Below, piece after piece: positions 1 to 64,000 of a stretch of 64,000 bases of DNA. The notes under the pieces are model-generated. The model did not search any database. It was given only the letters and a program-made list of their open reading frames with translations, and was not told where the DNA came from. The stretch lies in NCBI GenBank assembly GCA_947377285.1, contig CANCFT010000003.1, forward strand, positions 1 through 64,000, given 5' to 3'. The stretch's first letter is position 1; each line of letters begins with the position of its first letter. Made by a program: the position numbers and the translations under genes. Origin of the DNA: Bacteriovoracaceae bacterium (GTDB taxonomy: Bacteria > Bdellovibrionota > Bacteriovoracia > Bacteriovoracales > Bacteriovoracaceae).

Positions 1-61
1 TTCGAAGGATCACTCCGACAGATTTACAGTCTGTTGCCTTTGGCCACTCGGCAATCTCTCC
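1..61 (-). tRNA. tRNA-Tyr (GTA anticodon), 3' end cut by window edge
   Basis: Reverse complement GGAGAGATTGCCGAGTGGCCAAAGGCAACAGACTGTAAATCTGTCGG...: anticodon arm CAGACTGTAAATCTG with GTA. Confidence 0.9.
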
Positions 62-87
62 TAAATTCAAGCTCACAAATATGATAA

Positions 88-163
88 TGGAGCTGACTAT
101 AGGAATCGAACCTACGACCGTCGGTTTACAAAACCGATGCTCTACCAACTGAGCTAAGTCAGC
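88..163 (-). tRNA. tRNA-Thr (TGT anticodon)
   Basis: Reverse complement GCTGACTTAGCTCAGTTGGTAGAGCATCGGTTTTGTAAACCGATGGTCGTAGGTTCGATTCCTATAGTCAGCTCCA: full cloverleaf with encoded CCA; anticodon loop TTTGTAA. Confidence 0.93.
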
Positions 164-281
164 CTACAGTTTCAAACCGCTATGCTAGGGGTAATTTATA
201 ATCTTAAGTTATTTTAAAGGCAATATTTTTTTTGATTATTTTTAATTAAACGCGGCGTGAAGCACAATTATTATCATATTT

Positions 282-1046
282 TTAAATATTCCCAAATATT
301 TTTTCCATCGCAATTGCAGCAGCAACTGATACATTTAATGATTTAATTTTTCCAGCTGGCTTAAATGAAATTGTCGTTTCAACAACTCTTGAAACAGCGT
401 GAGACATACCTACATCCTCAGCTCCAAGAACAAGGCATATTGGTTTTGAATTATCAATCGATTCTAAATCTCCACTTGCATGTTCCGAAAGACCAATACA
501 AATAGCACCAAGTTCTTTTATTTTTGTGATTGTTTTTGGTAGAGCTGAACATCTTACTATTTTTACATACTCCGTTGCACCAGAAGCAATTCTTGAAAAA
601 CCAGGTCCGAGTCCAAAATTCCCTTTTGCTGAAATTAAGACTGCATCTACTCCATAGAAAGCAGCTGTTCGCATTATGGCCGCTCCGTTGTGAGCATCTG
701 TTACTTGATCAAGAGCTAATATTTTAATTGGTATTCTGCTTTCTAGTTGATTGTAAATCCAAGTTGGTTCGTAAATCGCAATTGGACTAACAAGCATAAA
801 AACTTGAGATGGAACTCTCTGAAATTCATAATCTAATTCTCTATAAATCATTTTAGCTTCTTCTTGAAGAGCATGTCCTTCTAGAATACGTACTTTAGTC
901 ATAGGAAGCTCTGAAGTTTTTAGACCACCGCGCTTTTTTAAATCATCAAGTCCTTCTTCTGTTGCTACGATTTCAAAAATTTGGCGTTCAGGATTTCTGA
1001 TTGCTTCTGCAATGCTGTGAATTCCTATGATCATATCGTGGTCCAT
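282..1046 (-). CDS. TrmH/SpoU-family RNA 2'-O-methyltransferase (RlmB-like)
   Basis: C-terminal SpoU motifs (ALDQVTDAHNGAAIMRTAAFYGVDAVL; LVLGAEDVGMS; SLNVSVAAAIAM). Confidence 0.85.
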   Translation of the reverse strand: MDHDMIIGIHSIAEAIRNPERQIFEIVATEEGLDDLKKRGGLKTSELPMTKVRILEGHALQEEAKMIYRELDYEFQRVPSQVFMLVSPIAIYEPTWIYNQLESRIPIKILALDQVTDAHNGAAIMRTAAFYGVDAVLISAKGNFGLGPGFSRIASGATEYVKIVRCSALPKTITKIKELGAICIGLSEHASGDLESIDNSKPICLVLGAEDVGMSHAVSRVVETTISFKPAGKIKSLNVSVAAAIAMEKIFGNI

Positions 1047-1053
1047 AATTTTC

Positions 1054-2772
1054 CTATTTCAAAAGATTTTTGAGAGTTGAAACTAATTCTTCTTTTTTAA
1101 CTTTAGTGACAGAGCCCGATTTTCTATCGATGACCTCTAAGTCACCAGAAGCTGCATAATCACGCTCCCCCATAACAACTCTAAAAGGTAATCCCAATAA
1201 ATCTGAATCTTTAAATTTATTTCCAGGTCCAACATTCCTGTCATCATAAATAACTTCTAAATTTGCATCACTCATTTCTTTATAAATTTCATCTGCAATT
1301 TTCACAAATTCTTCAGATTTTACAATTGTTGCAAAATATACTTGATAAGGAGCAAGTGCTTTAGGCCAAACGATTCCGTTTTCATCGTGATTTTGTTCAA
1401 TCGCTGCTGCAACAACTCTAGTTACACCAATTCCATAACAGCCCATTAGAGGTGTGACTAATTTTCCATTTTGATCGAGAATTCCCACCTTCATATCTTT
1501 GGTATATTTATCTCCCAACTGGAATACATGACCAACTTCAATTCCGCGTTTTTCAACTACAGTGTATTTTCCGTCTAAAGTTAAATCGCCTGCTTTTGCT
1601 AATCGAAGATCTGCTTGATTTGTATTTTTCATATCTCTTTTTGGGTTAAAGCCAGACATATGAGAATCTTTTTTATTTCCCCCTATTATATAACTTGCTT
1701 CGAGATTTATGCTTTTATCAAAAACTATAGTTATATCTTCTGTAATTCCAACCGGACCGATATATCCTTTCCAAAGTTTTGATGCTTTTATTTGATCTTC
1801 TGTTGCTGCAATTAAATGATCGCACTTTAAATACGCTTGAAGTTTTATTTCATTAAGTGAGTCATCACCTAAGAGTAGGGCTAAAACATTTTTTGAAACG
1901 TTACCTGTTGTTGCAACATACACAAGGGATTTTAAACTTGTATAGTGAGGTTTATTTAAAAATGAACATACTTCTTCAATTGTTGTTTTATTTGGAGTTG
2001 ACACCTCAGTTAGAGGTGAAATTTGAAAATCATATTCTGTCTTTGCTCTAATGGTTTGAGCTTTTTCAGAGTTGGCTGCATATTTTGCTTCCTGAGAATA
2101 AATAATTAAATCCTCTCCTGCATTTGCTACAACCTGAAATTCATGAGTTTTAGAATCTGCAGAGGCCATAGCACCTCCATCAGCTTCAACTGGAATAAAC
2201 TCTAAACCTAAGCGAGTAAAAATTGCTGTATAAGCATCATACATTTCTTGATAACCAACATCTAAACTGGCTTTATCCATATGAAAAGTATAGGCATCTT
2301 TCATTGTGAATTCGCGGCCTCTCATTAATCCAAAACGAGGTCTAATTTCATCTCGAAATTTAGTATTAATTTGGTAGAATCCAACTGGTAATTGTTTGTA
2401 TGATTTTACAGTTTTTCTAAAAATATCTGTTACTGCTTCTTCATTTGTTGGAGAAATACAAAGATCAGATTCTTTTTTATCTTTAAAGCGCAACATTAAG
2501 CCGCCCATCTTGTCCCAACGGCCGGTTTCTTGCCAAAGCTCACCAGGAGTAACAACAGTCATCGTGATTTCATTGCAGCCAATTTTATTTAATTCTTCTC
2601 TAATAATGTTTTCGACTTTGCGAATTGAACGCAATCCCATTGGAAGATAATTGTAAAGCCCTGAACCAGACTTATGAATCAGTCCTGCTCTTAACATTAA
2701 TTGATGTGAGGGGATTTCTGCATCTGCAGGTACTTCTTTATATGTTTGCCAAAAAGCTTTGGTAAGTCTCAT
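1054..2772 (-). CDS. proS: Prolyl-tRNA synthetase
   Basis: Class II aaRS motifs: FRDEIRPRFGLMRGREFTMKDAYTFH, MGCYGIGVTRVVAAAIEQNHDENGIVWP; YbaK-like insertion. Confidence 0.95.
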   Translation of the reverse strand: MRLTKAFWQTYKEVPADAEIPSHQLMLRAGLIHKSGSGLYNYLPMGLRSIRKVENIIREELNKIGCNEITMTVVTPGELWQETGRWDKMGGLMLRFKDKKESDLCISPTNEEAVTDIFRKTVKSYKQLPVGFYQINTKFRDEIRPRFGLMRGREFTMKDAYTFHMDKASLDVGYQEMYDAYTAIFTRLGLEFIPVEADGGAMASADSKTHEFQVVANAGEDLIIYSQEAKYAANSEKAQTIRAKTEYDFQISPLTEVSTPNKTTIEEVCSFLNKPHYTSLKSLVYVATTGNVSKNVLALLLGDDSLNEIKLQAYLKCDHLIAATEDQIKASKLWKGYIGPVGITEDITIVFDKSINLEASYIIGGNKKDSHMSGFNPKRDMKNTNQADLRLAKAGDLTLDGKYTVVEKRGIEVGHVFQLGDKYTKDMKVGILDQNGKLVTPLMGCYGIGVTRVVAAAIEQNHDENGIVWPKALAPYQVYFATIVKSEEFVKIADEIYKEMSDANLEVIYDDRNVGPGNKFKDSDLLGLPFRVVMGERDYAASGDLEVIDRKSGSVTKVKKEELVSTLKNLLK

Positions 2773-2826
2773 GTGTTTTTACCTTTGATTAAATTTAATT
2801 GAAATGATGATACTACAAACTTTTAA

Positions 2827-3747
2827 TTAATGAAATGATGGTGCAAGTGCCCGCGGAAGAGCAAAAGCTTCAATTGTTTCTCGCTCTAACGAAGCGGCAG
2901 AAACAATTTCATATGCTGATGGTGTAGATAAAAGCTTCCGGCACAAGAGATTGTGGAGATTATGACCCGATTTATAGGTCGTAATTTTGCCAGCAATTTC
3001 GTAACCGAGTAATGATATATCGCCTACTGTGTCTAAAATTTTGTGTCTTACAAACTCATCTGCAAAACGAAGTCCTTCTGGATTAACAACTTTATAGTCA
3101 TCTAGAACAACAGCGTTATCGAGTGAGCCACCTTTTATGAGCCCTTTTCTTTTTAAAGCATCTACATCTTTTAAAAGACCAAAAGTTCTCGCTCTGCCAA
3201 TTTCATTGATATAATTTTCGCAGGAAAATTCAAAAATTTTATTTTGAGTTTTAATTGTTGGATGAGCAAAGACGATGGTTGAATCTATGATTAGTTTTGA
3301 AGAAGGTGCTATTTCAGCCCACTTATCATCGACCTCTACGCGAACAGTCTCCAGTACAATTAAGAATTTTTTCGATTTATTTAATGAGACAATTCCTGTT
3401 TCTTTCAATAGAAAAACAAAAGAAGCACCGGAACCATCCATAATAGGGACTTCTGGGCCATCAATTTCACAATAAACATTATCAATTCCAAAACCATAGA
3501 AAGATGAAAGAAGATGTTCAACAGTGTGAACTGCATTTATTCCATTTCCTATTGTCGTATTATTTTCTGTTGCCCCAACAGTTTCAGCATTAGCTTTTAA
3601 AACTGCAGAATTCGCAACATCTACACGTTTGAATTGAATTCCAAAATCAGCCTCTGCTGGATGAAGCGTAAGTGTTACTTTCTTTCCGGAGTGGATTCCA
3701 ATTCCGGTAACAGAAACTTTTTTTGCAATCGTACGTTGATTAAGCAT
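2827..3747 (-). CDS. lpxC: UDP-3-O-acyl-N-acetylglucosamine deacetylase
   Basis: LpxC motifs: GIGIHSGKKV, HTVEHLLSS, PIMDGSG, FVRHKILDTVGDISLLG. Confidence 0.95.
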   Translation of the reverse strand: MLNQRTIAKKVSVTGIGIHSGKKVTLTLHPAEADFGIQFKRVDVANSAVLKANAETVGATENNTTIGNGINAVHTVEHLLSSFYGFGIDNVYCEIDGPEVPIMDGSGASFVFLLKETGIVSLNKSKKFLIVLETVRVEVDDKWAEIAPSSKLIIDSTIVFAHPTIKTQNKIFEFSCENYINEIGRARTFGLLKDVDALKRKGLIKGGSLDNAVVLDDYKVVNPEGLRFADEFVRHKILDTVGDISLLGYEIAGKITTYKSGHNLHNLLCRKLLSTPSAYEIVSAASLERETIEAFALPRALAPSFH

Positions 3748-4011
3748 CTAGTAATATACCTTTCTAGTAATCTTTAATTTCTTGGTGAAACAGCAACTTA
3801 CTTGTTGCACAATTTATTGGCAACTCAAATCATTATAAATGCAAAAGCAATTTGTCCCAAGCTAATTCTTACCTAGTAAAATTAGTTAATTAAAAGTTCA
3901 TTCCTATATCTGAGTAATCTACTTTTTGAAAATTTGATTAAAGAAAGCTTCTATTTAATGTAAATTGATTGTTATTATTAATGAACTATCAACTAGCTAT
4001 AGAGGTAAAAC

Positions 4012-4437
4012 ATGAATATTTGGCATCATAAATTTGATTTGGATTCACTGAATGTATTTAGTGCCAATACTTTAGTCTCTCATCTGGGTATTTTAATTAC
4101 TAATCACGGAGACGACTTTTTAGAAGGGACTATGCCCGTAGACCAAAGAACATTTCAGCCATTCAAACTTCTGCACGGTGGAGCATCTTGTGTTTTAGCA
4201 GAAAGCCTTGGGAGTATAGCTGCTAATTTATGTATAGATTCTAATGAGTTTATGGCCGTCGGTCAGCACATAGAAGCAACTCACTTGAGATCGGCGACGA
4301 AAGGAATTGTGACAGGAAAAGCTAAGAATATTTATCTTGGAAAATCTGCACAAACATGGCGAATTGAAATTTTCAATGACGAAAACAAATTAATTTGTGA
4401 TTCAAAAATAATTATGGCGATTGTTAAAAAAAGATAA
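4012..4437 (+). CDS. Hotdog-fold (PaaI/YdiI-type) thioesterase
   Basis: MPVDQRTFQPFKLLHGGASCVLAESLGSIAAN pattern typical of hotdog thioesterases. Confidence 0.85.
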   Translation: MNIWHHKFDLDSLNVFSANTLVSHLGILITNHGDDFLEGTMPVDQRTFQPFKLLHGGASCVLAESLGSIAANLCIDSNEFMAVGQHIEATHLRSATKGIVTGKAKNIYLGKSAQTWRIEIFNDENKLICDSKIIMAIVKKR

Positions 4438-4448
4438 TCAAAAGGTTT

Positions 4449-5471
4449 TTACTTCTCTCTGCTTTGATTAATAAGATGATCTTTAGATTTTTGACTTATT
4501 TCTCTGCCCCTAGGGGTTCGGAGTAGAAAACCTTCTTTTAAAAGATAAGGTTCATACACATCTTCAATTGTCGTTCGGTCTTCAGCTAAAGTAGCACACA
4601 ATGTCTCAATACCTACTGGCCCCCCCCTATAGTATTCTTCTATTACTTGAAGAATTTTTCGATCCATTCTGTCTAGGCCTAGGTTATCAATTTCCATTAG
4701 AGAAAGTGATTTTTTCACGGACTCTGTCGAAATAATAGTTTCACCTTTCACTAAAGAGAAATCGCGAACTCTTCTTAAGATTCTGTTGGCAATTCGAGGG
4801 GTCCCTCGAGCACAATTAGCAATGAGTTCCAAAGCTGATTTTTCTAAGTTAATTTTTAGCTTTTTTGCATTATTAGTTACAATCTCAACGAGTTCATCTT
4901 GTTGATAAAAATCAAAATGTAGATGGGCCATAAATCTATCACGTAATGGATTTGATAAAAGTCCAGAACGCGTTGTTGCTCCAATTAATGTAAAGGGCGC
5001 AATTTGAATTTGCATCGTCCGAGCAGAAGGCCCTTGGCCTATAACTATATCTAATCGGTAATCTTCCATTGCCGAATAGAGTATTTCTTCTACTGAAATA
5101 TTCATGCGATGAATTTCATCAATAAAAAGGACATCACGAGGACCTAAATTGGTTAGAATAGCTGCCAAGTCACCCTTTTTTTCAATTCCTGGTCCAGAAA
5201 TTACATGAAGATCACTTCCTATGGATTTAGCTATAATCATTGCAAGTGAGGTTTTACCAAGTCCCGGAGGGCCTGAAAGTAGAGCGTGGTCCATTGCTGA
5301 CTTTCTAATTTTTGCAGACTCAACCATTACCTCGATATTTTGAACAACTTTTTTTTGTCCCACGTATTCAGTAAAGTCAGTAGGTCGCAAAAGGACCTCA
5401 TGTTTCACTTCTTCCGGATTTACATCCGAATCTACAAGTCGTTCACCTTCACCATCAATTTCATATTCCAT
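4449..5471 (-). CDS. ruvB: Holliday junction branch migration helicase RuvB
   Basis: Walker A SGPPGLGKTSLAMIIA, DEIHRM, GATTRSGLLSNPLRDRF; order ruvC-ruvA-ruvB. Confidence 0.97.
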   Translation of the reverse strand: MEYEIDGEGERLVDSDVNPEEVKHEVLLRPTDFTEYVGQKKVVQNIEVMVESAKIRKSAMDHALLSGPPGLGKTSLAMIIAKSIGSDLHVISGPGIEKKGDLAAILTNLGPRDVLFIDEIHRMNISVEEILYSAMEDYRLDIVIGQGPSARTMQIQIAPFTLIGATTRSGLLSNPLRDRFMAHLHFDFYQQDELVEIVTNNAKKLKINLEKSALELIANCARGTPRIANRILRRVRDFSLVKGETIISTESVKKSLSLMEIDNLGLDRMDRKILQVIEEYYRGGPVGIETLCATLAEDRTTIEDVYEPYLLKEGFLLRTPRGREISQKSKDHLINQSREK

Positions 5472-5474
5472 ATA

Positions 5475-6137
5475 TTATATTTCTTTTAAAACTAAATGAA
5501 TTAGTTGTTCAGGTTTTGTAATAAAATTTGCGCCTAGAATTTTTTGAGCTATTGGTATTATTTTATCTTCTCTAAATCCAAGCTCCTTACATGCCATTAA
5601 AGCATCATTAAGAATTTCATGCTGATTTGTATTTTTAACGGGTGAATTATCAACAAAGACTTCATCATCAAACATCTCAAGGACATTTGCTTTTGGTGAA
5701 TGAAAATTATTTTTTAAAGTTTTCGATGAATCACTATACATTTTCACTCTATCTATTTTTCCCGCAAGATCTAAGATAATTTGAGCCGCACCCTTCGTTC
5801 CTAAGCCTGGAACTTTGGTAAGAGTAGCCTTCGCCTCTAGGTTAACTGCGTTAATGATTTCATTCACTCCAATATTCGCAATTAAACCGTAAGCAGATTT
5901 GGGGCCGATGCCTTTTACTGTTAAAAGCATTTCAAAAAGTTTTTTAGCTCGAAGAGATTGAAAAGCATAGAGTGTTTCTGAATCTTCTTTAATAATATGA
6001 GCAATAAAGATTGCAGCCTGAGTGCCTTCGACTAAAACTTTATTATAAAATACTTGATAGCCAATTCCTGATGATGTTTGCAAAACAGATTCATTTCCGT
6101 CGCTGAAAATGACTTCTCCACATAAAAATCCAATCAT
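5475..6137 (-). CDS. ruvA: Holliday junction DNA helicase subunit RuvA
   Basis: HhH motif KGIGPKSAYGLIANI..., position between ruvB and ruvC. Confidence 0.93.
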   Translation of the reverse strand: MIGFLCGEVIFSDGNESVLQTSSGIGYQVFYNKVLVEGTQAAIFIAHIIKEDSETLYAFQSLRAKKLFEMLLTVKGIGPKSAYGLIANIGVNEIINAVNLEAKATLTKVPGLGTKGAAQIILDLAGKIDRVKMYSDSSKTLKNNFHSPKANVLEMFDDEVFVDNSPVKNTNQHEILNDALMACKELGFREDKIIPIAQKILGANFITKPEQLIHLVLKEI

Positions 6138-6658
6138 ATATTTTTTCCTATTTTTCTTTCAGGCTTTTTTTCCATTAGTTTTAACTTCATTGTACGATTA
6201 AGTGCGTGACATACAGCAATTGCAAGCGCGTCTGATTCATCCATTGTTTTAAAATTTATTTTTCCGAACATCATACTTAATGCTTTATCTACAGATTCTT
6301 TAGAAGCATGTCCGTGACCAGTTACAGAAACTTTTACTAAATTAGGGGCATATTCATGAATTTTTCCCATATGCGTGTGGGAAAAAGCTGCAATCATCGC
6401 TCCTCGAGCTTGGGCAAGCTTGCTTAGTGCTTCTACACTTTTTACATAAATGAGTGATTCGATTGAAACTTCGTCTGGGTTATATTTTTTCAAAATGTCT
6501 TCACATGATTTATAGATCATACCCAGTCTCTCTAAGAATTCATCTACTTGATCATATTTTAATACACCGGAAGTTAAGTATGAAATTTTCTTACCTTGAA
6601 CTTCTATTAATGCAAACCCAGCTTTGCGAGATCCTGGATCTATTCCTAAAATTATCAC
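6134..6658 (-). CDS. ruvC: Crossover junction endodeoxyribonuclease RuvC
   Basis: ILGIDPGSRKAGFALIE, SIESLIYVKSVEALSKLAQARGA, ESDALAIAVCHA. Confidence 0.96.
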   Translation of the reverse strand: MIILGIDPGSRKAGFALIEVQGKKISYLTSGVLKYDQVDEFLERLGMIYKSCEDILKKYNPDEVSIESLIYVKSVEALSKLAQARGAMIAAFSHTHMGKIHEYAPNLVKVSVTGHGHASKESVDKALSMMFGKINFKTMDESDALAIAVCHALNRTMKLKLMEKKPERKIGKNI

Positions 6659-6840
6659 TTTCCGCCTTTATTTTTAAAATAAGTTCCTACATAAAAGACT
6701 AAAGACCCACCAATTAATTGTATCAATTCAAGTCGGCCATAATCACCCTTAGTTAGACCTGCGAATAAACAAAGTCCAACTGAGGAAAAGCCTGTCAATT
6801 GCATTCCTAAGCCCAGATAAAAAAGCATAATAAACCTCAA
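6655..6840 (-). CDS. Small hydrophobic (61 aa) membrane protein of unknown function
   Basis: Two predicted hydrophobic stretches; stop/start overlap (4 nt) with ruvC suggests translational coupling. Confidence 0.6.
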   Translation of the reverse strand: MRFIMLFYLGLGMQLTGFSSVGLCLFAGLTKGDYGRLELIQLIGGSLVFYVGTYFKNKGGK

Positions 6841-6903
6841 TTAAAATCGTACTGGAGTTTTTTTTCTTTGTAAAAAGATCTGTATATAAGTTATCATCCG
6901 TGC

Positions 6904-7770
6904 ATGACTCAAATATTAAATTCTTCACCGGTTAAAAAAAAAATTACCAAAGAACTCAAGTCTGAGTGTAAGAAATTAATTGAAAATGGAATTCAGCCTT
7001 ATCTTAAAGTCATACTAGTCGGAAATAACCCAGCAAGTTTGGTTTATACCACGAATAAAAAAAAGTACTGTGAAAAAATTGGCGCTAAATGTGATATCGT
7101 CTCACTTAGTGAAAATATTGATCTCAATCTATTCTTAGAAATCATTTACGAAATCAATCACGACGATCAAGTTCATGGCTGCATTATACAACTGCCACTT
7201 CCAAAGCACTTATCTCATCTCGATGTTGGACAATTAGTTGCTGAAAATAAAGATGTCGATGGTTTTCATCCAAATAACCTTTACTCTGTACTAAGCAATC
7301 AAACTTCTCAAAATCATTTTATTTCTTGTACTCCTAAAGGAATTATAACTTTACTCCAAGAAAATTTTATAGAAATTTCAGGAAAGCGAGTCGTTATTGT
7401 TGGCCGAAGTATGATAGTTGGAAAGCCTTTATTTTGCTTATTGACTAACCACGATGCAACGGTAACTTTGTGCCATTCAAAAACTGAAAATCTTAGAGAG
7501 TTAACCAAACAATGCGATATTATAGTTAGTGCTGTTGGAATTCCAAACTTTATCGATGAAACTTACCTATCGCCCAAAAAAAATCAGGTAATTATTGATG
7601 TTGGAATGAATGTCGACACGGCAGGTCTATTATGCGGCGATGTTGATTTTGATAAAGTTAAAGATTTAGTTCATTCAATAACACCAGTTCCTGGTGGTGT
7701 TGGCCCAATGACCATTGTTTCGCTTGCGCAAAACCTTTTACAAGCAGCTAAAAACAAGTTATCACTTTAG
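6904..7770 (+). CDS. folD: Methylenetetrahydrofolate dehydrogenase/cyclohydrolase FolD
   Basis: HGCIIQLPLPKHL, DVDGFHPNN, VVIVGRSMIVGKP, TPVPGGVGPMTI. Confidence 0.96.
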   Translation: MTQILNSSPVKKKITKELKSECKKLIENGIQPYLKVILVGNNPASLVYTTNKKKYCEKIGAKCDIVSLSENIDLNLFLEIIYEINHDDQVHGCIIQLPLPKHLSHLDVGQLVAENKDVDGFHPNNLYSVLSNQTSQNHFISCTPKGIITLLQENFIEISGKRVVIVGRSMIVGKPLFCLLTNHDATVTLCHSKTENLRELTKQCDIIVSAVGIPNFIDETYLSPKKNQVIIDVGMNVDTAGLLCGDVDFDKVKDLVHSITPVPGGVGPMTIVSLAQNLLQAAKNKLSL

Positions 7771-7792
7771 CCTCTATTACGCGGAGAATTTA

Positions 7793-8869
7793 ATGACTAT
7801 CCTAAAAACTTCACTACATGAAGAGCACCTACTATTAAATGCCAAGATGGCCCCTTTTGCTGGCTTTGATATGCCTTTGCAATACTCATCTGTAAAAGAA
7901 GAAGTTCAGGCTGTTCGGTCATTTGCGGGCGTTTTTGATGTTGGCCACATGGGAGAATTTTTAGTTGAAGGTCCAGATGCTATTTCATTTGTAGATTATA
8001 TAATTACAAATGATTTTAAAAATGCAGAACTTTTAAAAGCTGTTTATTCTCCACTTTGTAGAGAAGACGGAACAATTATTGATGATTTAATTGCCTATAA
8101 ATTATCTGAGGTAAAAGTACTTATTTGTGTTAATGCCTCTAATATCAAAAAAGATTGGGATTGGATAAGTTCTAAAAAATCACAATTTAATTGCACTCTA
8201 AAGAATCAATCTGATGATTTTTCTTTATTGGCAATCCAAGGTCCTGAAAGTGAAAAAATTTTAAAAGAAGTTGGCCTTTTAAAATCTGTCGAGTTTCCAT
8301 ATTATTCCATTCTAGAATCTACTTTCGAAGATCAAAATATTATTATTGCACGCACTGGATATACTGGCGAAGATGGATTTGAAATTTTTTCTAGCCATCA
8401 GTTTGCAAAATTTTTATGGAAAAAATTATTGAGTTTGGGCGTTAAACCTTGCGGATTAGCTTCTAGAGATGTTCTTAGACTTGAAGTATGTTACCCACTT
8501 TATGGGCATGAGCTTAATGACCAAGTAACTCCACTAGATGCAGGATTACTATGGACTGTAAAACTAGCTAAAAATGAATTTATTGGAAAAGCTGCTTTGC
8601 TTGATTATAAGCCTCGATACCAACTTGTTAAATTATCTCTAGATAGAGGCATCCCTCGTGAAGGCTACGATGTGCTTGATGAACAACTTAATCTCATCGG
8701 AAAAGTTACTTCTGGAACAATGTCTGTAGTTACAGGAAAAGGGATTGCAATGGCGTTAATTGAAAAAGATAAAAACCCTAAAGACAAAAAATATATTATC
8801 AATATTAGAAATACTAATTATCCAGCACATTTTCATTCAAAAGCATTTATTACAGGAGGACACAAGTAA
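7793..8869 (+). CDS. gcvT: Aminomethyltransferase (glycine cleavage T protein)
   Basis: MAPFAGFDMPLQY, FDVGHMGEF, ARTGYTGEDGFEIF, LRLEVCYPLYGHEL. Start moved from the ORF-track 7715 to ATG 7793, which has upstream GGAG. Confidence 0.93.
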   Translation: MTILKTSLHEEHLLLNAKMAPFAGFDMPLQYSSVKEEVQAVRSFAGVFDVGHMGEFLVEGPDAISFVDYIITNDFKNAELLKAVYSPLCREDGTIIDDLIAYKLSEVKVLICVNASNIKKDWDWISSKKSQFNCTLKNQSDDFSLLAIQGPESEKILKEVGLLKSVEFPYYSILESTFEDQNIIIARTGYTGEDGFEIFSSHQFAKFLWKKLLSLGVKPCGLASRDVLRLEVCYPLYGHELNDQVTPLDAGLLWTVKLAKNEFIGKAALLDYKPRYQLVKLSLDRGIPREGYDVLDEQLNLIGKVTSGTMSVVTGKGIAMALIEKDKNPKDKKYIINIRNTNYPAHFHSKAFITGGHK

Positions 8870-9258
8870 TGGCTCAAAATATTCCAGCAGATTTAAAATA
8901 CACGAAAGACCACGAATGGACCAAAGTTGAGGGAGATACTGTAATTATTGGAATTACAGATTTTGCTCAGTCGGCCCTTGGAGACATTGTCTTTGTTGAA
9001 CTTCCAGAGATTGGAAAAACTTTAAATGCTCATCAAACTTTTGGTGTCGTAGAGTCCATTAAATCAGTAAGTGATCTTTATTCTCCAATTTCTGGAACTG
9101 TTGTTGAAGTAAATTCTGGTTTACAAGACACACCAGAACTTTGCAACGCAGAACCATATGGTTCGGCGTGGATGATAAAAGTTAAACTTTCAAATACTTC
9201 CGAAATGAGCGCTCTTTTGTCAGCAAATGATTATCAAAACTTTCTATCAACTTTATAA
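8869..9258 (+). CDS. gcvH: Glycine cleavage system H protein
   Basis: YTKDHEWTKVEGD, lipoyl site FGVVESIKSVSDLYSP; TAATG overlap with gcvT. Confidence 0.96.
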   Translation: MAQNIPADLKYTKDHEWTKVEGDTVIIGITDFAQSALGDIVFVELPEIGKTLNAHQTFGVVESIKSVSDLYSPISGTVVEVNSGLQDTPELCNAEPYGSAWMIKVKLSNTSEMSALLSANDYQNFLSTL

Positions 9259-9270
9259 TCTTGATATGTA

Positions 9271-9319
9271 AAATTAAAATGACGAATTTTTTATTAAAAT
9301 AATTTCGTCATTTTAATTT
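9271..9319. terminator. Long perfect inverted repeat, probable transcription terminator after gcvH
   Basis: 16-bp perfect arms AAATTAAAATGACGAA / TTCGTCATTTTAATTT with 17-nt A/T-rich loop. Confidence 0.65.
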
Positions 9320-9502
9320 ATGCAAGATAATTCTATCAAAATTTAATGCCTTTTTTTATCTTTTAACTCTTTTTTTATATAGTACTGATTGATTTCCTGA
9401 AATTTTTTTTGTTTAAAAAAATCTTTACGAAATTTATTAAAAACTACATACTCAGTTTTATCAAAAGCACTTTAACTTTTTAGAGATAGGATTCACACTA
9501 AT

Positions 9503-9799
9503 ATGATGTCAGATAAACAAGACGCTATTCAGCTTCTAAATACAGCTGTCATTAAGAGCAAAGAAAAAAGAATCAATGCTACTTATGAAGAAAGACTTGC
9601 CAAAATTTGTAATTCACCTGTGATGAATGCATTACTTGCAGCTGTAGATCATCTTTCTGAAGACCAAAAAATGTCAAAAGATCATGCTTCAGTTCAAATC
9701 ATCGAAACAATTCGTGAATTAGATTCAATTTGGAATGACTATGTTTTGATGGAAGGTATTGGCAAATTAAAAGAATTGCTTAAAAATAATATTCACTAA
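9503..9799 (+). CDS. Conserved-looking hypothetical protein (98 aa)
   Basis: Complete ORF, plausible codon usage; no recognised domain. Confidence 0.6.
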   Translation: MMSDKQDAIQLLNTAVIKSKEKRINATYEERLAKICNSPVMNALLAAVDHLSEDQKMSKDHASVQIIETIRELDSIWNDYVLMEGIGKLKELLKNNIH

Positions 9800-10803
9800 C
9801 TTTTTACGACAAATCCCCATTGAATTACGGCCCTGCCACCAATAAGCAAACCTTTCGGAGGGTTTGGAAAAGGGCCAGCTTTGTTAAAGGACTCGATCGC
9901 TGCTTGATCGAGTTCTCTTATTCCGCTAGTTCCATCAATTTTTATATCTAAAATATTTCCATGATCATCTAACGTAACAGTTATTGCAGTTATTAGATTT
10001 TCGCTAGAAGGTAAGCGTCGACCTGATTTGTATAAATTTTTCGCTTTGCTCTGAATGGTGCTACCCCAATATTGCTCTAATCTTTGGCGTATCCGATGAT
10101 AGAAACTATAATATTTAAATTCTGTCGTATTAAGATTAGTCATATCACCCAATGGGACATCTTCAACAAAATCATTATTACTTGCAAATCCACTAATATT
10201 AGCTTTTCCTCGCTCAAGACCAATGGCCGATGGATTTTTAGAAGCTAATGTGTTTTTTTTATTTTGTTCTTCTAAATTTTTTAATTTTTCTTCATCTTCA
10301 ATTTTATCAATATGGATTGTGCCTAATTCGCTTAAGGTCATAGTTTTAGGTATTTCATGCTTTCTTTTTTCAAGTTTAGATTTTTTAACTAATGTCTCTT
10401 GAGTTTTATCTGTAGAAGCCAAAGAGCCTTCTTTAATTCCTAGACCAGCTTCTTTAAAGGAACCATTTTTAAGAGCAATAGTTTGTCGATCAAAGGTTTG
10501 ATCTGATTCTCCAGCAAATCGAGAGCTTTTGGGTTGAACTTTTTTACCATTTAATTCATTCGCAACAATTTGTTTTTTTTGAGCAACTTTAATAGCTAGG
10601 AGTTGTTTGTGGGTAATAAATTTTACTGAATCAAGTTTAACAGATTGGGCATTTCTGATTTTTTGAGCTAAATCTGCACTCACTTTAGATTCTTCAATGT
10701 TTTTAGACTTATAAAAATAGTAAGAGCTTACTGCTATATGGAAAACTAGCGATAGCATAAGCGCGACAGGGTAGCGAGATCGATCCTTCATAGATAGCTT
10801 CAT
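9796..10803 (-). CDS. TonB-family energy transducer-like protein
   Basis: Single N-terminal TM segment, long charged linker, C-terminal TonB-like domain (AITVTLDDHGNILDIKIDGTSGIRELDQAAIESFNKAGPFPNPP). Confidence 0.75.
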   Translation of the reverse strand: MKLSMKDRSRYPVALMLSLVFHIAVSSYYFYKSKNIEESKVSADLAQKIRNAQSVKLDSVKFITHKQLLAIKVAQKKQIVANELNGKKVQPKSSRFAGESDQTFDRQTIALKNGSFKEAGLGIKEGSLASTDKTQETLVKKSKLEKRKHEIPKTMTLSELGTIHIDKIEDEEKLKNLEEQNKKNTLASKNPSAIGLERGKANISGFASNNDFVEDVPLGDMTNLNTTEFKYYSFYHRIRQRLEQYWGSTIQSKAKNLYKSGRRLPSSENLITAITVTLDDHGNILDIKIDGTSGIRELDQAAIESFNKAGPFPNPPKGLLIGGRAVIQWGFVVKS

Positions 10804-10913
10804 TTTTCTTCCTTAAAAAACTTAGATAAAGTTTTCATAACTTTATCGGCAAATGGGAAGAAAAAGATTAAGTCTCGATTACTTTTAAAACAGCAATTGA
10901 GCATAAAAATCAA

Positions 10914-13589
10914 TTATTGATTTTCAAAATATTCATCATCACCAAGTGGTCGGGCCTTAACTGGACTTCCTGCCCCGGGTACTTCAGAGGTTTGTTCTGT
11001 CGCCTCTGCAAAAGACTCTAAAATAGCTCCTGGCGAATTAGGCGCTGCTTTTCGTCCAGTTTCCTTATCAATCCATTCCTGCACTATTCCGCTTGGAACT
11101 TCAAATGGCTGATCACCAAATTTTTTTATATTTGCACGCATGTATTCTTTCCAAACGGGTAGAACTGCTCTTGCTCCAGTTTCACCATGTCCCAACGTTT
11201 TATTGTCATCGAAGCCACTCCAAACAGCAGTGACTACGTTAGAAGTAAATCCTACAAACCAAGCATCAATAAAGTCATTAGTCGTTCCTGTTTTACCTGC
11301 AATATTCGGACTCAAATCTCTGGCCGAAGCTGCTGTTCCAGAAGTAACAACTCCCTTCATAAGATTAGTCATCACAAATGCTAACCGTGGGTCGTAAACT
11401 TGTTTATCAACTAAGTTTTTTTGAAAAGGATTATTAGCTGCCAAAGAGTTTGTCTCTTTTTTATCTAAGACATTCTCACCTGGAATTTTCATGTCTTTTT
11501 CAACTTCATTTACAATATATTTTTTTCCATCACGATCGACAACAGAAAGAATCGCTTTTGGAGTAACAAACTTCCCCCCATTCGGGTAAATCGCATAAGT
11601 TGTTACTAAGTCACGAGGACTTACTCCAAAAGTTCCGAGTGCTATACTCAGGTTATTATCCAATTTTGCATTAAAACCAATTCGGTCTACAAATTTTAAA
11701 ATTGTTCCTACTCCTACTTTGTCGGCCATTTTAATTGTAGGAATATTTCTTGATTCTTCTAATGCCGTCCTCATAGTAACCGGACCTTTGTAATCTCCCT
11801 CGTAGTTTTTTGGTTTCCAACTAGAAGCTGAATCAAAACCAGGCATTGCTTCTGGTGTATCCATGATAATAGTTGCTGGATTATAGCCATGTTCTAGTGC
11901 TGCAGAATAAAGAATTGGTTTGAACGATGATCCTGGTTGTCGCTTTGCTTGAATTACCCTATTAAACTTAGAAGTTTTAAAATCACTACCACCTACATAA
12001 CTAATAATTTCTCCCGAACGCACGTCCATTGAAAATAAAGCACCTTGTACTTCTGCAACTTGGTCAAGAAGTGCAACGATAAATTTTTGATTTTTTATTG
12101 CAGATGAATTTTTTGTTTTATTTAAATTAATTAATGCATCTTTTCCCAAATATCCAATAATTGATGCCGACTTTTTCGTCATTTGGACATGGATTAAATC
12201 ACCTACTTTTAAAATAGTTGAAGGCTTAGATACCTCTTGAAAATAAGATGTATTTTCACTAATACTTCTTTTATGGGCCCATTTAAAATTTTCAAATGGA
12301 ATAATTCCAGGAGAACCTGCCAAGGAAATATAAATCAATTTTGACAAGTCATCGATTTTTACAACGACAGCTTCATATTGTGTATTCAGTTCAAGTACAT
12401 TGACTAAGTTATCTTCTTCTCTCAAACCTGATATAAAGTTTTCATCTGAAAATGATGCTCGATATTTTTTTTCTTCATCTTTCATTTTGTCATAATTTTT
12501 CTCGTTGAAATCGAATTCATAAATCTTCTCATGAGCATCATTTATTGAGAAAAACTGAGATCTTTTTTTGAAAATATTTCGTCGATTCTCTTTTTCAAAC
12601 CTTGAGAATTCTTCATTACTAATATGAGCAAATGGCCCTTTGAATCCTTGGCGTTTATCTATTTCTTTAATTCCTCGTGCAACTTGTTCCTCTGCAACTT
12701 TTTGAAGTTCCCAGTCAAGAGATGTTTTTATTTTGTATCCATCAATTAAAAAAGAATCTTCCCCAACTGAATCCACTACTTTTTGTCTAACCCATTCTGT
12801 AAAGTAACCAGCTTTTAATTCTTCCTCTTTAGTGTGGTAAATAGTTTTTTCAATTAACGCTTGATCATGCTGTGCCTTAGTAATTTTTCCCAATTTAAAC
12901 ATACGCTCGAGTACATAATGCTGACGTTTTCTAGCGGCCTGAGGATTTACATAAGGAGAATATTTCCCAGGTGCAACCAATAGTCCCGCAAGCATTGCTG
13001 CTTCTGCTGGAGTTATATCTTTTAATTCTTTATTATAATAACCATGAGCTGCTGCTTTAATGCCGTAAAATCCACCGCCAAGATAAACTTGATTTAAATA
13101 GAGGTATAAAATTTCTTTTTTATTCAATTTCTCTTCTATTCTTTGGGCAAGAATAAAATCTTTTACTTTTCTTGTTATTGATCTCTCAGAACTTAACAGA
13201 AGAGATTTCGCAACCTGTTGAGTGATTGTACTTCCCCCTTGAACAACTTTACCTGCTTTAAAATTTGCAAACATTGCACGGGCTAAGCCAAAATAATCAA
13301 CTCCAGAATGTTCAAAAAACTTATCATCCTCGGCTGATAAAAAGGCATCTACAACTCTAGCTGGAACATCTTTTATTTCAACAATTTCTCTTTTTTCCAA
13401 CCCAAGTTCAGCTAAGAGATATCCATCTTTAGAATATATTTGAGAAGCAAGATTTGGTTTGTAATCTTGAAGTTTATCAATCTTGGGCAAATCAAGATTA
13501 AAGTATGTAAATACAACTGCTGCTGTAATTCCAGAAATAAATGCTAACCCTAACAAGGTAAGTAATACTTTAAAAATAAGACCTTTCAT
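10914..13589 (-). CDS. Penicillin-binding protein 1A (glycosyltransferase/transpeptidase)
   Basis: GT51 motifs EDDKFFEHSGVD, GGSTITQQVAK, KKEILYLYLNQVYLGGG; transpeptidase SFKP, AGKTGTTNDFIDAWFVG. Confidence 0.96.
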   Translation of the reverse strand: MKGLIFKVLLTLLGLAFISGITAAVVFTYFNLDLPKIDKLQDYKPNLASQIYSKDGYLLAELGLEKREIVEIKDVPARVVDAFLSAEDDKFFEHSGVDYFGLARAMFANFKAGKVVQGGSTITQQVAKSLLLSSERSITRKVKDFILAQRIEEKLNKKEILYLYLNQVYLGGGFYGIKAAAHGYYNKELKDITPAEAAMLAGLLVAPGKYSPYVNPQAARKRQHYVLERMFKLGKITKAQHDQALIEKTIYHTKEEELKAGYFTEWVRQKVVDSVGEDSFLIDGYKIKTSLDWELQKVAEEQVARGIKEIDKRQGFKGPFAHISNEEFSRFEKENRRNIFKKRSQFFSINDAHEKIYEFDFNEKNYDKMKDEEKKYRASFSDENFISGLREEDNLVNVLELNTQYEAVVVKIDDLSKLIYISLAGSPGIIPFENFKWAHKRSISENTSYFQEVSKPSTILKVGDLIHVQMTKKSASIIGYLGKDALINLNKTKNSSAIKNQKFIVALLDQVAEVQGALFSMDVRSGEIISYVGGSDFKTSKFNRVIQAKRQPGSSFKPILYSAALEHGYNPATIIMDTPEAMPGFDSASSWKPKNYEGDYKGPVTMRTALEESRNIPTIKMADKVGVGTILKFVDRIGFNAKLDNNLSIALGTFGVSPRDLVTTYAIYPNGGKFVTPKAILSVVDRDGKKYIVNEVEKDMKIPGENVLDKKETNSLAANNPFQKNLVDKQVYDPRLAFVMTNLMKGVVTSGTAASARDLSPNIAGKTGTTNDFIDAWFVGFTSNVVTAVWSGFDDNKTLGHGETGARAVLPVWKEYMRANIKKFGDQPFEVPSGIVQEWIDKETGRKAAPNSPGAILESFAEATEQTSEVPGAGSPVKARPLGDDEYFENQ

Positions 13590-14626
13590 TATTCATTTCC
13601 TAAATGGGGTAAGCTTTCTGCTTTGACTTGTATTTTCTTCTGTATGAGTGGTGATTGTTTTTGCATATAAACGTACGACTTCTGTAGAAACAGAGGTCCC
13701 TCATTAGTTGAATCTAGATTCATCATTGAGAGAGGTAAGGTAACAACATAGTCGAAGTCTTTCTTTTCTAATCTTATTTTATTAACAATTTTTTGATATA
13801 CACTATTTAAAAATTCATTCGATGATTCGATATGAAAAGTTCCGCCTAAAACATCAACTGCTATTGTAAACTCGGCACCAAGCTGTTTGAGCAATCTGGC
13901 ATTGAAAACTTCATTTTCAAATGCTGCAGAATATTTTTGATTTTTTGACTCTAAAATATTATTTGAAAGTTTTAAGTTAAGTAATAATAAATCTCGAATA
14001 TTACCTTTGTCGAAATAGTATGTTTTTTTAGTGATATTGTCATAAAGTGTAATGTAGAATTTCTTTTTAGTGTCTTGTATGTTTTGATTTTTAAATTTAA
14101 CTAAAAGTTTTTCATCAACTTCACTTAACCAATCTTTTTCGTACAATTTATTTTTTTTCTTTTCTTTAAAATATTTATAAAAATTCCATTCAATTACTTC
14201 CGGTGTCATTCCAATTGAATACATTGCAGCAACAATTGCTCCAAAGCCAGTTCCTGTTACTATTTCAGGAATAAGATTCTGTCTCTCTAAAACTTTTAAA
14301 AAAGAAACGTAATTTAATGTTCTATACAATCCTGGCCCAAAGCTTAATCCAATTTTCAATTTTTTATTTTCAATGTGATTTGTTTCTGCGCTTGATGGAT
14401 TATTTGAATAAATATCTCCACCTCTGTCACCGACACGCACAGTTTCTTCTTGGGGAGTAACATCAACCTTAGTGCCGGTTGAATGTTCATTTATGTCTAA
14501 ATCAACTTGATCATGGTTTATCTTGCTGCCTGAATTCCTTTTTGATTCAAGGCCATTGATATTTTTAATTGATGAACAACTATTGATAAAAAATATTATT
14601 ATTATGAGTATTAATGATTTGGACAT
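13589..14626 (-). CDS. Patatin-like lipoprotein, catalytic residues apparently missing
   Basis: Lipobox FFINSCSS; patatin-like core GLSFGPGLYRTLNYVSFLKVLE...TGTGFGAIVAAMYSIGM...LLKQLGAEFTIAVDV. GxSxG is replaced by GTGFG and no DGG is present. Confidence 0.65.
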   Translation of the reverse strand: MSKSLILIIIIFFINSCSSIKNINGLESKRNSGSKINHDQVDLDINEHSTGTKVDVTPQEETVRVGDRGGDIYSNNPSSAETNHIENKKLKIGLSFGPGLYRTLNYVSFLKVLERQNLIPEIVTGTGFGAIVAAMYSIGMTPEVIEWNFYKYFKEKKKNKLYEKDWLSEVDEKLLVKFKNQNIQDTKKKFYITLYDNITKKTYYFDKGNIRDLLLLNLKLSNNILESKNQKYSAAFENEVFNARLLKQLGAEFTIAVDVLGGTFHIESSNEFLNSVYQKIVNKIRLEKKDFDYVVTLPLSMMNLDSTNEGPLFLQKSYVYMQKQSPLIQKKIQVKAESLPHLGNE

Positions 14627-14634
14627 TTCTTACC

Positions 14635-14841
14635 TTAAATTTCTTCTTCTTTTAAACTCTCAGTTAATATCACAATCTTTTTTTCTGCAATTGAAAGCTG
14701 ATCTTTACATTCTTTATAAAGTTTAGTTCCAATTTCAAATTGCTCTAGACTTTGTTCAAGACCAACGTCACCCGATTCTAATTTACTGACAATAGATTCT
14801 AATTCTTTTAAAGATTCTTCGAAGTTTTTTTTCTTAGTCAT
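14635..14841 (-). CDS. xseB: Exodeoxyribonuclease VII small subunit
   Basis: FEESLKELESIVSKLESGDVGLEQSLEQFEIGTKLYKECKDQLSIAEKKI. Confidence 0.94.
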   Translation of the reverse strand: MTKKKNFEESLKELESIVSKLESGDVGLEQSLEQFEIGTKLYKECKDQLSIAEKKIVILTESLKEEEI

Positions 14842-15105
14842 TAATTACCTCAATTTAAAATCACATTAACCGATTAAGTTAGACCTGTAATATGTGTCAA
14901 AAAATCCACGCATAATGGAATTTTATTCCGTGCCCTCGAGCTTCTTTTTAATTATTTCTTCCTTAATAAGGTACATTATCAATGACTTACTTGGAAGCCA
15001 TTTCAGAGGGACAATTTTTCCTATGTAGGGAATTTGGCACTATGCACGTTATAGTTGATTGAGAGTCTATGAAGAAAAAATGAATCTTCATTTAGGAGCA
15101 TTGAA

Positions 15106-15939
15106 TTGAGAGAACTTTGGGTGCCTTTATCTGGTGCGATTGCTCAGCAAAGAAATGTTGAAACAATAGCTAATAATGTTGCGAATGCAAACACTCCCGG
15201 TTTTAAAAAGGAGCAAGTTGTATTTAAAGAATATTTAGCTGCACTTGAAAAGGGTGAAGCTCAAATAGATCTTCCACAAAAGGAATGGAAGCCTGAAGAT
15301 TTTTATCGCAGCTATAATGGAGAAGATTCATTTGTTAAAGTTGATGGATCTTATACGCTTCACGAACAAGGCCAACTGTCACCAACGGGCAATGCATTCG
15401 ACAATGCACTCAATGGACCTGGTTTTTTTGAAGTTTTAACACCAAATGGTGTTCGTTTTACACGCAAAGGTAACTTTAGTATTAACAATGATGGAAAACT
15501 TGTAACAGATCAGGGCTTTTTACTTTTAAGTAAACAACCCGCTCCTGTCGTTGGTGCAGATGGTAAATTAACACTCACAACTTCGCCAGAATCAAGAGCA
15601 ATTAACGTTGGAAATAATAAATTTTCAATAAATTTAGATGGTGAAGTTTTTAGTGGCCCAAATAAAACAGCAGATTTATCGCTCGTAGAATTTGCCGATG
15701 TTCATTCTTTAAAAAAAGAAGGAAATTCACTCTTTATTAATACAAATCAACTAAATGTTAAATCGGGCAATGGTAAAACAAGTGTTCATCAAGGCTTTGT
15801 TGAGCAATCAAATGTTAATGCTGTATCTGAAATGTCATCTCTAATAAATGCAAATCGAAACTTTGAATCAATTCAAAGAGTCATAAAAACATACGATACA
15901 ATGAGTGGAAAAGCCGTTAATGAAATTTCTAAATTTTAA
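15106..15939 (+). CDS. flgF: Flagellar basal-body rod protein FlgF-type (TTG start)
   Basis: IANNVANANTPGFKKEQ, LNGPGFFEVLTPNGVRFTRKGNFSINNDGKLVT; SD AGGAG 8 nt upstream of TTG. Confidence 0.87.
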   Translation: MRELWVPLSGAIAQQRNVETIANNVANANTPGFKKEQVVFKEYLAALEKGEAQIDLPQKEWKPEDFYRSYNGEDSFVKVDGSYTLHEQGQLSPTGNAFDNALNGPGFFEVLTPNGVRFTRKGNFSINNDGKLVTDQGFLLLSKQPAPVVGADGKLTLTTSPESRAINVGNNKFSINLDGEVFSGPNKTADLSLVEFADVHSLKKEGNSLFINTNQLNVKSGNGKTSVHQGFVEQSNVNAVSEMSSLINANRNFESIQRVIKTYDTMSGKAVNEISKF

Positions 15940-16028
15940 TACGTACGAGGTATAGACTGAAAAAAAGAGCAACTATAAAAATCACTCCTATTTTATTGAG
16001 TATTTTTTTATTTCCTGAAGCTAATGCC

Positions 16029-16814
16029 ATGATGAAAGCATTAAGTACGGCTGCATCTGGAATGTCTGCTCAAGAAACATACGTAAGCACTATTTCTAAC
16101 AATATTGCAAACGTTAATACTGTCGGCTTTAAGCGTGGTCGAACAGAGATTGATGATCTTGGTTATGAAACAATCCAAGAGCCAGGTGCACGTTCATCAG
16201 CATCAACTAATTATAATGTCGGAACTCAAATTGGTTCTGGAGCGAGAGTATCTGCAATAAGAAAAGAATTTACCATGGGGAGTCCGCAAATCACCAACAA
16301 TCCTTTTGACTTGATGGTAAATGGAGAAGGGTTTTTTGGAATTATTATGCCAAATGGTGAATTAAAATTTACCAGAGATGGCTCATTTAATGTTGATGCC
16401 CAGGGTGTGCTTGTTAACAAGCAAGGCTATAAAGTCTATCCTGGATTCAATTTTCCCCCAAATACTTCTAGTGTAATGATTGCTGAAAATGGAAAAGCTG
16501 AGGCATTTGTTAAAGGCCAAACTGAACCTACAAATGTCGGTCAAATTCCAGTATTTACTTTTGTTAACTCGGTTGGATTAAAATCTTCAGGGTCAAATCT
16601 CTACCAAGTTTCACTATCGAGTGGACAACCCGTTCAAGCAATTGCAGGTGAAAATAATTCTGGAGTAATTATGCAAGGAGCACTAGAAGCTTCAAATGTA
16701 AGTCCAATGGCAGAAATGACTGACCTAATTCGAGCTCAGCGTGCCTATGAAATGAACTCAAAAGTTATGGGTGTTGCAGATCAAATGATGCAGACAATTA
16801 ACAACATAAGATAA
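16029..16814 (+). CDS. flgG: Flagellar distal rod protein FlgG (conventional start; longer in-frame N-terminus possible)
   Basis: MMKALSTAASGMSAQETYVSTISNNIANVNTVGFKRGR, C-terminal EMTDLIRAQRAYEMNSKVM. ORF track starts at TTG 15996. Confidence 0.93.
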   Translation: MMKALSTAASGMSAQETYVSTISNNIANVNTVGFKRGRTEIDDLGYETIQEPGARSSASTNYNVGTQIGSGARVSAIRKEFTMGSPQITNNPFDLMVNGEGFFGIIMPNGELKFTRDGSFNVDAQGVLVNKQGYKVYPGFNFPPNTSSVMIAENGKAEAFVKGQTEPTNVGQIPVFTFVNSVGLKSSGSNLYQVSLSSGQPVQAIAGENNSGVIMQGALEASNVSPMAEMTDLIRAQRAYEMNSKVMGVADQMMQTINNIR

Positions 16815-16819
16815 ATTAT

Positions 16820-17743
16820 ATGAAGTTAAAAATTATTTTTTGCCTTTTTCTACAAATTGCTTCAACAGTGATGGCCCAAGAGGCAAACTCACCTGAACTC
16901 ACTTGCAATTTGGAATTGTATTCTAAAGTTTACAGACTAGAAATAAATCAAAACTTATCGAATGAAGATATTGTTTTCAAATCAAACTGCTCTGTTTTAA
17001 TTTTAAATAAAATTTCACAATTAATTTCAACTTCTAGCGGGACTGTTGGAACAGATTTTATAAAACGTGAAATTGCTAAAGAATTTAAAAACCAGAAAAT
17101 AGAAATAATCCCTAGAAAACTTACTTTACTAGATTTTAATTCCTCCTTAAAAGAGCTACTGACAAATAATTCGAATCTATATTTCTTAAATACAAAATCA
17201 TTAAATTCGTTAAAAAGCATTGGTCTTCTTGATGGAGAACAACTTAAAGCAAGTTGTGACAGTTGCAATAACTATGGTGAAAAAAATATAAAAGTTGATA
17301 TTTTTCGTCCCACTGAAAGTAAGTCGAGAGCACTATGGTTTTCTTCTACTGTTATGGCCAAAGTTAAAGTTTACAAGGCAAAAAGAAATTTAAGTTACCA
17401 ACAAAAATCCCTTGAAGAAGTAGATTTTTATATTGATGAAATTTTTTCAAGTAATCCTGACAACAGTTTAACTTCTTTAAATAATATACAATTCTACAAG
17501 ACTAATAAAAACATTCTTCAGGGCTCAGTCGTTTCTAACTTAGACCTGCAGCCATTGAATCTAGTTAATTACGGGACACCGGTAAGTGTAACTTTGAAAA
17601 ATCAAAACATTAATCTTCAACGAACTGCGATGCCAGCTCGTTCTGCATTTTTTGGAGAAGTCATTGAATTAAGAAATCCTAATAACAATAAAATCATTGC
17701 TGGAAAAGTTGTCGATTTTAACAAAGTGGTAATTGAATTATGA
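16820..17743 (+). CDS. flgA: Flagella basal body P-ring formation protein FlgA
   Basis: Signal peptide; C-terminal SAF-like region (VVSNLDLQPLNLVNYGTPVSVTLKNQNINLQRTAMPARSAFFGEVIELRNPNNNKIIAGKVVD); position between flgG and flgH. Confidence 0.85.
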   Translation: MKLKIIFCLFLQIASTVMAQEANSPELTCNLELYSKVYRLEINQNLSNEDIVFKSNCSVLILNKISQLISTSSGTVGTDFIKREIAKEFKNQKIEIIPRKLTLLDFNSSLKELLTNNSNLYFLNTKSLNSLKSIGLLDGEQLKASCDSCNNYGEKNIKVDIFRPTESKSRALWFSSTVMAKVKVYKAKRNLSYQQKSLEEVDFYIDEIFSSNPDNSLTSLNNIQFYKTNKNILQGSVVSNLDLQPLNLVNYGTPVSVTLKNQNINLQRTAMPARSAFFGEVIELRNPNNNKIIAGKVVDFNKVVIEL

Positions 17744-18522
17744 AAAAACACAAATTACTTTTTATACTAACAACTTTATTCATGCTTTCTTCTTGCTCTA
17801 CTTACATGAACACTATCTACAAGGATTTTGAACAGCAAGAAAGACAAAATAGTGAAGTTGATATTCCCTCAGACAGTTTTGAACAGTATCGCCATCCGAA
17901 ACGAAAAACATCTACTGAATACAATCGTGTTGACCGGACTGTAACAACAGGAAATGAAAAATCGGTTTCTCCATCAGTTAAACGACAATACAAGTCGGAA
18001 AAAGAAGCAGTTAAACGCTATACTGCAAGTGACCTTACGGATAAAGGAAGCGATGGCAGTCTTTGGGCAGGTAGCGATCCAAATGCATTTTTATTCTCAA
18101 ACAATAAAAGTAAAAACCCTGGCGATATCGTACAAATTAATGTTCTTTCAAGACTTAAAAACGAAATCACAATGGAATTAAAAAAAGCATTCCCTGATAA
18201 TCCTTATGATTCTAAGGCTCTCGCTGAGAGCAATAAGCCAACTGACTCAAAATCTCCCCCAACAGAAAAAACGACGAATGATAAAAAAGAAGGAGCAACC
18301 GATGCTGCCTCTACCGATAGCGCTCAAGATAAAATTTCTGGTGTAGTTGTCGAAGAAATAAATCGAGAACACTTGTTAATTAAAGGACGAAAAAATGTTC
18401 TTTTTAAAAATAGAAAACGGATGGTTGAAGTTCAAGCACTTGTCTCACGTAAAGACATTGGAGACAATGATACTGTAAGTTCTGATGCTATTTTAGAATC
18501 TAATGTAACTGTTGTTAGATAA
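17740..18522 (+). CDS. flgH: Flagellar L-ring protein FlgH (lipoprotein)
   Basis: Lipobox MLSSCS; GSLWAGSDPNAFLFSNNKSKNPGDIVQINVL; GVVVEEINREHLLIKGRKNVL. Confidence 0.87.
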   Translation: MKKHKLLFILTTLFMLSSCSTYMNTIYKDFEQQERQNSEVDIPSDSFEQYRHPKRKTSTEYNRVDRTVTTGNEKSVSPSVKRQYKSEKEAVKRYTASDLTDKGSDGSLWAGSDPNAFLFSNNKSKNPGDIVQINVLSRLKNEITMELKKAFPDNPYDSKALAESNKPTDSKSPPTEKTTNDKKEGATDAASTDSAQDKISGVVVEEINREHLLIKGRKNVLFKNRKRMVEVQALVSRKDIGDNDTVSSDAILESNVTVVR

Positions 18523-18533
18523 AGGATGTTCTA

Positions 18534-19538
18534 ATGAAACAAATGTTTTTAATTTTCTCGCTATTATTTTCTTCTGCTTCTTTTTCTTCTCCTAGTCGAT
18601 TAAAAGATTTGGTTACAGTTAAAGGTGTTCGTGAAAATCCAATTCTGGGTTACGGATTAGTCATTGGATTAAATGGTTCTGGAGATGCGGGCGGAGAAAT
18701 TACAAATACTTCTTTGAAAAAAATGTTTGAAAAGTTAGGCTTAAATCCAAAGACTGAAATTACTTCAAAAAACGTAGCTGCCGTAGTTGTCACAGCAAAA
18801 CTTCCTGCTTTTGCTCGCGTTGGTCAAAAACTTGATCTGGTTATCTCTTCAATTGGAGATGCTTCTTCACTTGCAGGTGGAACTTTACTAGTCACTCCAT
18901 TAAAAGGTGGAGATGGTAATATCTATGCTGTAGCTGCTGGACCTATGTCCATTGGCGGTTTAAAAAAAGGAGCTAAATTCGCAACTACGGGAACCATCCC
19001 AAGCGGAGCAACCGTTGAACGTGAAGTACTTACTGAGTTTGAAAAGAAAAACTCACTACGATTAAGTTTAAATAATCCAGATTTTACAACAGCGGCAAGG
19101 ATAGAAAAAGTTATCAATGAAGAACTTGGTGGTAAATTCGCTGCTGCTAAGGACTCAACTACAATTGATTTAGTTGTACCCGCTCAATATGAAAGAAATG
19201 TTGTTCAATTAATGGCGATTATCGAAAATTTTAGAGTCAATCCTGACACAGCTGCAAAAATAGTTATTAATGAGCGCACCGGTACGATTGTTGCGGGAGG
19301 TGATGTGACTGTTTCTCCTGTGGCCATTAGCCACTCTGATTTAACTATAGAAGTTAAAGGAGATGGTGGTGATAAAGGGGCCAAGCCTAATTCAATTTAT
19401 TATATGGATAAAGGTACAACACTTAATGAGCTCGTTAAAAGTTTAAACGCTTTTGGAGTAGCTCCGGAAGATCTTATTTCAATTTTTCAAACACTTAAGA
19501 AAGATGGCGCACTTGTTGGTGATATTGAAGTAATCTAG
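18534..19538 (+). CDS. flgI: Flagellar P-ring protein FlgI
   Basis: RLKDLVTVKGVRENPILGYGLVIGLNGSGD; NERTGTIVAGGDVTVSPVAISHSDLTI. Confidence 0.97.
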   Translation: MKQMFLIFSLLFSSASFSSPSRLKDLVTVKGVRENPILGYGLVIGLNGSGDAGGEITNTSLKKMFEKLGLNPKTEITSKNVAAVVVTAKLPAFARVGQKLDLVISSIGDASSLAGGTLLVTPLKGGDGNIYAVAAGPMSIGGLKKGAKFATTGTIPSGATVEREVLTEFEKKNSLRLSLNNPDFTTAARIEKVINEELGGKFAAAKDSTTIDLVVPAQYERNVVQLMAIIENFRVNPDTAAKIVINERTGTIVAGGDVTVSPVAISHSDLTIEVKGDGGDKGAKPNSIYYMDKGTTLNELVKSLNAFGVAPEDLISIFQTLKKDGALVGDIEVI

Positions 19539-19639
19539 TTGTGTATTTTTTATATCTAGCTTTTTGTAAAAATTTTATGTTAAAATTCTATTCAAGTCCC
19601 AATGATATGGGATGAACTCATAACTTAGGAAGAGTTTCA

Positions 19640-20134
19640 ATGAGTGTTTCAGATGTTACAACAAATTATGGGATTGCTACCAAAAAGCAACAGTCTAAAC
19701 CGATTGATTACAAATCAATCGATGATCGAAAGTTTATTCCAAAACAATATCAAGATGTAGCAGAAAGCATGGAAAGCCAATTTGCCGAAACTATGGTTAA
19801 GCAAATGAATCAAACTATTGATGAAAATGCTGGTGACGATTCTGGAATGGATTATTACAAATCACTGCAAACTTCAGAACGTGCCAAAATGATGGCCAAA
19901 CAAAACAATTTAGGTCTTCAAAATGTTATCCTAGATCAGATTTATCCCAAGCGAATGAGAAATGAGATGGCCCTCAAGCAATACGAAGCTCAGGCCAATT
20001 TAATTCACCATAATTTGCCTAGCTACAAAATAGCTCAAAAAAATGATAAGATTGAAATAGGGCAGAATGATTCTACCCCGCAGTCTGGTAATAAAGTGAT
20101 TACTGGACAAAACTCAGAAGGAGGCTTGCCATGA
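19640..20134 (+). CDS. flgJ: FlgJ N-terminal rod-binding domain protein (no muramidase domain)
   Basis: VAESMESQFAETMVKQMNQTIDENAGDDSGMDYYKSLQTSERAKMMAKQNNLGLQNVIL. Confidence 0.8.
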   Translation: MSVSDVTTNYGIATKKQQSKPIDYKSIDDRKFIPKQYQDVAESMESQFAETMVKQMNQTIDENAGDDSGMDYYKSLQTSERAKMMAKQNNLGLQNVILDQIYPKRMRNEMALKQYEAQANLIHHNLPSYKIAQKNDKIEIGQNDSTPQSGNKVITGQNSEGGLP

Positions 20135-20457
20135 GCACAGTCGATAGTACTACTTCCAGATCCCTTTTCATGCCAAATAAAAAGGAAACTCGCGAGAGTG
20201 GGAAAGTTGGGCCAGCTGGTTTAAAGAGGAACTCTGAAACGAGAAAAAATGAATTAGAAGCCTTTTCTAAGGAAGATTCTAAAGTCGATATCACAGATGC
20301 AATTAAAGATTTCTCACGTATTAAAAAAGTTGCAGATGCTGCTCCTAATATCGACAACACAGATAAAATAGAACGATTAAAAGCTCAAATTGCTGATGGA
20401 TCATACAAAATTGATTACGACGGGTTAAGTGACAAAATCATGGAACAAGAGTTTTAG
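20131..20457 (+). CDS. flgM: Anti-sigma-28 factor FlgM
   Basis: C-terminal ERLKAQIADGSYKIDYDGLSDKIMEQ; position before flgN/flgK. Confidence 0.88.
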   Translation: MSTVDSTTSRSLFMPNKKETRESGKVGPAGLKRNSETRKNELEAFSKEDSKVDITDAIKDFSRIKKVADAAPNIDNTDKIERLKAQIADGSYKIDYDGLSDKIMEQEF

Positions 20458-20481
20458 AATCATTAATCCTCGAGATCTAGG

Positions 20482-20985
20482 ATGGAGCTTAGGATGAACG
20501 AAAAATTAGCAGTACTTTATTTTGAAGTAACGGATCTTTGGAAGCAATTATGTGAAGAACATAATGCTTTATTTAATGTTACTTGTGACGAATATTCCCT
20601 GCTCTTAAGTAGTGAGTTAAGTCTATTAGAAGAAAAACTCATTGAAAAAAACGACATTATTTTGCGTATAAGCGCACTAGAAACTATTCGAAGAGATTTA
20701 ATAAAAGAATTAAATATCATTGTTCCTGAAGTTGAAATAGACAACGTAAGCAAGCTATTAGAAGTTATGCGCACATATGAAATTGAAAACAAACAAAAGC
20801 ACTTATTTCGCTTTAATGCGCTCTTGATTGATATAATCGAAAAAATTCAAGCTCAAAACAAACGAAATCAACTTTTTATTAACAAAGCACTACTCTCACT
20901 TAAGCAAATTCGAATTGAGGTTACTGGGAAGAAAAATTTTTCGACCTACTCTTCAAAGGGTTCTGCCTTGAGCTCGAGCACTTAA
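20482..20985 (+). CDS. flgN: FlgN-like flagellar export chaperone
   Basis: Helical ~167-aa protein between flgM and flgK. Confidence 0.7.
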   Translation: MELRMNEKLAVLYFEVTDLWKQLCEEHNALFNVTCDEYSLLLSSELSLLEEKLIEKNDIILRISALETIRRDLIKELNIIVPEVEIDNVSKLLEVMRTYEIENKQKHLFRFNALLIDIIEKIQAQNKRNQLFINKALLSLKQIRIEVTGKKNFSTYSSKGSALSSST

Positions 20986-20998
20986 CGAGGGGTGAGGC

Positions 20999-22462
20999 GT
21001 GGCAGACTTATTAGGTATTGGTAAATCAGGGCTCTTTGCTTCAAAAAAGGCTTTAGAAGTTACTGGTCACAACTTATCTAACGTTAACACCGAAGGATAT
21101 TCACGCCAAAAGGTTTTACAATCTACTGCAATTCCCGTTTCTACTGGCGGCTTTATCCAAGGTACTGGAGTTAAGGTCGACGGAATAAATAGAATCAATG
21201 ATGAGTTTCTAGATAAACGCCTAAACACTGCAGTTTCTTCAAGTAAGTTTTATGAAGCTCGCTCTGAGCACTTAGACCAAGTTGAGGGAATTTTTAACGA
21301 AGTTGACAATGAAGGTCTCAATCAAATTTTAAATAAATTTTTTAATTCATTCAGAGAATTAGCCAATCAACCTGAAAACGAAACAATACGTTCTGTAGTT
21401 CGAGATAATGCAGGCTTGGTTGTTAAAGACTTTAGAAGAATTAGAGAAACACTAGATTTTCAAGCACAGAGTATTGATAGAAAAATTACTACGTCCGTAA
21501 GTGATATTAATCAAATCCTCACGCATGTTGCAGACTTAAATGGAAAAATTGCAAACATTGAATCCCAACAAGGTGAATCTGGAGACTTAAGAGATCAAAG
21601 AGATCTTTCATTAAAAAATCTTTCAGAACATTTTAAAATTCACACTTACACAGATGAAAAAGGACGATATGTAATTACGGCACAAGGAATTGGAACATTG
21701 GTTACCGGTTTACATGTTCAAGAGTTAGCTGTTATATCTAAAAATAAAGTAAATTCTTCAAATAATATGAACGGATCAGTGGAAGTAGTTCTCAAAGACC
21801 GTCCTTCTCAAACTATTACTGATAAATTTTCTGGAGGTTCATTAGCCTCTGTCATTAAGGTAAGGAATGAGGATTTAAAAAAACTTCAAGATGAAATGGA
21901 TGGAATTGCCTTTCAATTTACAACCTCTGTAAATGCAATTCACCGCCAAGGTTTTGTTAATCGTCATATCAGTATTGGCGTAGATGGAACACCAGTAAAA
22001 ATGGATTCTAAAGGACTAACGACAGGAATAGATTTTTTTGCACAACCTCTTGAGGTAGATGGGGCATCTGGATCTATCGACCTATCAGATGCTGTAAAAA
22101 GTGATTTGAGCAATATCTCCGCGGCCCTAGCTCCTAATGCTCCTGGTGACAACAGAGTGGCCATTGCTATCTCTAAGCTTCAACATGAAAGAATTTCTGG
22201 TGAAGAATCTGTTACGCTTGAAGAAAAATATTTGCAAACAATTGGCAGTATCGGACTTGAAACCGGTAAAGCGAGACTTGATGCCGAACAATCAAATGGT
22301 CTCTTAGCTCAAGCCAATAGCATTAGAGAAAGATTAACTGGTGTTTCAATTGACGAGGAAACTGCTAACATGGTCCGCTTTCAGCATGCCTATGAGGCCT
22401 CGGCAAAAATGATGCAAGCTTCTGATGAAATGTTTAAAACAATATTGGAACTTAAAAGGTAA
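20999..22462 (+). CDS. flgK: Flagellar hook-associated protein 1 FlgK (GTG start)
   Basis: LGIGKSGLFASKKALEVTGHNLSNVNTEGYSRQKV; C-terminal SIDEETANMVRFQHAYEASAKMMQASDEMFKTIL. Confidence 0.96.
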   Translation: MADLLGIGKSGLFASKKALEVTGHNLSNVNTEGYSRQKVLQSTAIPVSTGGFIQGTGVKVDGINRINDEFLDKRLNTAVSSSKFYEARSEHLDQVEGIFNEVDNEGLNQILNKFFNSFRELANQPENETIRSVVRDNAGLVVKDFRRIRETLDFQAQSIDRKITTSVSDINQILTHVADLNGKIANIESQQGESGDLRDQRDLSLKNLSEHFKIHTYTDEKGRYVITAQGIGTLVTGLHVQELAVISKNKVNSSNNMNGSVEVVLKDRPSQTITDKFSGGSLASVIKVRNEDLKKLQDEMDGIAFQFTTSVNAIHRQGFVNRHISIGVDGTPVKMDSKGLTTGIDFFAQPLEVDGASGSIDLSDAVKSDLSNISAALAPNAPGDNRVAIAISKLQHERISGEESVTLEEKYLQTIGSIGLETGKARLDAEQSNGLLAQANSIRERLTGVSIDEETANMVRFQHAYEASAKMMQASDEMFKTILELKR

Positions 22463-22469
22463 TTAACTA

Positions 22470-23483
22470 ATGACTAGAGTTTCAGAAAACAGCACAACTG
22501 CTTCTCTAAAATATGCTCTCAATAGAACGAAAGCAAAAATGGAAGATTTGCAACTAAAGGGCTCCACCCTTAAAACAATTAGTAAGCCCTCTGATAATCC
22601 TGTCAGTAACGTCGAAGCAATGGCATTGACTTCATCTACAAATGACAATGTTCAATACCTTAAAAATGCTGATTTCGCTTTGTTAAATCTAAACGTAACA
22701 GAAAAATCTTTAGAAGAATTAACAGATCTTTTAACTAAAGCAAAAGAAATTGCGATCGCCCAATCATCAGATTTTTTCAATGCTGACGTAAGAAAAAACG
22801 TCGCAAATGAAATTCATCAGCTTTACAATCAATCCCTGGCCATATCTAATAAAAAAGTTGGTCTAAAAAATATTTTTGCTGGTACCAACACTCTGACTGT
22901 TCCTTTTGATTCAAATGGAAATTACAAAGGTGACTCTGGTCATATTAACTTAGAAGTTTCTCGCAATTTTTTTGTTCCAGTTAACTTAACCGGGGAAGAA
23001 GTTTTTTTTAATTCTGAAGACAATGCTGGAATTGAAAATCCACTCGAAAAATTTGAACAATTTGATAAAACAGCAATCGGTCGTGACCTTGCTTCAAAAG
23101 ATGCAACTGGCTTAGAAAATAAAGAAGGTGAGACATTTAAAACAAGAGATAATTTATTTTCTCAACTTCGAGCTCTAGCTTCAGCACTCGAGAGTAATGA
23201 TCCTCAAATGATTCAAGGCTTACTTGAAAAATTTGATAGTAGTATCTCTAGATTAATTACACTCAGAACACGTATTGGTTCAATTTCAAATTCAGTTGAA
23301 ACTTCAAAATCTACACTTGAAAGTGAGAACATTGATCACACTGCTAGAAAAAGTTCATTGCTTGATGCAGACGTTGCAGAATTATTTTCTGATATCAATA
23401 AGCAGCAATCTGTTTTAAAAACGACGTACCAGTCTACGCAGGGTGTAATGAATCAGTCACTCATGGATTTTTTACATCGCTAA
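22470..23483 (+). CDS. flgL: Flagellar hook-associated protein 3 FlgL
   Basis: Flagellin-like N-terminus (KMEDLQLKGSTLKTISKPSDNPVSNVEAM); position after flgK. Confidence 0.9.
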   Translation: MTRVSENSTTASLKYALNRTKAKMEDLQLKGSTLKTISKPSDNPVSNVEAMALTSSTNDNVQYLKNADFALLNLNVTEKSLEELTDLLTKAKEIAIAQSSDFFNADVRKNVANEIHQLYNQSLAISNKKVGLKNIFAGTNTLTVPFDSNGNYKGDSGHINLEVSRNFFVPVNLTGEEVFFNSEDNAGIENPLEKFEQFDKTAIGRDLASKDATGLENKEGETFKTRDNLFSQLRALASALESNDPQMIQGLLEKFDSSISRLITLRTRIGSISNSVETSKSTLESENIDHTARKSSLLDADVAELFSDINKQQSVLKTTYQSTQGVMNQSLMDFLHR

Positions 23484-23592
23484 ATTACCGGTATTTTTAC
23501 TTTATAAATTGTTGCACCTAGCATAAATTTAAAAATAATATAATTTTTTCTTGCGTTTTAGTTCTATGAATAATATATGAAGCACTGCGGGT

Positions 23593-23610
23593 TTGATCAT
23601 GAAAGATCAA
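23593..23610 (+). promoter_or_regulatory. Small hairpin in csrA 5' leader
   Basis: TTGATC-ATGAAA-GATCAA inverted repeat 24 nt upstream of csrA ATG. Confidence 0.35.
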
Positions 23611-23633
23611 CCATAAGCGTTTGAGGGTTAGTT

Positions 23634-23864
23634 ATGCTGGTTTTGACAAGGAAGCTCGGCGAAAGCATCGCAATAGACGACCATATTAAAATTGTCGTTG
23701 TTCAAATAAAAGGTAAGCAAGTACGTCTAGGTATTAAGGCTCCCCCTGAAACTAAAATCCATCGTGAGGAAGTTTACAAGGCGATTCAAGATCAAAATAC
23801 CGAAGCAGCACAAGCTGACTTAAGTTCCATCACAAATTTAGCCAATGAGTTAAACAAGAAGTAA
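23634..23864 (+). CDS. csrA: Carbon storage regulator CsrA
   Basis: MLVLTRKLGESIAIDDHIKIVVVQIKGKQVRLGIKAPPETKIHREEVY. Confidence 0.98.
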   Translation: MLVLTRKLGESIAIDDHIKIVVVQIKGKQVRLGIKAPPETKIHREEVYKAIQDQNTEAAQADLSSITNLANELNKK

Positions 23865-23950
23865 TTTCCTGCTTGCTCTTTTGCCCCTACGACTGTTAGA
23901 ATCGTTGACAGAGGTCGGTATTCGATCTTTTTGCTCAACGGAGGCCTAGA

Positions 23951-24532
23951 GTGAAAATCAAAACATCAAGATTCGGCGAACTAGAAGTCGACAAAAAAGA
24001 CATTATTGAGTTTACAGAAGGTTTACTCGGTTTTGAAAATCTAAAGAAATTCTTTATCGTTGATCCAGGTGATCAGACGCTAATTCTTTGGTTACAATCT
24101 ATCGATGATGCTGGGACTGCGTTCCCTATTATTGAACCAAAAATCTTTCAACCAAATTACATGGTTAAGTTGTTACCAGTAGAACTTAACAGCCTAAGCC
24201 TAGAAAATTTACAAAATGCTAGTGTTTATACTGTTCTGACTATTCCGCAAAATGTAACTGAGATGTCTGCTAATTTAAAAGCACCAATTATTATCAATAA
24301 TAAAACGAAAGTTGCACGACAAATTGTACTTCAAGATTCAAAACTTGAAGTTCGTTTCAAGATGTATATTGATTTAAAAAAATACATTGTTAACTACACT
24401 TCAGACGATTCAAAACGAACGAATGTTAGTTCTCCAAATGGATCAAATGATAAAGAGCAAGGAATTGCAGTGATCCAAGCGAATGTTACTCCGAATGTTA
24501 ATTCAAATAAAAATTCACCCGAAGCAAATTAA
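23951..24532 (+). CDS. fliW: Flagellar assembly factor FliW
   Basis: TSRFGELEVDKKDIIEFTEGLLGFENLKKFFIVD; adjacent to csrA. Confidence 0.94.
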   Translation: MKIKTSRFGELEVDKKDIIEFTEGLLGFENLKKFFIVDPGDQTLILWLQSIDDAGTAFPIIEPKIFQPNYMVKLLPVELNSLSLENLQNASVYTVLTIPQNVTEMSANLKAPIIINNKTKVARQIVLQDSKLEVRFKMYIDLKKYIVNYTSDDSKRTNVSSPNGSNDKEQGIAVIQANVTPNVNSNKNSPEAN

Positions 24533-24540
24533 GAACTTAT

Positions 24541-24578
24541 AAGCACAATTTCCTCACTAGAGTAGGTTGTGCTTTTTA
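24541..24578. terminator. Intrinsic terminator between convergent fliW and TPR gene
   Basis: AAGCACAA ... TTGTGCTT followed by TTT. Confidence 0.7.
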
Positions 24579-25316
24579 TAATGAACGCAAATTCGTCTCA
24601 GTTGCTGTTTTAGATAAATTTAAATACATACTTGCTTCTGAGTTAAAAGGATCTTTAAGGATAACTTTTTCCCATTCTGCTTGCGCCTCTAATATATTTC
24701 CATTACCAAAATGTATAACACCAAGTGCGATTCTAGCTGGGGCGTAAGACGGAACTTCATTTTTTACAACTCTAAGCTCTTCAATGGCTTTCGCAATAAA
24801 GCCTTTTTTGGCATAAACCTTTGCGATTTTAATTTTGGCTTCAAGATTATCACTATCGAGAGAAACAACCTTATTATATTCAAAAAGTGCTTCATCATAT
24901 CGATTGTAAGAGAGGTATAAATCTGCAATTTCAAAATGCTTTGAGGCGAATTTTTTATTGATATGCTTGTCTTCTAATAGTCCTGAACCTTTTGTTTTAC
25001 CCTTAACACGCTCATTGGCCAATTCAAAAACTTTTCGTGCTTCCTCATATTGTCCAATATCATTATAAAGTACAGACAGACTAATTGCGGCATCTGTATG
25101 TTCAGGGCTTAATGATAAAACTTTGCCAAATGCTTTAATTGCTTTTCCAATTTCTCCATTAATATGAAAAATATTGGCCAACAAGAAAAAGGCATCTACA
25201 TTATGATCATCAGATTCGATAATATCGCTTAGAATGATTTGGGCTTTTTTATATTCGAGCTTTTCAAATAATTCACGAGCAGTTTTTAGTAATTGTTCAT
25301 TGTTTGAAGTATACAT
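24576..25316 (-). CDS. TPR-repeat protein
   Basis: Multiple TPR-like helices (LLANIFHINGEIGKAIKAFGKVLSLSPEHTDAAISLSVLYNDIGQYEEARKVFEL). Confidence 0.85.
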   Translation of the reverse strand: MYTSNNEQLLKTARELFEKLEYKKAQIILSDIIESDDHNVDAFFLLANIFHINGEIGKAIKAFGKVLSLSPEHTDAAISLSVLYNDIGQYEEARKVFELANERVKGKTKGSGLLEDKHINKKFASKHFEIADLYLSYNRYDEALFEYNKVVSLDSDNLEAKIKIAKVYAKKGFIAKAIEELRVVKNEVPSYAPARIALGVIHFGNGNILEAQAEWEKVILKDPFNSEASMYLNLSKTATETNLRSL

Positions 25317-25324
25317 TTTAAACC

Positions 25325-25984
25325 TCAGTGAATTATTAATTTATTTGCTTTATCTATTTGTGTTAAAATTCTAAGTTTTTCTTCTTTGTTTCTTAACGTT
25401 TTTAAAATGTCTTCATATCTATTTTTTGCAGCTTCAAAATCACGAGTTTTGAAATAAAAATCTGCAATATAAATTTCTTTTTTTTCAACCATTTCTTCAA
25501 TTTGATTGATTCTACTCTGGGCGTCTTTAACATATTCGGTATTAGGATAATTTTGAATTAGCTCATTAAAATATTTGATCGCGTCTAAACCAGCAGAAAG
25601 ATCCCGGTCGAAAGTCGATGGCAATTGTCTATAAAATGATTCAGAAATTCTAAAAATAACGTACCCAAGCTCACTGTATTTCGGGTGAAAATCTCTAAAA
25701 AGTATATAAGCTGATGCTGCTTCTGCATAATTTTCTTGAGAAAATAAAATATCAGCCTGTAATAGCTCTGCATGAGTCGCATAAAAACTATATGGATATT
25801 GTGATCTAATTGAGTTTAATTTCTCAGTTGCTTGAATATATCTAGACTTAGAAATGAGCTCAGTCGCCTCTTTAAATAAAATTTCTGCCTCGGTGCTACC
25901 AGTCGGCCTCTTAGTAGCGCAAGAGAGTAGGATAAATGAAAAAATCAGTAACAAAAACTTCAAAATTCTCAATGAAAACTCCAT
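25325..25984 (-). CDS. bamD: Outer membrane assembly lipoprotein BamD
   Basis: Lipobox ILLSCATK; BamD-like TPRs (YPNTEYVKDAQSRINQIEEMVEKKEIYIADFYFKTRDFEAAKNRYEDIL). Confidence 0.85.
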   Translation of the reverse strand: MEFSLRILKFLLLIFSFILLSCATKRPTGSTEAEILFKEATELISKSRYIQATEKLNSIRSQYPYSFYATHAELLQADILFSQENYAEAASAYILFRDFHPKYSELGYVIFRISESFYRQLPSTFDRDLSAGLDAIKYFNELIQNYPNTEYVKDAQSRINQIEEMVEKKEIYIADFYFKTRDFEAAKNRYEDILKTLRNKEEKLRILTQIDKANKLIIH

Positions 25985-26011
25985 TAAACCAAGCTATTAA
26001 AATAAAGCGTA

Positions 26012-27064
26012 TCATTTGGAGCGCTCAGTGTAAATTTCATTGTAGATTTCAGTTATAATAAGTTTAACCGCGGCAACTACTGGAATAGATATTACCATAC
26101 CAGTTATCCCCATATAATGGGAACCGATGATAACACTTACCGCAACAATCATCGGGTGAAGATTGACAATTTTAGAAACCAAAAAGGGAAATACAAAAAA
26201 AGCATCAACTGCATTGGCAACTAAGTAGAGAATTAAAATTGCTCCCATTGTTGGGGAAGTCATACCATATTCAAGCATTACTAAAACAATAGCTGGCAGC
26301 AATCCTAAAAAAGGGCCAACATAGGGAACTATATTAGTGAGCCCTGCAGTAAAGCCTAAGAGAATCGCATATTTTACATCCAAAAGAAGCAAGCCAAAAG
26401 TTATTATTCCACCAACAATTATTGCTTCAACAAATTTAGCAAAAAAGTAATTTCCTAATTGGCGGTTGAAAACGTACATCACGTAATAGCAGCGTTCAAA
26501 TATCATATTAGGCGTAAAGCTCAATAAAGTTTTTTTAAATGAATCAGAATCTCTTATTATAAAAAATGTAAAAAATGGAATGAGAAACAACCATTCAATT
26601 AAATTAGCTAAAATATTAGGAATTTTTAAAAACAAAGATGATGACCAATTCTGCAACTCTTCAAGAAGTTGATAAACGTAAGCATCCCCTATCTCATGCC
26701 CAGTTTTGGTTTTAACAAATAATCTTATTTCTTGGAACTGTTGAATAATATAATGTTCTAATTTTGGAATTATATTTTGCAAATTCTGTGATTCATTTGA
26801 AAGTATCGGGATCATTTTGGCCAATGGCCATCCAATCAAAATTGTCAAAATAATAAATATAAGAGCAATCGATAACGATTTAGAAAGGCGCAATGCCATT
26901 AATGAACTAACAATTGGAGTTAGAGCTAAAGACAAAATATAGGCAAGGGAAAGTGGAATTGAAATTCGTGGCAAGGCCAAGATGAATGAACAGAAAAGAA
27001 TTATTATAGAAATAAAAAAAATTAACTGGATTTTTGTAATATTTTTTCTATCACTTAGAATCAT
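26012..27064 (-). CDS. AI-2E family (PerM/YdiK-like) transporter
   Basis: Polytopic membrane protein with GLTNIVPYVGPFLGLLPAIV and HPMIVAVSVIIGSHYMGITGMVISIPVVAAVK motifs. Confidence 0.88.
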   Translation of the reverse strand: MILSDRKNITKIQLIFFISIIILFCSFILALPRISIPLSLAYILSLALTPIVSSLMALRLSKSLSIALIFIILTILIGWPLAKMIPILSNESQNLQNIIPKLEHYIIQQFQEIRLFVKTKTGHEIGDAYVYQLLEELQNWSSSLFLKIPNILANLIEWLFLIPFFTFFIIRDSDSFKKTLLSFTPNMIFERCYYVMYVFNRQLGNYFFAKFVEAIIVGGIITFGLLLLDVKYAILLGFTAGLTNIVPYVGPFLGLLPAIVLVMLEYGMTSPTMGAILILYLVANAVDAFFVFPFLVSKIVNLHPMIVAVSVIIGSHYMGITGMVISIPVVAAVKLIITEIYNEIYTERSK

Positions 27065-27669
27065 CTAGATTCCAATTGTTTAATTCGTTTTTGCATTTTG
27101 CTAGCTTCTGTTGTTAAAAAATAAAGACGATCTGCAAGAGCAATAGAAATTGATTGTATTAACTTTGCCGCAATGATTGGATTTCTTATAATCAAATTAT
27201 CCAAATCGGGTTTGAAAATTCCAACTAGTTCACATTTGTTCCTTGCAATTGCAGAAGCAGTCCTATGATTTCCCTCTTGCAGCAATGCTAGTTCACCAAA
27301 ATAGCTAAATTCTTCCAACGTTAAAAACTTTTCGTCACTTATTTCATTGATTAGTTCATCGTGGCTTAATTCAACTGTACCAGAAAAAATAAAATAAAAT
27401 CCAATGCCGATTTCTCCGGCCCTAAAAATAATTTCACCCTCGGTAAATTTTCTATTATGCATATATTTTGATAAAATACGCAGTTCATTGTCGGAAAAAT
27501 TTTTAAGTAATTCAACATTGCGAAGGAACTTTGGAATTGAATCTTTTTTATTTTTACCCAGCGGATTGGCAAGCCATAAATATTTCATCATGGAAAAATC
27601 TATTTTCTGAGTGAGATCACCTTGACTTGAAAGACCGTTTTTTATGTCTTTTTCATATGAAGAAACCAT
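27061..27669 (-). CDS. Cyclic nucleotide-binding domain protein
   Basis: FTEGEIIFRAGEIGIGFYFIFSGTVEL...SYFGELALLQEGNHRTASAIARNKCEL. Confidence 0.85.
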   Translation of the reverse strand: MVSSYEKDIKNGLSSQGDLTQKIDFSMMKYLWLANPLGKNKKDSIPKFLRNVELLKNFSDNELRILSKYMHNRKFTEGEIIFRAGEIGIGFYFIFSGTVELSHDELINEISDEKFLTLEEFSYFGELALLQEGNHRTASAIARNKCELVGIFKPDLDNLIIRNPIIAAKLIQSISIALADRLYFLTTEASKMQKRIKQLESR

Positions 27670-27683
27670 TCTCTATATCCTTT

Positions 27684-28397
27684 CTAGTAAAGTCCCAATT
27701 GGTCTTTGTTAACCCATCCGGCCAGTGAAATTGGAAATTTTATTGAAAACCATCCATCTTTAAATTCTCCAAGAATAATTTTTGATCCTGCTCTTACTTT
27801 TCCTTTTTCGGTAAAGATTTTCGAAGGCCCTTCGTAAATTGGTACATCTTTAAAGGCAACTGCATAATTGATATTTTCAAGATAAAAATGGCTATAGCAA
27901 ATCGGTGAAAAGATAAAAATTAACAAGATAAAAATTGTTATTTTTTTTGTAACTTTTTTTGTTTTTATTAATAAAAGAGTTATGAGTAAAAAAATCAATG
28001 AGGCTGATAAATATGCCGCAGAAGGGATAGATAAGCTCGTATTTATAAATTGATCTGGAATGCTTGTAGAGGTCGAAATATCATCAACTTCAATTACTGA
28101 TTTAACATAACCAAGATTGTTAAGCGATGCTGAATTTATGTATCCATCTTTAATGGCTTTTTCAAAATGAAAACGTGCAGCAGGATAATCACTCAATTTC
28201 GCGTAGACTGTTCCAAGATTGTAATGGAAAATACCCGAGCTAAACTGTTGCTTATTTTGAAGCAAATTTTGAGCTGCGCCCTTGAAGTCCTTTTTCAAAT
28301 AAAGTTCTTCAAAAGTCATAATTTTTGGATCATTACTAACTTTTCGTTGGATTAGCTGAGGTGACTTTGTAGCTGCTATTGTGTTAATATTTTTCAT
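27684..28397 (-). CDS. TPR + membrane + SH3-like protein (BatE-like architecture)
   Basis: TPR (HYNLGTVYAKLSDYPAARFHFEKAI), two TM segments, C-terminal bacterial SH3-like (AGSKIILGEFKDGWFSIKFPISLAGWVNKDQL). Confidence 0.65.
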   Translation of the reverse strand: MKNINTIAATKSPQLIQRKVSNDPKIMTFEELYLKKDFKGAAQNLLQNKQQFSSGIFHYNLGTVYAKLSDYPAARFHFEKAIKDGYINSASLNNLGYVKSVIEVDDISTSTSIPDQFINTSLSIPSAAYLSASLIFLLITLLLIKTKKVTKKITIFILLIFIFSPICYSHFYLENINYAVAFKDVPIYEGPSKIFTEKGKVRAGSKIILGEFKDGWFSIKFPISLAGWVNKDQLGLY

Positions 28398-28481
28398 AAT
28401 TAATTATCGCCATTCATAAATAGTTTGCAAGCGAGAAAATGGTTCTTAATTACTATTACAAATAGATTCATAGGAAATATT

Positions 28482-29846
28482 ATGGCAATCGGAGTTCAGT
28501 CTGCAGAGATACAAGAGCACTTTAATAAGTTGTTTACCTCAATACTTTTAGAACAACAAAAATATGATCATATCAAACCTGCTGATGAAGATAAAAAAGA
28601 ATTATTAGCTTCCAAGCTAAAAGAATACGAACAACTTAAAGGGCGAGGGTTTTTCTATCAATTTATGGCTTCCGGGAAAGGACATGGACCATTTGTTGAA
28701 ATGATTGATGGATCAATTAAATATGATTTAATTAATGGTATTGGAGTAAATTTATTAGGCCACTCTCATCCAATCTACATAAAAGCAAATTTGGAAGCCG
28801 CAACCTCTGACACTATGATGACTGGTAACCTTCTCTCATATCAAGAGCCTTATGAGTTAAGCAAAGTCTTAATTGAAGCTGTTAAGAAATCACCTTTAAG
28901 ACATTTTTGGTTTTCCTGCTCTGGATCTTTTGCTAATGACACTGCACTAAAAATACTTTGGCAAAAGAAAGCTCCCAATTATCGCTTAATTGCTTTTCAA
29001 AAATCTTTTGCTGGTCGATCAATTGCTATGCAAGATGTAACCTACAACCCGGCCTATAGAGAAGGGATGCCCAACTCTATTCCAGTTGATCACGTTCCTC
29101 ATTACAATTATCAAGATCCAAATAATGCTTTAAAAAATACACTTCAAGCTCTCGATAACTTAATTAAAAATAATGGTAATATCTATTGTGCAATAACGAT
29201 TGAATTAATCCAAGGTGAAGCAGGTTTTATATTTGGAACAAAAGAATATTATACTGGTATTTTTAAATGGGCAAAGGCCCACGGACTCTACGTTTGGATT
29301 GATGAAGTTCAATCATTTGCAAGAACACATCAACTTTTTGCATACCAAATGTTTGGTTTAGATAAATATGTCGATATTGTGACAGTAGGTAAAGTACTTC
29401 AAGCTTGTGGAACTTTCTATTCTGAAGAATTAAATCCAAAACCGGGATTAATTGCCGGAACTTTTAACGGATCTGTCGCATCCATGAATGCTGGAAAAGC
29501 AATTGTTCGATATTTACTGGAAGGAAATTTTTATGGTGAAAATGGTCGAATTAAAGAATTAGAAAATAAATTCAAAGATCATTTTCATCGCCTATCAACA
29601 AGTTCATGTAAAGGAAAAATACCATATTACGGCGGTGTTGGAACAATGTTATCTTTCGAAGTGGGAGATGCTTCTTTAGAATTAACGAATAAATTTATGA
29701 AGAAATTATTTGAGAATGGAATCATTACGTTCTCTGCAGGAAAAGAGCCTACAAGAATAAGGTTTTTACTTCCCTTGGCATTATTAGACGAACATATTCA
29801 AGAAATTTTTTCTATTTTAGAGAAAACAATTCTAGAAGTAATATAG
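28482..29846 (+). CDS. Class III PLP-dependent aminotransferase (acetyl/succinyl-ornithine type)
   Basis: FSCSGSFANDTALKILWQ, WIDEVQSFARTHQLFAYQMFGLDKYVDIVTVGKVLQACG; next to astA/astD. Start moved to ATG 28482. Confidence 0.85.
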   Translation: MAIGVQSAEIQEHFNKLFTSILLEQQKYDHIKPADEDKKELLASKLKEYEQLKGRGFFYQFMASGKGHGPFVEMIDGSIKYDLINGIGVNLLGHSHPIYIKANLEAATSDTMMTGNLLSYQEPYELSKVLIEAVKKSPLRHFWFSCSGSFANDTALKILWQKKAPNYRLIAFQKSFAGRSIAMQDVTYNPAYREGMPNSIPVDHVPHYNYQDPNNALKNTLQALDNLIKNNGNIYCAITIELIQGEAGFIFGTKEYYTGIFKWAKAHGLYVWIDEVQSFARTHQLFAYQMFGLDKYVDIVTVGKVLQACGTFYSEELNPKPGLIAGTFNGSVASMNAGKAIVRYLLEGNFYGENGRIKELENKFKDHFHRLSTSSCKGKIPYYGGVGTMLSFEVGDASLELTNKFMKKLFENGIITFSAGKEPTRIRFLLPLALLDEHIQEIFSILEKTILEVI

Positions 29847-29853
29847 GAATTAT

Positions 29854-30885
29854 ATGTATACCCTAAGATCAGCTAATTTAGCCGACCTTGATGATCTCTA
29901 CGATCTTAGCCAGTTAATGTTATTTATTAACTTGCCTCCAGACAGAAGTATTATTGCGACAAAAATAGAGAGTTCTATAAAAGCTTTTACAAATCCTTCC
30001 AAAAACTTATGGGAGAATTATTATTTATTTGTTTTAGAAGATGTTAAAGCTAAAAGAATCATAGGTGCTTCTATGATTCATGCGCAACATGGAACAGAAG
30101 ACGAACCTCATTATTTTTTCTCTGTTTCTCAAGAAAATAAATTTTCCAAAACGCTAAATACTGGATTTATCCACGGGACTCTTAAGTTAGGACTAGATAC
30201 AAATGGTCCGACTGAAATAGGTGGGTTAATCCTGGATCCGGCCTATAGAAAAAGTGAGCTAAAACTTGGAAAACAGCTTTCATATGTCCGCTTTTTATAT
30301 CTCGGCATGAATAAAAAACGATTTAAAGAAAATATTCATTCGGAATTAATGCCTCCATTTGATAGCGAAGGGCATGCTCCTCTTTGGGAAGCTATAGGAC
30401 GACGTTTTTTGAATATGGAATATCATGATGCCGACATCCTTTCTCGAAGCAACAAAGAATTCATCCTTAATCTATTCCCAGCAGATACTATTTACTTAAC
30501 ACTTTTGCCGATTGAAGCTCGAAATGCTGTTGGCAAAGTCGGTCTTGAGACTGCACCAGTCAAAAAAATGCTAGAGTTAATTGGATTTAAATATACCAAT
30601 GAAGTTGACCCCTTTGATGGCGGCCCTCATTACAGAGCTAATATAAAAGACATTAAACCAATAAAGGAAATGTTTGAATGCGAAGTACTAATTCGAGACT
30701 CCATTGTAAAAAGTGATAAGACAAGTATTTTAGCGAGTCTTCCAACAGATGATGGAGGATTTAGAGCTGCCTTTATTTCAGGAAATCTTAATAAGGGAGC
30801 ACATTCACGATTTATCATTGATCCGTCCGAAGCTAAAATTTTAGGGCTGAAAGAAGATTTCAAAACCTTTGCTACCTACTTATAA
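29854..30885 (+). CDS. astA: Arginine N-succinyltransferase
   Basis: TEIGGLILDPAYRKSELKLGKQLSYVRFLYLG, MPPFDSEGHAPLWEAIGRRFLNMEYHDADILSRSNKEFI, PFDGGPHYRA. Confidence 0.93.
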   Translation: MYTLRSANLADLDDLYDLSQLMLFINLPPDRSIIATKIESSIKAFTNPSKNLWENYYLFVLEDVKAKRIIGASMIHAQHGTEDEPHYFFSVSQENKFSKTLNTGFIHGTLKLGLDTNGPTEIGGLILDPAYRKSELKLGKQLSYVRFLYLGMNKKRFKENIHSELMPPFDSEGHAPLWEAIGRRFLNMEYHDADILSRSNKEFILNLFPADTIYLTLLPIEARNAVGKVGLETAPVKKMLELIGFKYTNEVDPFDGGPHYRANIKDIKPIKEMFECEVLIRDSIVKSDKTSILASLPTDDGGFRAAFISGNLNKGAHSRFIIDPSEAKILGLKEDFKTFATYL

Positions 30886-30901
30886 TTTAAAAGGGATTTT
30901 T

Positions 30902-32422
30902 ATGAAATATAATATTTTAGGGAATTATTTTTTAGGAAGTTTTCATCTTCCTCCAACAATTGGGCCACACGCTGTTGAAAATATAATCAATAGATTTTGT
31001 CCGGCCGACCTCTCAATGTCACTTTGGGAGACTCCAGTTGACTATAGAGATGTTGAAAAAGTCATAGATTCTGCAAGCGCTGGCTTTAAGACATGGAAAA
31101 AAATTACACAAGAAGAAAGGAATATTTATTTAAAGAAATATCAAGAAGAAGTTTCAAAACGGAAAGATGAAATTGCGATTGCTATTTCATATGAGACAGG
31201 CAAACCACTCTGGGAAGCAAAAACTGAAGTTGCTTCTGTAATTGCTAAAATCAATGTGACTATAGAAGATTCACTTCCCAGAATTAGTAACAAAAACTTT
31301 GAAAATATAATGCCAAAAACAAATGGGCATATTTATTTTAAACCAATTGGACCTTCATTGATTATTGGACCTTTTAACTTCCCTTGCCATTTAGCTAATG
31401 GACAAATTCTAAGTGCTCTAGCTGCGGGAAATTCCATTATTTTTAAGCCATCTGAGAAGACTTGTTATTCTGCTCAACTCTTAATTGAATGCTTTCATTC
31501 AGCCAATTTTCCCAAAGGTGTAATTAATCTTTTACAAGGAGATGGGGAAATTGCACGAAGATTGTTGAAAGAGAAATCCATCAAAGGTGTTTTTTTTACT
31601 GGATCAAAAGAAATTGGTAAAAAAATATTAGAAATTACTCATCATGATTTATCAAAACTTGTTTCTCTTGAACTCGGAGGAAAAAACACCACAATCCTTC
31701 ACCATGATGCGAATCTAGATCACGCATTACAGGAATTAATTAAAGCTTGCTTTTTAACTTCAGGTCAACGATGTACTTCAACTTCAATAGTGGCTATACA
31801 TAGAAGCATTCATCAAAGTTTTATTGAAAAATTCCATGAGATTTCTAAAAAAATAATTATTGATCACCCGATTGAGTTTGCAAGAGAACCATTCATGGGC
31901 CCACTTATAGACCAGGCGTCACTAGATACTTACCTACTTTTCATGGGAATGGCTAAACGCGAAGGGTTTCAAGAAATCATGAGGGGAAAACAATTAGAAA
32001 AAAACAAAAAGGGTTATTACGTCTCGCCATCAATTCACTTGGGTGAGCGCTGGAATAATGACAGTATTTTTCTACATAGTGAAATCTTCGGCCCAAATGT
32101 AACCTTTATTCCTTATGACACTATAGAAGAAGCAATTAGTATTGCTAACGCATCTGAGTATGGATTAGCGGCTTCAATTTTTTCAAAAGATATAAATAAT
32201 TACAAATTATGCGTTGAAGAAATTGATTCAGGCCTTGTCAACTTCAACAGGTCTACTGTCGGAGCATCGGCGAAACTACCTTTCGGTGGAGTTAAAAATT
32301 CTGGAAATTACCATCCTGCGGCTTTAACGACAATTGATTCATGTGTTTATCAAATGTCGAGCTTAGAAGTTTTATCAGATGAAGCTGATGATATTTCTAC
32401 AATAATTGGTCTTGATCTTTAG
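30902..32422 (+). CDS. astD: Succinylglutamate-semialdehyde dehydrogenase-like aldehyde dehydrogenase
   Basis: ALDH motifs GPFNFPCHLANGQI, FTGSKEIGKKI, LELGGKN, TSGQRCTSTS; follows astA. Start moved to ATG 30902. Confidence 0.9.
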   Translation: MKYNILGNYFLGSFHLPPTIGPHAVENIINRFCPADLSMSLWETPVDYRDVEKVIDSASAGFKTWKKITQEERNIYLKKYQEEVSKRKDEIAIAISYETGKPLWEAKTEVASVIAKINVTIEDSLPRISNKNFENIMPKTNGHIYFKPIGPSLIIGPFNFPCHLANGQILSALAAGNSIIFKPSEKTCYSAQLLIECFHSANFPKGVINLLQGDGEIARRLLKEKSIKGVFFTGSKEIGKKILEITHHDLSKLVSLELGGKNTTILHHDANLDHALQELIKACFLTSGQRCTSTSIVAIHRSIHQSFIEKFHEISKKIIIDHPIEFAREPFMGPLIDQASLDTYLLFMGMAKREGFQEIMRGKQLEKNKKGYYVSPSIHLGERWNNDSIFLHSEIFGPNVTFIPYDTIEEAISIANASEYGLAASIFSKDINNYKLCVEEIDSGLVNFNRSTVGASAKLPFGGVKNSGNYHPAALTTIDSCVYQMSSLEVLSDEADDISTIIGLDL

Positions 32423-32625
32423 TTTGAAAAACAATTTTTTAAATTATAATGTGGATTAAATATTGCTGCAGAATTTTTACATTCTTCAAAGATTTCAATT
32501 TCAACTGACGCTGGAACTCTCGACATTATATTATTTAATCTGATCTCATCATTATAATTTTCAACTAACCTAGAATAGGTCACTGCCATTAAAACAAGAA
32601 AAGGAATATATAGCCAATTCTTCAT
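32419..32625 (-). CDS. Small hypothetical protein (68 aa), possible signal peptide
   Basis: ORF directly downstream of 32625-33161 gene; hydrophobic N-terminus. Confidence 0.45.
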   Translation of the reverse strand: MKNWLYIPFLVLMAVTYSRLVENYNDEIRLNNIMSRVPASVEIEIFEECKNSAAIFNPHYNLKNCFSN

Positions 32626-33161
32626 CAGTAGTGCTTCTTATTAATAAGGACTCCAGCCTCTCTAGCTTGAGACAAGTTTGTATTGCTTCCTTTTATTTGT
32701 TCAACATCAACATTTGAATTTTTTTGATAAAGATCGATAATTTCTTTTTGTTTTAATGATTGCTGAGATTTTTTTAAACGAGCTTTTTCGATTAATATGA
32801 ATGATGACATATTTTCATTGTTTTTATGCTCAGCTATTGTTTCCAAGTTTTCTACTTTTTCTATTAAGTTAGTTTTTGGAAAGTTTTCTACTCCATCTTC
32901 TTCATGAGAGATTAAATCTTCACTATTTTTTTTTCTAAATGGCAGAATCTTTGCCTGGCTTGCAACATTGTGAGCATCATGAATTACATCAACTGAATCT
33001 GGACTTGAAAAATCTCTATAAACCTTATGGTCTATTCTCTCATTTACCAAATCTGTTAGGGACAAAAATTTTCCACCATTATGGCGAGTGGCCATTTCTC
33101 CTATTTCTTCAGGAGTTATTATCCGCAACAGATTCATTATGAGTAAATTTTGGATGGCCAT
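32625..33161 (-). CDS. Hypothetical protein (178 aa)
   Basis: Complete ORF; true start uncertain (Met at 1 or 9). Confidence 0.6.
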   Translation of the reverse strand: MAIQNLLIMNLLRIITPEEIGEMATRHNGGKFLSLTDLVNERIDHKVYRDFSSPDSVDVIHDAHNVASQAKILPFRKKNSEDLISHEEDGVENFPKTNLIEKVENLETIAEHKNNENMSSFILIEKARLKKSQQSLKQKEIIDLYQKNSNVDVEQIKGSNTNLSQAREAGVLINKKHY

Positions 33162-33348
33162 AATATTAACTTATCGGACAAATCTGCATTAAACTTGAGT
33201 GAAATTATCAGTCTTTTTCAGACTAAAAACAGACTTGAATTCACGGTATTTCAAATAGTTGCTTTACTCGTTTTAGAAACCTAAAAAAACAACTGGACTT
33301 TTAGTCTAATAATTTTTATAACTTAAAGACTTATTTCTATCGATATAC

Positions 33349-33423
33349 TGGGAAGTGGCGCAGTGGTAGCGCAGTAGACTGTTAATCTATTGGTCGTGGG
33401 TTCGATCCCCTCCTTCCCAGCCA
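33349..33423 (+). tRNA. tRNA-Asn (GTT anticodon)
   Basis: TGGGAAGTGGCGCAGTGGTAGCGCAGTAGACTGTTAATCTATTGGTCGTGGGTTCGATCCCCTCCTTCCCAGCCA: 7-bp acceptor, anticodon loop CTGTTAA, encoded CCA. Confidence 0.93.
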
Positions 33424-33484
33424 TTTTATAATTCAAAAATAAAATCTAACAAAATTATTTATCTAGGTATCAAAAGGCGCTTCA

Positions 33485-34921
33485 ATGAAAGAATTATTAT
33501 TTTCAAAAGATTTCCACTTTAAACTTAAAAGAGATGTGGAAAAAAGTTTTTGTGATTTCATTGAAGATCTACGAGATGACTTCAAGAGAGGATTTACAAC
33601 AGATGTAGTTGACCCTGATTTCCTGGATCAACTATCTGACATAATTCAAGATGAATGCTTCAATCGTTACTCACCGTTAAAATTTTATTGGCTTAATCTA
33701 GTAGATAATATTGTCTATATTATTCAGCTGCATGAAGAATTACTCCTAGAAGAAGATATCGACACTGAAGAGTTAACTGAAATTGAAAATGAATTATTTA
33801 ATTTTTGGAATGATTCGGAACTTGTGGAAAGTTTTCTCAATTTTCTAAATGACGGCTCTCCTGTAATTGAAGCCTCTAGTAACTTGTTAGCGCTTTTAGA
33901 AAACCAAATTATTGCTTTTTATGTTATTCATTTAAGTCTTTATCAACAGCAATTCGATGATGCTTTAATGTATCTAACAATTCCCGAACTAGGTGATTTC
34001 GAAAACAAATTAATGCTAGGTGATGATCATCGCTGTGTTAAAATGAAAAAAATATCAGATACATTTCCCTCTTTACCCTTGAGATTTATTTCTCCAGAGA
34101 AAAAAACACTTTCATTGGAAATTGACGGAAAAGAAGCTAGCTTTACAATCGAGAATAACTCAACTCCACTTATCTTTGAAGACTTAAGGCTCTATGTTTT
34201 GGCAAGTAGTGATGCTTGTGAAAAAAGAATTGAAGAATTTAAAAAGAACATTTTAAATTCACTTAATACTATTAAAAAAGTTGCTCCTCATTTATATGTT
34301 ACCTTTAAAAGCTTTACACACACGATTGTCCCAGTAGATGAAAAAGGAATTGTAAGCTATTCAATGCAATCACTTCCTGGATATTCTTCTATAAATATGT
34401 TTGACCGTGATCAAATTGATTTAATGGATGATTTATTACATGAAAATGGACATCATTACCTTAATACCTTTCTAAATCATCAAGACCTAATTAATGAAGA
34501 TGATGAAAAGATTTATTTTTCTCCATGGAGAAAAGCACTTCGTCCGGTTCGTGGAATTTACCATGCAACATTTACGTTCTTTTGGGGGCTCGAACTTTTT
34601 TATTATTTAAATCTTGCAATTGAAAAAAAGCTTCTTTCTTTTGCTAAAGAAGAAAAGATAAAAATCAAAAAAAGATTTTTAGAAGAATTTTATATGTTAG
34701 ATTATTGCAGAGTTGACCTAAATCATGCCTTCAAGAACAAGCGAATAAATAAAGAAGGGCAACAATTAATAAGCATGATATATGATAAAATTAGTGTCTA
34801 TAAAAAAGAAATACATTTTATTTCTGAGAGTCTCAAAGCACTAGATACTAAGACATATGACGAAGTAAACGCACTTAAAAATGAGTTAAGTCAAACGAGA
34901 GCTCATTACAAGTTGGTTTAA
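33485..34921 (+). CDS. HExxH-motif protein, resembles putative peptide-modification HExxH family
   Basis: LMDDLLHENGHHYLNTFLN...YFSPWRKALRPVRGIYHATFTFFWGLELF. Confidence 0.6.
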   Translation: MKELLFSKDFHFKLKRDVEKSFCDFIEDLRDDFKRGFTTDVVDPDFLDQLSDIIQDECFNRYSPLKFYWLNLVDNIVYIIQLHEELLLEEDIDTEELTEIENELFNFWNDSELVESFLNFLNDGSPVIEASSNLLALLENQIIAFYVIHLSLYQQQFDDALMYLTIPELGDFENKLMLGDDHRCVKMKKISDTFPSLPLRFISPEKKTLSLEIDGKEASFTIENNSTPLIFEDLRLYVLASSDACEKRIEEFKKNILNSLNTIKKVAPHLYVTFKSFTHTIVPVDEKGIVSYSMQSLPGYSSINMFDRDQIDLMDDLLHENGHHYLNTFLNHQDLINEDDEKIYFSPWRKALRPVRGIYHATFTFFWGLELFYYLNLAIEKKLLSFAKEEKIKIKKRFLEEFYMLDYCRVDLNHAFKNKRINKEGQQLISMIYDKISVYKKEIHFISESLKALDTKTYDEVNALKNELSQTRAHYKLV

Positions 34922-36463
34922 GCGAGTTTGCATTTCATTTGCTGGCATCATGTCTCCTCGCTTGGAGGCTACCAAAACCCCCTTTTGGTATGTCTCTATC
35001 GCTTTTTCCAGCAGTCCCTCTGACTCAAGTGCTTTGCCGAGTAATAAGTAAGCACTAGAATATTTTGGATCAAACTCAATAACTTTATTTAAATTTATTA
35101 TTGCTTGCTCAAAATTTTTACGTTGAAAAAATATATCCGACATTCCAAAAAGCGCTATTGTGTCTTCTTCATCTATTTCAAGAACTTGTAAAAACATTTT
35201 TTCTCTACGAAGAGTTTCTTCTTCTTTTTTTCTCAACTCTTCTGCCAATTGTTTTTTTGAGCTGGCCTCTTGACCAAATATTGCAAATGATTTTAATGTT
35301 GCGAAACTTTTTTCTTCCTCAGCTTCAGTGATTTTACCTAATCTCATATAATAAAGAGATTTATTAGTGTGTGCCATGACAGAATTTGGATTAATTTCTT
35401 GAAGTTTATTCATCCATTCAATTGCTTCACCAAATCGTTCTTCTCGGCCGAGCATAACGCCAATCGATTCGTAAGCATCTGCAAAACTTGGATTAAATTC
35501 TATAGCTTTTTCTAAAAACTCAAATGCTTCTTTAAAATTATTTTCTTGATACGATTCGACTCCTAGATGATAAAGTTCTGTTGCAATATCTATAGGAGAG
35601 GCATTTGAATAAAAAGGAATTTTTGCAACTTCAACTCGAACTTCTTTTCCACCAAATAAGATAGTAAGCTTTCTTCCAATGACTCTAAAATCTCTAAAGA
35701 GTATTACCTGGGCGATATTTTTAATTTGGTAATTTAGTTTACCGGTTATTTTTAAACCTTCATCAGTATTAATTTGAAATTCTTGATTTAGGTACTTTTC
35801 AAGATTTTCATCATTTTCAAGTTTTAACAGCATTGGATAAAATGCTGCACCTCTGTTGTTTTCAATTTTTGAAACTGTTTCTTGACCTAAAAAGCATCCT
35901 TTTTTATAGGAAATGGCGATTTCATTTAAATAGCTTTCATTAACAAATTGAGAATTATTAATATCTTTTCCCCAATTGGGCCATCCATTGAGAATACGAA
36001 TTTCTTCTAATTCAAGCTCTGATGTTTGCTCTACATTCTGTAATTTGTTAAACCTTATTCTTGAATTAATTCCATAAAAGTTTAAATCAAAGAAATCTGC
36101 TTTTTCATCCGACGGGACTAAAAAATTATTAAAATGAATCCATATTTCAAGCTCACTTACTACTAAGTTTACCTCTTCCATAATTATATATTTTTCAAAA
36201 TCATTTATTATGGAAGAACAAAGTTCATTTGGACACATCAAATAGAGATAATTTTCAAATTTTGCAATAAAAAAATATGATTGAAGTTTGCCAACTCTAT
36301 TCAATCTACAAGTTAATTGGCCTTCATTATTGCTAATTAAGGATAAATCATTTGTAGTTTGACCTTGAAAAAAAACCTCTCTGTCTTTACCTGTTACTTT
36401 AATTAATGAATAATTTTTTAAAGAATATTGACTTGAATTAAATCGAATTGATGAAATTAACAC
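34886..36463 (-). CDS. YgfZ/GcvT-like folate-binding domain fused to C-terminal TPR repeats
   Basis: KGCFLGQETV (YgfZ signature KGCYxGQE) followed by TPRs (ATELYHLGVESYQENNFKEAFEFLEKAIEFNPSFADAYESIGVMLGREERF...). Confidence 0.85.
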   Translation of the reverse strand: MLISSIRFNSSQYSLKNYSLIKVTGKDREVFFQGQTTNDLSLISNNEGQLTCRLNRVGKLQSYFFIAKFENYLYLMCPNELCSSIINDFEKYIIMEEVNLVVSELEIWIHFNNFLVPSDEKADFFDLNFYGINSRIRFNKLQNVEQTSELELEEIRILNGWPNWGKDINNSQFVNESYLNEIAISYKKGCFLGQETVSKIENNRGAAFYPMLLKLENDENLEKYLNQEFQINTDEGLKITGKLNYQIKNIAQVILFRDFRVIGRKLTILFGGKEVRVEVAKIPFYSNASPIDIATELYHLGVESYQENNFKEAFEFLEKAIEFNPSFADAYESIGVMLGREERFGEAIEWMNKLQEINPNSVMAHTNKSLYYMRLGKITEAEEEKSFATLKSFAIFGQEASSKKQLAEELRKKEEETLRREKMFLQVLEIDEEDTIALFGMSDIFFQRKNFEQAIINLNKVIEFDPKYSSAYLLLGKALESEGLLEKAIETYQKGVLVASKRGDMMPANEMQTRLNQLVMSSRLT

Positions 36464-36469
36464 TTTTTA

Positions 36470-36805
36470 TTAAACCGAAAAAGATTCACCACAACCACAA
36501 GTATTATTTGCATTTGGATTATTAAAAACGAAACCTTTACCGTTGAGCCCATCTTTAAAATCAAGCTCTACACCTTTTAAGTAAATTGAAGACTTTGGGT
36601 CAATGTAGATTTTAATTCCTTCGAATTCAATAATATTATCTTTTTCTTTTTTTTCTGAAAACTCAATTTTGTAAGATAGTCCCGAGCAACCTCCGCCAGT
36701 CACTCCTAGTCTTAAACCCGTATCAATTCCCTTTGATTCTTTAGAATAAATATCTCTAATATGAATAAGTGCTTTTTCAGTAACACTAATAATATTTTTT
36801 TCCAT
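36470..36805 (-). CDS. A-type iron-sulfur carrier (HesB/IscA/ErpA family)
   Basis: GLRLGVTGGGCSGLSYKIEF ... NANNTCGCGESFSV. Confidence 0.94.
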   Translation of the reverse strand: MEKNIISVTEKALIHIRDIYSKESKGIDTGLRLGVTGGGCSGLSYKIEFSEKKEKDNIIEFEGIKIYIDPKSSIYLKGVELDFKDGLNGKGFVFNNPNANNTCGCGESFSV

Positions 36806-36941
36806 AAAAGTTCCTATTGTCGGGCAATTTGATAGGGATAAACTAGCCTTGTTGTATCATATTTTTCTGAAAAAGTCTTTTTTTGCCGCATTACTAAGTG
36901 CTTTGTTATTGAGATATAATTAGACAAAAGAGGATATATTT

Positions 36942-37466
36942 ATGGCCGTTGTATTATTGGTTACTACAATTGATGGGCAAACTACTGAATTATTAGTTTT
37001 AGAGAAATGCACTCTTGGAAGATCAAGTAATTGCGATCTTAAAATTGATGATAGGCAAATGAGTGGTAAACATGGAGTTTTTGAGCTAACACACAACGGT
37101 GAATTATTATATACAGACTTGGGCTCTAGTAATGGTTCTTATTTAAACAATAGTAAAATTGAAAAAATTCAATTCAAAATAAATGAATGTCTTAGACTTG
37201 GTAACACTACAGTAAAAATTATTTCCAAAAAATTAACAGCTAAAGAGTCTGTCTCAATTGGAGTAGGGCTATCTGATTCAAGCGCAACACTAGTAAAAAG
37301 TGTCCCCCCTGATTTCAATAATTCACCAAAACTAGAGAGTCGAGTTGCAAAACTCAAAGTTAAAAAAATAAATGCTAATGGAAAAGACAATATTATTGAT
37401 CAAGAAAAAAGCACAGGCGAAACTAAAATGCTTAAGCTTGAAATAAAAAGAAAACCAAAACGCTAA
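36942..37466 (+). CDS. FHA-domain protein with basic C-terminal tail
   Basis: LEKCTLGRSSNCDLKIDDRQMSGKHGVFELTHNGELLYTDLGSSNGSYLNNSKI. Confidence 0.93.
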   Translation: MAVVLLVTTIDGQTTELLVLEKCTLGRSSNCDLKIDDRQMSGKHGVFELTHNGELLYTDLGSSNGSYLNNSKIEKIQFKINECLRLGNTTVKIISKKLTAKESVSIGVGLSDSSATLVKSVPPDFNNSPKLESRVAKLKVKKINANGKDNIIDQEKSTGETKMLKLEIKRKPKR

Positions 37467-37468
37467 TT

Positions 37469-38041
37469 TTAATTTTTAAATGCTATCCATTCTATTTCAC
37501 TTACTTTGTTCATATGATTTATAAACCGGGAGAGAATAAAAAAATAATCAGATAATCTATTCATCAATACCAATGCGCTGGCAGGAACTTCTCCCGGGTG
37601 CTGTTCTTCAAAATCGACCATTTGTCTTTCGACCCTTCTGCAAACTGTTCTACAAACATGAAAGACAGATGCCTCAGGACTCCCACCGGGAAGAATAAAT
37701 GTTTTTAACACTGGAAGAACTGAATCCATTTTATCAATTTCTCTTTCTAGCTTCTCTATCAATACTACTTTAATTTGGGGCAATTTATATTGCAGTCTTT
37801 TTTCTTTTTCACAGGCCAGGTTACTGCCGAGGTCAAACAAGGAAGATTGAATTTCATTCAAAAAAATCTTATCGAAGTTTTTAGGAAGAAACGATATACC
37901 CACTCCAATCTGAGAATTCAATTCATCGACTTCTCCATATAAATGAATCCGAGGATCACTTTTTTTAATTCTCGTACCTCCCACCAATCCGGTCGTCCCA
38001 ACATCTCCAGTACGAGTATATACTGCTGATTTTTTCATCAC
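37469..38041 (-). CDS. Cob(I)alamin adenosyltransferase (PduO/MMAB type)
   Basis: YTRTGDVGTTGLVGGTRIKKSDPRIHLYGEVDELNSQIGVG; FILPGGSPEASVFHVCRTVCRRVERQMV. Confidence 0.95.
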   Translation of the reverse strand: MMKKSAVYTRTGDVGTTGLVGGTRIKKSDPRIHLYGEVDELNSQIGVGISFLPKNFDKIFLNEIQSSLFDLGSNLACEKEKRLQYKLPQIKVVLIEKLEREIDKMDSVLPVLKTFILPGGSPEASVFHVCRTVCRRVERQMVDFEEQHPGEVPASALVLMNRLSDYFFILSRFINHMNKVSEIEWIAFKN

Positions 38042-41000
38042 ATATTCCTTCTGTACTTGCCACCAACTTCATACAAGAGGTTCGTTATTTGGCCTAGACT
38101 TGCAAAATTAACAGTCATTAAAAGTTCTTCAAATATATTACCGTTACTAAGTGCAACTGCTTTTAACTTTTTTAATGCTTCTGCTGTTAAATCTTGGTTT
38201 CTTAACTTAAACTTTTCAAGCCTTTTTATCTGATCCATTTTTTCATCATCAGTGCATCGGGAAATTTCTATTTCTCTAGACATTTGTTCACCAATATCTG
38301 GTGCAATGTATGTATTAACTCCAATAATTGGGAATGCTCCACTATCTTTAAGAGTTTCATAATAAAGTGATTCTTCTTGAATTTTTGATCTTTGATACAT
38401 ACTTTCCATTGCACCCAAGACACCACCTTTGTCAGAAATATTTTCAAACTCCCTTAATACTTGCTCTTCTACTATCGCGGCTAACTCCTCTACGATATAA
38501 GAGCCTTGTAGTGGATTATCTGTTTTGTTCATTCCAAACTCACGATTGATAATCATTTGAATGGCCATGGCCCTTCTGACAGACTCTTCCGTTGGAGTAG
38601 TAATCGCTTCATCGTAAGCATTAGTATGTAGAGAATTACAGTTATCTGAAAGAGCTAAAAAAGCCTGAAGGGTAGTTCTAATATCATTGAAGTCTATTTC
38701 TTGAGCATGTAAAGATCTACCAGACGTTTGTACATGGTATTTAAATTGTTGTGATTTCTCATTAGCACCATATTTATCTCTAAGAGTAACTGCCCAAATT
38801 TTACGAGCAACTCTACCCATAACTGTATATTCTGGATCTAAACCATTAGAAAAAAAATATGATAAATTTTGGCAAAAATCATTTATATCCATTCCTCGAC
38901 TTAAATAATATTCAACAAAAGTAAATCCATTAGTTAATGTAAAAGCCATTTGAGAAATGGGATTTGCCCCTGCTTCGGCTATGTGGTAACCAGAAATTGA
39001 AACCGAGTAATAATTTTTTATTTTATTTCTGCAGAAAAGTTCTTGAATATCACCCATCATTTTTAATGCAAATTCCAATGAAAATATGCATGTATTTTGA
39101 GCCTGATCTTCTTTTAAGATATCTGCCTGAACGGTTCCTCTTACCTGTTTCATTATTTCTATACGTTTTAATTGATTCCAAAAATCATCACCTTTTAAAG
39201 TTTGTTTCATCGCAGTGTTCATATACATTGCTAAGATAATTGGGGCAGGCCCATTTATAGTCATTGAGACTGATGTTTGAGGATCAATCAAACTAAAACC
39301 TTTATAGAGATCTTCCATATCATCTAGTGTTGCAATTGAGACTCCGGCCTCTCCTATTTTTCCAAAAATATCTGGGCGTGTATCAGGATCTTCACCATAA
39401 AGAGTTACTGAATCAAATGCTGTTGACAGGCGTTTCGCTTGATCATCTTTAGAAAGGTAGTGAAATCGTGTATTAGTCCTAAGAGGGCCACCTTCGCCAG
39501 CAAACATTCTTTTTGGATCTTCATCTGCTCTTTTAAAAGGGAAGATCCCTGCTGAAAATGGAAAATGTCCAGGAAGGTTAGAAGTTTTTAAAAACCGGTA
39601 TTTATCTGTTAGAGAGTAAAATTTAGGATAAGCTACTTTTGAAATGTCATTTTGAGAAAGTGATTTATATTTTGTTTCAACTTTAATTTCTTTTCCTCGA
39701 ACAAAATATGAAAAGACTCCCGATTCATATTGAGCGATTGTCTCATCTAAAGTTTTTAAATTTTCAAAGACATCTTCTGGAATTGTTTTTTTTATTTCCT
39801 CCAGTTTTGAAATAACATCTTTATTGCCAGCTAATAATTGAGAAGTAATTAGTAGCGCTTCATAATCACGCAATTTCTCTGCATTTAAAAATGTATTACG
39901 ATTGTAATGTCTTAGCGTTGAGGCAATATCTCTTAAATATAGTGTGCGCTCTGGCGCTATAATTCTATTCTTAACTAGCGGGGCTTTGTCACACTTGATT
40001 GTAGTTATGTCATCAGTCACTACATTCATGGATTTAGCAATGTCACAAAAAAGTGCATTCACACCGACATCATTAAATTGGGATGCCATTGTCCCATAAA
40101 TTGGCAATTCAGCATCTTCCGGAGAACCTGGATGTCCAGCGAATAAATTATGATTTCTTCTGTATTGTTTGCGTATGTCTCTTAAAGCATCTTCTGATCT
40201 AGGTTTTTCAAATTTATTAATGACAATAAAGCTCGCTGCTTCAAGCATTTCTATTTTCTCTAATTGTGTTGCAGCTCCATACTCTGGAGTCATTACGTAA
40301 ATACATTTATCTGCAACTTTTGTAATTTCGTCAGAAGCTTGGCCAATTCCAGAAGTCTCAACCAAAATTAAATCAAATGATTGAGATTTTAAAAAGTTTA
40401 CTACTTCTTTTATATGAGGAGATAGTTCAGTGTTTGAATTTCTAGTTGCCAGGGAACGAATATAAAAATTGGAAAAGCTAGCACTCCCCAATCTGATTCT
40501 GTCACCCAATAAAGCCCCAGATGTTTTTTTCTTTGTTGGGTCCACTGAAATTAGGGCAATCCTTGAATTTGGAGAATGGCGATAAAAGCGTAACAATAAT
40601 TCGTCAATTAAAGATGATTTTCCCGCACCACCTGTACCAGTAATTCCCAGCACAGGAATAGTTCCCAGCTTGTATTCTATTGGTGATGAGCCTTCATTTT
40701 CAATTGCCGTAATTACTTTTGAAATTTCTCGGTCACTTAATTTATTAACATCAAATTGATTGAAATTTACACCCACAAGAGTAGACTCACTCGCCTTTTC
40801 AATCATGTCGTCAATAATGCCATTGAGTCCTATTTCCATTCCATCTTGAGGAGAATAGATGCGAGTTATTCCTCTAGAATGAAGTAATTTTATTTCGCTA
40901 GGAGTAATAACCCCACCGCCGCCGCCAAAAATTTTAATTTTCGCAGCACCTGCAGCATCTAACAGCTCTCTAATATAAGTAAAATATTCAACGTGCCCAC

Positions 41001-41193
41001 CTTGATATGAACTCAGTGCAACACCGTTGGCATCTTCCTGTAGGGCCGCGTCTACAACCTCTTGGGCGGAGCGATTATGGCCCAAGTGGATAACTTCAAC
41101 ACCTTTTGATTGGAGCATTCGTCGCATAATATTGATTGAGACATCATGCCCGTCGAAAAGGCTTGCAGCAGTAACAAATCTAAGTTTTTTCAT
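38038..41193 (-). CDS. icmF: Fused acyl-CoA mutase (IcmF type: B12-binding + G-protein chaperone + mutase)
   Basis: B12 domain (SLFDGHDVSINIMRRMLQSKG...GGGGVI), GTPase (GITGTGGAGKSSLIDELLLRF), mutase domain (SVSISGYHIAEAGANPISQMAFTLTNGFTFVEYYLSRGMDINDF) in one 1051-aa ORF. Confidence 0.92.
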   Translation of the reverse strand: MKKLRFVTAASLFDGHDVSINIMRRMLQSKGVEVIHLGHNRSAQEVVDAALQEDANGVALSSYQGGHVEYFTYIRELLDAAGAAKIKIFGGGGGVITPSEIKLLHSRGITRIYSPQDGMEIGLNGIIDDMIEKASESTLVGVNFNQFDVNKLSDREISKVITAIENEGSSPIEYKLGTIPVLGITGTGGAGKSSLIDELLLRFYRHSPNSRIALISVDPTKKKTSGALLGDRIRLGSASFSNFYIRSLATRNSNTELSPHIKEVVNFLKSQSFDLILVETSGIGQASDEITKVADKCIYVMTPEYGAATQLEKIEMLEAASFIVINKFEKPRSEDALRDIRKQYRRNHNLFAGHPGSPEDAELPIYGTMASQFNDVGVNALFCDIAKSMNVVTDDITTIKCDKAPLVKNRIIAPERTLYLRDIASTLRHYNRNTFLNAEKLRDYEALLITSQLLAGNKDVISKLEEIKKTIPEDVFENLKTLDETIAQYESGVFSYFVRGKEIKVETKYKSLSQNDISKVAYPKFYSLTDKYRFLKTSNLPGHFPFSAGIFPFKRADEDPKRMFAGEGGPLRTNTRFHYLSKDDQAKRLSTAFDSVTLYGEDPDTRPDIFGKIGEAGVSIATLDDMEDLYKGFSLIDPQTSVSMTINGPAPIILAMYMNTAMKQTLKGDDFWNQLKRIEIMKQVRGTVQADILKEDQAQNTCIFSLEFALKMMGDIQELFCRNKIKNYYSVSISGYHIAEAGANPISQMAFTLTNGFTFVEYYLSRGMDINDFCQNLSYFFSNGLDPEYTVMGRVARKIWAVTLRDKYGANEKSQQFKYHVQTSGRSLHAQEIDFNDIRTTLQAFLALSDNCNSLHTNAYDEAITTPTEESVRRAMAIQMIINREFGMNKTDNPLQGSYIVEELAAIVEEQVLREFENISDKGGVLGAMESMYQRSKIQEESLYYETLKDSGAFPIIGVNTYIAPDIGEQMSREIEISRCTDDEKMDQIKRLEKFKLRNQDLTAEALKKLKAVALSNGNIFEELLMTVNFASLGQITNLLYEVGGKYRRNM

Positions 41194-41323
41194 AGTGACC
41201 CATCTTTTTAAGAGATATTAAATCCAATAACTTTAAATCCAGGTAAATCTATTAGCAAGAAAAGTGGATTTAGGTTATAATTGGTATCAATTATTAACAC
41301 AATTTTTATGAATTTGGTTTGCT

Positions 41324-41749
41324 ATGAGCACCGATAATTTAACGAATAAAGAAATAAATAACGAAGAAGCTATCATAGTGGAAAACCCTTTCCATTCAGC
41401 GCGCTTGAAACCTAAACGAAAGGGTAAAAAGCCACCTAAGTTATTAGCTGTTGTGCACCAATCAGGTTGTACTGGTTGCGAAATTTGCATTCAAGGTTGT
41501 CCTGTTGATTCTATAGAACTCGTACCAGGTCCTCTTCCAGAAAATCCTCAATTTCAGCAAACAGTTGAAATTGATTTAGCTCGCTGTATTGGTTGCCAGA
41601 ATTGTTCTCAAGATTGTCCTTGGGAAACAATAACAATGTATGAACACAACGATGCCTTCATTGCTTGGTCTAGCGAAACTTTATTTTCAGAACTTTATGT
41701 TGATGAAGTAAAAGTCGATGAAATGAAAAAGCTTGTATCTGGAAATTAA
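41324..41749 (+). CDS. 4Fe-4S dicluster ferredoxin-type protein
   Basis: CTGCEICIQGCPVDSIE ... CIGCQNCSQDCPWETITMY. Confidence 0.9.
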   Translation: MSTDNLTNKEINNEEAIIVENPFHSARLKPKRKGKKPPKLLAVVHQSGCTGCEICIQGCPVDSIELVPGPLPENPQFQQTVEIDLARCIGCQNCSQDCPWETITMYEHNDAFIAWSSETLFSELYVDEVKVDEMKKLVSGN

Positions 41750-42483
41750 TTTTTTTTATTAAATATTTTCTTAGAAAGAATTGCTAAAACCATCAATCCT
41801 ATTGAAATAAATTGTGATGTTGAAAAAGAGAGCCAAAAAACACCACGAATTTCATCTCCTCTAAAAAATTCTATTAAAAATCTAATTGTTGAATAGATAA
41901 GAACATAATTCGTTATTACGTTTAAATTACTTTTTTTATCTTTAATCCATTTTAATGAAAAATATCCGAGAATTATTAGTGAGAATGCCTCATAGAGTTG
42001 AACAGGATGACGAAACTCCCCATTCATTTGAACGGCCCAGGGTAAATCGCATTGAACACCATAACAACAACCAGTCATAAAACAACCAATTCTACCAATG
42101 GCATGACCAAATATTAATCCCGGCATTAATAAAAAGCTTTTTTTGAAATCAAATTTTTTTAGACCTAATGAATAGATTAAATAAAAGATTAGTCCAAAAA
42201 TTAATCCTCCATAAAAAACAAACCCACCTCCAAGCCAAAAATAATTAGCGTAAATATATTGATAGATTTTATGTTGAGCTGAAAACAAGAGGAAAAATAA
42301 TTTTGCCCCAACCCAAGAAGAGATAAATATCCCTATAAAAAACTTTAAAAGGGGTGCTGAGTCTTCTTTATATTTATCAAATAAGAAAACTGTTAAATAA
42401 TATCCAACACCCCATGCCAACCCCATAAATAATGGATATGAAAAAAGTGTAAAATAAGTGGATTTAAATAGTATTGGTAACAA
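41746..42483 (-). CDS. lgt: Prolipoprotein diacylglyceryl transferase
   Basis: GHAIGRIGCFMTGCCYG, RHPVQLYEAFSLI, RFLIEFFRGDE. Confidence 0.93.
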   Translation of the reverse strand: MLPILFKSTYFTLFSYPLFMGLAWGVGYYLTVFLFDKYKEDSAPLLKFFIGIFISSWVGAKLFFLLFSAQHKIYQYIYANYFWLGGGFVFYGGLIFGLIFYLIYSLGLKKFDFKKSFLLMPGLIFGHAIGRIGCFMTGCCYGVQCDLPWAVQMNGEFRHPVQLYEAFSLIILGYFSLKWIKDKKSNLNVITNYVLIYSTIRFLIEFFRGDEIRGVFWLSFSTSQFISIGLMVLAILSKKIFNKKN

Positions 42484-42967
42484 TGTCTTCTTTCTTTTTA
42501 TTCAAAAATAAAAGATCAATAATTAATAATATGGCCGCAATTGTAATTGAGCTATCTGCAATATTAAAAGCTGCGAAATGGTGTGTACTCCAAAAGAAAT
42601 CAAAAAAATCTACAACATAATTCATACTAAAGCGGTCGATGAGATTTCCAACAGCTCCAGCAAAAATAAGGCTATAAGATAAACAATGAATTAAATTAGA
42701 ATTTCGATTTGTCCAAATTAAATAAACCAACCAAAAACAAGCAACCACTGGTAAAGCAAAAAACAAAGGTGTTCTTATATATTCTGGAGCATAAGCGAGC
42801 ATTCCAAAGGCAGCTCCTGGATTTCTCACATAGGTTAGATGAAAGAAATTTGGAATGACAGGAACCGATTCTCCTAATGAAAATTTTTGCTGAACCATTC
42901 CTTTTGTTAATTGGTCAGAAATAATAATTGTCGCGATCATAATGCACATTTTAAAAATTCTATTCAT
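42464..42967 (-). CDS. lspA: Lipoprotein signal peptidase
   Basis: ISDQLTKGMVQ, YVRNPGAAFGML, GAVGNLIDRF, VVDFFDFFWSTHHFAAFNIADSSI. Confidence 0.95.
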   Translation of the reverse strand: MNRIFKMCIMIATIIISDQLTKGMVQQKFSLGESVPVIPNFFHLTYVRNPGAAFGMLAYAPEYIRTPLFFALPVVACFWLVYLIWTNRNSNLIHCLSYSLIFAGAVGNLIDRFSMNYVVDFFDFFWSTHHFAAFNIADSSITIAAILLIIDLLFLNKKKEDIVTNTI

Positions 42968-42971
42968 TTTA

Positions 42972-44468
42972 TTAACCGTTTACATAATCTTTTGCTGTGA
43001 TTTCATATTTTTCAATTTTTCTAAGCAATGTTTTTTTCGGAATATTTGCCTTCAGCGCAGTTTGATTTATTTTTCCTCGATTTTGCTTTAAAGCCCAGAC
43101 AATAAATTCTTTTTCAAACAAATCTTTTGCTATTTGAAAATCCATAACCATTTCTTTTGAATTTAGAATATTATTAAAAGAAAATCCTTCGTTTACTCTA
43201 ACGACATCATCACTTTTCATGTCAAATATAGAATCTTGAATTCCTTCAACATCAATCATTAATTCAGAATTTTCTTCTGGCTCAGGGACTTTCGTGGCGG
43301 AAGTTAATTTTAAATTTGAAGGTAGAGAAGGTGCTTGAATCATATCAGAAGATTCAATGATAAAAGCGTGTTCAATTACATTTCTCAACTCTCTAATATT
43401 TCCAGGCCATGAAAAATTAACTAATAAATTTTTAGCTTCTTCGCTTACGCCTTTGATATTTAAAGCATGAACATTATTAAAGTATTTTATGTAGTATTCG
43501 ACCAAATGGGGAATATCGCTTTTTCTTTCTCTAAGAGGTGGTAAATAGACTGGAAGTACGTTTAAGCGATAAAATAAATCTTCGCGAAAAGTACCATCTT
43601 TAATCATTTGCTCAAAAGGTTTATGAGAGGCTGCGATAACACGTACATCAACTTTTATTTCTCGATTAGATCCAATTGGTGTGAATGTTTTTTCTTGTAA
43701 TACTCTTAAAAGCTTTACTTGCATTGTTGGAGAAACATCACCAATTTCATCTAAGAAAAGTGTTCCACCATCAGCGTATTGAAACTTTCCAAGCTTTCTT
43801 TCATTTGCTCCAGTGAAAGCTCCTTTTTCATGCCCAAACAATTCTGATTCAATTAAATTCTCAGGAACTGCGGCTAAATTAATTGTAACAAATTTAGCAT
43901 CTTTTCGAGGGCCATTATAATGTATAGCTCTTGCAACTAGCTCTTTACCTGTACCAGACTCACCTCTAATTAAAACAGGAGTATTAACTTTTGCAAGCTT
44001 GTCGATTACATTAAAAACTTTTTGCATTACATGAGATTCACCAACAAATTGATCATCCCCTCCAAGTGAGAGCCGAGGAGAAGAAAAGAGTGAAGTCTCA
44101 ACTAGAGATCTTGCTTTAAGCGCTCGCTTAATAAGAGCGACTAAATTTTCAGATGAAATTGGCTTTTCTAAATAATTATATGCACCTTCTTTAACTACTT
44201 TTACGGCATCAGAAACATTGGAATATGCTGTTAAAATAATCACGATGACAGATGGATCAACTTTTTTAATTTCAGTTAAGGCGGATATCCCATCCATTTC
44301 TGGCATGTTGACATCCATTACAACTAAATCATATTTTTCTTTATAGACCGCCAGCAAAGCCTCTTTACCATTATTGGCAACATCTACTGAAAAATTATGA
44401 TAAAGAAGAGCTTCTTTAACAGAATTTTGTAAAACCTTATCATCATCTACAACAAGTACTCGATGCAT
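42972..44468 (-). CDS. NtrC-family sigma-54-dependent response regulator
   Basis: Receiver (DLVVMDVNMPEMDG), AAA+ (GESGTGKELVARAIH, ESELFGHEKGAFTGA, GTLFLDEIGD), C-terminal HTH. Confidence 0.96.
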   Translation of the reverse strand: MHRVLVVDDDKVLQNSVKEALLYHNFSVDVANNGKEALLAVYKEKYDLVVMDVNMPEMDGISALTEIKKVDPSVIVIILTAYSNVSDAVKVVKEGAYNYLEKPISSENLVALIKRALKARSLVETSLFSSPRLSLGGDDQFVGESHVMQKVFNVIDKLAKVNTPVLIRGESGTGKELVARAIHYNGPRKDAKFVTINLAAVPENLIESELFGHEKGAFTGANERKLGKFQYADGGTLFLDEIGDVSPTMQVKLLRVLQEKTFTPIGSNREIKVDVRVIAASHKPFEQMIKDGTFREDLFYRLNVLPVYLPPLRERKSDIPHLVEYYIKYFNNVHALNIKGVSEEAKNLLVNFSWPGNIRELRNVIEHAFIIESSDMIQAPSLPSNLKLTSATKVPEPEENSELMIDVEGIQDSIFDMKSDDVVRVNEGFSFNNILNSKEMVMDFQIAKDLFEKEFIVWALKQNRGKINQTALKANIPKKTLLRKIEKYEITAKDYVNG

Positions 44469-44504
44469 ATCATTCTCCTCGCCTTTTAACTTACCAATAT
44501 TTTA

Positions 44505-46379
44505 CTACTGGTTGAGTAATTTAACTAAGAATTTTGTTTCTTTAGTTAGAATAGATTCTACAGAAATCGTTCCGCCATGTAACTCGACAAAATATTTAAC
44601 CAAGTATAGTCCCAAACCAGTTCCTTTTATCGAGTGGTTTGCATCATTTTTTATCCGATAAAACTTCTCGAAAATATTTTGTAGCTCTTCTCCTGGTATT
44701 CCAGCTCCATTATCGACTATTTCAATATAAACCCACTTATCATCATCCCAGGTCTTTATTTGGACAACTGAGCCTATGCCAGAATATTTTATCGCGTTTT
44801 CCACTAAATTTGAAATAACTCGCGTGATTAAAGTTGAATCTATTTGAATTGGATATAATGGAGCCAAGCTTTTCTTAATTTGAACATCTTTTTGAGAAGC
44901 ACTGAAATTTAGATCTTTAACAACGGACTCAATCACTGAATTAACATCTTTTGAGGTTTTATTTAGTCCAAAATTACTTGATTCAATTTTTGTTAAATCC
45001 AATATGCTCGAAATAAATTTATTAAGTTCTTTGGTTGAGTCAATAATCAACTGTGACTTTTCTCGAATCTCTGGGCTTGAGGCGTTTAAGTGGTAAAGGT
45101 TATCAGCAACACCTGCAATTTTAGCCACAGGTGTTTTCAAATCATGGCTCATAAGTGATAGAAAATTTTGTTTTAATTTTTCTACTTTTTTTAGAATTTT
45201 AGCTTCTTCTTGAATTGCAAACCGACGTTGATATTCCCCGATTGCTCTAAAAGGTATCCAAATATAATAGACGACAAAGACCGTTACAATTAAATGTGCG
45301 GTATAAAGCCAAAATCCCAGAAGGACAAATAATAAATACGAGATTAGCAAAATGGACATTAACATTAAAATTGTAATTATCAAGCCATCCTTGGGCTTCA
45401 ACTTTGAAATCAAAATTGAAAGTATTACTCCAAGAATAAAGGCCAAAACATTTGAAACAATCCTTGGAATCATTTTTATTGTTTTATTTTGTATTAAGGC
45501 ATCGATGATTGCTGCATGTATAATAAGTTTGGGCGCTTTATACTCTTCTTGATTAAATGGAGTTAAGTAAAAATTATCTCTTTGTGAAATGTAGTTTGGA
45601 CCGATTAATACAATTTTATCTTTAAAGATTTCTGGAGAAAAATTACCTACGAGTACTCGGTGAAATGGAATTGTTTTGTATTTAAAATCACTATATATGG
45701 GTGAACTTGCATATCGAAAGAGCACAAAGTTAGCATCTGCTTCGTCATTATAATAGGCGCCTAAAACATCTGAAACACTAATCGCATTTTTATTGTGCTT
45801 CCGTCTAAACTGATTTGCTGTCATTAAGTGAAATGACTCTTCTCCGGAAACATTAAAAATGGCCCTCCTAACAATATCATCTTTGGCAAATGTATTATTA
45901 TCAATATTGAGCTGAGCGAGAGCATTAGGAAATTCTCTAAGGGCTTCTGGCGGCAGGACTTCACCATTATTATCGTTTATTTCGGTTCCAAAATTAATTT
46001 TTCCACCAGCCGCAGTGAATTTTTTTAAATTATTTTTAAAAGTGTTAAAATAAGTTTGATCGGCCGGCAGAACTTCTGGCAAGTTGAAAACAAAATCAAT
46101 AATCTCAGGTTTTGAATTGATAATTTTTTCTATAAACCTAGAATGTGTGGCATACGTATATGGATAAGTATCTCCAAGATAATCATCACTTTCTTCATCC
46201 ATAGTAACAATTACAATTTCACGTGTAGGCTTCAAACCAAAATCCATTCGAACCCGAAGGTCATAGAAAATAGATTCAAGCGAAGCTAGTGGGTATTGAA
46301 ATAAAATTGTTACAAATATAAGTGTAAAAAATAAGGGGTAATACTCAGAAATATCAAAATTAAATTTTTTAAGTTTCAT
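44505..46379 (-). CDS. CHASE2-domain sensor histidine kinase
   Basis: N-terminal CHASE2-like region, TM segments, LSLMSHDLKTPVAKIAG H-box, NLVENAIKYSG, DNGAGIP, KGTGLGLYLVK. Confidence 0.92.
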   Translation of the reverse strand: MKLKKFNFDISEYYPLFFTLIFVTILFQYPLASLESIFYDLRVRMDFGLKPTREIVIVTMDEESDDYLGDTYPYTYATHSRFIEKIINSKPEIIDFVFNLPEVLPADQTYFNTFKNNLKKFTAAGGKINFGTEINDNNGEVLPPEALREFPNALAQLNIDNNTFAKDDIVRRAIFNVSGEESFHLMTANQFRRKHNKNAISVSDVLGAYYNDEADANFVLFRYASSPIYSDFKYKTIPFHRVLVGNFSPEIFKDKIVLIGPNYISQRDNFYLTPFNQEEYKAPKLIIHAAIIDALIQNKTIKMIPRIVSNVLAFILGVILSILISKLKPKDGLIITILMLMSILLISYLLFVLLGFWLYTAHLIVTVFVVYYIWIPFRAIGEYQRRFAIQEEAKILKKVEKLKQNFLSLMSHDLKTPVAKIAGVADNLYHLNASSPEIREKSQLIIDSTKELNKFISSILDLTKIESSNFGLNKTSKDVNSVIESVVKDLNFSASQKDVQIKKSLAPLYPIQIDSTLITRVISNLVENAIKYSGIGSVVQIKTWDDDKWVYIEIVDNGAGIPGEELQNIFEKFYRIKNDANHSIKGTGLGLYLVKYFVELHGGTISVESILTKETKFLVKLLNQ

Positions 46380-47185
46380 CTAAGTTCTTCGGCCCTAGCT
46401 TCAACTTTTATATGATTAATGAGTATGTAATTTAACATATCTGTAGTTTGGTTATTAACATTGTTTAATTCATTAATTAACATTCCACCAACACTGAACT
46501 CTTTGCAAACAGGTAAGTAGCTAACCTTAAACAAGGCAGAAATATAATCTTCTTTTAAACCACTAAACATTCCAACTCTTTGGTCAAAACCAAAGACTAT
46601 TTTTTCATTTTCATAAAGTTTTGATTTAATAAAATAAGCTGGGTACAAAAATACATTTAAAAATGAATTAATGGGTTTTGTTTTAAATAAGCCCCTTAAA
46701 AAATAGACTGGAAAATAAAGAACTAAAAAAATAAGACTTGCAAAGGTACGGTGCTTGGCTTCGTTTGATCTAAAACGCAAAAGAGAGGCATATATTAAGC
46801 TATTGAGCTCACTCCTTGTAAATGAGTTGTAAACATTTCTACCAATTATAAGTGCTGGTTTTCCAAAATATGAGTTTGTAAAATATAAATTATTAACAAA
46901 GACGTTTGACCAATAAACCTTAACTTCCGGAATTTCACAATGGCAGCAAAAGTTCTTCACTTGATTAATGAGAATTTCATCATCTGTTACATATCTTGCT
47001 TTAACAAAGATAAGTATAATTTTTTCACCCCAAACAGAAAAGATGGCAAATAGAAAAAGGGCAATCAAGCTACCTATTAAAAATCCCCAATGCAAATCGA
47101 ATAGAAGTCCAATGAATCCAAAAGTGATAATAAAGATTGAAATTATAAAATATAAATATTTTAGTTGATAAATAAAAAGCCTCAC
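46376..47185 (-). CDS. Membrane protein resembling HtpX/M48 with a degenerate zinc site
   Basis: N-terminal TM pair, IPEVKVYWSNVFVNNLYFTNSYFGKPALIIGRNVYNSFTRSELNSLIYASLLRFRSNEAKHR, further TM; M48-like layout but no HExxH. Confidence 0.5.
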   Translation of the reverse strand: MRLFIYQLKYLYFIISIFIITFGFIGLLFDLHWGFLIGSLIALFLFAIFSVWGEKIILIFVKARYVTDDEILINQVKNFCCHCEIPEVKVYWSNVFVNNLYFTNSYFGKPALIIGRNVYNSFTRSELNSLIYASLLRFRSNEAKHRTFASLIFLVLYFPVYFLRGLFKTKPINSFLNVFLYPAYFIKSKLYENEKIVFGFDQRVGMFSGLKEDYISALFKVSYLPVCKEFSVGGMLINELNNVNNQTTDMLNYILINHIKVEARAEELR

Positions 47186-47407
47186 TTCGTAAACTAAGCA
47201 GTGTCATTATTACACTAGCTTCCTTAAATTATAGACAAAAATTCACTCCAGAGCTATAAGGCATAGAACGCATTTTTGAGAGAATTAAAAAAATTCCACC
47301 AGCTGGCAAGATGCTGATACTAAAGGGGTTTTCACGGTGCGGCTCTCATGTTTCTCGGAACTATGATAACAATAGGTTGTTTTAAGTAATTTACAGGGGA
47401 TTTATAT

Positions 47408-48244
47408 ATGAAATTTGAAAGACTTTTGTTTGGTACTGCTGGTGTTCCAAATTCAACTCCAAAGAAAAATAATCCGATCGAAGGGGTCAAGCAGGTTCAC
47501 GCTTTAGGTTTGGATTGCATGCAACTCGAGTTCGCACACGGAGTCCGAATGAAAGAAGAAGTGTCTTCGGGACTTCGTAAAGTTTCTTATGAACTTGGTG
47601 TGCCGTTAACTTCTCATGGCCCTTATTATATTAATTTAAATGCTAGAGAGCAGGATAAAATCGATTCATCAGTTGAACGTATTATTCAAACTGCTAAAAT
47701 TTCAGATCTATGTGGTGCAGAATCTATGACTTTTCATGCTGCTTTCTACATGAAAGATTCTCCTTATGATGTTTTTGACCTAGTTCAAAAGTCTTTAAAT
47801 GTTATTGAAGAGCGTCTTAATCGACTTGATATTCAAATTGAATTACGACCAGAATTAACTGGTAAAACTTCTCAATTTGGATCGTTAGAAGAATTAATTG
47901 ATTTAACAAAATCTGTATCTTCGTGCAGCCCTTGTATGGACTTCTCTCACCTGTTCGCACGAACAAACGAATATAATACTTATGAAGAATTTTGCACTGT
48001 CCTTGGTAAGCTTAAAGAAGAGCTGGATCCAAATGCATTACAGAATATGCACATCCATATTTCTGGAATTAGTTCGAATTCAAAAGGAGATTTAAAACAT
48101 TTAAATCTTGAAGACTCAGATTTTAATTGGCGTGAATTATTACGTGCCTTAAAAACTTTTGACTGTCGCGGTTATGTAATTTGTAATAGTCCAAACCTTG
48201 AAAAAGATGCAAAAATGATGAAAGATTTTTACGCTACTTTATAA
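47408..48244 (+). CDS. Endonuclease IV-like / xylose isomerase-like TIM-barrel protein
   Basis: LTSHGPYYINLNA, MTFHAAFYM, IELRPELTGKTSQFGSLEELIDL, CMDFSHLFAR, MHIHISGI. Confidence 0.85.
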   Translation: MKFERLLFGTAGVPNSTPKKNNPIEGVKQVHALGLDCMQLEFAHGVRMKEEVSSGLRKVSYELGVPLTSHGPYYINLNAREQDKIDSSVERIIQTAKISDLCGAESMTFHAAFYMKDSPYDVFDLVQKSLNVIEERLNRLDIQIELRPELTGKTSQFGSLEELIDLTKSVSSCSPCMDFSHLFARTNEYNTYEEFCTVLGKLKEELDPNALQNMHIHISGISSNSKGDLKHLNLEDSDFNWRELLRALKTFDCRGYVICNSPNLEKDAKMMKDFYATL

Positions 48245-48263
48245 TTTTTTTGACTAGTTTTTT

Positions 48264-48306
48264 GCAGCTTGAGTTTAGATAAACTTAAACTCAAGCTGCT
48301 TTTTTT
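48264..48306. terminator. Strong hairpin terminator between convergent genes
   Basis: Perfect 14-bp arms GCAGCTTGAGTTTA / TAAACTCAAGCTGC (48264-48277, 48286-48299) followed by a T tract; overlaps the 3' end of the 48291-48812 gene. Confidence 0.85.
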
Positions 48307-48812
48307 GCTGAAGACTCTGAATTTATATTTTTTCTTTTATCAAAATATCCTTGTATCCATTTTAAATGTTCACTTGGATTTTCATCTGGAATAAACACCA
48401 GTTGAATCTCATGATTTTCTTTTATCAAAGCAATATTTTGAAAACTCCCACAAATTTCAGAAAAAATATCAAGTAAATAATCTTGATCAAGTGATTGATC
48501 AACATAAACAAACTCAGTATTTTTAATTTCATTGAAAATTGACCAGTTCGAAGGAAAATCTATAATTGTCTGCTTGAAATTTAGTCGATAGCAGCCTGTA
48601 TCTTCTAATACTAGTTCATTATGACTTAATTGGTGTTGATTCAAATATTCAATAATGGATATATAATCAACTTGATTTAATCGCTTCTCAAAGTACTTTC
48701 GCAAATCCACAAATGTTTCTGGTTGATCTTTTTCAACAGGTTCTACATAAGTTTCTTCGATGAGTTGAGATATTAATGCATCTTCATTATTCATGCTTTT
48801 AATATCGGTCAT
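48291..48812 (-). CDS. Hypothetical acidic protein (173 aa)
   Basis: Complete ORF; no recognised domain. Confidence 0.6.
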   Translation of the reverse strand: MTDIKSMNNEDALISQLIEETYVEPVEKDQPETFVDLRKYFEKRLNQVDYISIIEYLNQHQLSHNELVLEDTGCYRLNFKQTIIDFPSNWSIFNEIKNTEFVYVDQSLDQDYLLDIFSEICGSFQNIALIKENHEIQLVFIPDENPSEHLKWIQGYFDKRKNINSESSAKKAA

Positions 48813-48833
48813 CTAAAGCTGTTGGTTGAGAAT

Positions 48834-49544
48834 TTAGTTCATTATGCCTCGCTCTAGGCAAACTTTGTACAGTTCGGTCCAAGAAAATCTTTCCTCGGGG
48901 GCATTTTCAAAGACTAGGCCAATACCATTTCCATAGTGTGAAACGACTCTCGCTTGGTGCCTAAAACAAACCCCTTCAAAAACAGATTCTAGAAAATACT
49001 GCTCTTTGGAATTAAGATGGATTTTTTCCTCTAAAAGCAAGAAGCAACTACCTTCATCAAGGTTTGTTATCTTTGCATTACGAAGTGAATATCTAAAATC
49101 CCGAGTTGAAATATTTGCATTTATTCTAAAACGTGATTCTTTTTCAAGATCATAATTTGAAAACTTGGGATTGAATGAGGCAAATCCAACCTCTAGGTCC
49201 CAGGTAATGTAAAAGTAAAAGGCGAATAATAAATAGATAAAATTAAGTACTAAAATTAACTTATTAAAACTATCAGATAATAATATGAAGTTTTTTCCAA
49301 CAATTACAACTAAACAAACTAAAAGGGCATATTCTGAAAATTTTTTAATTTTTAAGACCATATAGCCCGCAACAACAGATAAGATGAGAATAATATACTG
49401 ATTAGTTAAAAACGATTTAAAACTTAGAAAACTAAAAACAGAACGGCCTATTGAAAGTGAGTATATTGCTTGTAAATAGAATAATGAAAGTACTAAAAAT
49501 AGTATTAAGTTTCTATGCCCATAATTGCGTTTTAGGATTTTCAT
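48834..49544 (-). CDS. Membrane protein with C-terminal PilZ-like domain
   Basis: Four to five N-terminal TM segments; C-terminal KESRFRINANISTRDFRYSLRNAKITNLDEGSCFLLLEE resembles PilZ. Start probably Met at 49544 (MKILKRNYGHRN) rather than ORF-track 49595. Confidence 0.55.
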   Translation of the reverse strand: MKILKRNYGHRNLILFLVLSLFYLQAIYSLSIGRSVFSFLSFKSFLTNQYIILILSVVAGYMVLKIKKFSEYALLVCLVVIVGKNFILLSDSFNKLILVLNFIYLLFAFYFYITWDLEVGFASFNPKFSNYDLEKESRFRINANISTRDFRYSLRNAKITNLDEGSCFLLLEEKIHLNSKEQYFLESVFEGVCFRHQARVVSHYGNGIGLVFENAPEERFSWTELYKVCLERGIMN

Positions 49545-49585
49545 GCCTATATACTCTATTTCACTAAGTTTGCTATTATTAGCAA

Positions 49586-49789
49586 ATGATACCATATTTA
49601 GAAATTAACACACTTTGTATTTCTTGTGACAATTGCAAGCTAATTTGCCCAGAAAATGCCATCTTAAAAAATGGTTTTGAATATGTCATTGAGACTTGGT
49701 CATGCACGCTGTGCAACGCATGTGTAGAAGTTTGCCCCGCTGATTGCATAAAGTTAATCACTGAAGATCTAAAAAAGAAAATTTTTTAG
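49586..49789 (+). CDS. Small 2x[4Fe-4S] ferredoxin
   Basis: CISCDNCKLICPENAI ... CTLCNACVEVCPADCI in 67 aa. Confidence 0.9.
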   Translation: MIPYLEINTLCISCDNCKLICPENAILKNGFEYVIETWSCTLCNACVEVCPADCIKLITEDLKKKIF

Positions 49790-49794
49790 ATCTT
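49764..49794. terminator. Bidirectional hairpin inside both convergent gene ends
   Basis: Perfect 13-bp arms AAGATCTAAAAAA / TTTTTTAGATCTT around GAAAA loop, spanning both stop codons. Confidence 0.75.
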
Positions 49795-50652
49795 TTGAAT
49801 AATAGATTTGAATTTAATATGTCCTGGAACAAACTGAGCCGATCGATTTAAATCAATTGCTCCTAGTTCCAAATTTACAAAACTTAATTCATCTCCTAAA
49901 AATGCCTTATTTCTACTTAGAAACTGCCACATTCTACTTTCTCTGTTTTTTGTATTTTTTAATTTAAATACATTTTCAGAGTACGAGTCTGCGGTTCCAA
50001 AGTCCCAGTATTCTAAATTCTCCGGTATTAAAAGTTTAACTTTCTCTGTTTTGTAATTTGAGACTGTTTCGAAAAATCGCGAAACTCCTTCGACGGGCTT
50101 AAGTCCATTTAAGTTCAATAAACCAATTCCTGAATATGTAAAATAATCTTTTGACCTCGATTCATTTTTTTTAATTTCTATTAAAAAATCATCTTGAATC
50201 ACTGTTTCATTATAATGAGAATTTTTCTCTACAGAAATTCCAAATAAAACTGCTCTCATGTTTTCTAATTTCAAAAAAGCTTTTTCTAAAAAATTATTCT
50301 CGAAAAACAAAAACTGGTCACCATTTACCAACAGCAGCTTGCCCTTATAATTAACCTCTGACCGAGATGCAAGGTTGTGAATAGCACCCCCTGTATCCAG
50401 AAGAATTTTTTCATGTAAAATTATTACTTTTTCGAATAATTTTTCCTGATTTAAATAATCTAAAATTTCCTCATGTAAGAAATGTGTATTTAAATAAATT
50501 TTTTGAATTCCAAGTTCTTCGCAATATCTAATTTGTAATTCAAGCATAGACTTGAAATATATAGGCCATAACACCTTTGGGATAATTTTGCCAATTTCTC
50601 CCATTCTTGTTCCTAGCCCAGCTCCCAAGATAAGAGCATAATCAATTGGCAT
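49786..50652 (-). CDS. Nucleotidyltransferase, MurU-like (MurNAc-1-P uridylyltransferase candidate)
   Basis: YALILGAGLGTRMGEIGKIIPKVLWPI; directly downstream of AmgK-like kinase. Start moved to Met 50652. Confidence 0.7.
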   Translation of the reverse strand: MPIDYALILGAGLGTRMGEIGKIIPKVLWPIYFKSMLELQIRYCEELGIQKIYLNTHFLHEEILDYLNQEKLFEKVIILHEKILLDTGGAIHNLASRSEVNYKGKLLLVNGDQFLFFENNFLEKAFLKLENMRAVLFGISVEKNSHYNETVIQDDFLIEIKKNESRSKDYFTYSGIGLLNLNGLKPVEGVSRFFETVSNYKTEKVKLLIPENLEYWDFGTADSYSENVFKLKNTKNRESRMWQFLSRNKAFLGDELSFVNLELGAIDLNRSAQFVPGHIKFKSIIQKI

Positions 50653-51676
50653 AATACAATCCTGATAGGATCTTTCGTTCTTTAGAAAAATCATCATGAG
50701 CTAGCATTATGGCCCTAACTTTTTCAAAGGCATATCCAATATATTTTACATAACGTAAATCTTTTCTATCTGCATAAATATATGCAAAACTTCCAATTGC
50801 TTTAAAAACTCTTTGGATGGCCATCATGTCATATATATACATAAATTGATCAAAGGTTTTTGATGGATCAAATTTTTTAAAATAATTATTATAATAATAT
50901 ATTATTAACTTTTCTTTGTTTTTACCTTCTATTTGATAATAGCAATCTTCTAGCAAAGAAACTAAATCATATAAAGGTGTTCCCATCCTAGCATCTTGAA
51001 AATCAATGACAATTTGTTCATTGTTTTTAATCATTAAATTTCTTGAATGGTAATCTCGGTGAACTAAAACCCGTGGTTCATTAGACAACATGTAACACAT
51101 GTCATAAAGACGCTTGTAAAGTGCATCAACCGCAGGAGTGTTTACGTCCAATGCTAAATACATCTTTAAAAAATATTTTTTTGTAAATTCCATCTCAGCA
51201 AAAAGTTTCTCTGTATCAAAGGCAATTTTTGTAAAAAAATCATCTTTATATTTACGAGTATCTACATTGTGAATCGATGCCATTAAGTCTATTGCATCAA
51301 CATAATACTTATATTCTTCATCGGGACTTGAGATTTGAGCAATATCCTTAAGAAAAGTAACATCCCCCAGGTCTTCCTCTAAGAGGTATCCCGTGCCCAA
51401 ATCCTTATCTAATATAAGCGGTACCCTTACCTGCTCTGAGTGTAATACCTTTTGAAGTTTTAAAAAAGTTGATTCTTCATTAGGGTCAACGGTTGGATTA
51501 TCCAGGCAAGCTACGTAGGAAGTTGTAGAAGTCCATATCCTATAATATTTTCGAGTTGAAGCATCACCTGTTAATTTTTCTATATTTTCAACAACATCAT
51601 CTTGTAATAAATTCTTTCCAATTGTTTTTTTGAAAAGTTCTTCCACTAGAATTCGTTCAGACTGCTCTGGCTTCAT
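50642..51676 (-). CDS. APH-fold sugar kinase, AmgK-like
   Basis: LTGDASTRKYYRI, LLEEDLGD, VHRDYHSRNLMI, IDFQDARMGTPLYDLVSLLEDCY. Confidence 0.75.
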   Translation of the reverse strand: MKPEQSERILVEELFKKTIGKNLLQDDVVENIEKLTGDASTRKYYRIWTSTTSYVACLDNPTVDPNEESTFLKLQKVLHSEQVRVPLILDKDLGTGYLLEEDLGDVTFLKDIAQISSPDEEYKYYVDAIDLMASIHNVDTRKYKDDFFTKIAFDTEKLFAEMEFTKKYFLKMYLALDVNTPAVDALYKRLYDMCYMLSNEPRVLVHRDYHSRNLMIKNNEQIVIDFQDARMGTPLYDLVSLLEDCYYQIEGKNKEKLIIYYYNNYFKKFDPSKTFDQFMYIYDMMAIQRVFKAIGSFAYIYADRKDLRYVKYIGYAFEKVRAIMLAHDDFSKERKILSGLYYAN

Positions 51677-52440
51677 TTGTTTCTCGCAATGTTATTTAAC
51701 AATTTATAAAATTCCTTAGACGAGTTGGACTCATTAAATTTTTTCTCTAATCCTGAAACGCCCTGCTTGGTCATATAGTTCTTAAAAAAATGCTCTTCCT
51801 TGGAGATACCAACAGAATCTCCAAGTAGCATTGAGAAATCTAATGTGTTTCTATTTTGAACCTGAATCCAATTAAGTACTGCACTTGGATCGAAACCAGC
51901 TCTTTTTAAAATAATATAGTTCCATTCGTTAACATGAAATTTTGTTTCCTGTTTAACCGAAGTGAGTCTAATCATTTTTTCAGAATTATAGTACCCAAGT
52001 GGTATCATTATTTTTTTTTCATAAATTGATCTTTCACTTTTTAGAACCTCGGCTCCCAGTGCAGCAATAAAAAGCTCTTCACTTTTTAAGTATTTTTGCA
52101 TTAATCCACTTGAGATGAAAAATTGCGCCCTCGGAAGTGAAAAAATAAATGGTGCTTTATTTAGTACAATATGGAATTTGGGTTTAAATTCTCGAGTAAA
52201 TAAAAGCTCGTTGTTGGAAATTAATCTTTCAAAAACTTGTTCAAGGAATTTTATGGACTCTGGTTCAAGTTTAATTTCTTTTGTTTCTTCGTTACTTAAA
52301 TAATCTGCCCCCATAGAGTCTAAATGATCAATATAGTCTTTATCCTTTAGCTCGCCAATTTGAGAATATTGTGTTGATTTGCTATCAACAAAGCTGCAAG
52401 AATTAAGGACAAACAATAGTAGGACGATAAATTTACTCAT
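51673..52440 (-). CDS. Lipoprotein resembling M48 peptidases with lost zinc ligands
   Basis: Lipobox LVLNSCSF; HIVLNKAPFIFSLPRAQFFISSGLMQKYLKSEELFIAALGAEVLKSER ... HVNEWNYIILKRAGFDPSAVLNWIQ matches the M48 layout without HExxH/EAD. Confidence 0.6.
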   Translation of the reverse strand: MSKFIVLLLFVLNSCSFVDSKSTQYSQIGELKDKDYIDHLDSMGADYLSNEETKEIKLEPESIKFLEQVFERLISNNELLFTREFKPKFHIVLNKAPFIFSLPRAQFFISSGLMQKYLKSEELFIAALGAEVLKSERSIYEKKIMIPLGYYNSEKMIRLTSVKQETKFHVNEWNYIILKRAGFDPSAVLNWIQVQNRNTLDFSMLLGDSVGISKEEHFFKNYMTKQGVSGLEKKFNESNSSKEFYKLLNNIARNK

Positions 52441-52497
52441 AAAAACAATTATGCTTAACCAATGAAACGTTATGAATCAGTTTGATTTTATTATAGT

Positions 52498-53340
52498 TTA
52501 TTTGTTTTCAGAAGCAACATTTCGTAAAGGGACATAATAAATAGTAAAACCTGCAAATATTAAATTTGGATTCCTGATAAGTGGACGGTTATTGTCATAG
52601 ATTTTTTTCCATTTTTTCATTGTGCCATACTTGTCCATAGAAATCAGCTGAAGTGTATCTTTTTTTTTCACCATATAAGGAAGACCATTTGGCTGCCAAG
52701 CAATTTTCTCAACTGGAACATAATACTTAAGCGATGTGCCCTGGCTAATTTTTGTATTCGCAGTTCCTTCATTCCATTTTTTCAAATCGCGCCACTTACG
52801 ATAGTCTCCATAAATTTTAAATGCAACTGTCATTAAGGTTTCATTTTTTTGGACAACATACCTCTCTAGTGAGCCGGTTTGTTTAACAGTGCTGTACTTG
52901 TTTTCATTTTGGGTAATTTCTGGCGCGACCTCCTGAGTATTTGCAATCTGATCTTTTTTTATTGCAGGAACTTCAGGGATTGCCTCTGCTGGTTTTTCTT
53001 CATTCATTACAATTTTTTTATCTTCTGGTAAAACTTCAGCAGAAAGAACAGGTTGAATATTCTCTTCATTTGTTTTTTCTGTTTCTTGCACGTTTGAATT
53101 TGCTTCAGTTGCTTGTACTTGTATCGGCAGTTCCTTAATCGCCATTTCATCTGGAACTTTATTTTCTAGAATTGGCTGTTCTTCTACTTTAATTCCTTCC
53201 GGGGAAGGCGATCCAAAAGTATCAACTACAAAATCAGCTTCATCCGCAGGGCGTTGTGCCACAGCTTCCTTACTTGTATTCGACAAACTACAGGCATTAA
53301 TTAAAAATGTGAGTATGATTAATATTCCAAAATTTTTCAC
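52498..53340 (-). CDS. LysM-domain lipoprotein
   Basis: Lipobox LINACSLS; long acidic linker; two LysM-like segments (RYVVQKNETLMTVAFKIYGDYRKWRDLKKWN; YMVKKKDTLQLISMDKYGTMKKWKKIYDNN). Confidence 0.85.
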   Translation of the reverse strand: MKNFGILIILTFLINACSLSNTSKEAVAQRPADEADFVVDTFGSPSPEGIKVEEQPILENKVPDEMAIKELPIQVQATEANSNVQETEKTNEENIQPVLSAEVLPEDKKIVMNEEKPAEAIPEVPAIKKDQIANTQEVAPEITQNENKYSTVKQTGSLERYVVQKNETLMTVAFKIYGDYRKWRDLKKWNEGTANTKISQGTSLKYYVPVEKIAWQPNGLPYMVKKKDTLQLISMDKYGTMKKWKKIYDNNRPLIRNPNLIFAGFTIYYVPLRNVASENK

Positions 53341-53470
53341 TGCTTTTCCCCGATAAGGTCTCTACACATTGTTTTCGGTATTTTTGTTTTAAAGTTTAAT
53401 CTGCAGTGGACCTTTTTTACTTTGATATTTTTGTATTTGCTGTTTTACGCTTCGAACTATAAAATAAGAT

Positions 53471-54511
53471 ATGTTTTTGAAAAAAATAAAATTAACCGCT
53501 CTTTTTTGTCTGATATTTATTTTATTCAGTTCATCCCTTCACGCTCAAAATGTTTTAGATGATATAGAAGAAGAAGATCGATCAGATAATAGCGTCACAA
53601 GTGATGAAGCCCCAAAATTGGTGTCTGAGACTATTAGGTCGATATCAACTTCAAGAAAAATATTTATTATCACCAACAACAATCAATCTTTTACTAGGGG
53701 TGACTTTATTTCCTTACTCCTGGGAAATAAACTTGTCTGCAGGGCGCTCGTGGCCAAAACAAATTCCGATAAACTTTCAGGAATTAAAATCGTTAAAATC
53801 TACAATCTCGTTCTGTGGAAGCAAATCAACGAAGGCAAAGAGGTCTTAGTACTAAAAGGTGATGACAGTTATTACGTGATAAGAGAAAAAGGGACAGATA
53901 AAACCAAAACTGCTCCCAACAAAAAAGATGATTCTAAATTACAAACTGACGAAGATCTATTTAACTCCACTTCTCTTTCTGGAAGCGAAGATGATCTTTC
54001 CATTGAAGAAAACAATAAACGTCTTATTAGACCAGATAATTTAGTCTCAATGAATGTTGGTTTAATTCAAGGCAAAGATGTTGATGGTTCTAATAAAAAC
54101 TATACTCAAATTAACGGAGCTTGGGCATTTCAACTTACAGACAATATTTGGGCAGAAGCTGGAGTTGGGTCAAACACTATTGTCGATTATCCTTTCACTG
54201 GTCTAGATACAAGATTAATTAATATTGAAGTACGAGCAAAATACACTTTCAGTGCTCCCTACTACAGTTATCTTCAGCCCTATGTCGGTTATCAAACGAT
54301 TTTAACAAATTCCCCAGGTGCGGGATCAGACCCCGGAGATGGTTCTCGCTCTCCAGCACAACTCGCGGAAGAATTAAAGATGGTTCAAGATCTTAAAAAA
54401 AGTACCGTAATATTTGGTGTGACTTTTTTGAAAAGGATAGTTCCAGGATGGTTTATACGCGCTGACCTAGGGACTGATATTATAAATGGTGGACTTACAC
54501 TTGAATTTTAG
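53471..54511 (+). CDS. Exported protein with C-terminal outer-membrane beta-barrel-like domain
   Basis: Signal peptide; C-terminal alternating pattern (NIWAEAGVGSNTIVDYPF...LINIEVRAKYTFSAPYYSYLQPYVGYQTIL...) ending GLTLEF. Confidence 0.65.
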   Translation: MFLKKIKLTALFCLIFILFSSSLHAQNVLDDIEEEDRSDNSVTSDEAPKLVSETIRSISTSRKIFIITNNNQSFTRGDFISLLLGNKLVCRALVAKTNSDKLSGIKIVKIYNLVLWKQINEGKEVLVLKGDDSYYVIREKGTDKTKTAPNKKDDSKLQTDEDLFNSTSLSGSEDDLSIEENNKRLIRPDNLVSMNVGLIQGKDVDGSNKNYTQINGAWAFQLTDNIWAEAGVGSNTIVDYPFTGLDTRLINIEVRAKYTFSAPYYSYLQPYVGYQTILTNSPGAGSDPGDGSRSPAQLAEELKMVQDLKKSTVIFGVTFLKRIVPGWFIRADLGTDIINGGLTLEF

Positions 54512-54677
54512 ATTAATTACCCTATCATTTTTTCTTCTCTTTGCTTACAGCTGTGGTGTTAAATCAAAACCAATTAAACCACCTGATAAAGTCATTGGCT
54601 CATATATTAATTCTTATTTGGATGTTGAAAGTGATAAAAAGCTGCTGGATACAACTAAAACAATTAAGAATAAATAA
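54486..54677 (+). CDS. Small lipoprotein (63 aa)
   Basis: Lipobox LFAYSCGV; overlaps the end of the preceding gene; start uncertain. Confidence 0.55.
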   Translation: MVDLHLNFRLITLSFFLLFAYSCGVKSKPIKPPDKVIGSYINSYLDVESDKKLLDTTKTIKNK

Positions 54678-55150
54678 TGACTTTATCTAATTCAATTTTT
54701 TTATCCACTGGAACAAACCTTGGTAATTTAAAATCAAACCTAGAAAAAGCCAAATTTTTATTGCAAAAACATTTTATACTAATTGCCGAAAGCAGAATTT
54801 ATAAAAGCCGAGCAGTTGATTATTTACTTCAACCCGACTTTTATAATCAAGTATTAGAGTTTCAACTACCGCGAACTTCTGCTGAAGAGGCGATGTCCTT
54901 AATTTTAAAAATTGAAAGTGAAATTGGGAGAAATCGAACTATTCCAAAGGGCCCGAGGGTAATTGATATTGATATTCTATTCTGGGGACTTGAGAATTAT
55001 TCAACTCAAAATTTAATTGTTCCTCATCCTCGGTTGTTTGAACGTAGCTTTGTGGTCTATCCATTATCCGAGCTTCCTGGTTTTTCAATTCTTAAAAAAA
55101 ATTTTGAATTTAAATTTCACTTTGACAATGAAGCAAATCCACTTTCGTGA
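54677..55150 (+). CDS. folK: 2-amino-4-hydroxy-6-hydroxymethyldihydropteridine pyrophosphokinase
   Basis: STGTNLGNLKSNLEKAKFLL, KIESEIGRNRTIPKGPRVIDIDILFWG, VPHPRLFERSFVVYPLSEL. Confidence 0.93.
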   Translation: MTLSNSIFLSTGTNLGNLKSNLEKAKFLLQKHFILIAESRIYKSRAVDYLLQPDFYNQVLEFQLPRTSAEEAMSLILKIESEIGRNRTIPKGPRVIDIDILFWGLENYSTQNLIVPHPRLFERSFVVYPLSELPGFSILKKNFEFKFHFDNEANPLS

Positions 55151-55212
55151 TTGACCTAAGTCCCCCACACTACTTATAATTTTATTATTCTATACATTTA
55201 CACGGATCGTTT

Positions 55213-56352
55213 ATGGATTTTAGTTATACGCCTGAACAAATTGAGATAAAGGACCTCGCAATGAAATTTGCGAAAAATGAAATGATGCCTAAAGCTCAAG
55301 AATTTGACTCTAAGGCTGAAATGCCTTTTCAAATTTTAGAAAAAGCATGGTCGCTAGGCTTAGTTAATACTTGTATTCCCACCGAATTTGGTGGAAATGG
55401 ATTTAGTGCAATCGACTCAATGATTATAACTGAAGCTCTGGCATATGGCTGTATGGGGATGAATACTGCAATTATGGCAAACGATCTCGCCCTATTACCA
55501 ATTGTTCTTGGTGGCTCTCTTGAACAAAAGAAAAAATTCCTAACACCTTTTACTGAAAAATATAAAATAGCTGCATTTTGCCTAACAGAGCCTTCCAACG
55601 GCTCAGACGCAGGTGGTATTAAAACAAGCATTAAAGAAGATGGAGATGATGTTATTATAAATGGAAATAAAATGTGGATCACTAATGCTGGTTATGCAGA
55701 TTTGTTTGTTTTATATGGAACAACTGACTCATCGTTAAAGCACAAGGCAATCACTGCTGTAGTTATTGAAAAAGGAACTGCTGGAATTGAAATTGGAAAA
55801 AAAGAAGATAAAATGGGTCATCGTTGTTCTGATACAAGAGCTGTAACTTTTAATAATGTTCGAGTTTCAAAATCAAACATTATTGGTGGATTGAATAAAG
55901 GCTGGGGCATTGCCATGAAAACATTAGATCACTCAAGACCCATGGTCGCTGCATCTGCTGTTGGTGGAGCTCAATGTGCTTTAGATCATGCTATCAAATA
56001 TGCCAAAGAGCGAGTTCAGTTTAATGTACCTATCTCTCAACACCAAGCTATTCAATTTATGATTGCGGATATGGCCATGAAAACAGAAGCTTCTAGGCTT
56101 TTAGTTCATAAAGCAGCATGGCTTTTAGATAATCAATTGTCAAACACACAACTTGCTTCTTATGCAAAAGCTTTTGCTGCTGATTCTTGCATGCAAATTG
56201 CAACAGATGCCGTTCAAGTCTTTGGTGGATATGGCTATAGTAAAGAATATCCAGTAGAAAAAATTATGAGAGATGCCAAACTCATTCAACTCTACGAAGG
56301 CACTTCACAAATTCAAAGACTAGTAATTGCAAAAGAAATTTTTACTAGATAA
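55213..56352 (+). CDS. Acyl-CoA dehydrogenase
   Basis: AAFCLTEPSNGSDAGGIKT, KMWITNAGYADLFVL, QVFGGYGYSKEYPVEKIMRDAKLIQLYEGTSQIQRLVI. Confidence 0.96.
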   Translation: MDFSYTPEQIEIKDLAMKFAKNEMMPKAQEFDSKAEMPFQILEKAWSLGLVNTCIPTEFGGNGFSAIDSMIITEALAYGCMGMNTAIMANDLALLPIVLGGSLEQKKKFLTPFTEKYKIAAFCLTEPSNGSDAGGIKTSIKEDGDDVIINGNKMWITNAGYADLFVLYGTTDSSLKHKAITAVVIEKGTAGIEIGKKEDKMGHRCSDTRAVTFNNVRVSKSNIIGGLNKGWGIAMKTLDHSRPMVAASAVGGAQCALDHAIKYAKERVQFNVPISQHQAIQFMIADMAMKTEASRLLVHKAAWLLDNQLSNTQLASYAKAFAADSCMQIATDAVQVFGGYGYSKEYPVEKIMRDAKLIQLYEGTSQIQRLVIAKEIFTR

Positions 56353-56366
56353 TAATAGGAGCTAAT

Positions 56367-57155
56367 ATGAATATTTATGTTTGCGTAAAGCAAGTCCCCG
56401 ACACTGAAACAAAAATCATCCCAAATGCCGATGGAACTTTTATTGAAACAGGTTCAATTAAATGGATCATGAATCCGTACGATGAATTTGCGGTAGAACA
56501 AGCACTTCTTGTCCAAGCGGCCAATGCAGGATCAACTGTAACTGTTTTAAGAGTTGGTAGTGTAAAAGATACGGAAGCCTTAAGAACTGCAATGGCAATG
56601 GGAGCAGATGATGCTTTTCTTGTAGAGGCAGCCGATAATTTAGACTCTTATTCAATTGCAAAAGCACTAAAAGGAGCAATATCTAAATCAGGTAAAAATC
56701 CGGATTTAATATTAACTGGTAAACAGGCTATCGATGATGACTGCTTACAAGTTCCTCAAATTTTGGCAACAATGCTAGATATTCCTTCAGTCTCAGTTGT
56801 TGTTGAATATTCTGGAAGTACAACTGATATAGTAGTTAAGAGAGAAATAGAAGGTGGGGCCCTTGAAGTTTACGGTGTTAAACTTCCTGCGATGATAGCC
56901 TGTAACAAGGGAATTAATACTCCAAGATATGCTTCTCTTCCAGGTATTATGAAAGCAAAAAAGAAACCACTTGTGGTTTTATCTTTGGCGGAAGTTTCCG
57001 TTGTAGAAAGCGACCGTCGTGTTAAATATTCTCATTTTCAATTACCACCAGAAAAACCATCTGGGAAAAAATTCGATGCAACTGACTCTGCTAAAATGGG
57101 TGGCGTTGTTAAAGAAGTCGTTGGACTATTGAGAACAGAAGCAAAAGTTATTTAA
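56367..57155 (+). CDS. etfB: Electron transfer flavoprotein beta subunit
   Basis: VCVKQVPDTETKI, IMNPYDEFAVEQAL, TGKQAIDDDCLQVPQILA. Confidence 0.96.
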   Translation: MNIYVCVKQVPDTETKIIPNADGTFIETGSIKWIMNPYDEFAVEQALLVQAANAGSTVTVLRVGSVKDTEALRTAMAMGADDAFLVEAADNLDSYSIAKALKGAISKSGKNPDLILTGKQAIDDDCLQVPQILATMLDIPSVSVVVEYSGSTTDIVVKREIEGGALEVYGVKLPAMIACNKGINTPRYASLPGIMKAKKKPLVVLSLAEVSVVESDRRVKYSHFQLPPEKPSGKKFDATDSAKMGGVVKEVVGLLRTEAKVI

Positions 57156-57173
57156 AAAAAATAAGAGGGATAT

Positions 57174-58136
57174 ATGGCTAAAATATTGGTATTTACTGAA
57201 CTTCACGGGACACACGTAAAAGGCGTAACATTAGAAATATTGGGAAAGCTTTCTGGTCACACAGTAGAAATTGCAACAATAGGTAAATTTCCCACCGAGG
57301 CAGCAACAGAACTTGCAAAATTTGGTGCGGCTAAAATTCACTCTTTAGCTGGTGCCAATTTAGATAAATACTCCCCTGAAGGCTACTCAAATGCACTCCA
57401 TGGATTTATTTCTAAAGGTGCTTATGATTATGTATTCGCTGGAGCAACTTCACTAGGCAAAGATTTGCTACCAAGACTTGCAACAAAATTTGATGCTGGC
57501 ATGGCCTCTGAAGTGACAAACTTTACAATGGAAGGTGATAAATTTTTTGGAACTCGACCACTTTTTGCTGGAAAATGTTTTGCTAAAGTTGAACTTTCTG
57601 GACCCAAACCACATTTTGTAACGGTTAGACCAAATGCTTTAGGTCTCAATCCTAATCCAACATCTGGAGCTGCCGCTGCAAGCGATTCAACCGTTGATGC
57701 CGGTGCAATGAAAGCAATCATTCAAGAAATTTTAAAAGGAGCATCTGAAAAACTAGATCTAACGGAAGCAAATATTATTGTTTCTGGTGGACGTGCAATG
57801 AAAGAAGCTGCAAATTTTAAAATTTTAGATGAGCTTGCAAATGTAATTGGAGCTACAGTTGGTGCTTCTCGTGCCGCAGTTGATTCTGGATTTGCTCCTC
57901 ATGCTATGCAGGTTGGACAAACGGGAAAAACTGTTGCTCCAACATTATATATTGCGTGTGGAATCTCAGGGGCGATTCAGCATTTAGCAGGAATGAGAAC
58001 TTCAAAGGTTATTGTTGCTATCAATACTGATCCTGATGCGCCTATTTTCACAAAAGCAGATTATGGAATTGTGGGCGATTTATTTCAAATAGTTCCATTG
58101 CTAACACAAGAATTTAAAAACTTATTAGGAAAATAG
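57174..58136 (+). CDS. etfA: Electron transfer flavoprotein alpha subunit
   Basis: VSGGRAMKEAANF, GASRAAVDSGFAPHAMQVGQTGKTVAPTLYIACGISGAIQHLAGM, AINTDPDAPIFTKADYGIVGDLF. Confidence 0.97.
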   Translation: MAKILVFTELHGTHVKGVTLEILGKLSGHTVEIATIGKFPTEAATELAKFGAAKIHSLAGANLDKYSPEGYSNALHGFISKGAYDYVFAGATSLGKDLLPRLATKFDAGMASEVTNFTMEGDKFFGTRPLFAGKCFAKVELSGPKPHFVTVRPNALGLNPNPTSGAAAASDSTVDAGAMKAIIQEILKGASEKLDLTEANIIVSGGRAMKEAANFKILDELANVIGATVGASRAAVDSGFAPHAMQVGQTGKTVAPTLYIACGISGAIQHLAGMRTSKVIVAINTDPDAPIFTKADYGIVGDLFQIVPLLTQEFKNLLGK

Positions 58137-58153
58137 TTTAATTATGTTATTTT

Positions 58154-58187
58154 TTGGATCTAAATTATTTTCTTAGTTTAGATCCAA
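58154..58187. repeat. Inverted repeat downstream of etfA
   Basis: TTGGATCTAAA / TTTAGATCCAA perfect 11-bp arms; no U tract on the + strand. Confidence 0.6.
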
Positions 58188-58289
58188 ATAATATACATAA
58201 GCTGAGTATTTTAATCAGCTATCACTACTTCTTTTTAAGTAAAGAAAATTTATTCCGAGAAGAAATACAAATTTAAAAAGGAAATAGTT

Positions 58290-58691
58290 GTGGGTTTTGA
58301 AGCATATTTAAATAAACGAATTATGATTGCAGATGATTTACCCAACATGCGTGAAGATCTTATAAAAATTTTAAAAGGCTTTGGCTTTACTTCGATTAAT
58401 TCAATGCCAGATGGGAAAAAAGCTTGGGATGAACTTTGCTCAGAAGCACAAAATGGAAAACCATACGATATCATTTTTTCTGATATAAATATGCCTTACA
58501 TGGATGGTCTTGAGTTATTGAAGGCTTTAAGATTTTTAGACAGCTATAAAAAAGTACCTATTTTTATGGTTAGCACTGAAAATGAAAAAGAAGTCATTGT
58601 TAAGGCAATCCTTGAAGGAGCAACTGATTATATCATTAAACCATTTACTGCTGACGTTGTTAAAGCAAAATTACTTGCTCGACTAAAGTAA
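58290..58691 (+). CDS. Single-domain (CheY-like) response regulator, GTG start
   Basis: IMIADDLPNMREDL, DIIFSDINMPYMDGLELL, KVPIFMVSTENEKE, DYIIKPFT. Confidence 0.93.
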   Translation: MGFEAYLNKRIMIADDLPNMREDLIKILKGFGFTSINSMPDGKKAWDELCSEAQNGKPYDIIFSDINMPYMDGLELLKALRFLDSYKKVPIFMVSTENEKEVIVKAILEGATDYIIKPFTADVVKAKLLARLK

Positions 58692-61250
58692 GGTTTGTTC
58701 TGGTATTAAAAATGAAAAGATAGTTCCTTTACCAACATGCGATTCAATTTCAATTTGTCCATTTAATCTATCAACGACTTCTTTTATTGCCGACATTCCA
58801 ACACCTCTCCCAGACAGCGCGGAAACTTCATCTCTAGTTGAAAAAAATGGTGCAAAGATCTTATAGATAACTTCTTTATCTGAAAGATTTGAAATATCTT
58901 CTTCTGGATTTAATTTTTGGCAGCGTGAACGAATAATTTTAGGATCAATTCCTGCCCCATCATCTTGAATAATTGTAGATAAAAAATTTCCACCTGGTGA
59001 ATTGATTATGTCGAAACTAACATCTATATGTCCATCAGCACTTTTTCCGTTTGATTGCCTAGTGTATGAGTCTTCGAGGCCATGATCTAAACAATTTCTA
59101 AACAAGTGCACAAGTACGTTAAAAAATTCGAGTAATGGTTCTACTTCGATTTTTAAATCTGAATTATGAAATCTTAATCCGTTAAATTCCTTATTAATTT
59201 TCATAGCAGTAGTTTTACATAAATCATCATAGGCTTTAAAGTAATTTATAATTGGAACCTTTAGGAAATTATCACTGAAATATTCTTTTAATTGCTCATT
59301 ATGTGTTTGAACAACTAGATCTTTCAACTCCAGAATCTTTTGCCTTGGAACTTCAAAGAAACTTTGGTTTGTTGCAAACTTAGTACCCACCAATGCATCA
59401 AAGTCTACTCTAAATGAAACAAATGCTTGTTTTAGTTTTTCAACATTACCTTGCAAGACGGGAATATATTCTGCCTGGTTTATAGCGCTTTCTTTGTTTA
59501 AATTAATTTCAGTTTCAAATCCTCTGGCCATTTGCTGAAGGGAGATCAGACTATAAATACCGAAGCCACCATTAAGAGTATGGAAAAGCATCATCACTAA
59601 ATCAAACTCAATAGTTCCATTTTCAACCGAATAAGCTTTATTAAATTGATGAAATATTTCTTCAACCTCATTAACAAAAGATTCAAACTGTGTTTTATTA
59701 TTTAATATTTTTAAAATCATTGAAACGTAAGCTTCTTTTTCTTTTGCTTTTTCTGTTGCTTGTACTTCGTTTGTTTTATCTGTTGCAATCATTACAATAT
59801 TAGATATTTTCTCTTCTTCATCTCTCATTGGGTAGTAATCAATTTTAACGTTTTTATAGTCCGAGTCCAAATAACTCTTACCAGTTATTTTCTCTCTTGG
59901 CCCTAAACTGATCGCACTTTCAAATGGAATCATTTCTGAAAACAACACCATTGCCCACTGCTTTAAGCTTTGAATATTTCCTTCATCTGTAATACCTAGA
60001 ACCTCTGGCATGCTTTTATCTAGTGGTGATATTCCAAAAATTGGCTCGCAGGCATTCGTAAACATCGGATTACAATTTAACTGACTGTCAAAAACCAATA
60101 ACCCCTGATCAAGTGAATTTACCATTAATGCCATAAAATCATTTGCTTTTTTTAACTCAAGGGTTCTTTGTTCGACCATAATTTCGAGGTTTTTACTGTA
60201 ATCTTCTAACTTTGCAATAAGTTCTTCTTTGTTCTTTAAAAGATCTCTAATTTCAGACCCCATGAAATTAAAGGTGTCACCCAGAATTTTTATTTCATCA
60301 CTACTTTTAATTTCTACTTCAGAATTAAAATCACCTTCTGCCATCTTCTTGGCACCTTCAGTTAATTTAACAATTGGATATGTAATAGATGATGAAAAAT
60401 AAATCCCTGCGATTGTAGCAACTCCCAACAAGAGTGCTGCAAAAAGGATCGTTTTTACAATTAAATGTTCTGTTATTCCAAAAGCACTCGATTTATTAAT
60501 AGAATTCAAGACTAATATTTTATCATTCACAAACACGTATGAGAGTAGCACCTCTTCATTTTGAATTTTAGTTTCAAAAGCTCCTTTTTTACTCGTTTTA
60601 TAATCTATATTATTAAGCCACTCACCATTTTCCTTACGGTCAATTGGACTTTTATATGAAATTATTTTATTTGTAAAAACTCTATCCTTCGAAAACATCT
60701 CTAGTAATTTATTAAAATCTGTAACTGCAAAATACCAATTATCTGCAGATTTCATTTTCGAAAGATTAAGTATAAACTTCACATTCGTTTTTGGTGAATA
60801 TATCCAAGATTTTCCTTTCCCTTTTTGAACTACATCTTTTGTATTATCCAGAACTTCTTTAATCATTTGCTCAGTAGTAACACCCAGTGAGTTGCTAATC
60901 TTGGTAACATTTTTATTATTGACAACTTGTTTTGTTATCAAAACTTGCCCATCTTTTACTGATACAATTCCCTCTAAAATCATGTCAGCTTGGCTGTTGA
61001 TCAATTGATCGTAATCTACCGCCGCATTTTCCAATAATGATGAATTGAATTCTGCACTTGTACTAAGCTCATTTAGCCTATTGTTTATCTGCTCACTTAT
61101 ATTTTCAGCTTTCTTTAATCCATTTTCAAATATGTAACTTGTCTTATCTTCAGTAAATAATTTATATGAATAGCCTAAATTGAATGCCGTACAGAGCAAG
61201 AGCAAGAAGCTTATCCCTAATAATATTTTGAATTTAATACTAAATTTCAT
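58683..61250 (-). CDS. Membrane-bound Hpt/HATPase (CheA-like) sensor kinase with HAMP
   Basis: N-terminal TM/sensor, HAMP (TYPIVKLTEGAKKMAEGDFNSEVEIKSSDEI), Hpt-like LFHTLNGGFGIYSLISLQQMARGFE, HATPase HLFRNCLDHGLEDS, DDGAGID, SGRGVGMSAIKEVVDRLNG. Confidence 0.85.
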   Translation of the reverse strand: MKFSIKFKILLGISFLLLLCTAFNLGYSYKLFTEDKTSYIFENGLKKAENISEQINNRLNELSTSAEFNSSLLENAAVDYDQLINSQADMILEGIVSVKDGQVLITKQVVNNKNVTKISNSLGVTTEQMIKEVLDNTKDVVQKGKGKSWIYSPKTNVKFILNLSKMKSADNWYFAVTDFNKLLEMFSKDRVFTNKIISYKSPIDRKENGEWLNNIDYKTSKKGAFETKIQNEEVLLSYVFVNDKILVLNSINKSSAFGITEHLIVKTILFAALLLGVATIAGIYFSSSITYPIVKLTEGAKKMAEGDFNSEVEIKSSDEIKILGDTFNFMGSEIRDLLKNKEELIAKLEDYSKNLEIMVEQRTLELKKANDFMALMVNSLDQGLLVFDSQLNCNPMFTNACEPIFGISPLDKSMPEVLGITDEGNIQSLKQWAMVLFSEMIPFESAISLGPREKITGKSYLDSDYKNVKIDYYPMRDEEEKISNIVMIATDKTNEVQATEKAKEKEAYVSMILKILNNKTQFESFVNEVEEIFHQFNKAYSVENGTIEFDLVMMLFHTLNGGFGIYSLISLQQMARGFETEINLNKESAINQAEYIPVLQGNVEKLKQAFVSFRVDFDALVGTKFATNQSFFEVPRQKILELKDLVVQTHNEQLKEYFSDNFLKVPIINYFKAYDDLCKTTAMKINKEFNGLRFHNSDLKIEVEPLLEFFNVLVHLFRNCLDHGLEDSYTRQSNGKSADGHIDVSFDIINSPGGNFLSTIIQDDGAGIDPKIIRSRCQKLNPEEDISNLSDKEVIYKIFAPFFSTRDEVSALSGRGVGMSAIKEVVDRLNGQIEIESHVGKGTIFSFLIPEQTLL

Positions 61251-61296
61251 TTTTTCTCATCAAAAAAGAGAATTTTTTCTCATGTTTTAATTTTAT

Positions 61297-61310
61297 TATA
61301 CTAGAGTATA
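61297..61310. promoter_or_regulatory. Short perfect inverted repeat in divergent promoter region
   Basis: TATACT-AG-AGTATA between divergent kinase and FecR-domain genes. Confidence 0.35.
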
Positions 61311-61323
61311 CTAAATAACGATT

Positions 61324-63399
61324 ATGAAATTAAAAGAAACAATTTTTCCAGATCATTTTACTCGGTTAGATCGCAATGGTGTTCTGGCCGCTTTCGCGTT
61401 TGCCATAGTTGCAAGTGTATTACTTTTTGTTGTTCAGCCAGCTTCACAAAACAAGTCTCAAAAAGCCATCGCTCAAGTTGATGTCTTATTAAACAATGTT
61501 CGCTATAAAGAATCAGGTTCAGTTTCTTTTTATGATGCCGCAAAGAATGAAAAACTTCAAAACGGGGATGAGGTTTTTACTGGAGAAAACTCAAGTGCAA
61601 CAATTCGTTTTATAAATTCAACTACGGTATTAAAGATTCCTAGCTCATCTCTTGTAAGGATAGAAGAAAATGAAAAAGGTGAATCAATAGAAATTAAAGA
61701 AGGTGTTGTAGATATAGTTGTTAAAAAAAATCAAGCTATTAATGTTATGGTGAACGGGGTTACACACCAAATTTCTACTCCACATACTGAAAGCGTTGTT
61801 AAGGCATTTTCAAATGCTGGCGAGCTGCATCTTTTTACAAAAAGCAAAGGTGTAAAGGTAAAAAATGCGACTAATGAAAAACAAGCAGAAGTTGCCATCA
61901 ACCAAGACGTTGCTCCAATTAAAACGATTGCAGCGGCACTGCCTATTTCTTCATCTCCAACAGCGGCAATTGCCAAGCCAATTCCAGAATCAAATTTCTT
62001 AGTACTGTCACCTCTTCCGGACTCAAAAGTTGAGACAAGTACAGGGATCAAAATTACAACTAATCAAAAATCAAAATACGTCCTCAGTCTTGCAAAAAGT
62101 ATTGATTTTGTAAGTCCTGTTTTTACCAGCAGCTTTGAAGGGACAGAGACGGTTTGGAATGCAACAACTGACGAAGGTGATTATTATTTAAAAGTAGAAA
62201 ACGACAAAACTAATCGCATAATTCCAATCTCATTGCTTACAAAGTTTAAACTAGACAGTTTTAGGCCTACTGATGGTGAATTACTAACTTTGAGTTATGG
62301 TGAAAAAGTTGTCTTACATTGGAATTCTTTAGCAAGCACAACTTATAAAGTTGATGTTAAATATGGGGACGGCTTAGAAAAAACGATTACTAGTGACACT
62401 AATAGTATTTCAATTGATTTTATAAAAGGTGCAAAGTTTGATTGGACTGTAGCCTCTAAAACTCCCGTTGGAACTTATACCAATCCCTCAAAAAACAATA
62501 AAGTCGAAATTAAGTATAAAGATAAAATTATTTTTAGCCAAACGACAGAAAAGCCAAAATTTAAACTTCATGAAAATAGTATACTTTCTTGGTCAACTCT
62601 CGGTACTGAGAAATTTTTAATTAAAATTTCTAATTTAAAATCTAATTCTGATTTTCCCCCTAAAGAAACGACAACTCCACATTTAAATATTCCAACTTCT
62701 GAAGTTGGTACATATAAGGTTGAAGTCGAATCTATTGATTATCCAAGAATCGATAAGGCCACGTTTCAGTTTGATGTTGCTACTTCAATTTTAACTTGGG
62801 ATCCCAAGTTACCAAAAAGTTTTAACTCCACTGAAGAAGATACAGAAATTCCTTTAAAATTTTCTAGTCCGCTAGATATTAGAAAAAATTCAAAGTTTCA
62901 TGTTCGTTACTTTGGGAAACCAGGTGAACCAATAGAAAGTAATTTTAAATTAAGTGAAACTAGCAATTTCAAAACCGAAGGGTTTGGTCAATATTGTATA
63001 AAAGCGCAACTTGAAGACCCAATGGATTATTATACAGATTCTGGAGAATACTGTTTTAACTTAATTAAGTTAGCTGTTTTTAATATTATACCAAAAGCTA
63101 AAGATACAATTCTTACAACTTCTCGCAAGGATGGAGCACCTGCCTTTAAATTGGTAATTCCAAAAATTTCCAAAGCAGCTAAATATCATTTTGAAATATT
63201 TAGTGATCCTTTAGGTCAGAAGCTTGTCTACTCAGTGGATTCAGAAATTCCTGAAATATATTGGGTAACAAATCGTTCTGGAATTTATTATTTTCGATAT
63301 AAGTGTTATGATATTAAAAATAGAGAGAGCCCAAATTCTCCAGTTTCTAAACTTATTTTTCCAATTTCACCACTTTCGGATTGGAAACCAGAGGATTAA
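61324..63399 (+). CDS. FecR-domain membrane-anchored protein with repetitive beta-rich C-terminus
   Basis: One TM segment; FecR core LQNGDEVFTGENSSATIRFINSTTVLKIPSSSLVRIEE...IKEGVVDIVVKKNQAINVMV; several Ig-like segments. Confidence 0.8.
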   Translation: MKLKETIFPDHFTRLDRNGVLAAFAFAIVASVLLFVVQPASQNKSQKAIAQVDVLLNNVRYKESGSVSFYDAAKNEKLQNGDEVFTGENSSATIRFINSTTVLKIPSSSLVRIEENEKGESIEIKEGVVDIVVKKNQAINVMVNGVTHQISTPHTESVVKAFSNAGELHLFTKSKGVKVKNATNEKQAEVAINQDVAPIKTIAAALPISSSPTAAIAKPIPESNFLVLSPLPDSKVETSTGIKITTNQKSKYVLSLAKSIDFVSPVFTSSFEGTETVWNATTDEGDYYLKVENDKTNRIIPISLLTKFKLDSFRPTDGELLTLSYGEKVVLHWNSLASTTYKVDVKYGDGLEKTITSDTNSISIDFIKGAKFDWTVASKTPVGTYTNPSKNNKVEIKYKDKIIFSQTTEKPKFKLHENSILSWSTLGTEKFLIKISNLKSNSDFPPKETTTPHLNIPTSEVGTYKVEVESIDYPRIDKATFQFDVATSILTWDPKLPKSFNSTEEDTEIPLKFSSPLDIRKNSKFHVRYFGKPGEPIESNFKLSETSNFKTEGFGQYCIKAQLEDPMDYYTDSGEYCFNLIKLAVFNIIPKAKDTILTTSRKDGAPAFKLVIPKISKAAKYHFEIFSDPLGQKLVYSVDSEIPEIYWVTNRSGIYYFRYKCYDIKNRESPNSPVSKLIFPISPLSDWKPED

Positions 63400-64000
63400 T
63401 GCTTAAAAATGTTTTTATAACATTTTTTTTCTTACTAATATCATTTAATGCTTTTGCGTTAAATTATTATAATTTTCTCTACACCGTAGAGCAACCAGAG
63501 TCTTTTGGGGAAGTCTTACAACGTTTTGTTAAAGACAATTCAATTATCAATGCCAAAACACCGTTAGTAAAAAAGACGATGAAAAACAATCCTAAGATTA
63601 AGCAATGGGCATTTATGCCAGTTGGAACGGTTGTTGATTTATATATTTCTGACGATTTTATGGATTTAGAAAAATATAAGCCTTATTGGGCTAATTTATT
63701 AAAAAAAATCCAAGAAAAAAATAATGAGAAAAAACAATTTACTTACCCCAGGGGACTTAAGGGTTCTGTTTTTTATCTTAGTTCAATGGGAAGCTTTTCA
63801 CAAAAAGCAGCAGACGTAGCTGAAATCACTTTTAAGCAAAATTCACCTTTTTCACTTGGAACTGCTTTAACATTTTATCCTAAAGATTCACTTTATTCTG
63901 CCTCGTTTTCTGCTTATGCTTCTTACCTAGTTGCCTCGACAAATTCATTAACCTCAGAAAAGACATCTATACCTCCAGAAATTGGTGGCAATCTCTATGG
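63399..64000 (+). CDS. Exported protein of unknown function, truncated by window edge
   Basis: TAATG overlap with the FecR gene; translation MLKNVFITFFFLLISFNAFALNYYNFLYTVEQPESFGEVLQRFVKDNS... open to the end (not in ORF track). Confidence 0.75.
   Translation, partial: MLKNVFITFFFLLISFNAFALNYYNFLYTVEQPESFGEVLQRFVKDNSIINAKTPLVKKTMKNNPKIKQWAFMPVGTVVDLYISDDFMDLEKYKPYWANLLKKIQEKNNEKKQFTYPRGLKGSVFYLSSMGSFSQKAADVAEITFKQNSPFSLGTALTFYPKDSLYSASFSAYASYLVASTNSLTSEKTSIPPEIGGNLY

Follow-up and report, generated by a model that had tools for sequence, protein, structure and literature searches.

In much of the Bacteriovoracaceae, including the genome that supplied the 64,000-nucleotide (nt) stretch of DNA analyzed here (the window), the distal rod protein FlgG is likely made as a Sec precursor that joins the flagellar rod from the periplasm and not through the type III channel. 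The genes carry an N-terminal extension, a switch of start site, conservation of the extension, and loss of a docking motif; from these sequence features we infer Sec translocation, cleavage, and assembly in the periplasm. The axial proteins of the flagellum (rod, hook, and filament) are all held to exit via the flagellar type III channel and to add at the tip, and FlgG is normally exported by this apparatus without a Sec signal. In many relatives of Bacteriovorax, a predatory bacterium, our analysis points to a change of export route for a core part of the flagellum. FlgG and Sec signals are each known; no report of a Sec signal on an axial protein was found in the open-access literature searched.

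A putative signal peptide in front of FlgG

The FlgG frame of the window (plus strand) is open in the 5' direction as far as a TAA at 15933-15935. Read from the CTG at 15957, it gives LKKRATIKITPILLSIFLFPEANA followed directly by MMKALSTAASG, with the canonical ATG at 16029. No in-frame ATG or GTG lies between this TAA and ATG 16029, and the sole common in-frame start there, TTG 15996, would yield an 11-residue leader with no positive charge. The original prediction described a KKR n-region, a hydrophobic core, and an ANA site before the FlgG start, all in a frame that is open upstream of ATG 16029 and that has a GAGG 6 nt 5' of the CTG; each of these readings is borne out by the letters. The 24-residue extension has an n-region charge of +4, a maximum 9-residue KD value of 2.62, and A-N-A at -3/-1. 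By sequence, the window FlgG has the architecture of a Sec/signal peptidase I substrate, with a positive n-region, a hydrophobic core, and small residues at -3 and -1.

Table 1. Features of the flgF-flgI region of the window and their coordinates
Feature	Position	Strand	Basis or remarks
flgF (proximal rod), starting at TTG, with an intact motif FKEYL and without a signal peptide	15106..15939	+	TIGR02490, 180.6 bits (cut-off 178.5)
Shine-Dalgarno-like GAGG	15947..15950	+	6-nt spacer to CTG; AGAGG at equal spacing in L005 and L006 (CTG) and L010 (TTG)
CTG, probable FlgG precursor start	15957..15959	+	Lines up with TTG or ATG starts of relatives
Predicted Sec-type signal peptide, 24 codons, (M/L)KKRATIKITPILLSIFLFPEANA	15957..16028	+	Sequence comparison
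Putative signal peptidase I-type site Ala-Asn-Ala, adjoining the canonical FlgG start	16020..16028	+	Sequence
FlgG core, distal rod protein, mature form MMKALSTAASG...	16029..16814	+	TIGR02488
Degenerate gate-recognition motif, FlgG residues 41-45, I-D-D-L-G	16149..16163	+	Alignment; Salmonella F-E-D-L-L
flgA, P-ring chaperone, immediately 3' of flgG	16820..17743	+	Sec substrate in other bacteria
flgH, L-ring protein, lipoprotein-like N-terminus	17740..18522	+	Sec substrate in other bacteria
flgI, P-ring protein	18534..19538	+	Sec substrate in other bacteria
FlgJ-type cap (rod-binding) protein with a divergent domain and without a signal peptide	19640..20134	+	Domain match

CTG is normally weak as a start codon. 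In a gap-free alignment, its position in the window (CGAGG-TATAGA-CTG-AAAAAA) is that of the TTG start of a sister lineage, L010 (AGAGG-TTTAAT-TTG-AAAAAA). The CTG itself is common to L005 and L006 (both AGAGG-TTTAGG-CTG-AAAAAG), which also have in-frame ATGs further in. Since it aligns with a relative's TTG at equal Shine-Dalgarno spacing, translation of the FlgG precursor probably begins at CTG 15957. A CTG-initiated form or an altered start codon had been among the readings proposed at the outset, and it gains support from this alignment and from relatives that start with ATG, GTG, or TTG.

Here, we refer to flgG genes with an in-frame N-terminal extension of signal-peptide character as SP+ and to those without one as SP-. 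Of the 66 SP+ genes, 51 retain the canonical Met, among them that of the window, which has ATG ATG at 16029. A Shine-Dalgarno match of at least 4 nt precedes the canonical ATG in 55/63 SP- genes versus 5/51 SP+ genes. The original prediction had noted only a weak, distant GAAG before ATG 16029; such a match is absent in the window and in 46/51 SP+ genomes. Eight SP+ genomes (L058, L121-L125, L127, and L129) have no ATG, GTG, or TTG at FlgG residues 1-2, so that in these genomes no short cytosolic FlgG can arise by normal initiation. The window FlgG lacks the start that would be expected of an early type III substrate, placed directly at the mature N-terminus and preceded by a Shine-Dalgarno sequence.

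The protein behind the extension is FlgG. It scores 305.2 bits against TIGR02488, above the FlgG equivalog cut-off of 252.75, and its residues 26-282 align end-to-end with residues 2-258 of the Salmonella FlgG rod subunit (PDB 5wrh; E = 5.6e-63). The genome of the window (G000) has one match each for FlgB, FlgC, FlgE, FlgF, FlgG, and FlgK; a second, type III-type FlgG was sought in it and none was found. Nor did we find signal peptides on the other axial proteins examined, FlgB, FlgC, FlgE, FlgF, and FlgK; FlgK starts MADLLGIGKSG. In other bacteria, FlgA, FlgH, and FlgI are established substrates of Sec. A lost type III gate was considered as a cause of the switch and rejected, as FlhA and FlhB are intact and present once each in 18/18 genomes tested, SP+ and SP- alike, and a good alignment with solved FlhB was obtained for the FlhB of the window genome.

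A FlgJ-type cap protein without a signal peptide was found in 20/22 genomes (the window and L224-L243 among the loci), with no match in the SP+ genomes G058 and G025. It is often longer in SP+ genomes. Its rod-binding domain scores lower in SP+ (0 to 40 bits) than in SP- genomes (28 to 40 bits; P = 0.004, uncorrected for kinship), and this protein may co-vary with the export route of FlgG. On the minus strand of the window, positions 14635-14841 encode a small protein, MTKKKNFEESLKELESIVSKLESGDVGLEQSLEQFEIG, that resembles the exonuclease VII small subunit XseB.

Conservation of the extension among relatives

We compared flgF-flgG from about 119 members of the Bacteriovoracaceae and 12 outgroup genomes of the same phylum, most of them metagenome-assembled genomes (MAGs). 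The window genome belongs to genus g1 of family f1 in this set, and its nearest named relatives, with 88-96% FlgG identity, are MAGs labeled "Bacteriovorax sp." and "Bacteriovoracaceae bacterium." Of the 119 Bacteriovoracaceae flgG genes, 67 (the 66 analyzed plus that of G081, locus L223) are lengthened in frame at the N-terminus by 15-30 codons, a trait that spans about 27 genera; it is absent from the other 52 and from the rest of the phylum sampled. The extension combines a start codon with an n-region containing K/R, a hydrophobic core, and an AxA-like site that ends exactly at the usual FlgG start, as in L007 (MKKIILIIGTISFTSSAYA, then MMKAL), L056 (MKQFIALCSFFLAFNSQA, then MMRSL), L125 (MRIILLLFIFSHSSFG, then LSRAL), and L058 (MKSLNFKILFTLLAFLNFHTVQA, then QIRAL). 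SP- flgG genes begin at the canonical Met immediately after a Shine-Dalgarno sequence. Between the flgF stop and the canonical flgG start lie 40-106 nt in SP+ genomes versus mostly 5-29 nt in SP- genomes. Among 102 flgG genes of the phylum outside the family, open frames measure 239-275 codons in all but two (285 and 290); these two, L153 and L220, were inspected and are not signal peptides.

The extensions were scored with a strict home-made test requiring a start codon, a 9-residue hydrophobicity of at least 2, a net positive n-region, and small residues at -1/-3. It is passed by 55/66 extended flgG genes, by 0/63 without an extension, by 0/66 regions upstream of flgF, by 0/66 in either of the two remaining frames, and by 0.04% of shuffled upstream DNA. 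The -1 residue is A, G, S, or C in 58/66 extensions, and the -3 residue is A, V, S, T, G, L, I, or C in 61/66. Between close pairs the extension lengths stay in frame, and the extension codons are under purifying selection (pS = 0.58, pN = 0.185, pN/pS = 0.32; P = 5e-26). The FlgG core is strongly constrained (pN/pS about 0.06). Taken together, the predicted Sec-type signal on FlgG is a real, family-wide trait. Absence of a KKR...ANA-type frame from relatives had been named beforehand as evidence that would count against the original prediction, and the frame is kept in relatives.

Three related genes (L085, L086, and L101) end the predicted FlgG signal peptide in a Cys at -1 (EGFC/LMK, SGYC/LMK, and ESFC/MMK, respectively), an unusual residue before a cleavage site. 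In five SP+ loci (L024, L029, L062, L110, and L139), the open flgG frame reaches back into the 3' end of flgF, and the extension may therefore have been born in part by overprinting of flgF. Five complete-looking members of the family (G095-G099, genera g54 and g55) have no FlgG match at E <= 1e-40 and may have lost flagella.

The type III docking motif of FlgG

Early flagellar substrates dock on FlhB through a gate-recognition motif (PMC8983047). The motif deleted in Salmonella FlgE comprises residues 39-43, F-A-D-M-F (PMC10936197). FlgE 6-43 aligns with FlgG 8-45, which places the Salmonella FlgG motif at F41-E-D-L-L45. The window FlgG departs from the pattern F-x-x-x-hydrophobic, having lost both anchors (I41 and G45). 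Across SP- FlgG, residue 41 is F in 63/63 sequences and residue 45 is L, M, V, or I in 63/63. Across the 66 SP+ sequences, residue 41 is F in 32, I in 17, M in 8, S in 5, and T in 4, the residues seen at 45 include G, H, T, S, A, N, and K, and one or both anchors are lost in 46. The motif is intact in the remaining 20/66, where the type III route may persist. Residues 41 and 45 rank 1 and 2 of 261 FlgG sites in excess variability in SP+ genomes. In the paired control FlgF, there is no loss of the motif Phe (kept in 129/129 genomes), and FlgE keeps its motif in 8/8 genomes inspected. Alignment thus shows a lineage-specific loss of the predicted docking motif that affects FlgG only. At the other end of the window FlgG, DLIRAQRAYE has the I/R/Y targeting residues that correspond to I376, R380, and Y382 of FlgE (PMC10936197), although these are also structural D0 residues.

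We then turned to a tree of FlgF plus FlgG with the motif columns removed, whose resolution is limited by the short proteins. Site 41 has 10 changes on SP+ branches versus 0 on SP- branches (total length, 22.4 versus 32.0) and ranks first of 261, with a P value of 9.5e-4 that applies to a single site picked with the literature in mind and that fails correction over all 261 sites (0.00095 x 261). Site 45, with 15 changes on SP+ versus 5 on SP- branches, ranks fourth. The SP label needs about five changes on this tree, of which well-supported branches force at least two, and independent contrasts are therefore few. An independent-pairs test did not reach significance with so few switches, which is why we used the branch-count test, with its limits: the motif statistics are limited by shared ancestry, and change counts do not separate gain from loss of the signal peptide. 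A small SP+ group (L136, L137, L139, and L143) is nested in an otherwise SP- clade, apart from the large SP+ clade, and two of its members have already lost residue 45 (T and G).

A proposed Sec route for FlgG and its alternatives

We propose that the FlgG precursor would be made from CTG 15957 with a cleavable Sec signal peptide, translocated via SecYEG, and cut by signal peptidase I between ANA and MM. This cut would restore the normal FlgG N-terminus, and because it falls at the old start, the mature rod subunit would begin as before. Drawn from a pool in the periplasm, FlgG would then add to the proximal rod, bypassing the flagellar type III channel, and would assemble in the compartment of the P- and L-ring proteins encoded in the same gene run. 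FlgB, FlgC, FlgE, FlgF, and FlgK would stay on the type III route. Once FlgG no longer needed FlhB, its docking residues would be free to drift, as is seen. We consider it likely that this is a core axial flagellar protein exported by Sec instead of type III, that the distal rod is built from outside by periplasmic subunits, and that the switch took place at least once, probably more often, within a single family, with the docking motif decaying afterward.

One alternative is that these genes yield two products: initiation at the upstream start would give a Sec precursor, and initiation at the internal ATG would give a cytosolic FlgG for type III export. The retained canonical Met and the gate-recognition motif kept in 20/66 SP+ sequences would fit such an arrangement. 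It is nonetheless unlikely given the loss of the Shine-Dalgarno sequence before that Met, the eight genomes with no start codon at residues 1-2, and the absence of both motif anchors from the window. The alternative or dual-targeted form raised in the original prediction is accordingly a weaker account than a simple switch, the more so as motif decay is confined to SP+ lineages. Upstream of their motif, early type III substrates also require a hydrophobic signal at the N-terminus (PMC8983047), and the extension might be a new signal of that type or a membrane tether to the export gate. Against this stand a signal-peptidase-type site that falls precisely at the old start in one genome after another, a charged n-region, an association with loss and not gain of FlhB-docking residues, and the expectation that an uncleaved 20-residue helix would occupy the rod channel, and we think it very improbable.

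Export by Sec is in itself no proof that FlgG assembles into the rod, and FlgG could have left the rod to become a soluble periplasmic protein while another protein forms the distal rod. The core is still that of FlgG by profile score, by end-to-end alignment with the Salmonella rod subunit, and by its low pN/pS, and there is no other FlgG in the genome; this makes such a departure highly improbable. Finally, open frames are common in AT-rich intergenic DNA, and the extension could be a chance frame or, as the original prediction also offered, a relic of a displaced signal-peptide gene. The comparative data (some 27 genera, purifying selection, and the rarity of passing shuffles) refute both, leaving them practically no probability, and the same signal peptide with ATG, GTG, or TTG starts in relatives contradicts a relic in particular.

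If the Sec reading is true, the distal rod can do without delivery of its subunits to the tip, and a part of a machine has a route by which to change its export pathway. The family would also offer a natural test of which FlgG residues serve export and which serve assembly, with 41 and 45 becoming free after rerouting.

In its whole mature protein, domain order, and neighborhood (flgF-flgG-flgA-flgH-flgI), the window FlgG is like known FlgG (TIGR02488; Salmonella, PDB 5wrh and 7cgo). It differs from known FlgG in that the SP+ form has a predicted Sec-type signal peptide, degenerate anchors at 41/45, and a start moved upstream. In type of export signal it resembles FlgA, FlgH, and FlgI, whose genes lie directly 3' of flgG in the same run; these, however, are ring proteins or a chaperone and lie outside the axial channel, whereas FlgG is axial and homologous to type III substrates. 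With the early type III substrates (FlgB, FlgC, FlgD, FlgE, FlgF, and FlgG; PMC8983047 and PMC10936197), it shares homologous D0 domains; the C-terminal I/R/Y of the third export signal, which are structural D0 residues as well, are still present. Unlike them, SP+ FlgG has lost FlhB-docking anchors in 46 of 66 cases, a loss never seen in SP- FlgG.
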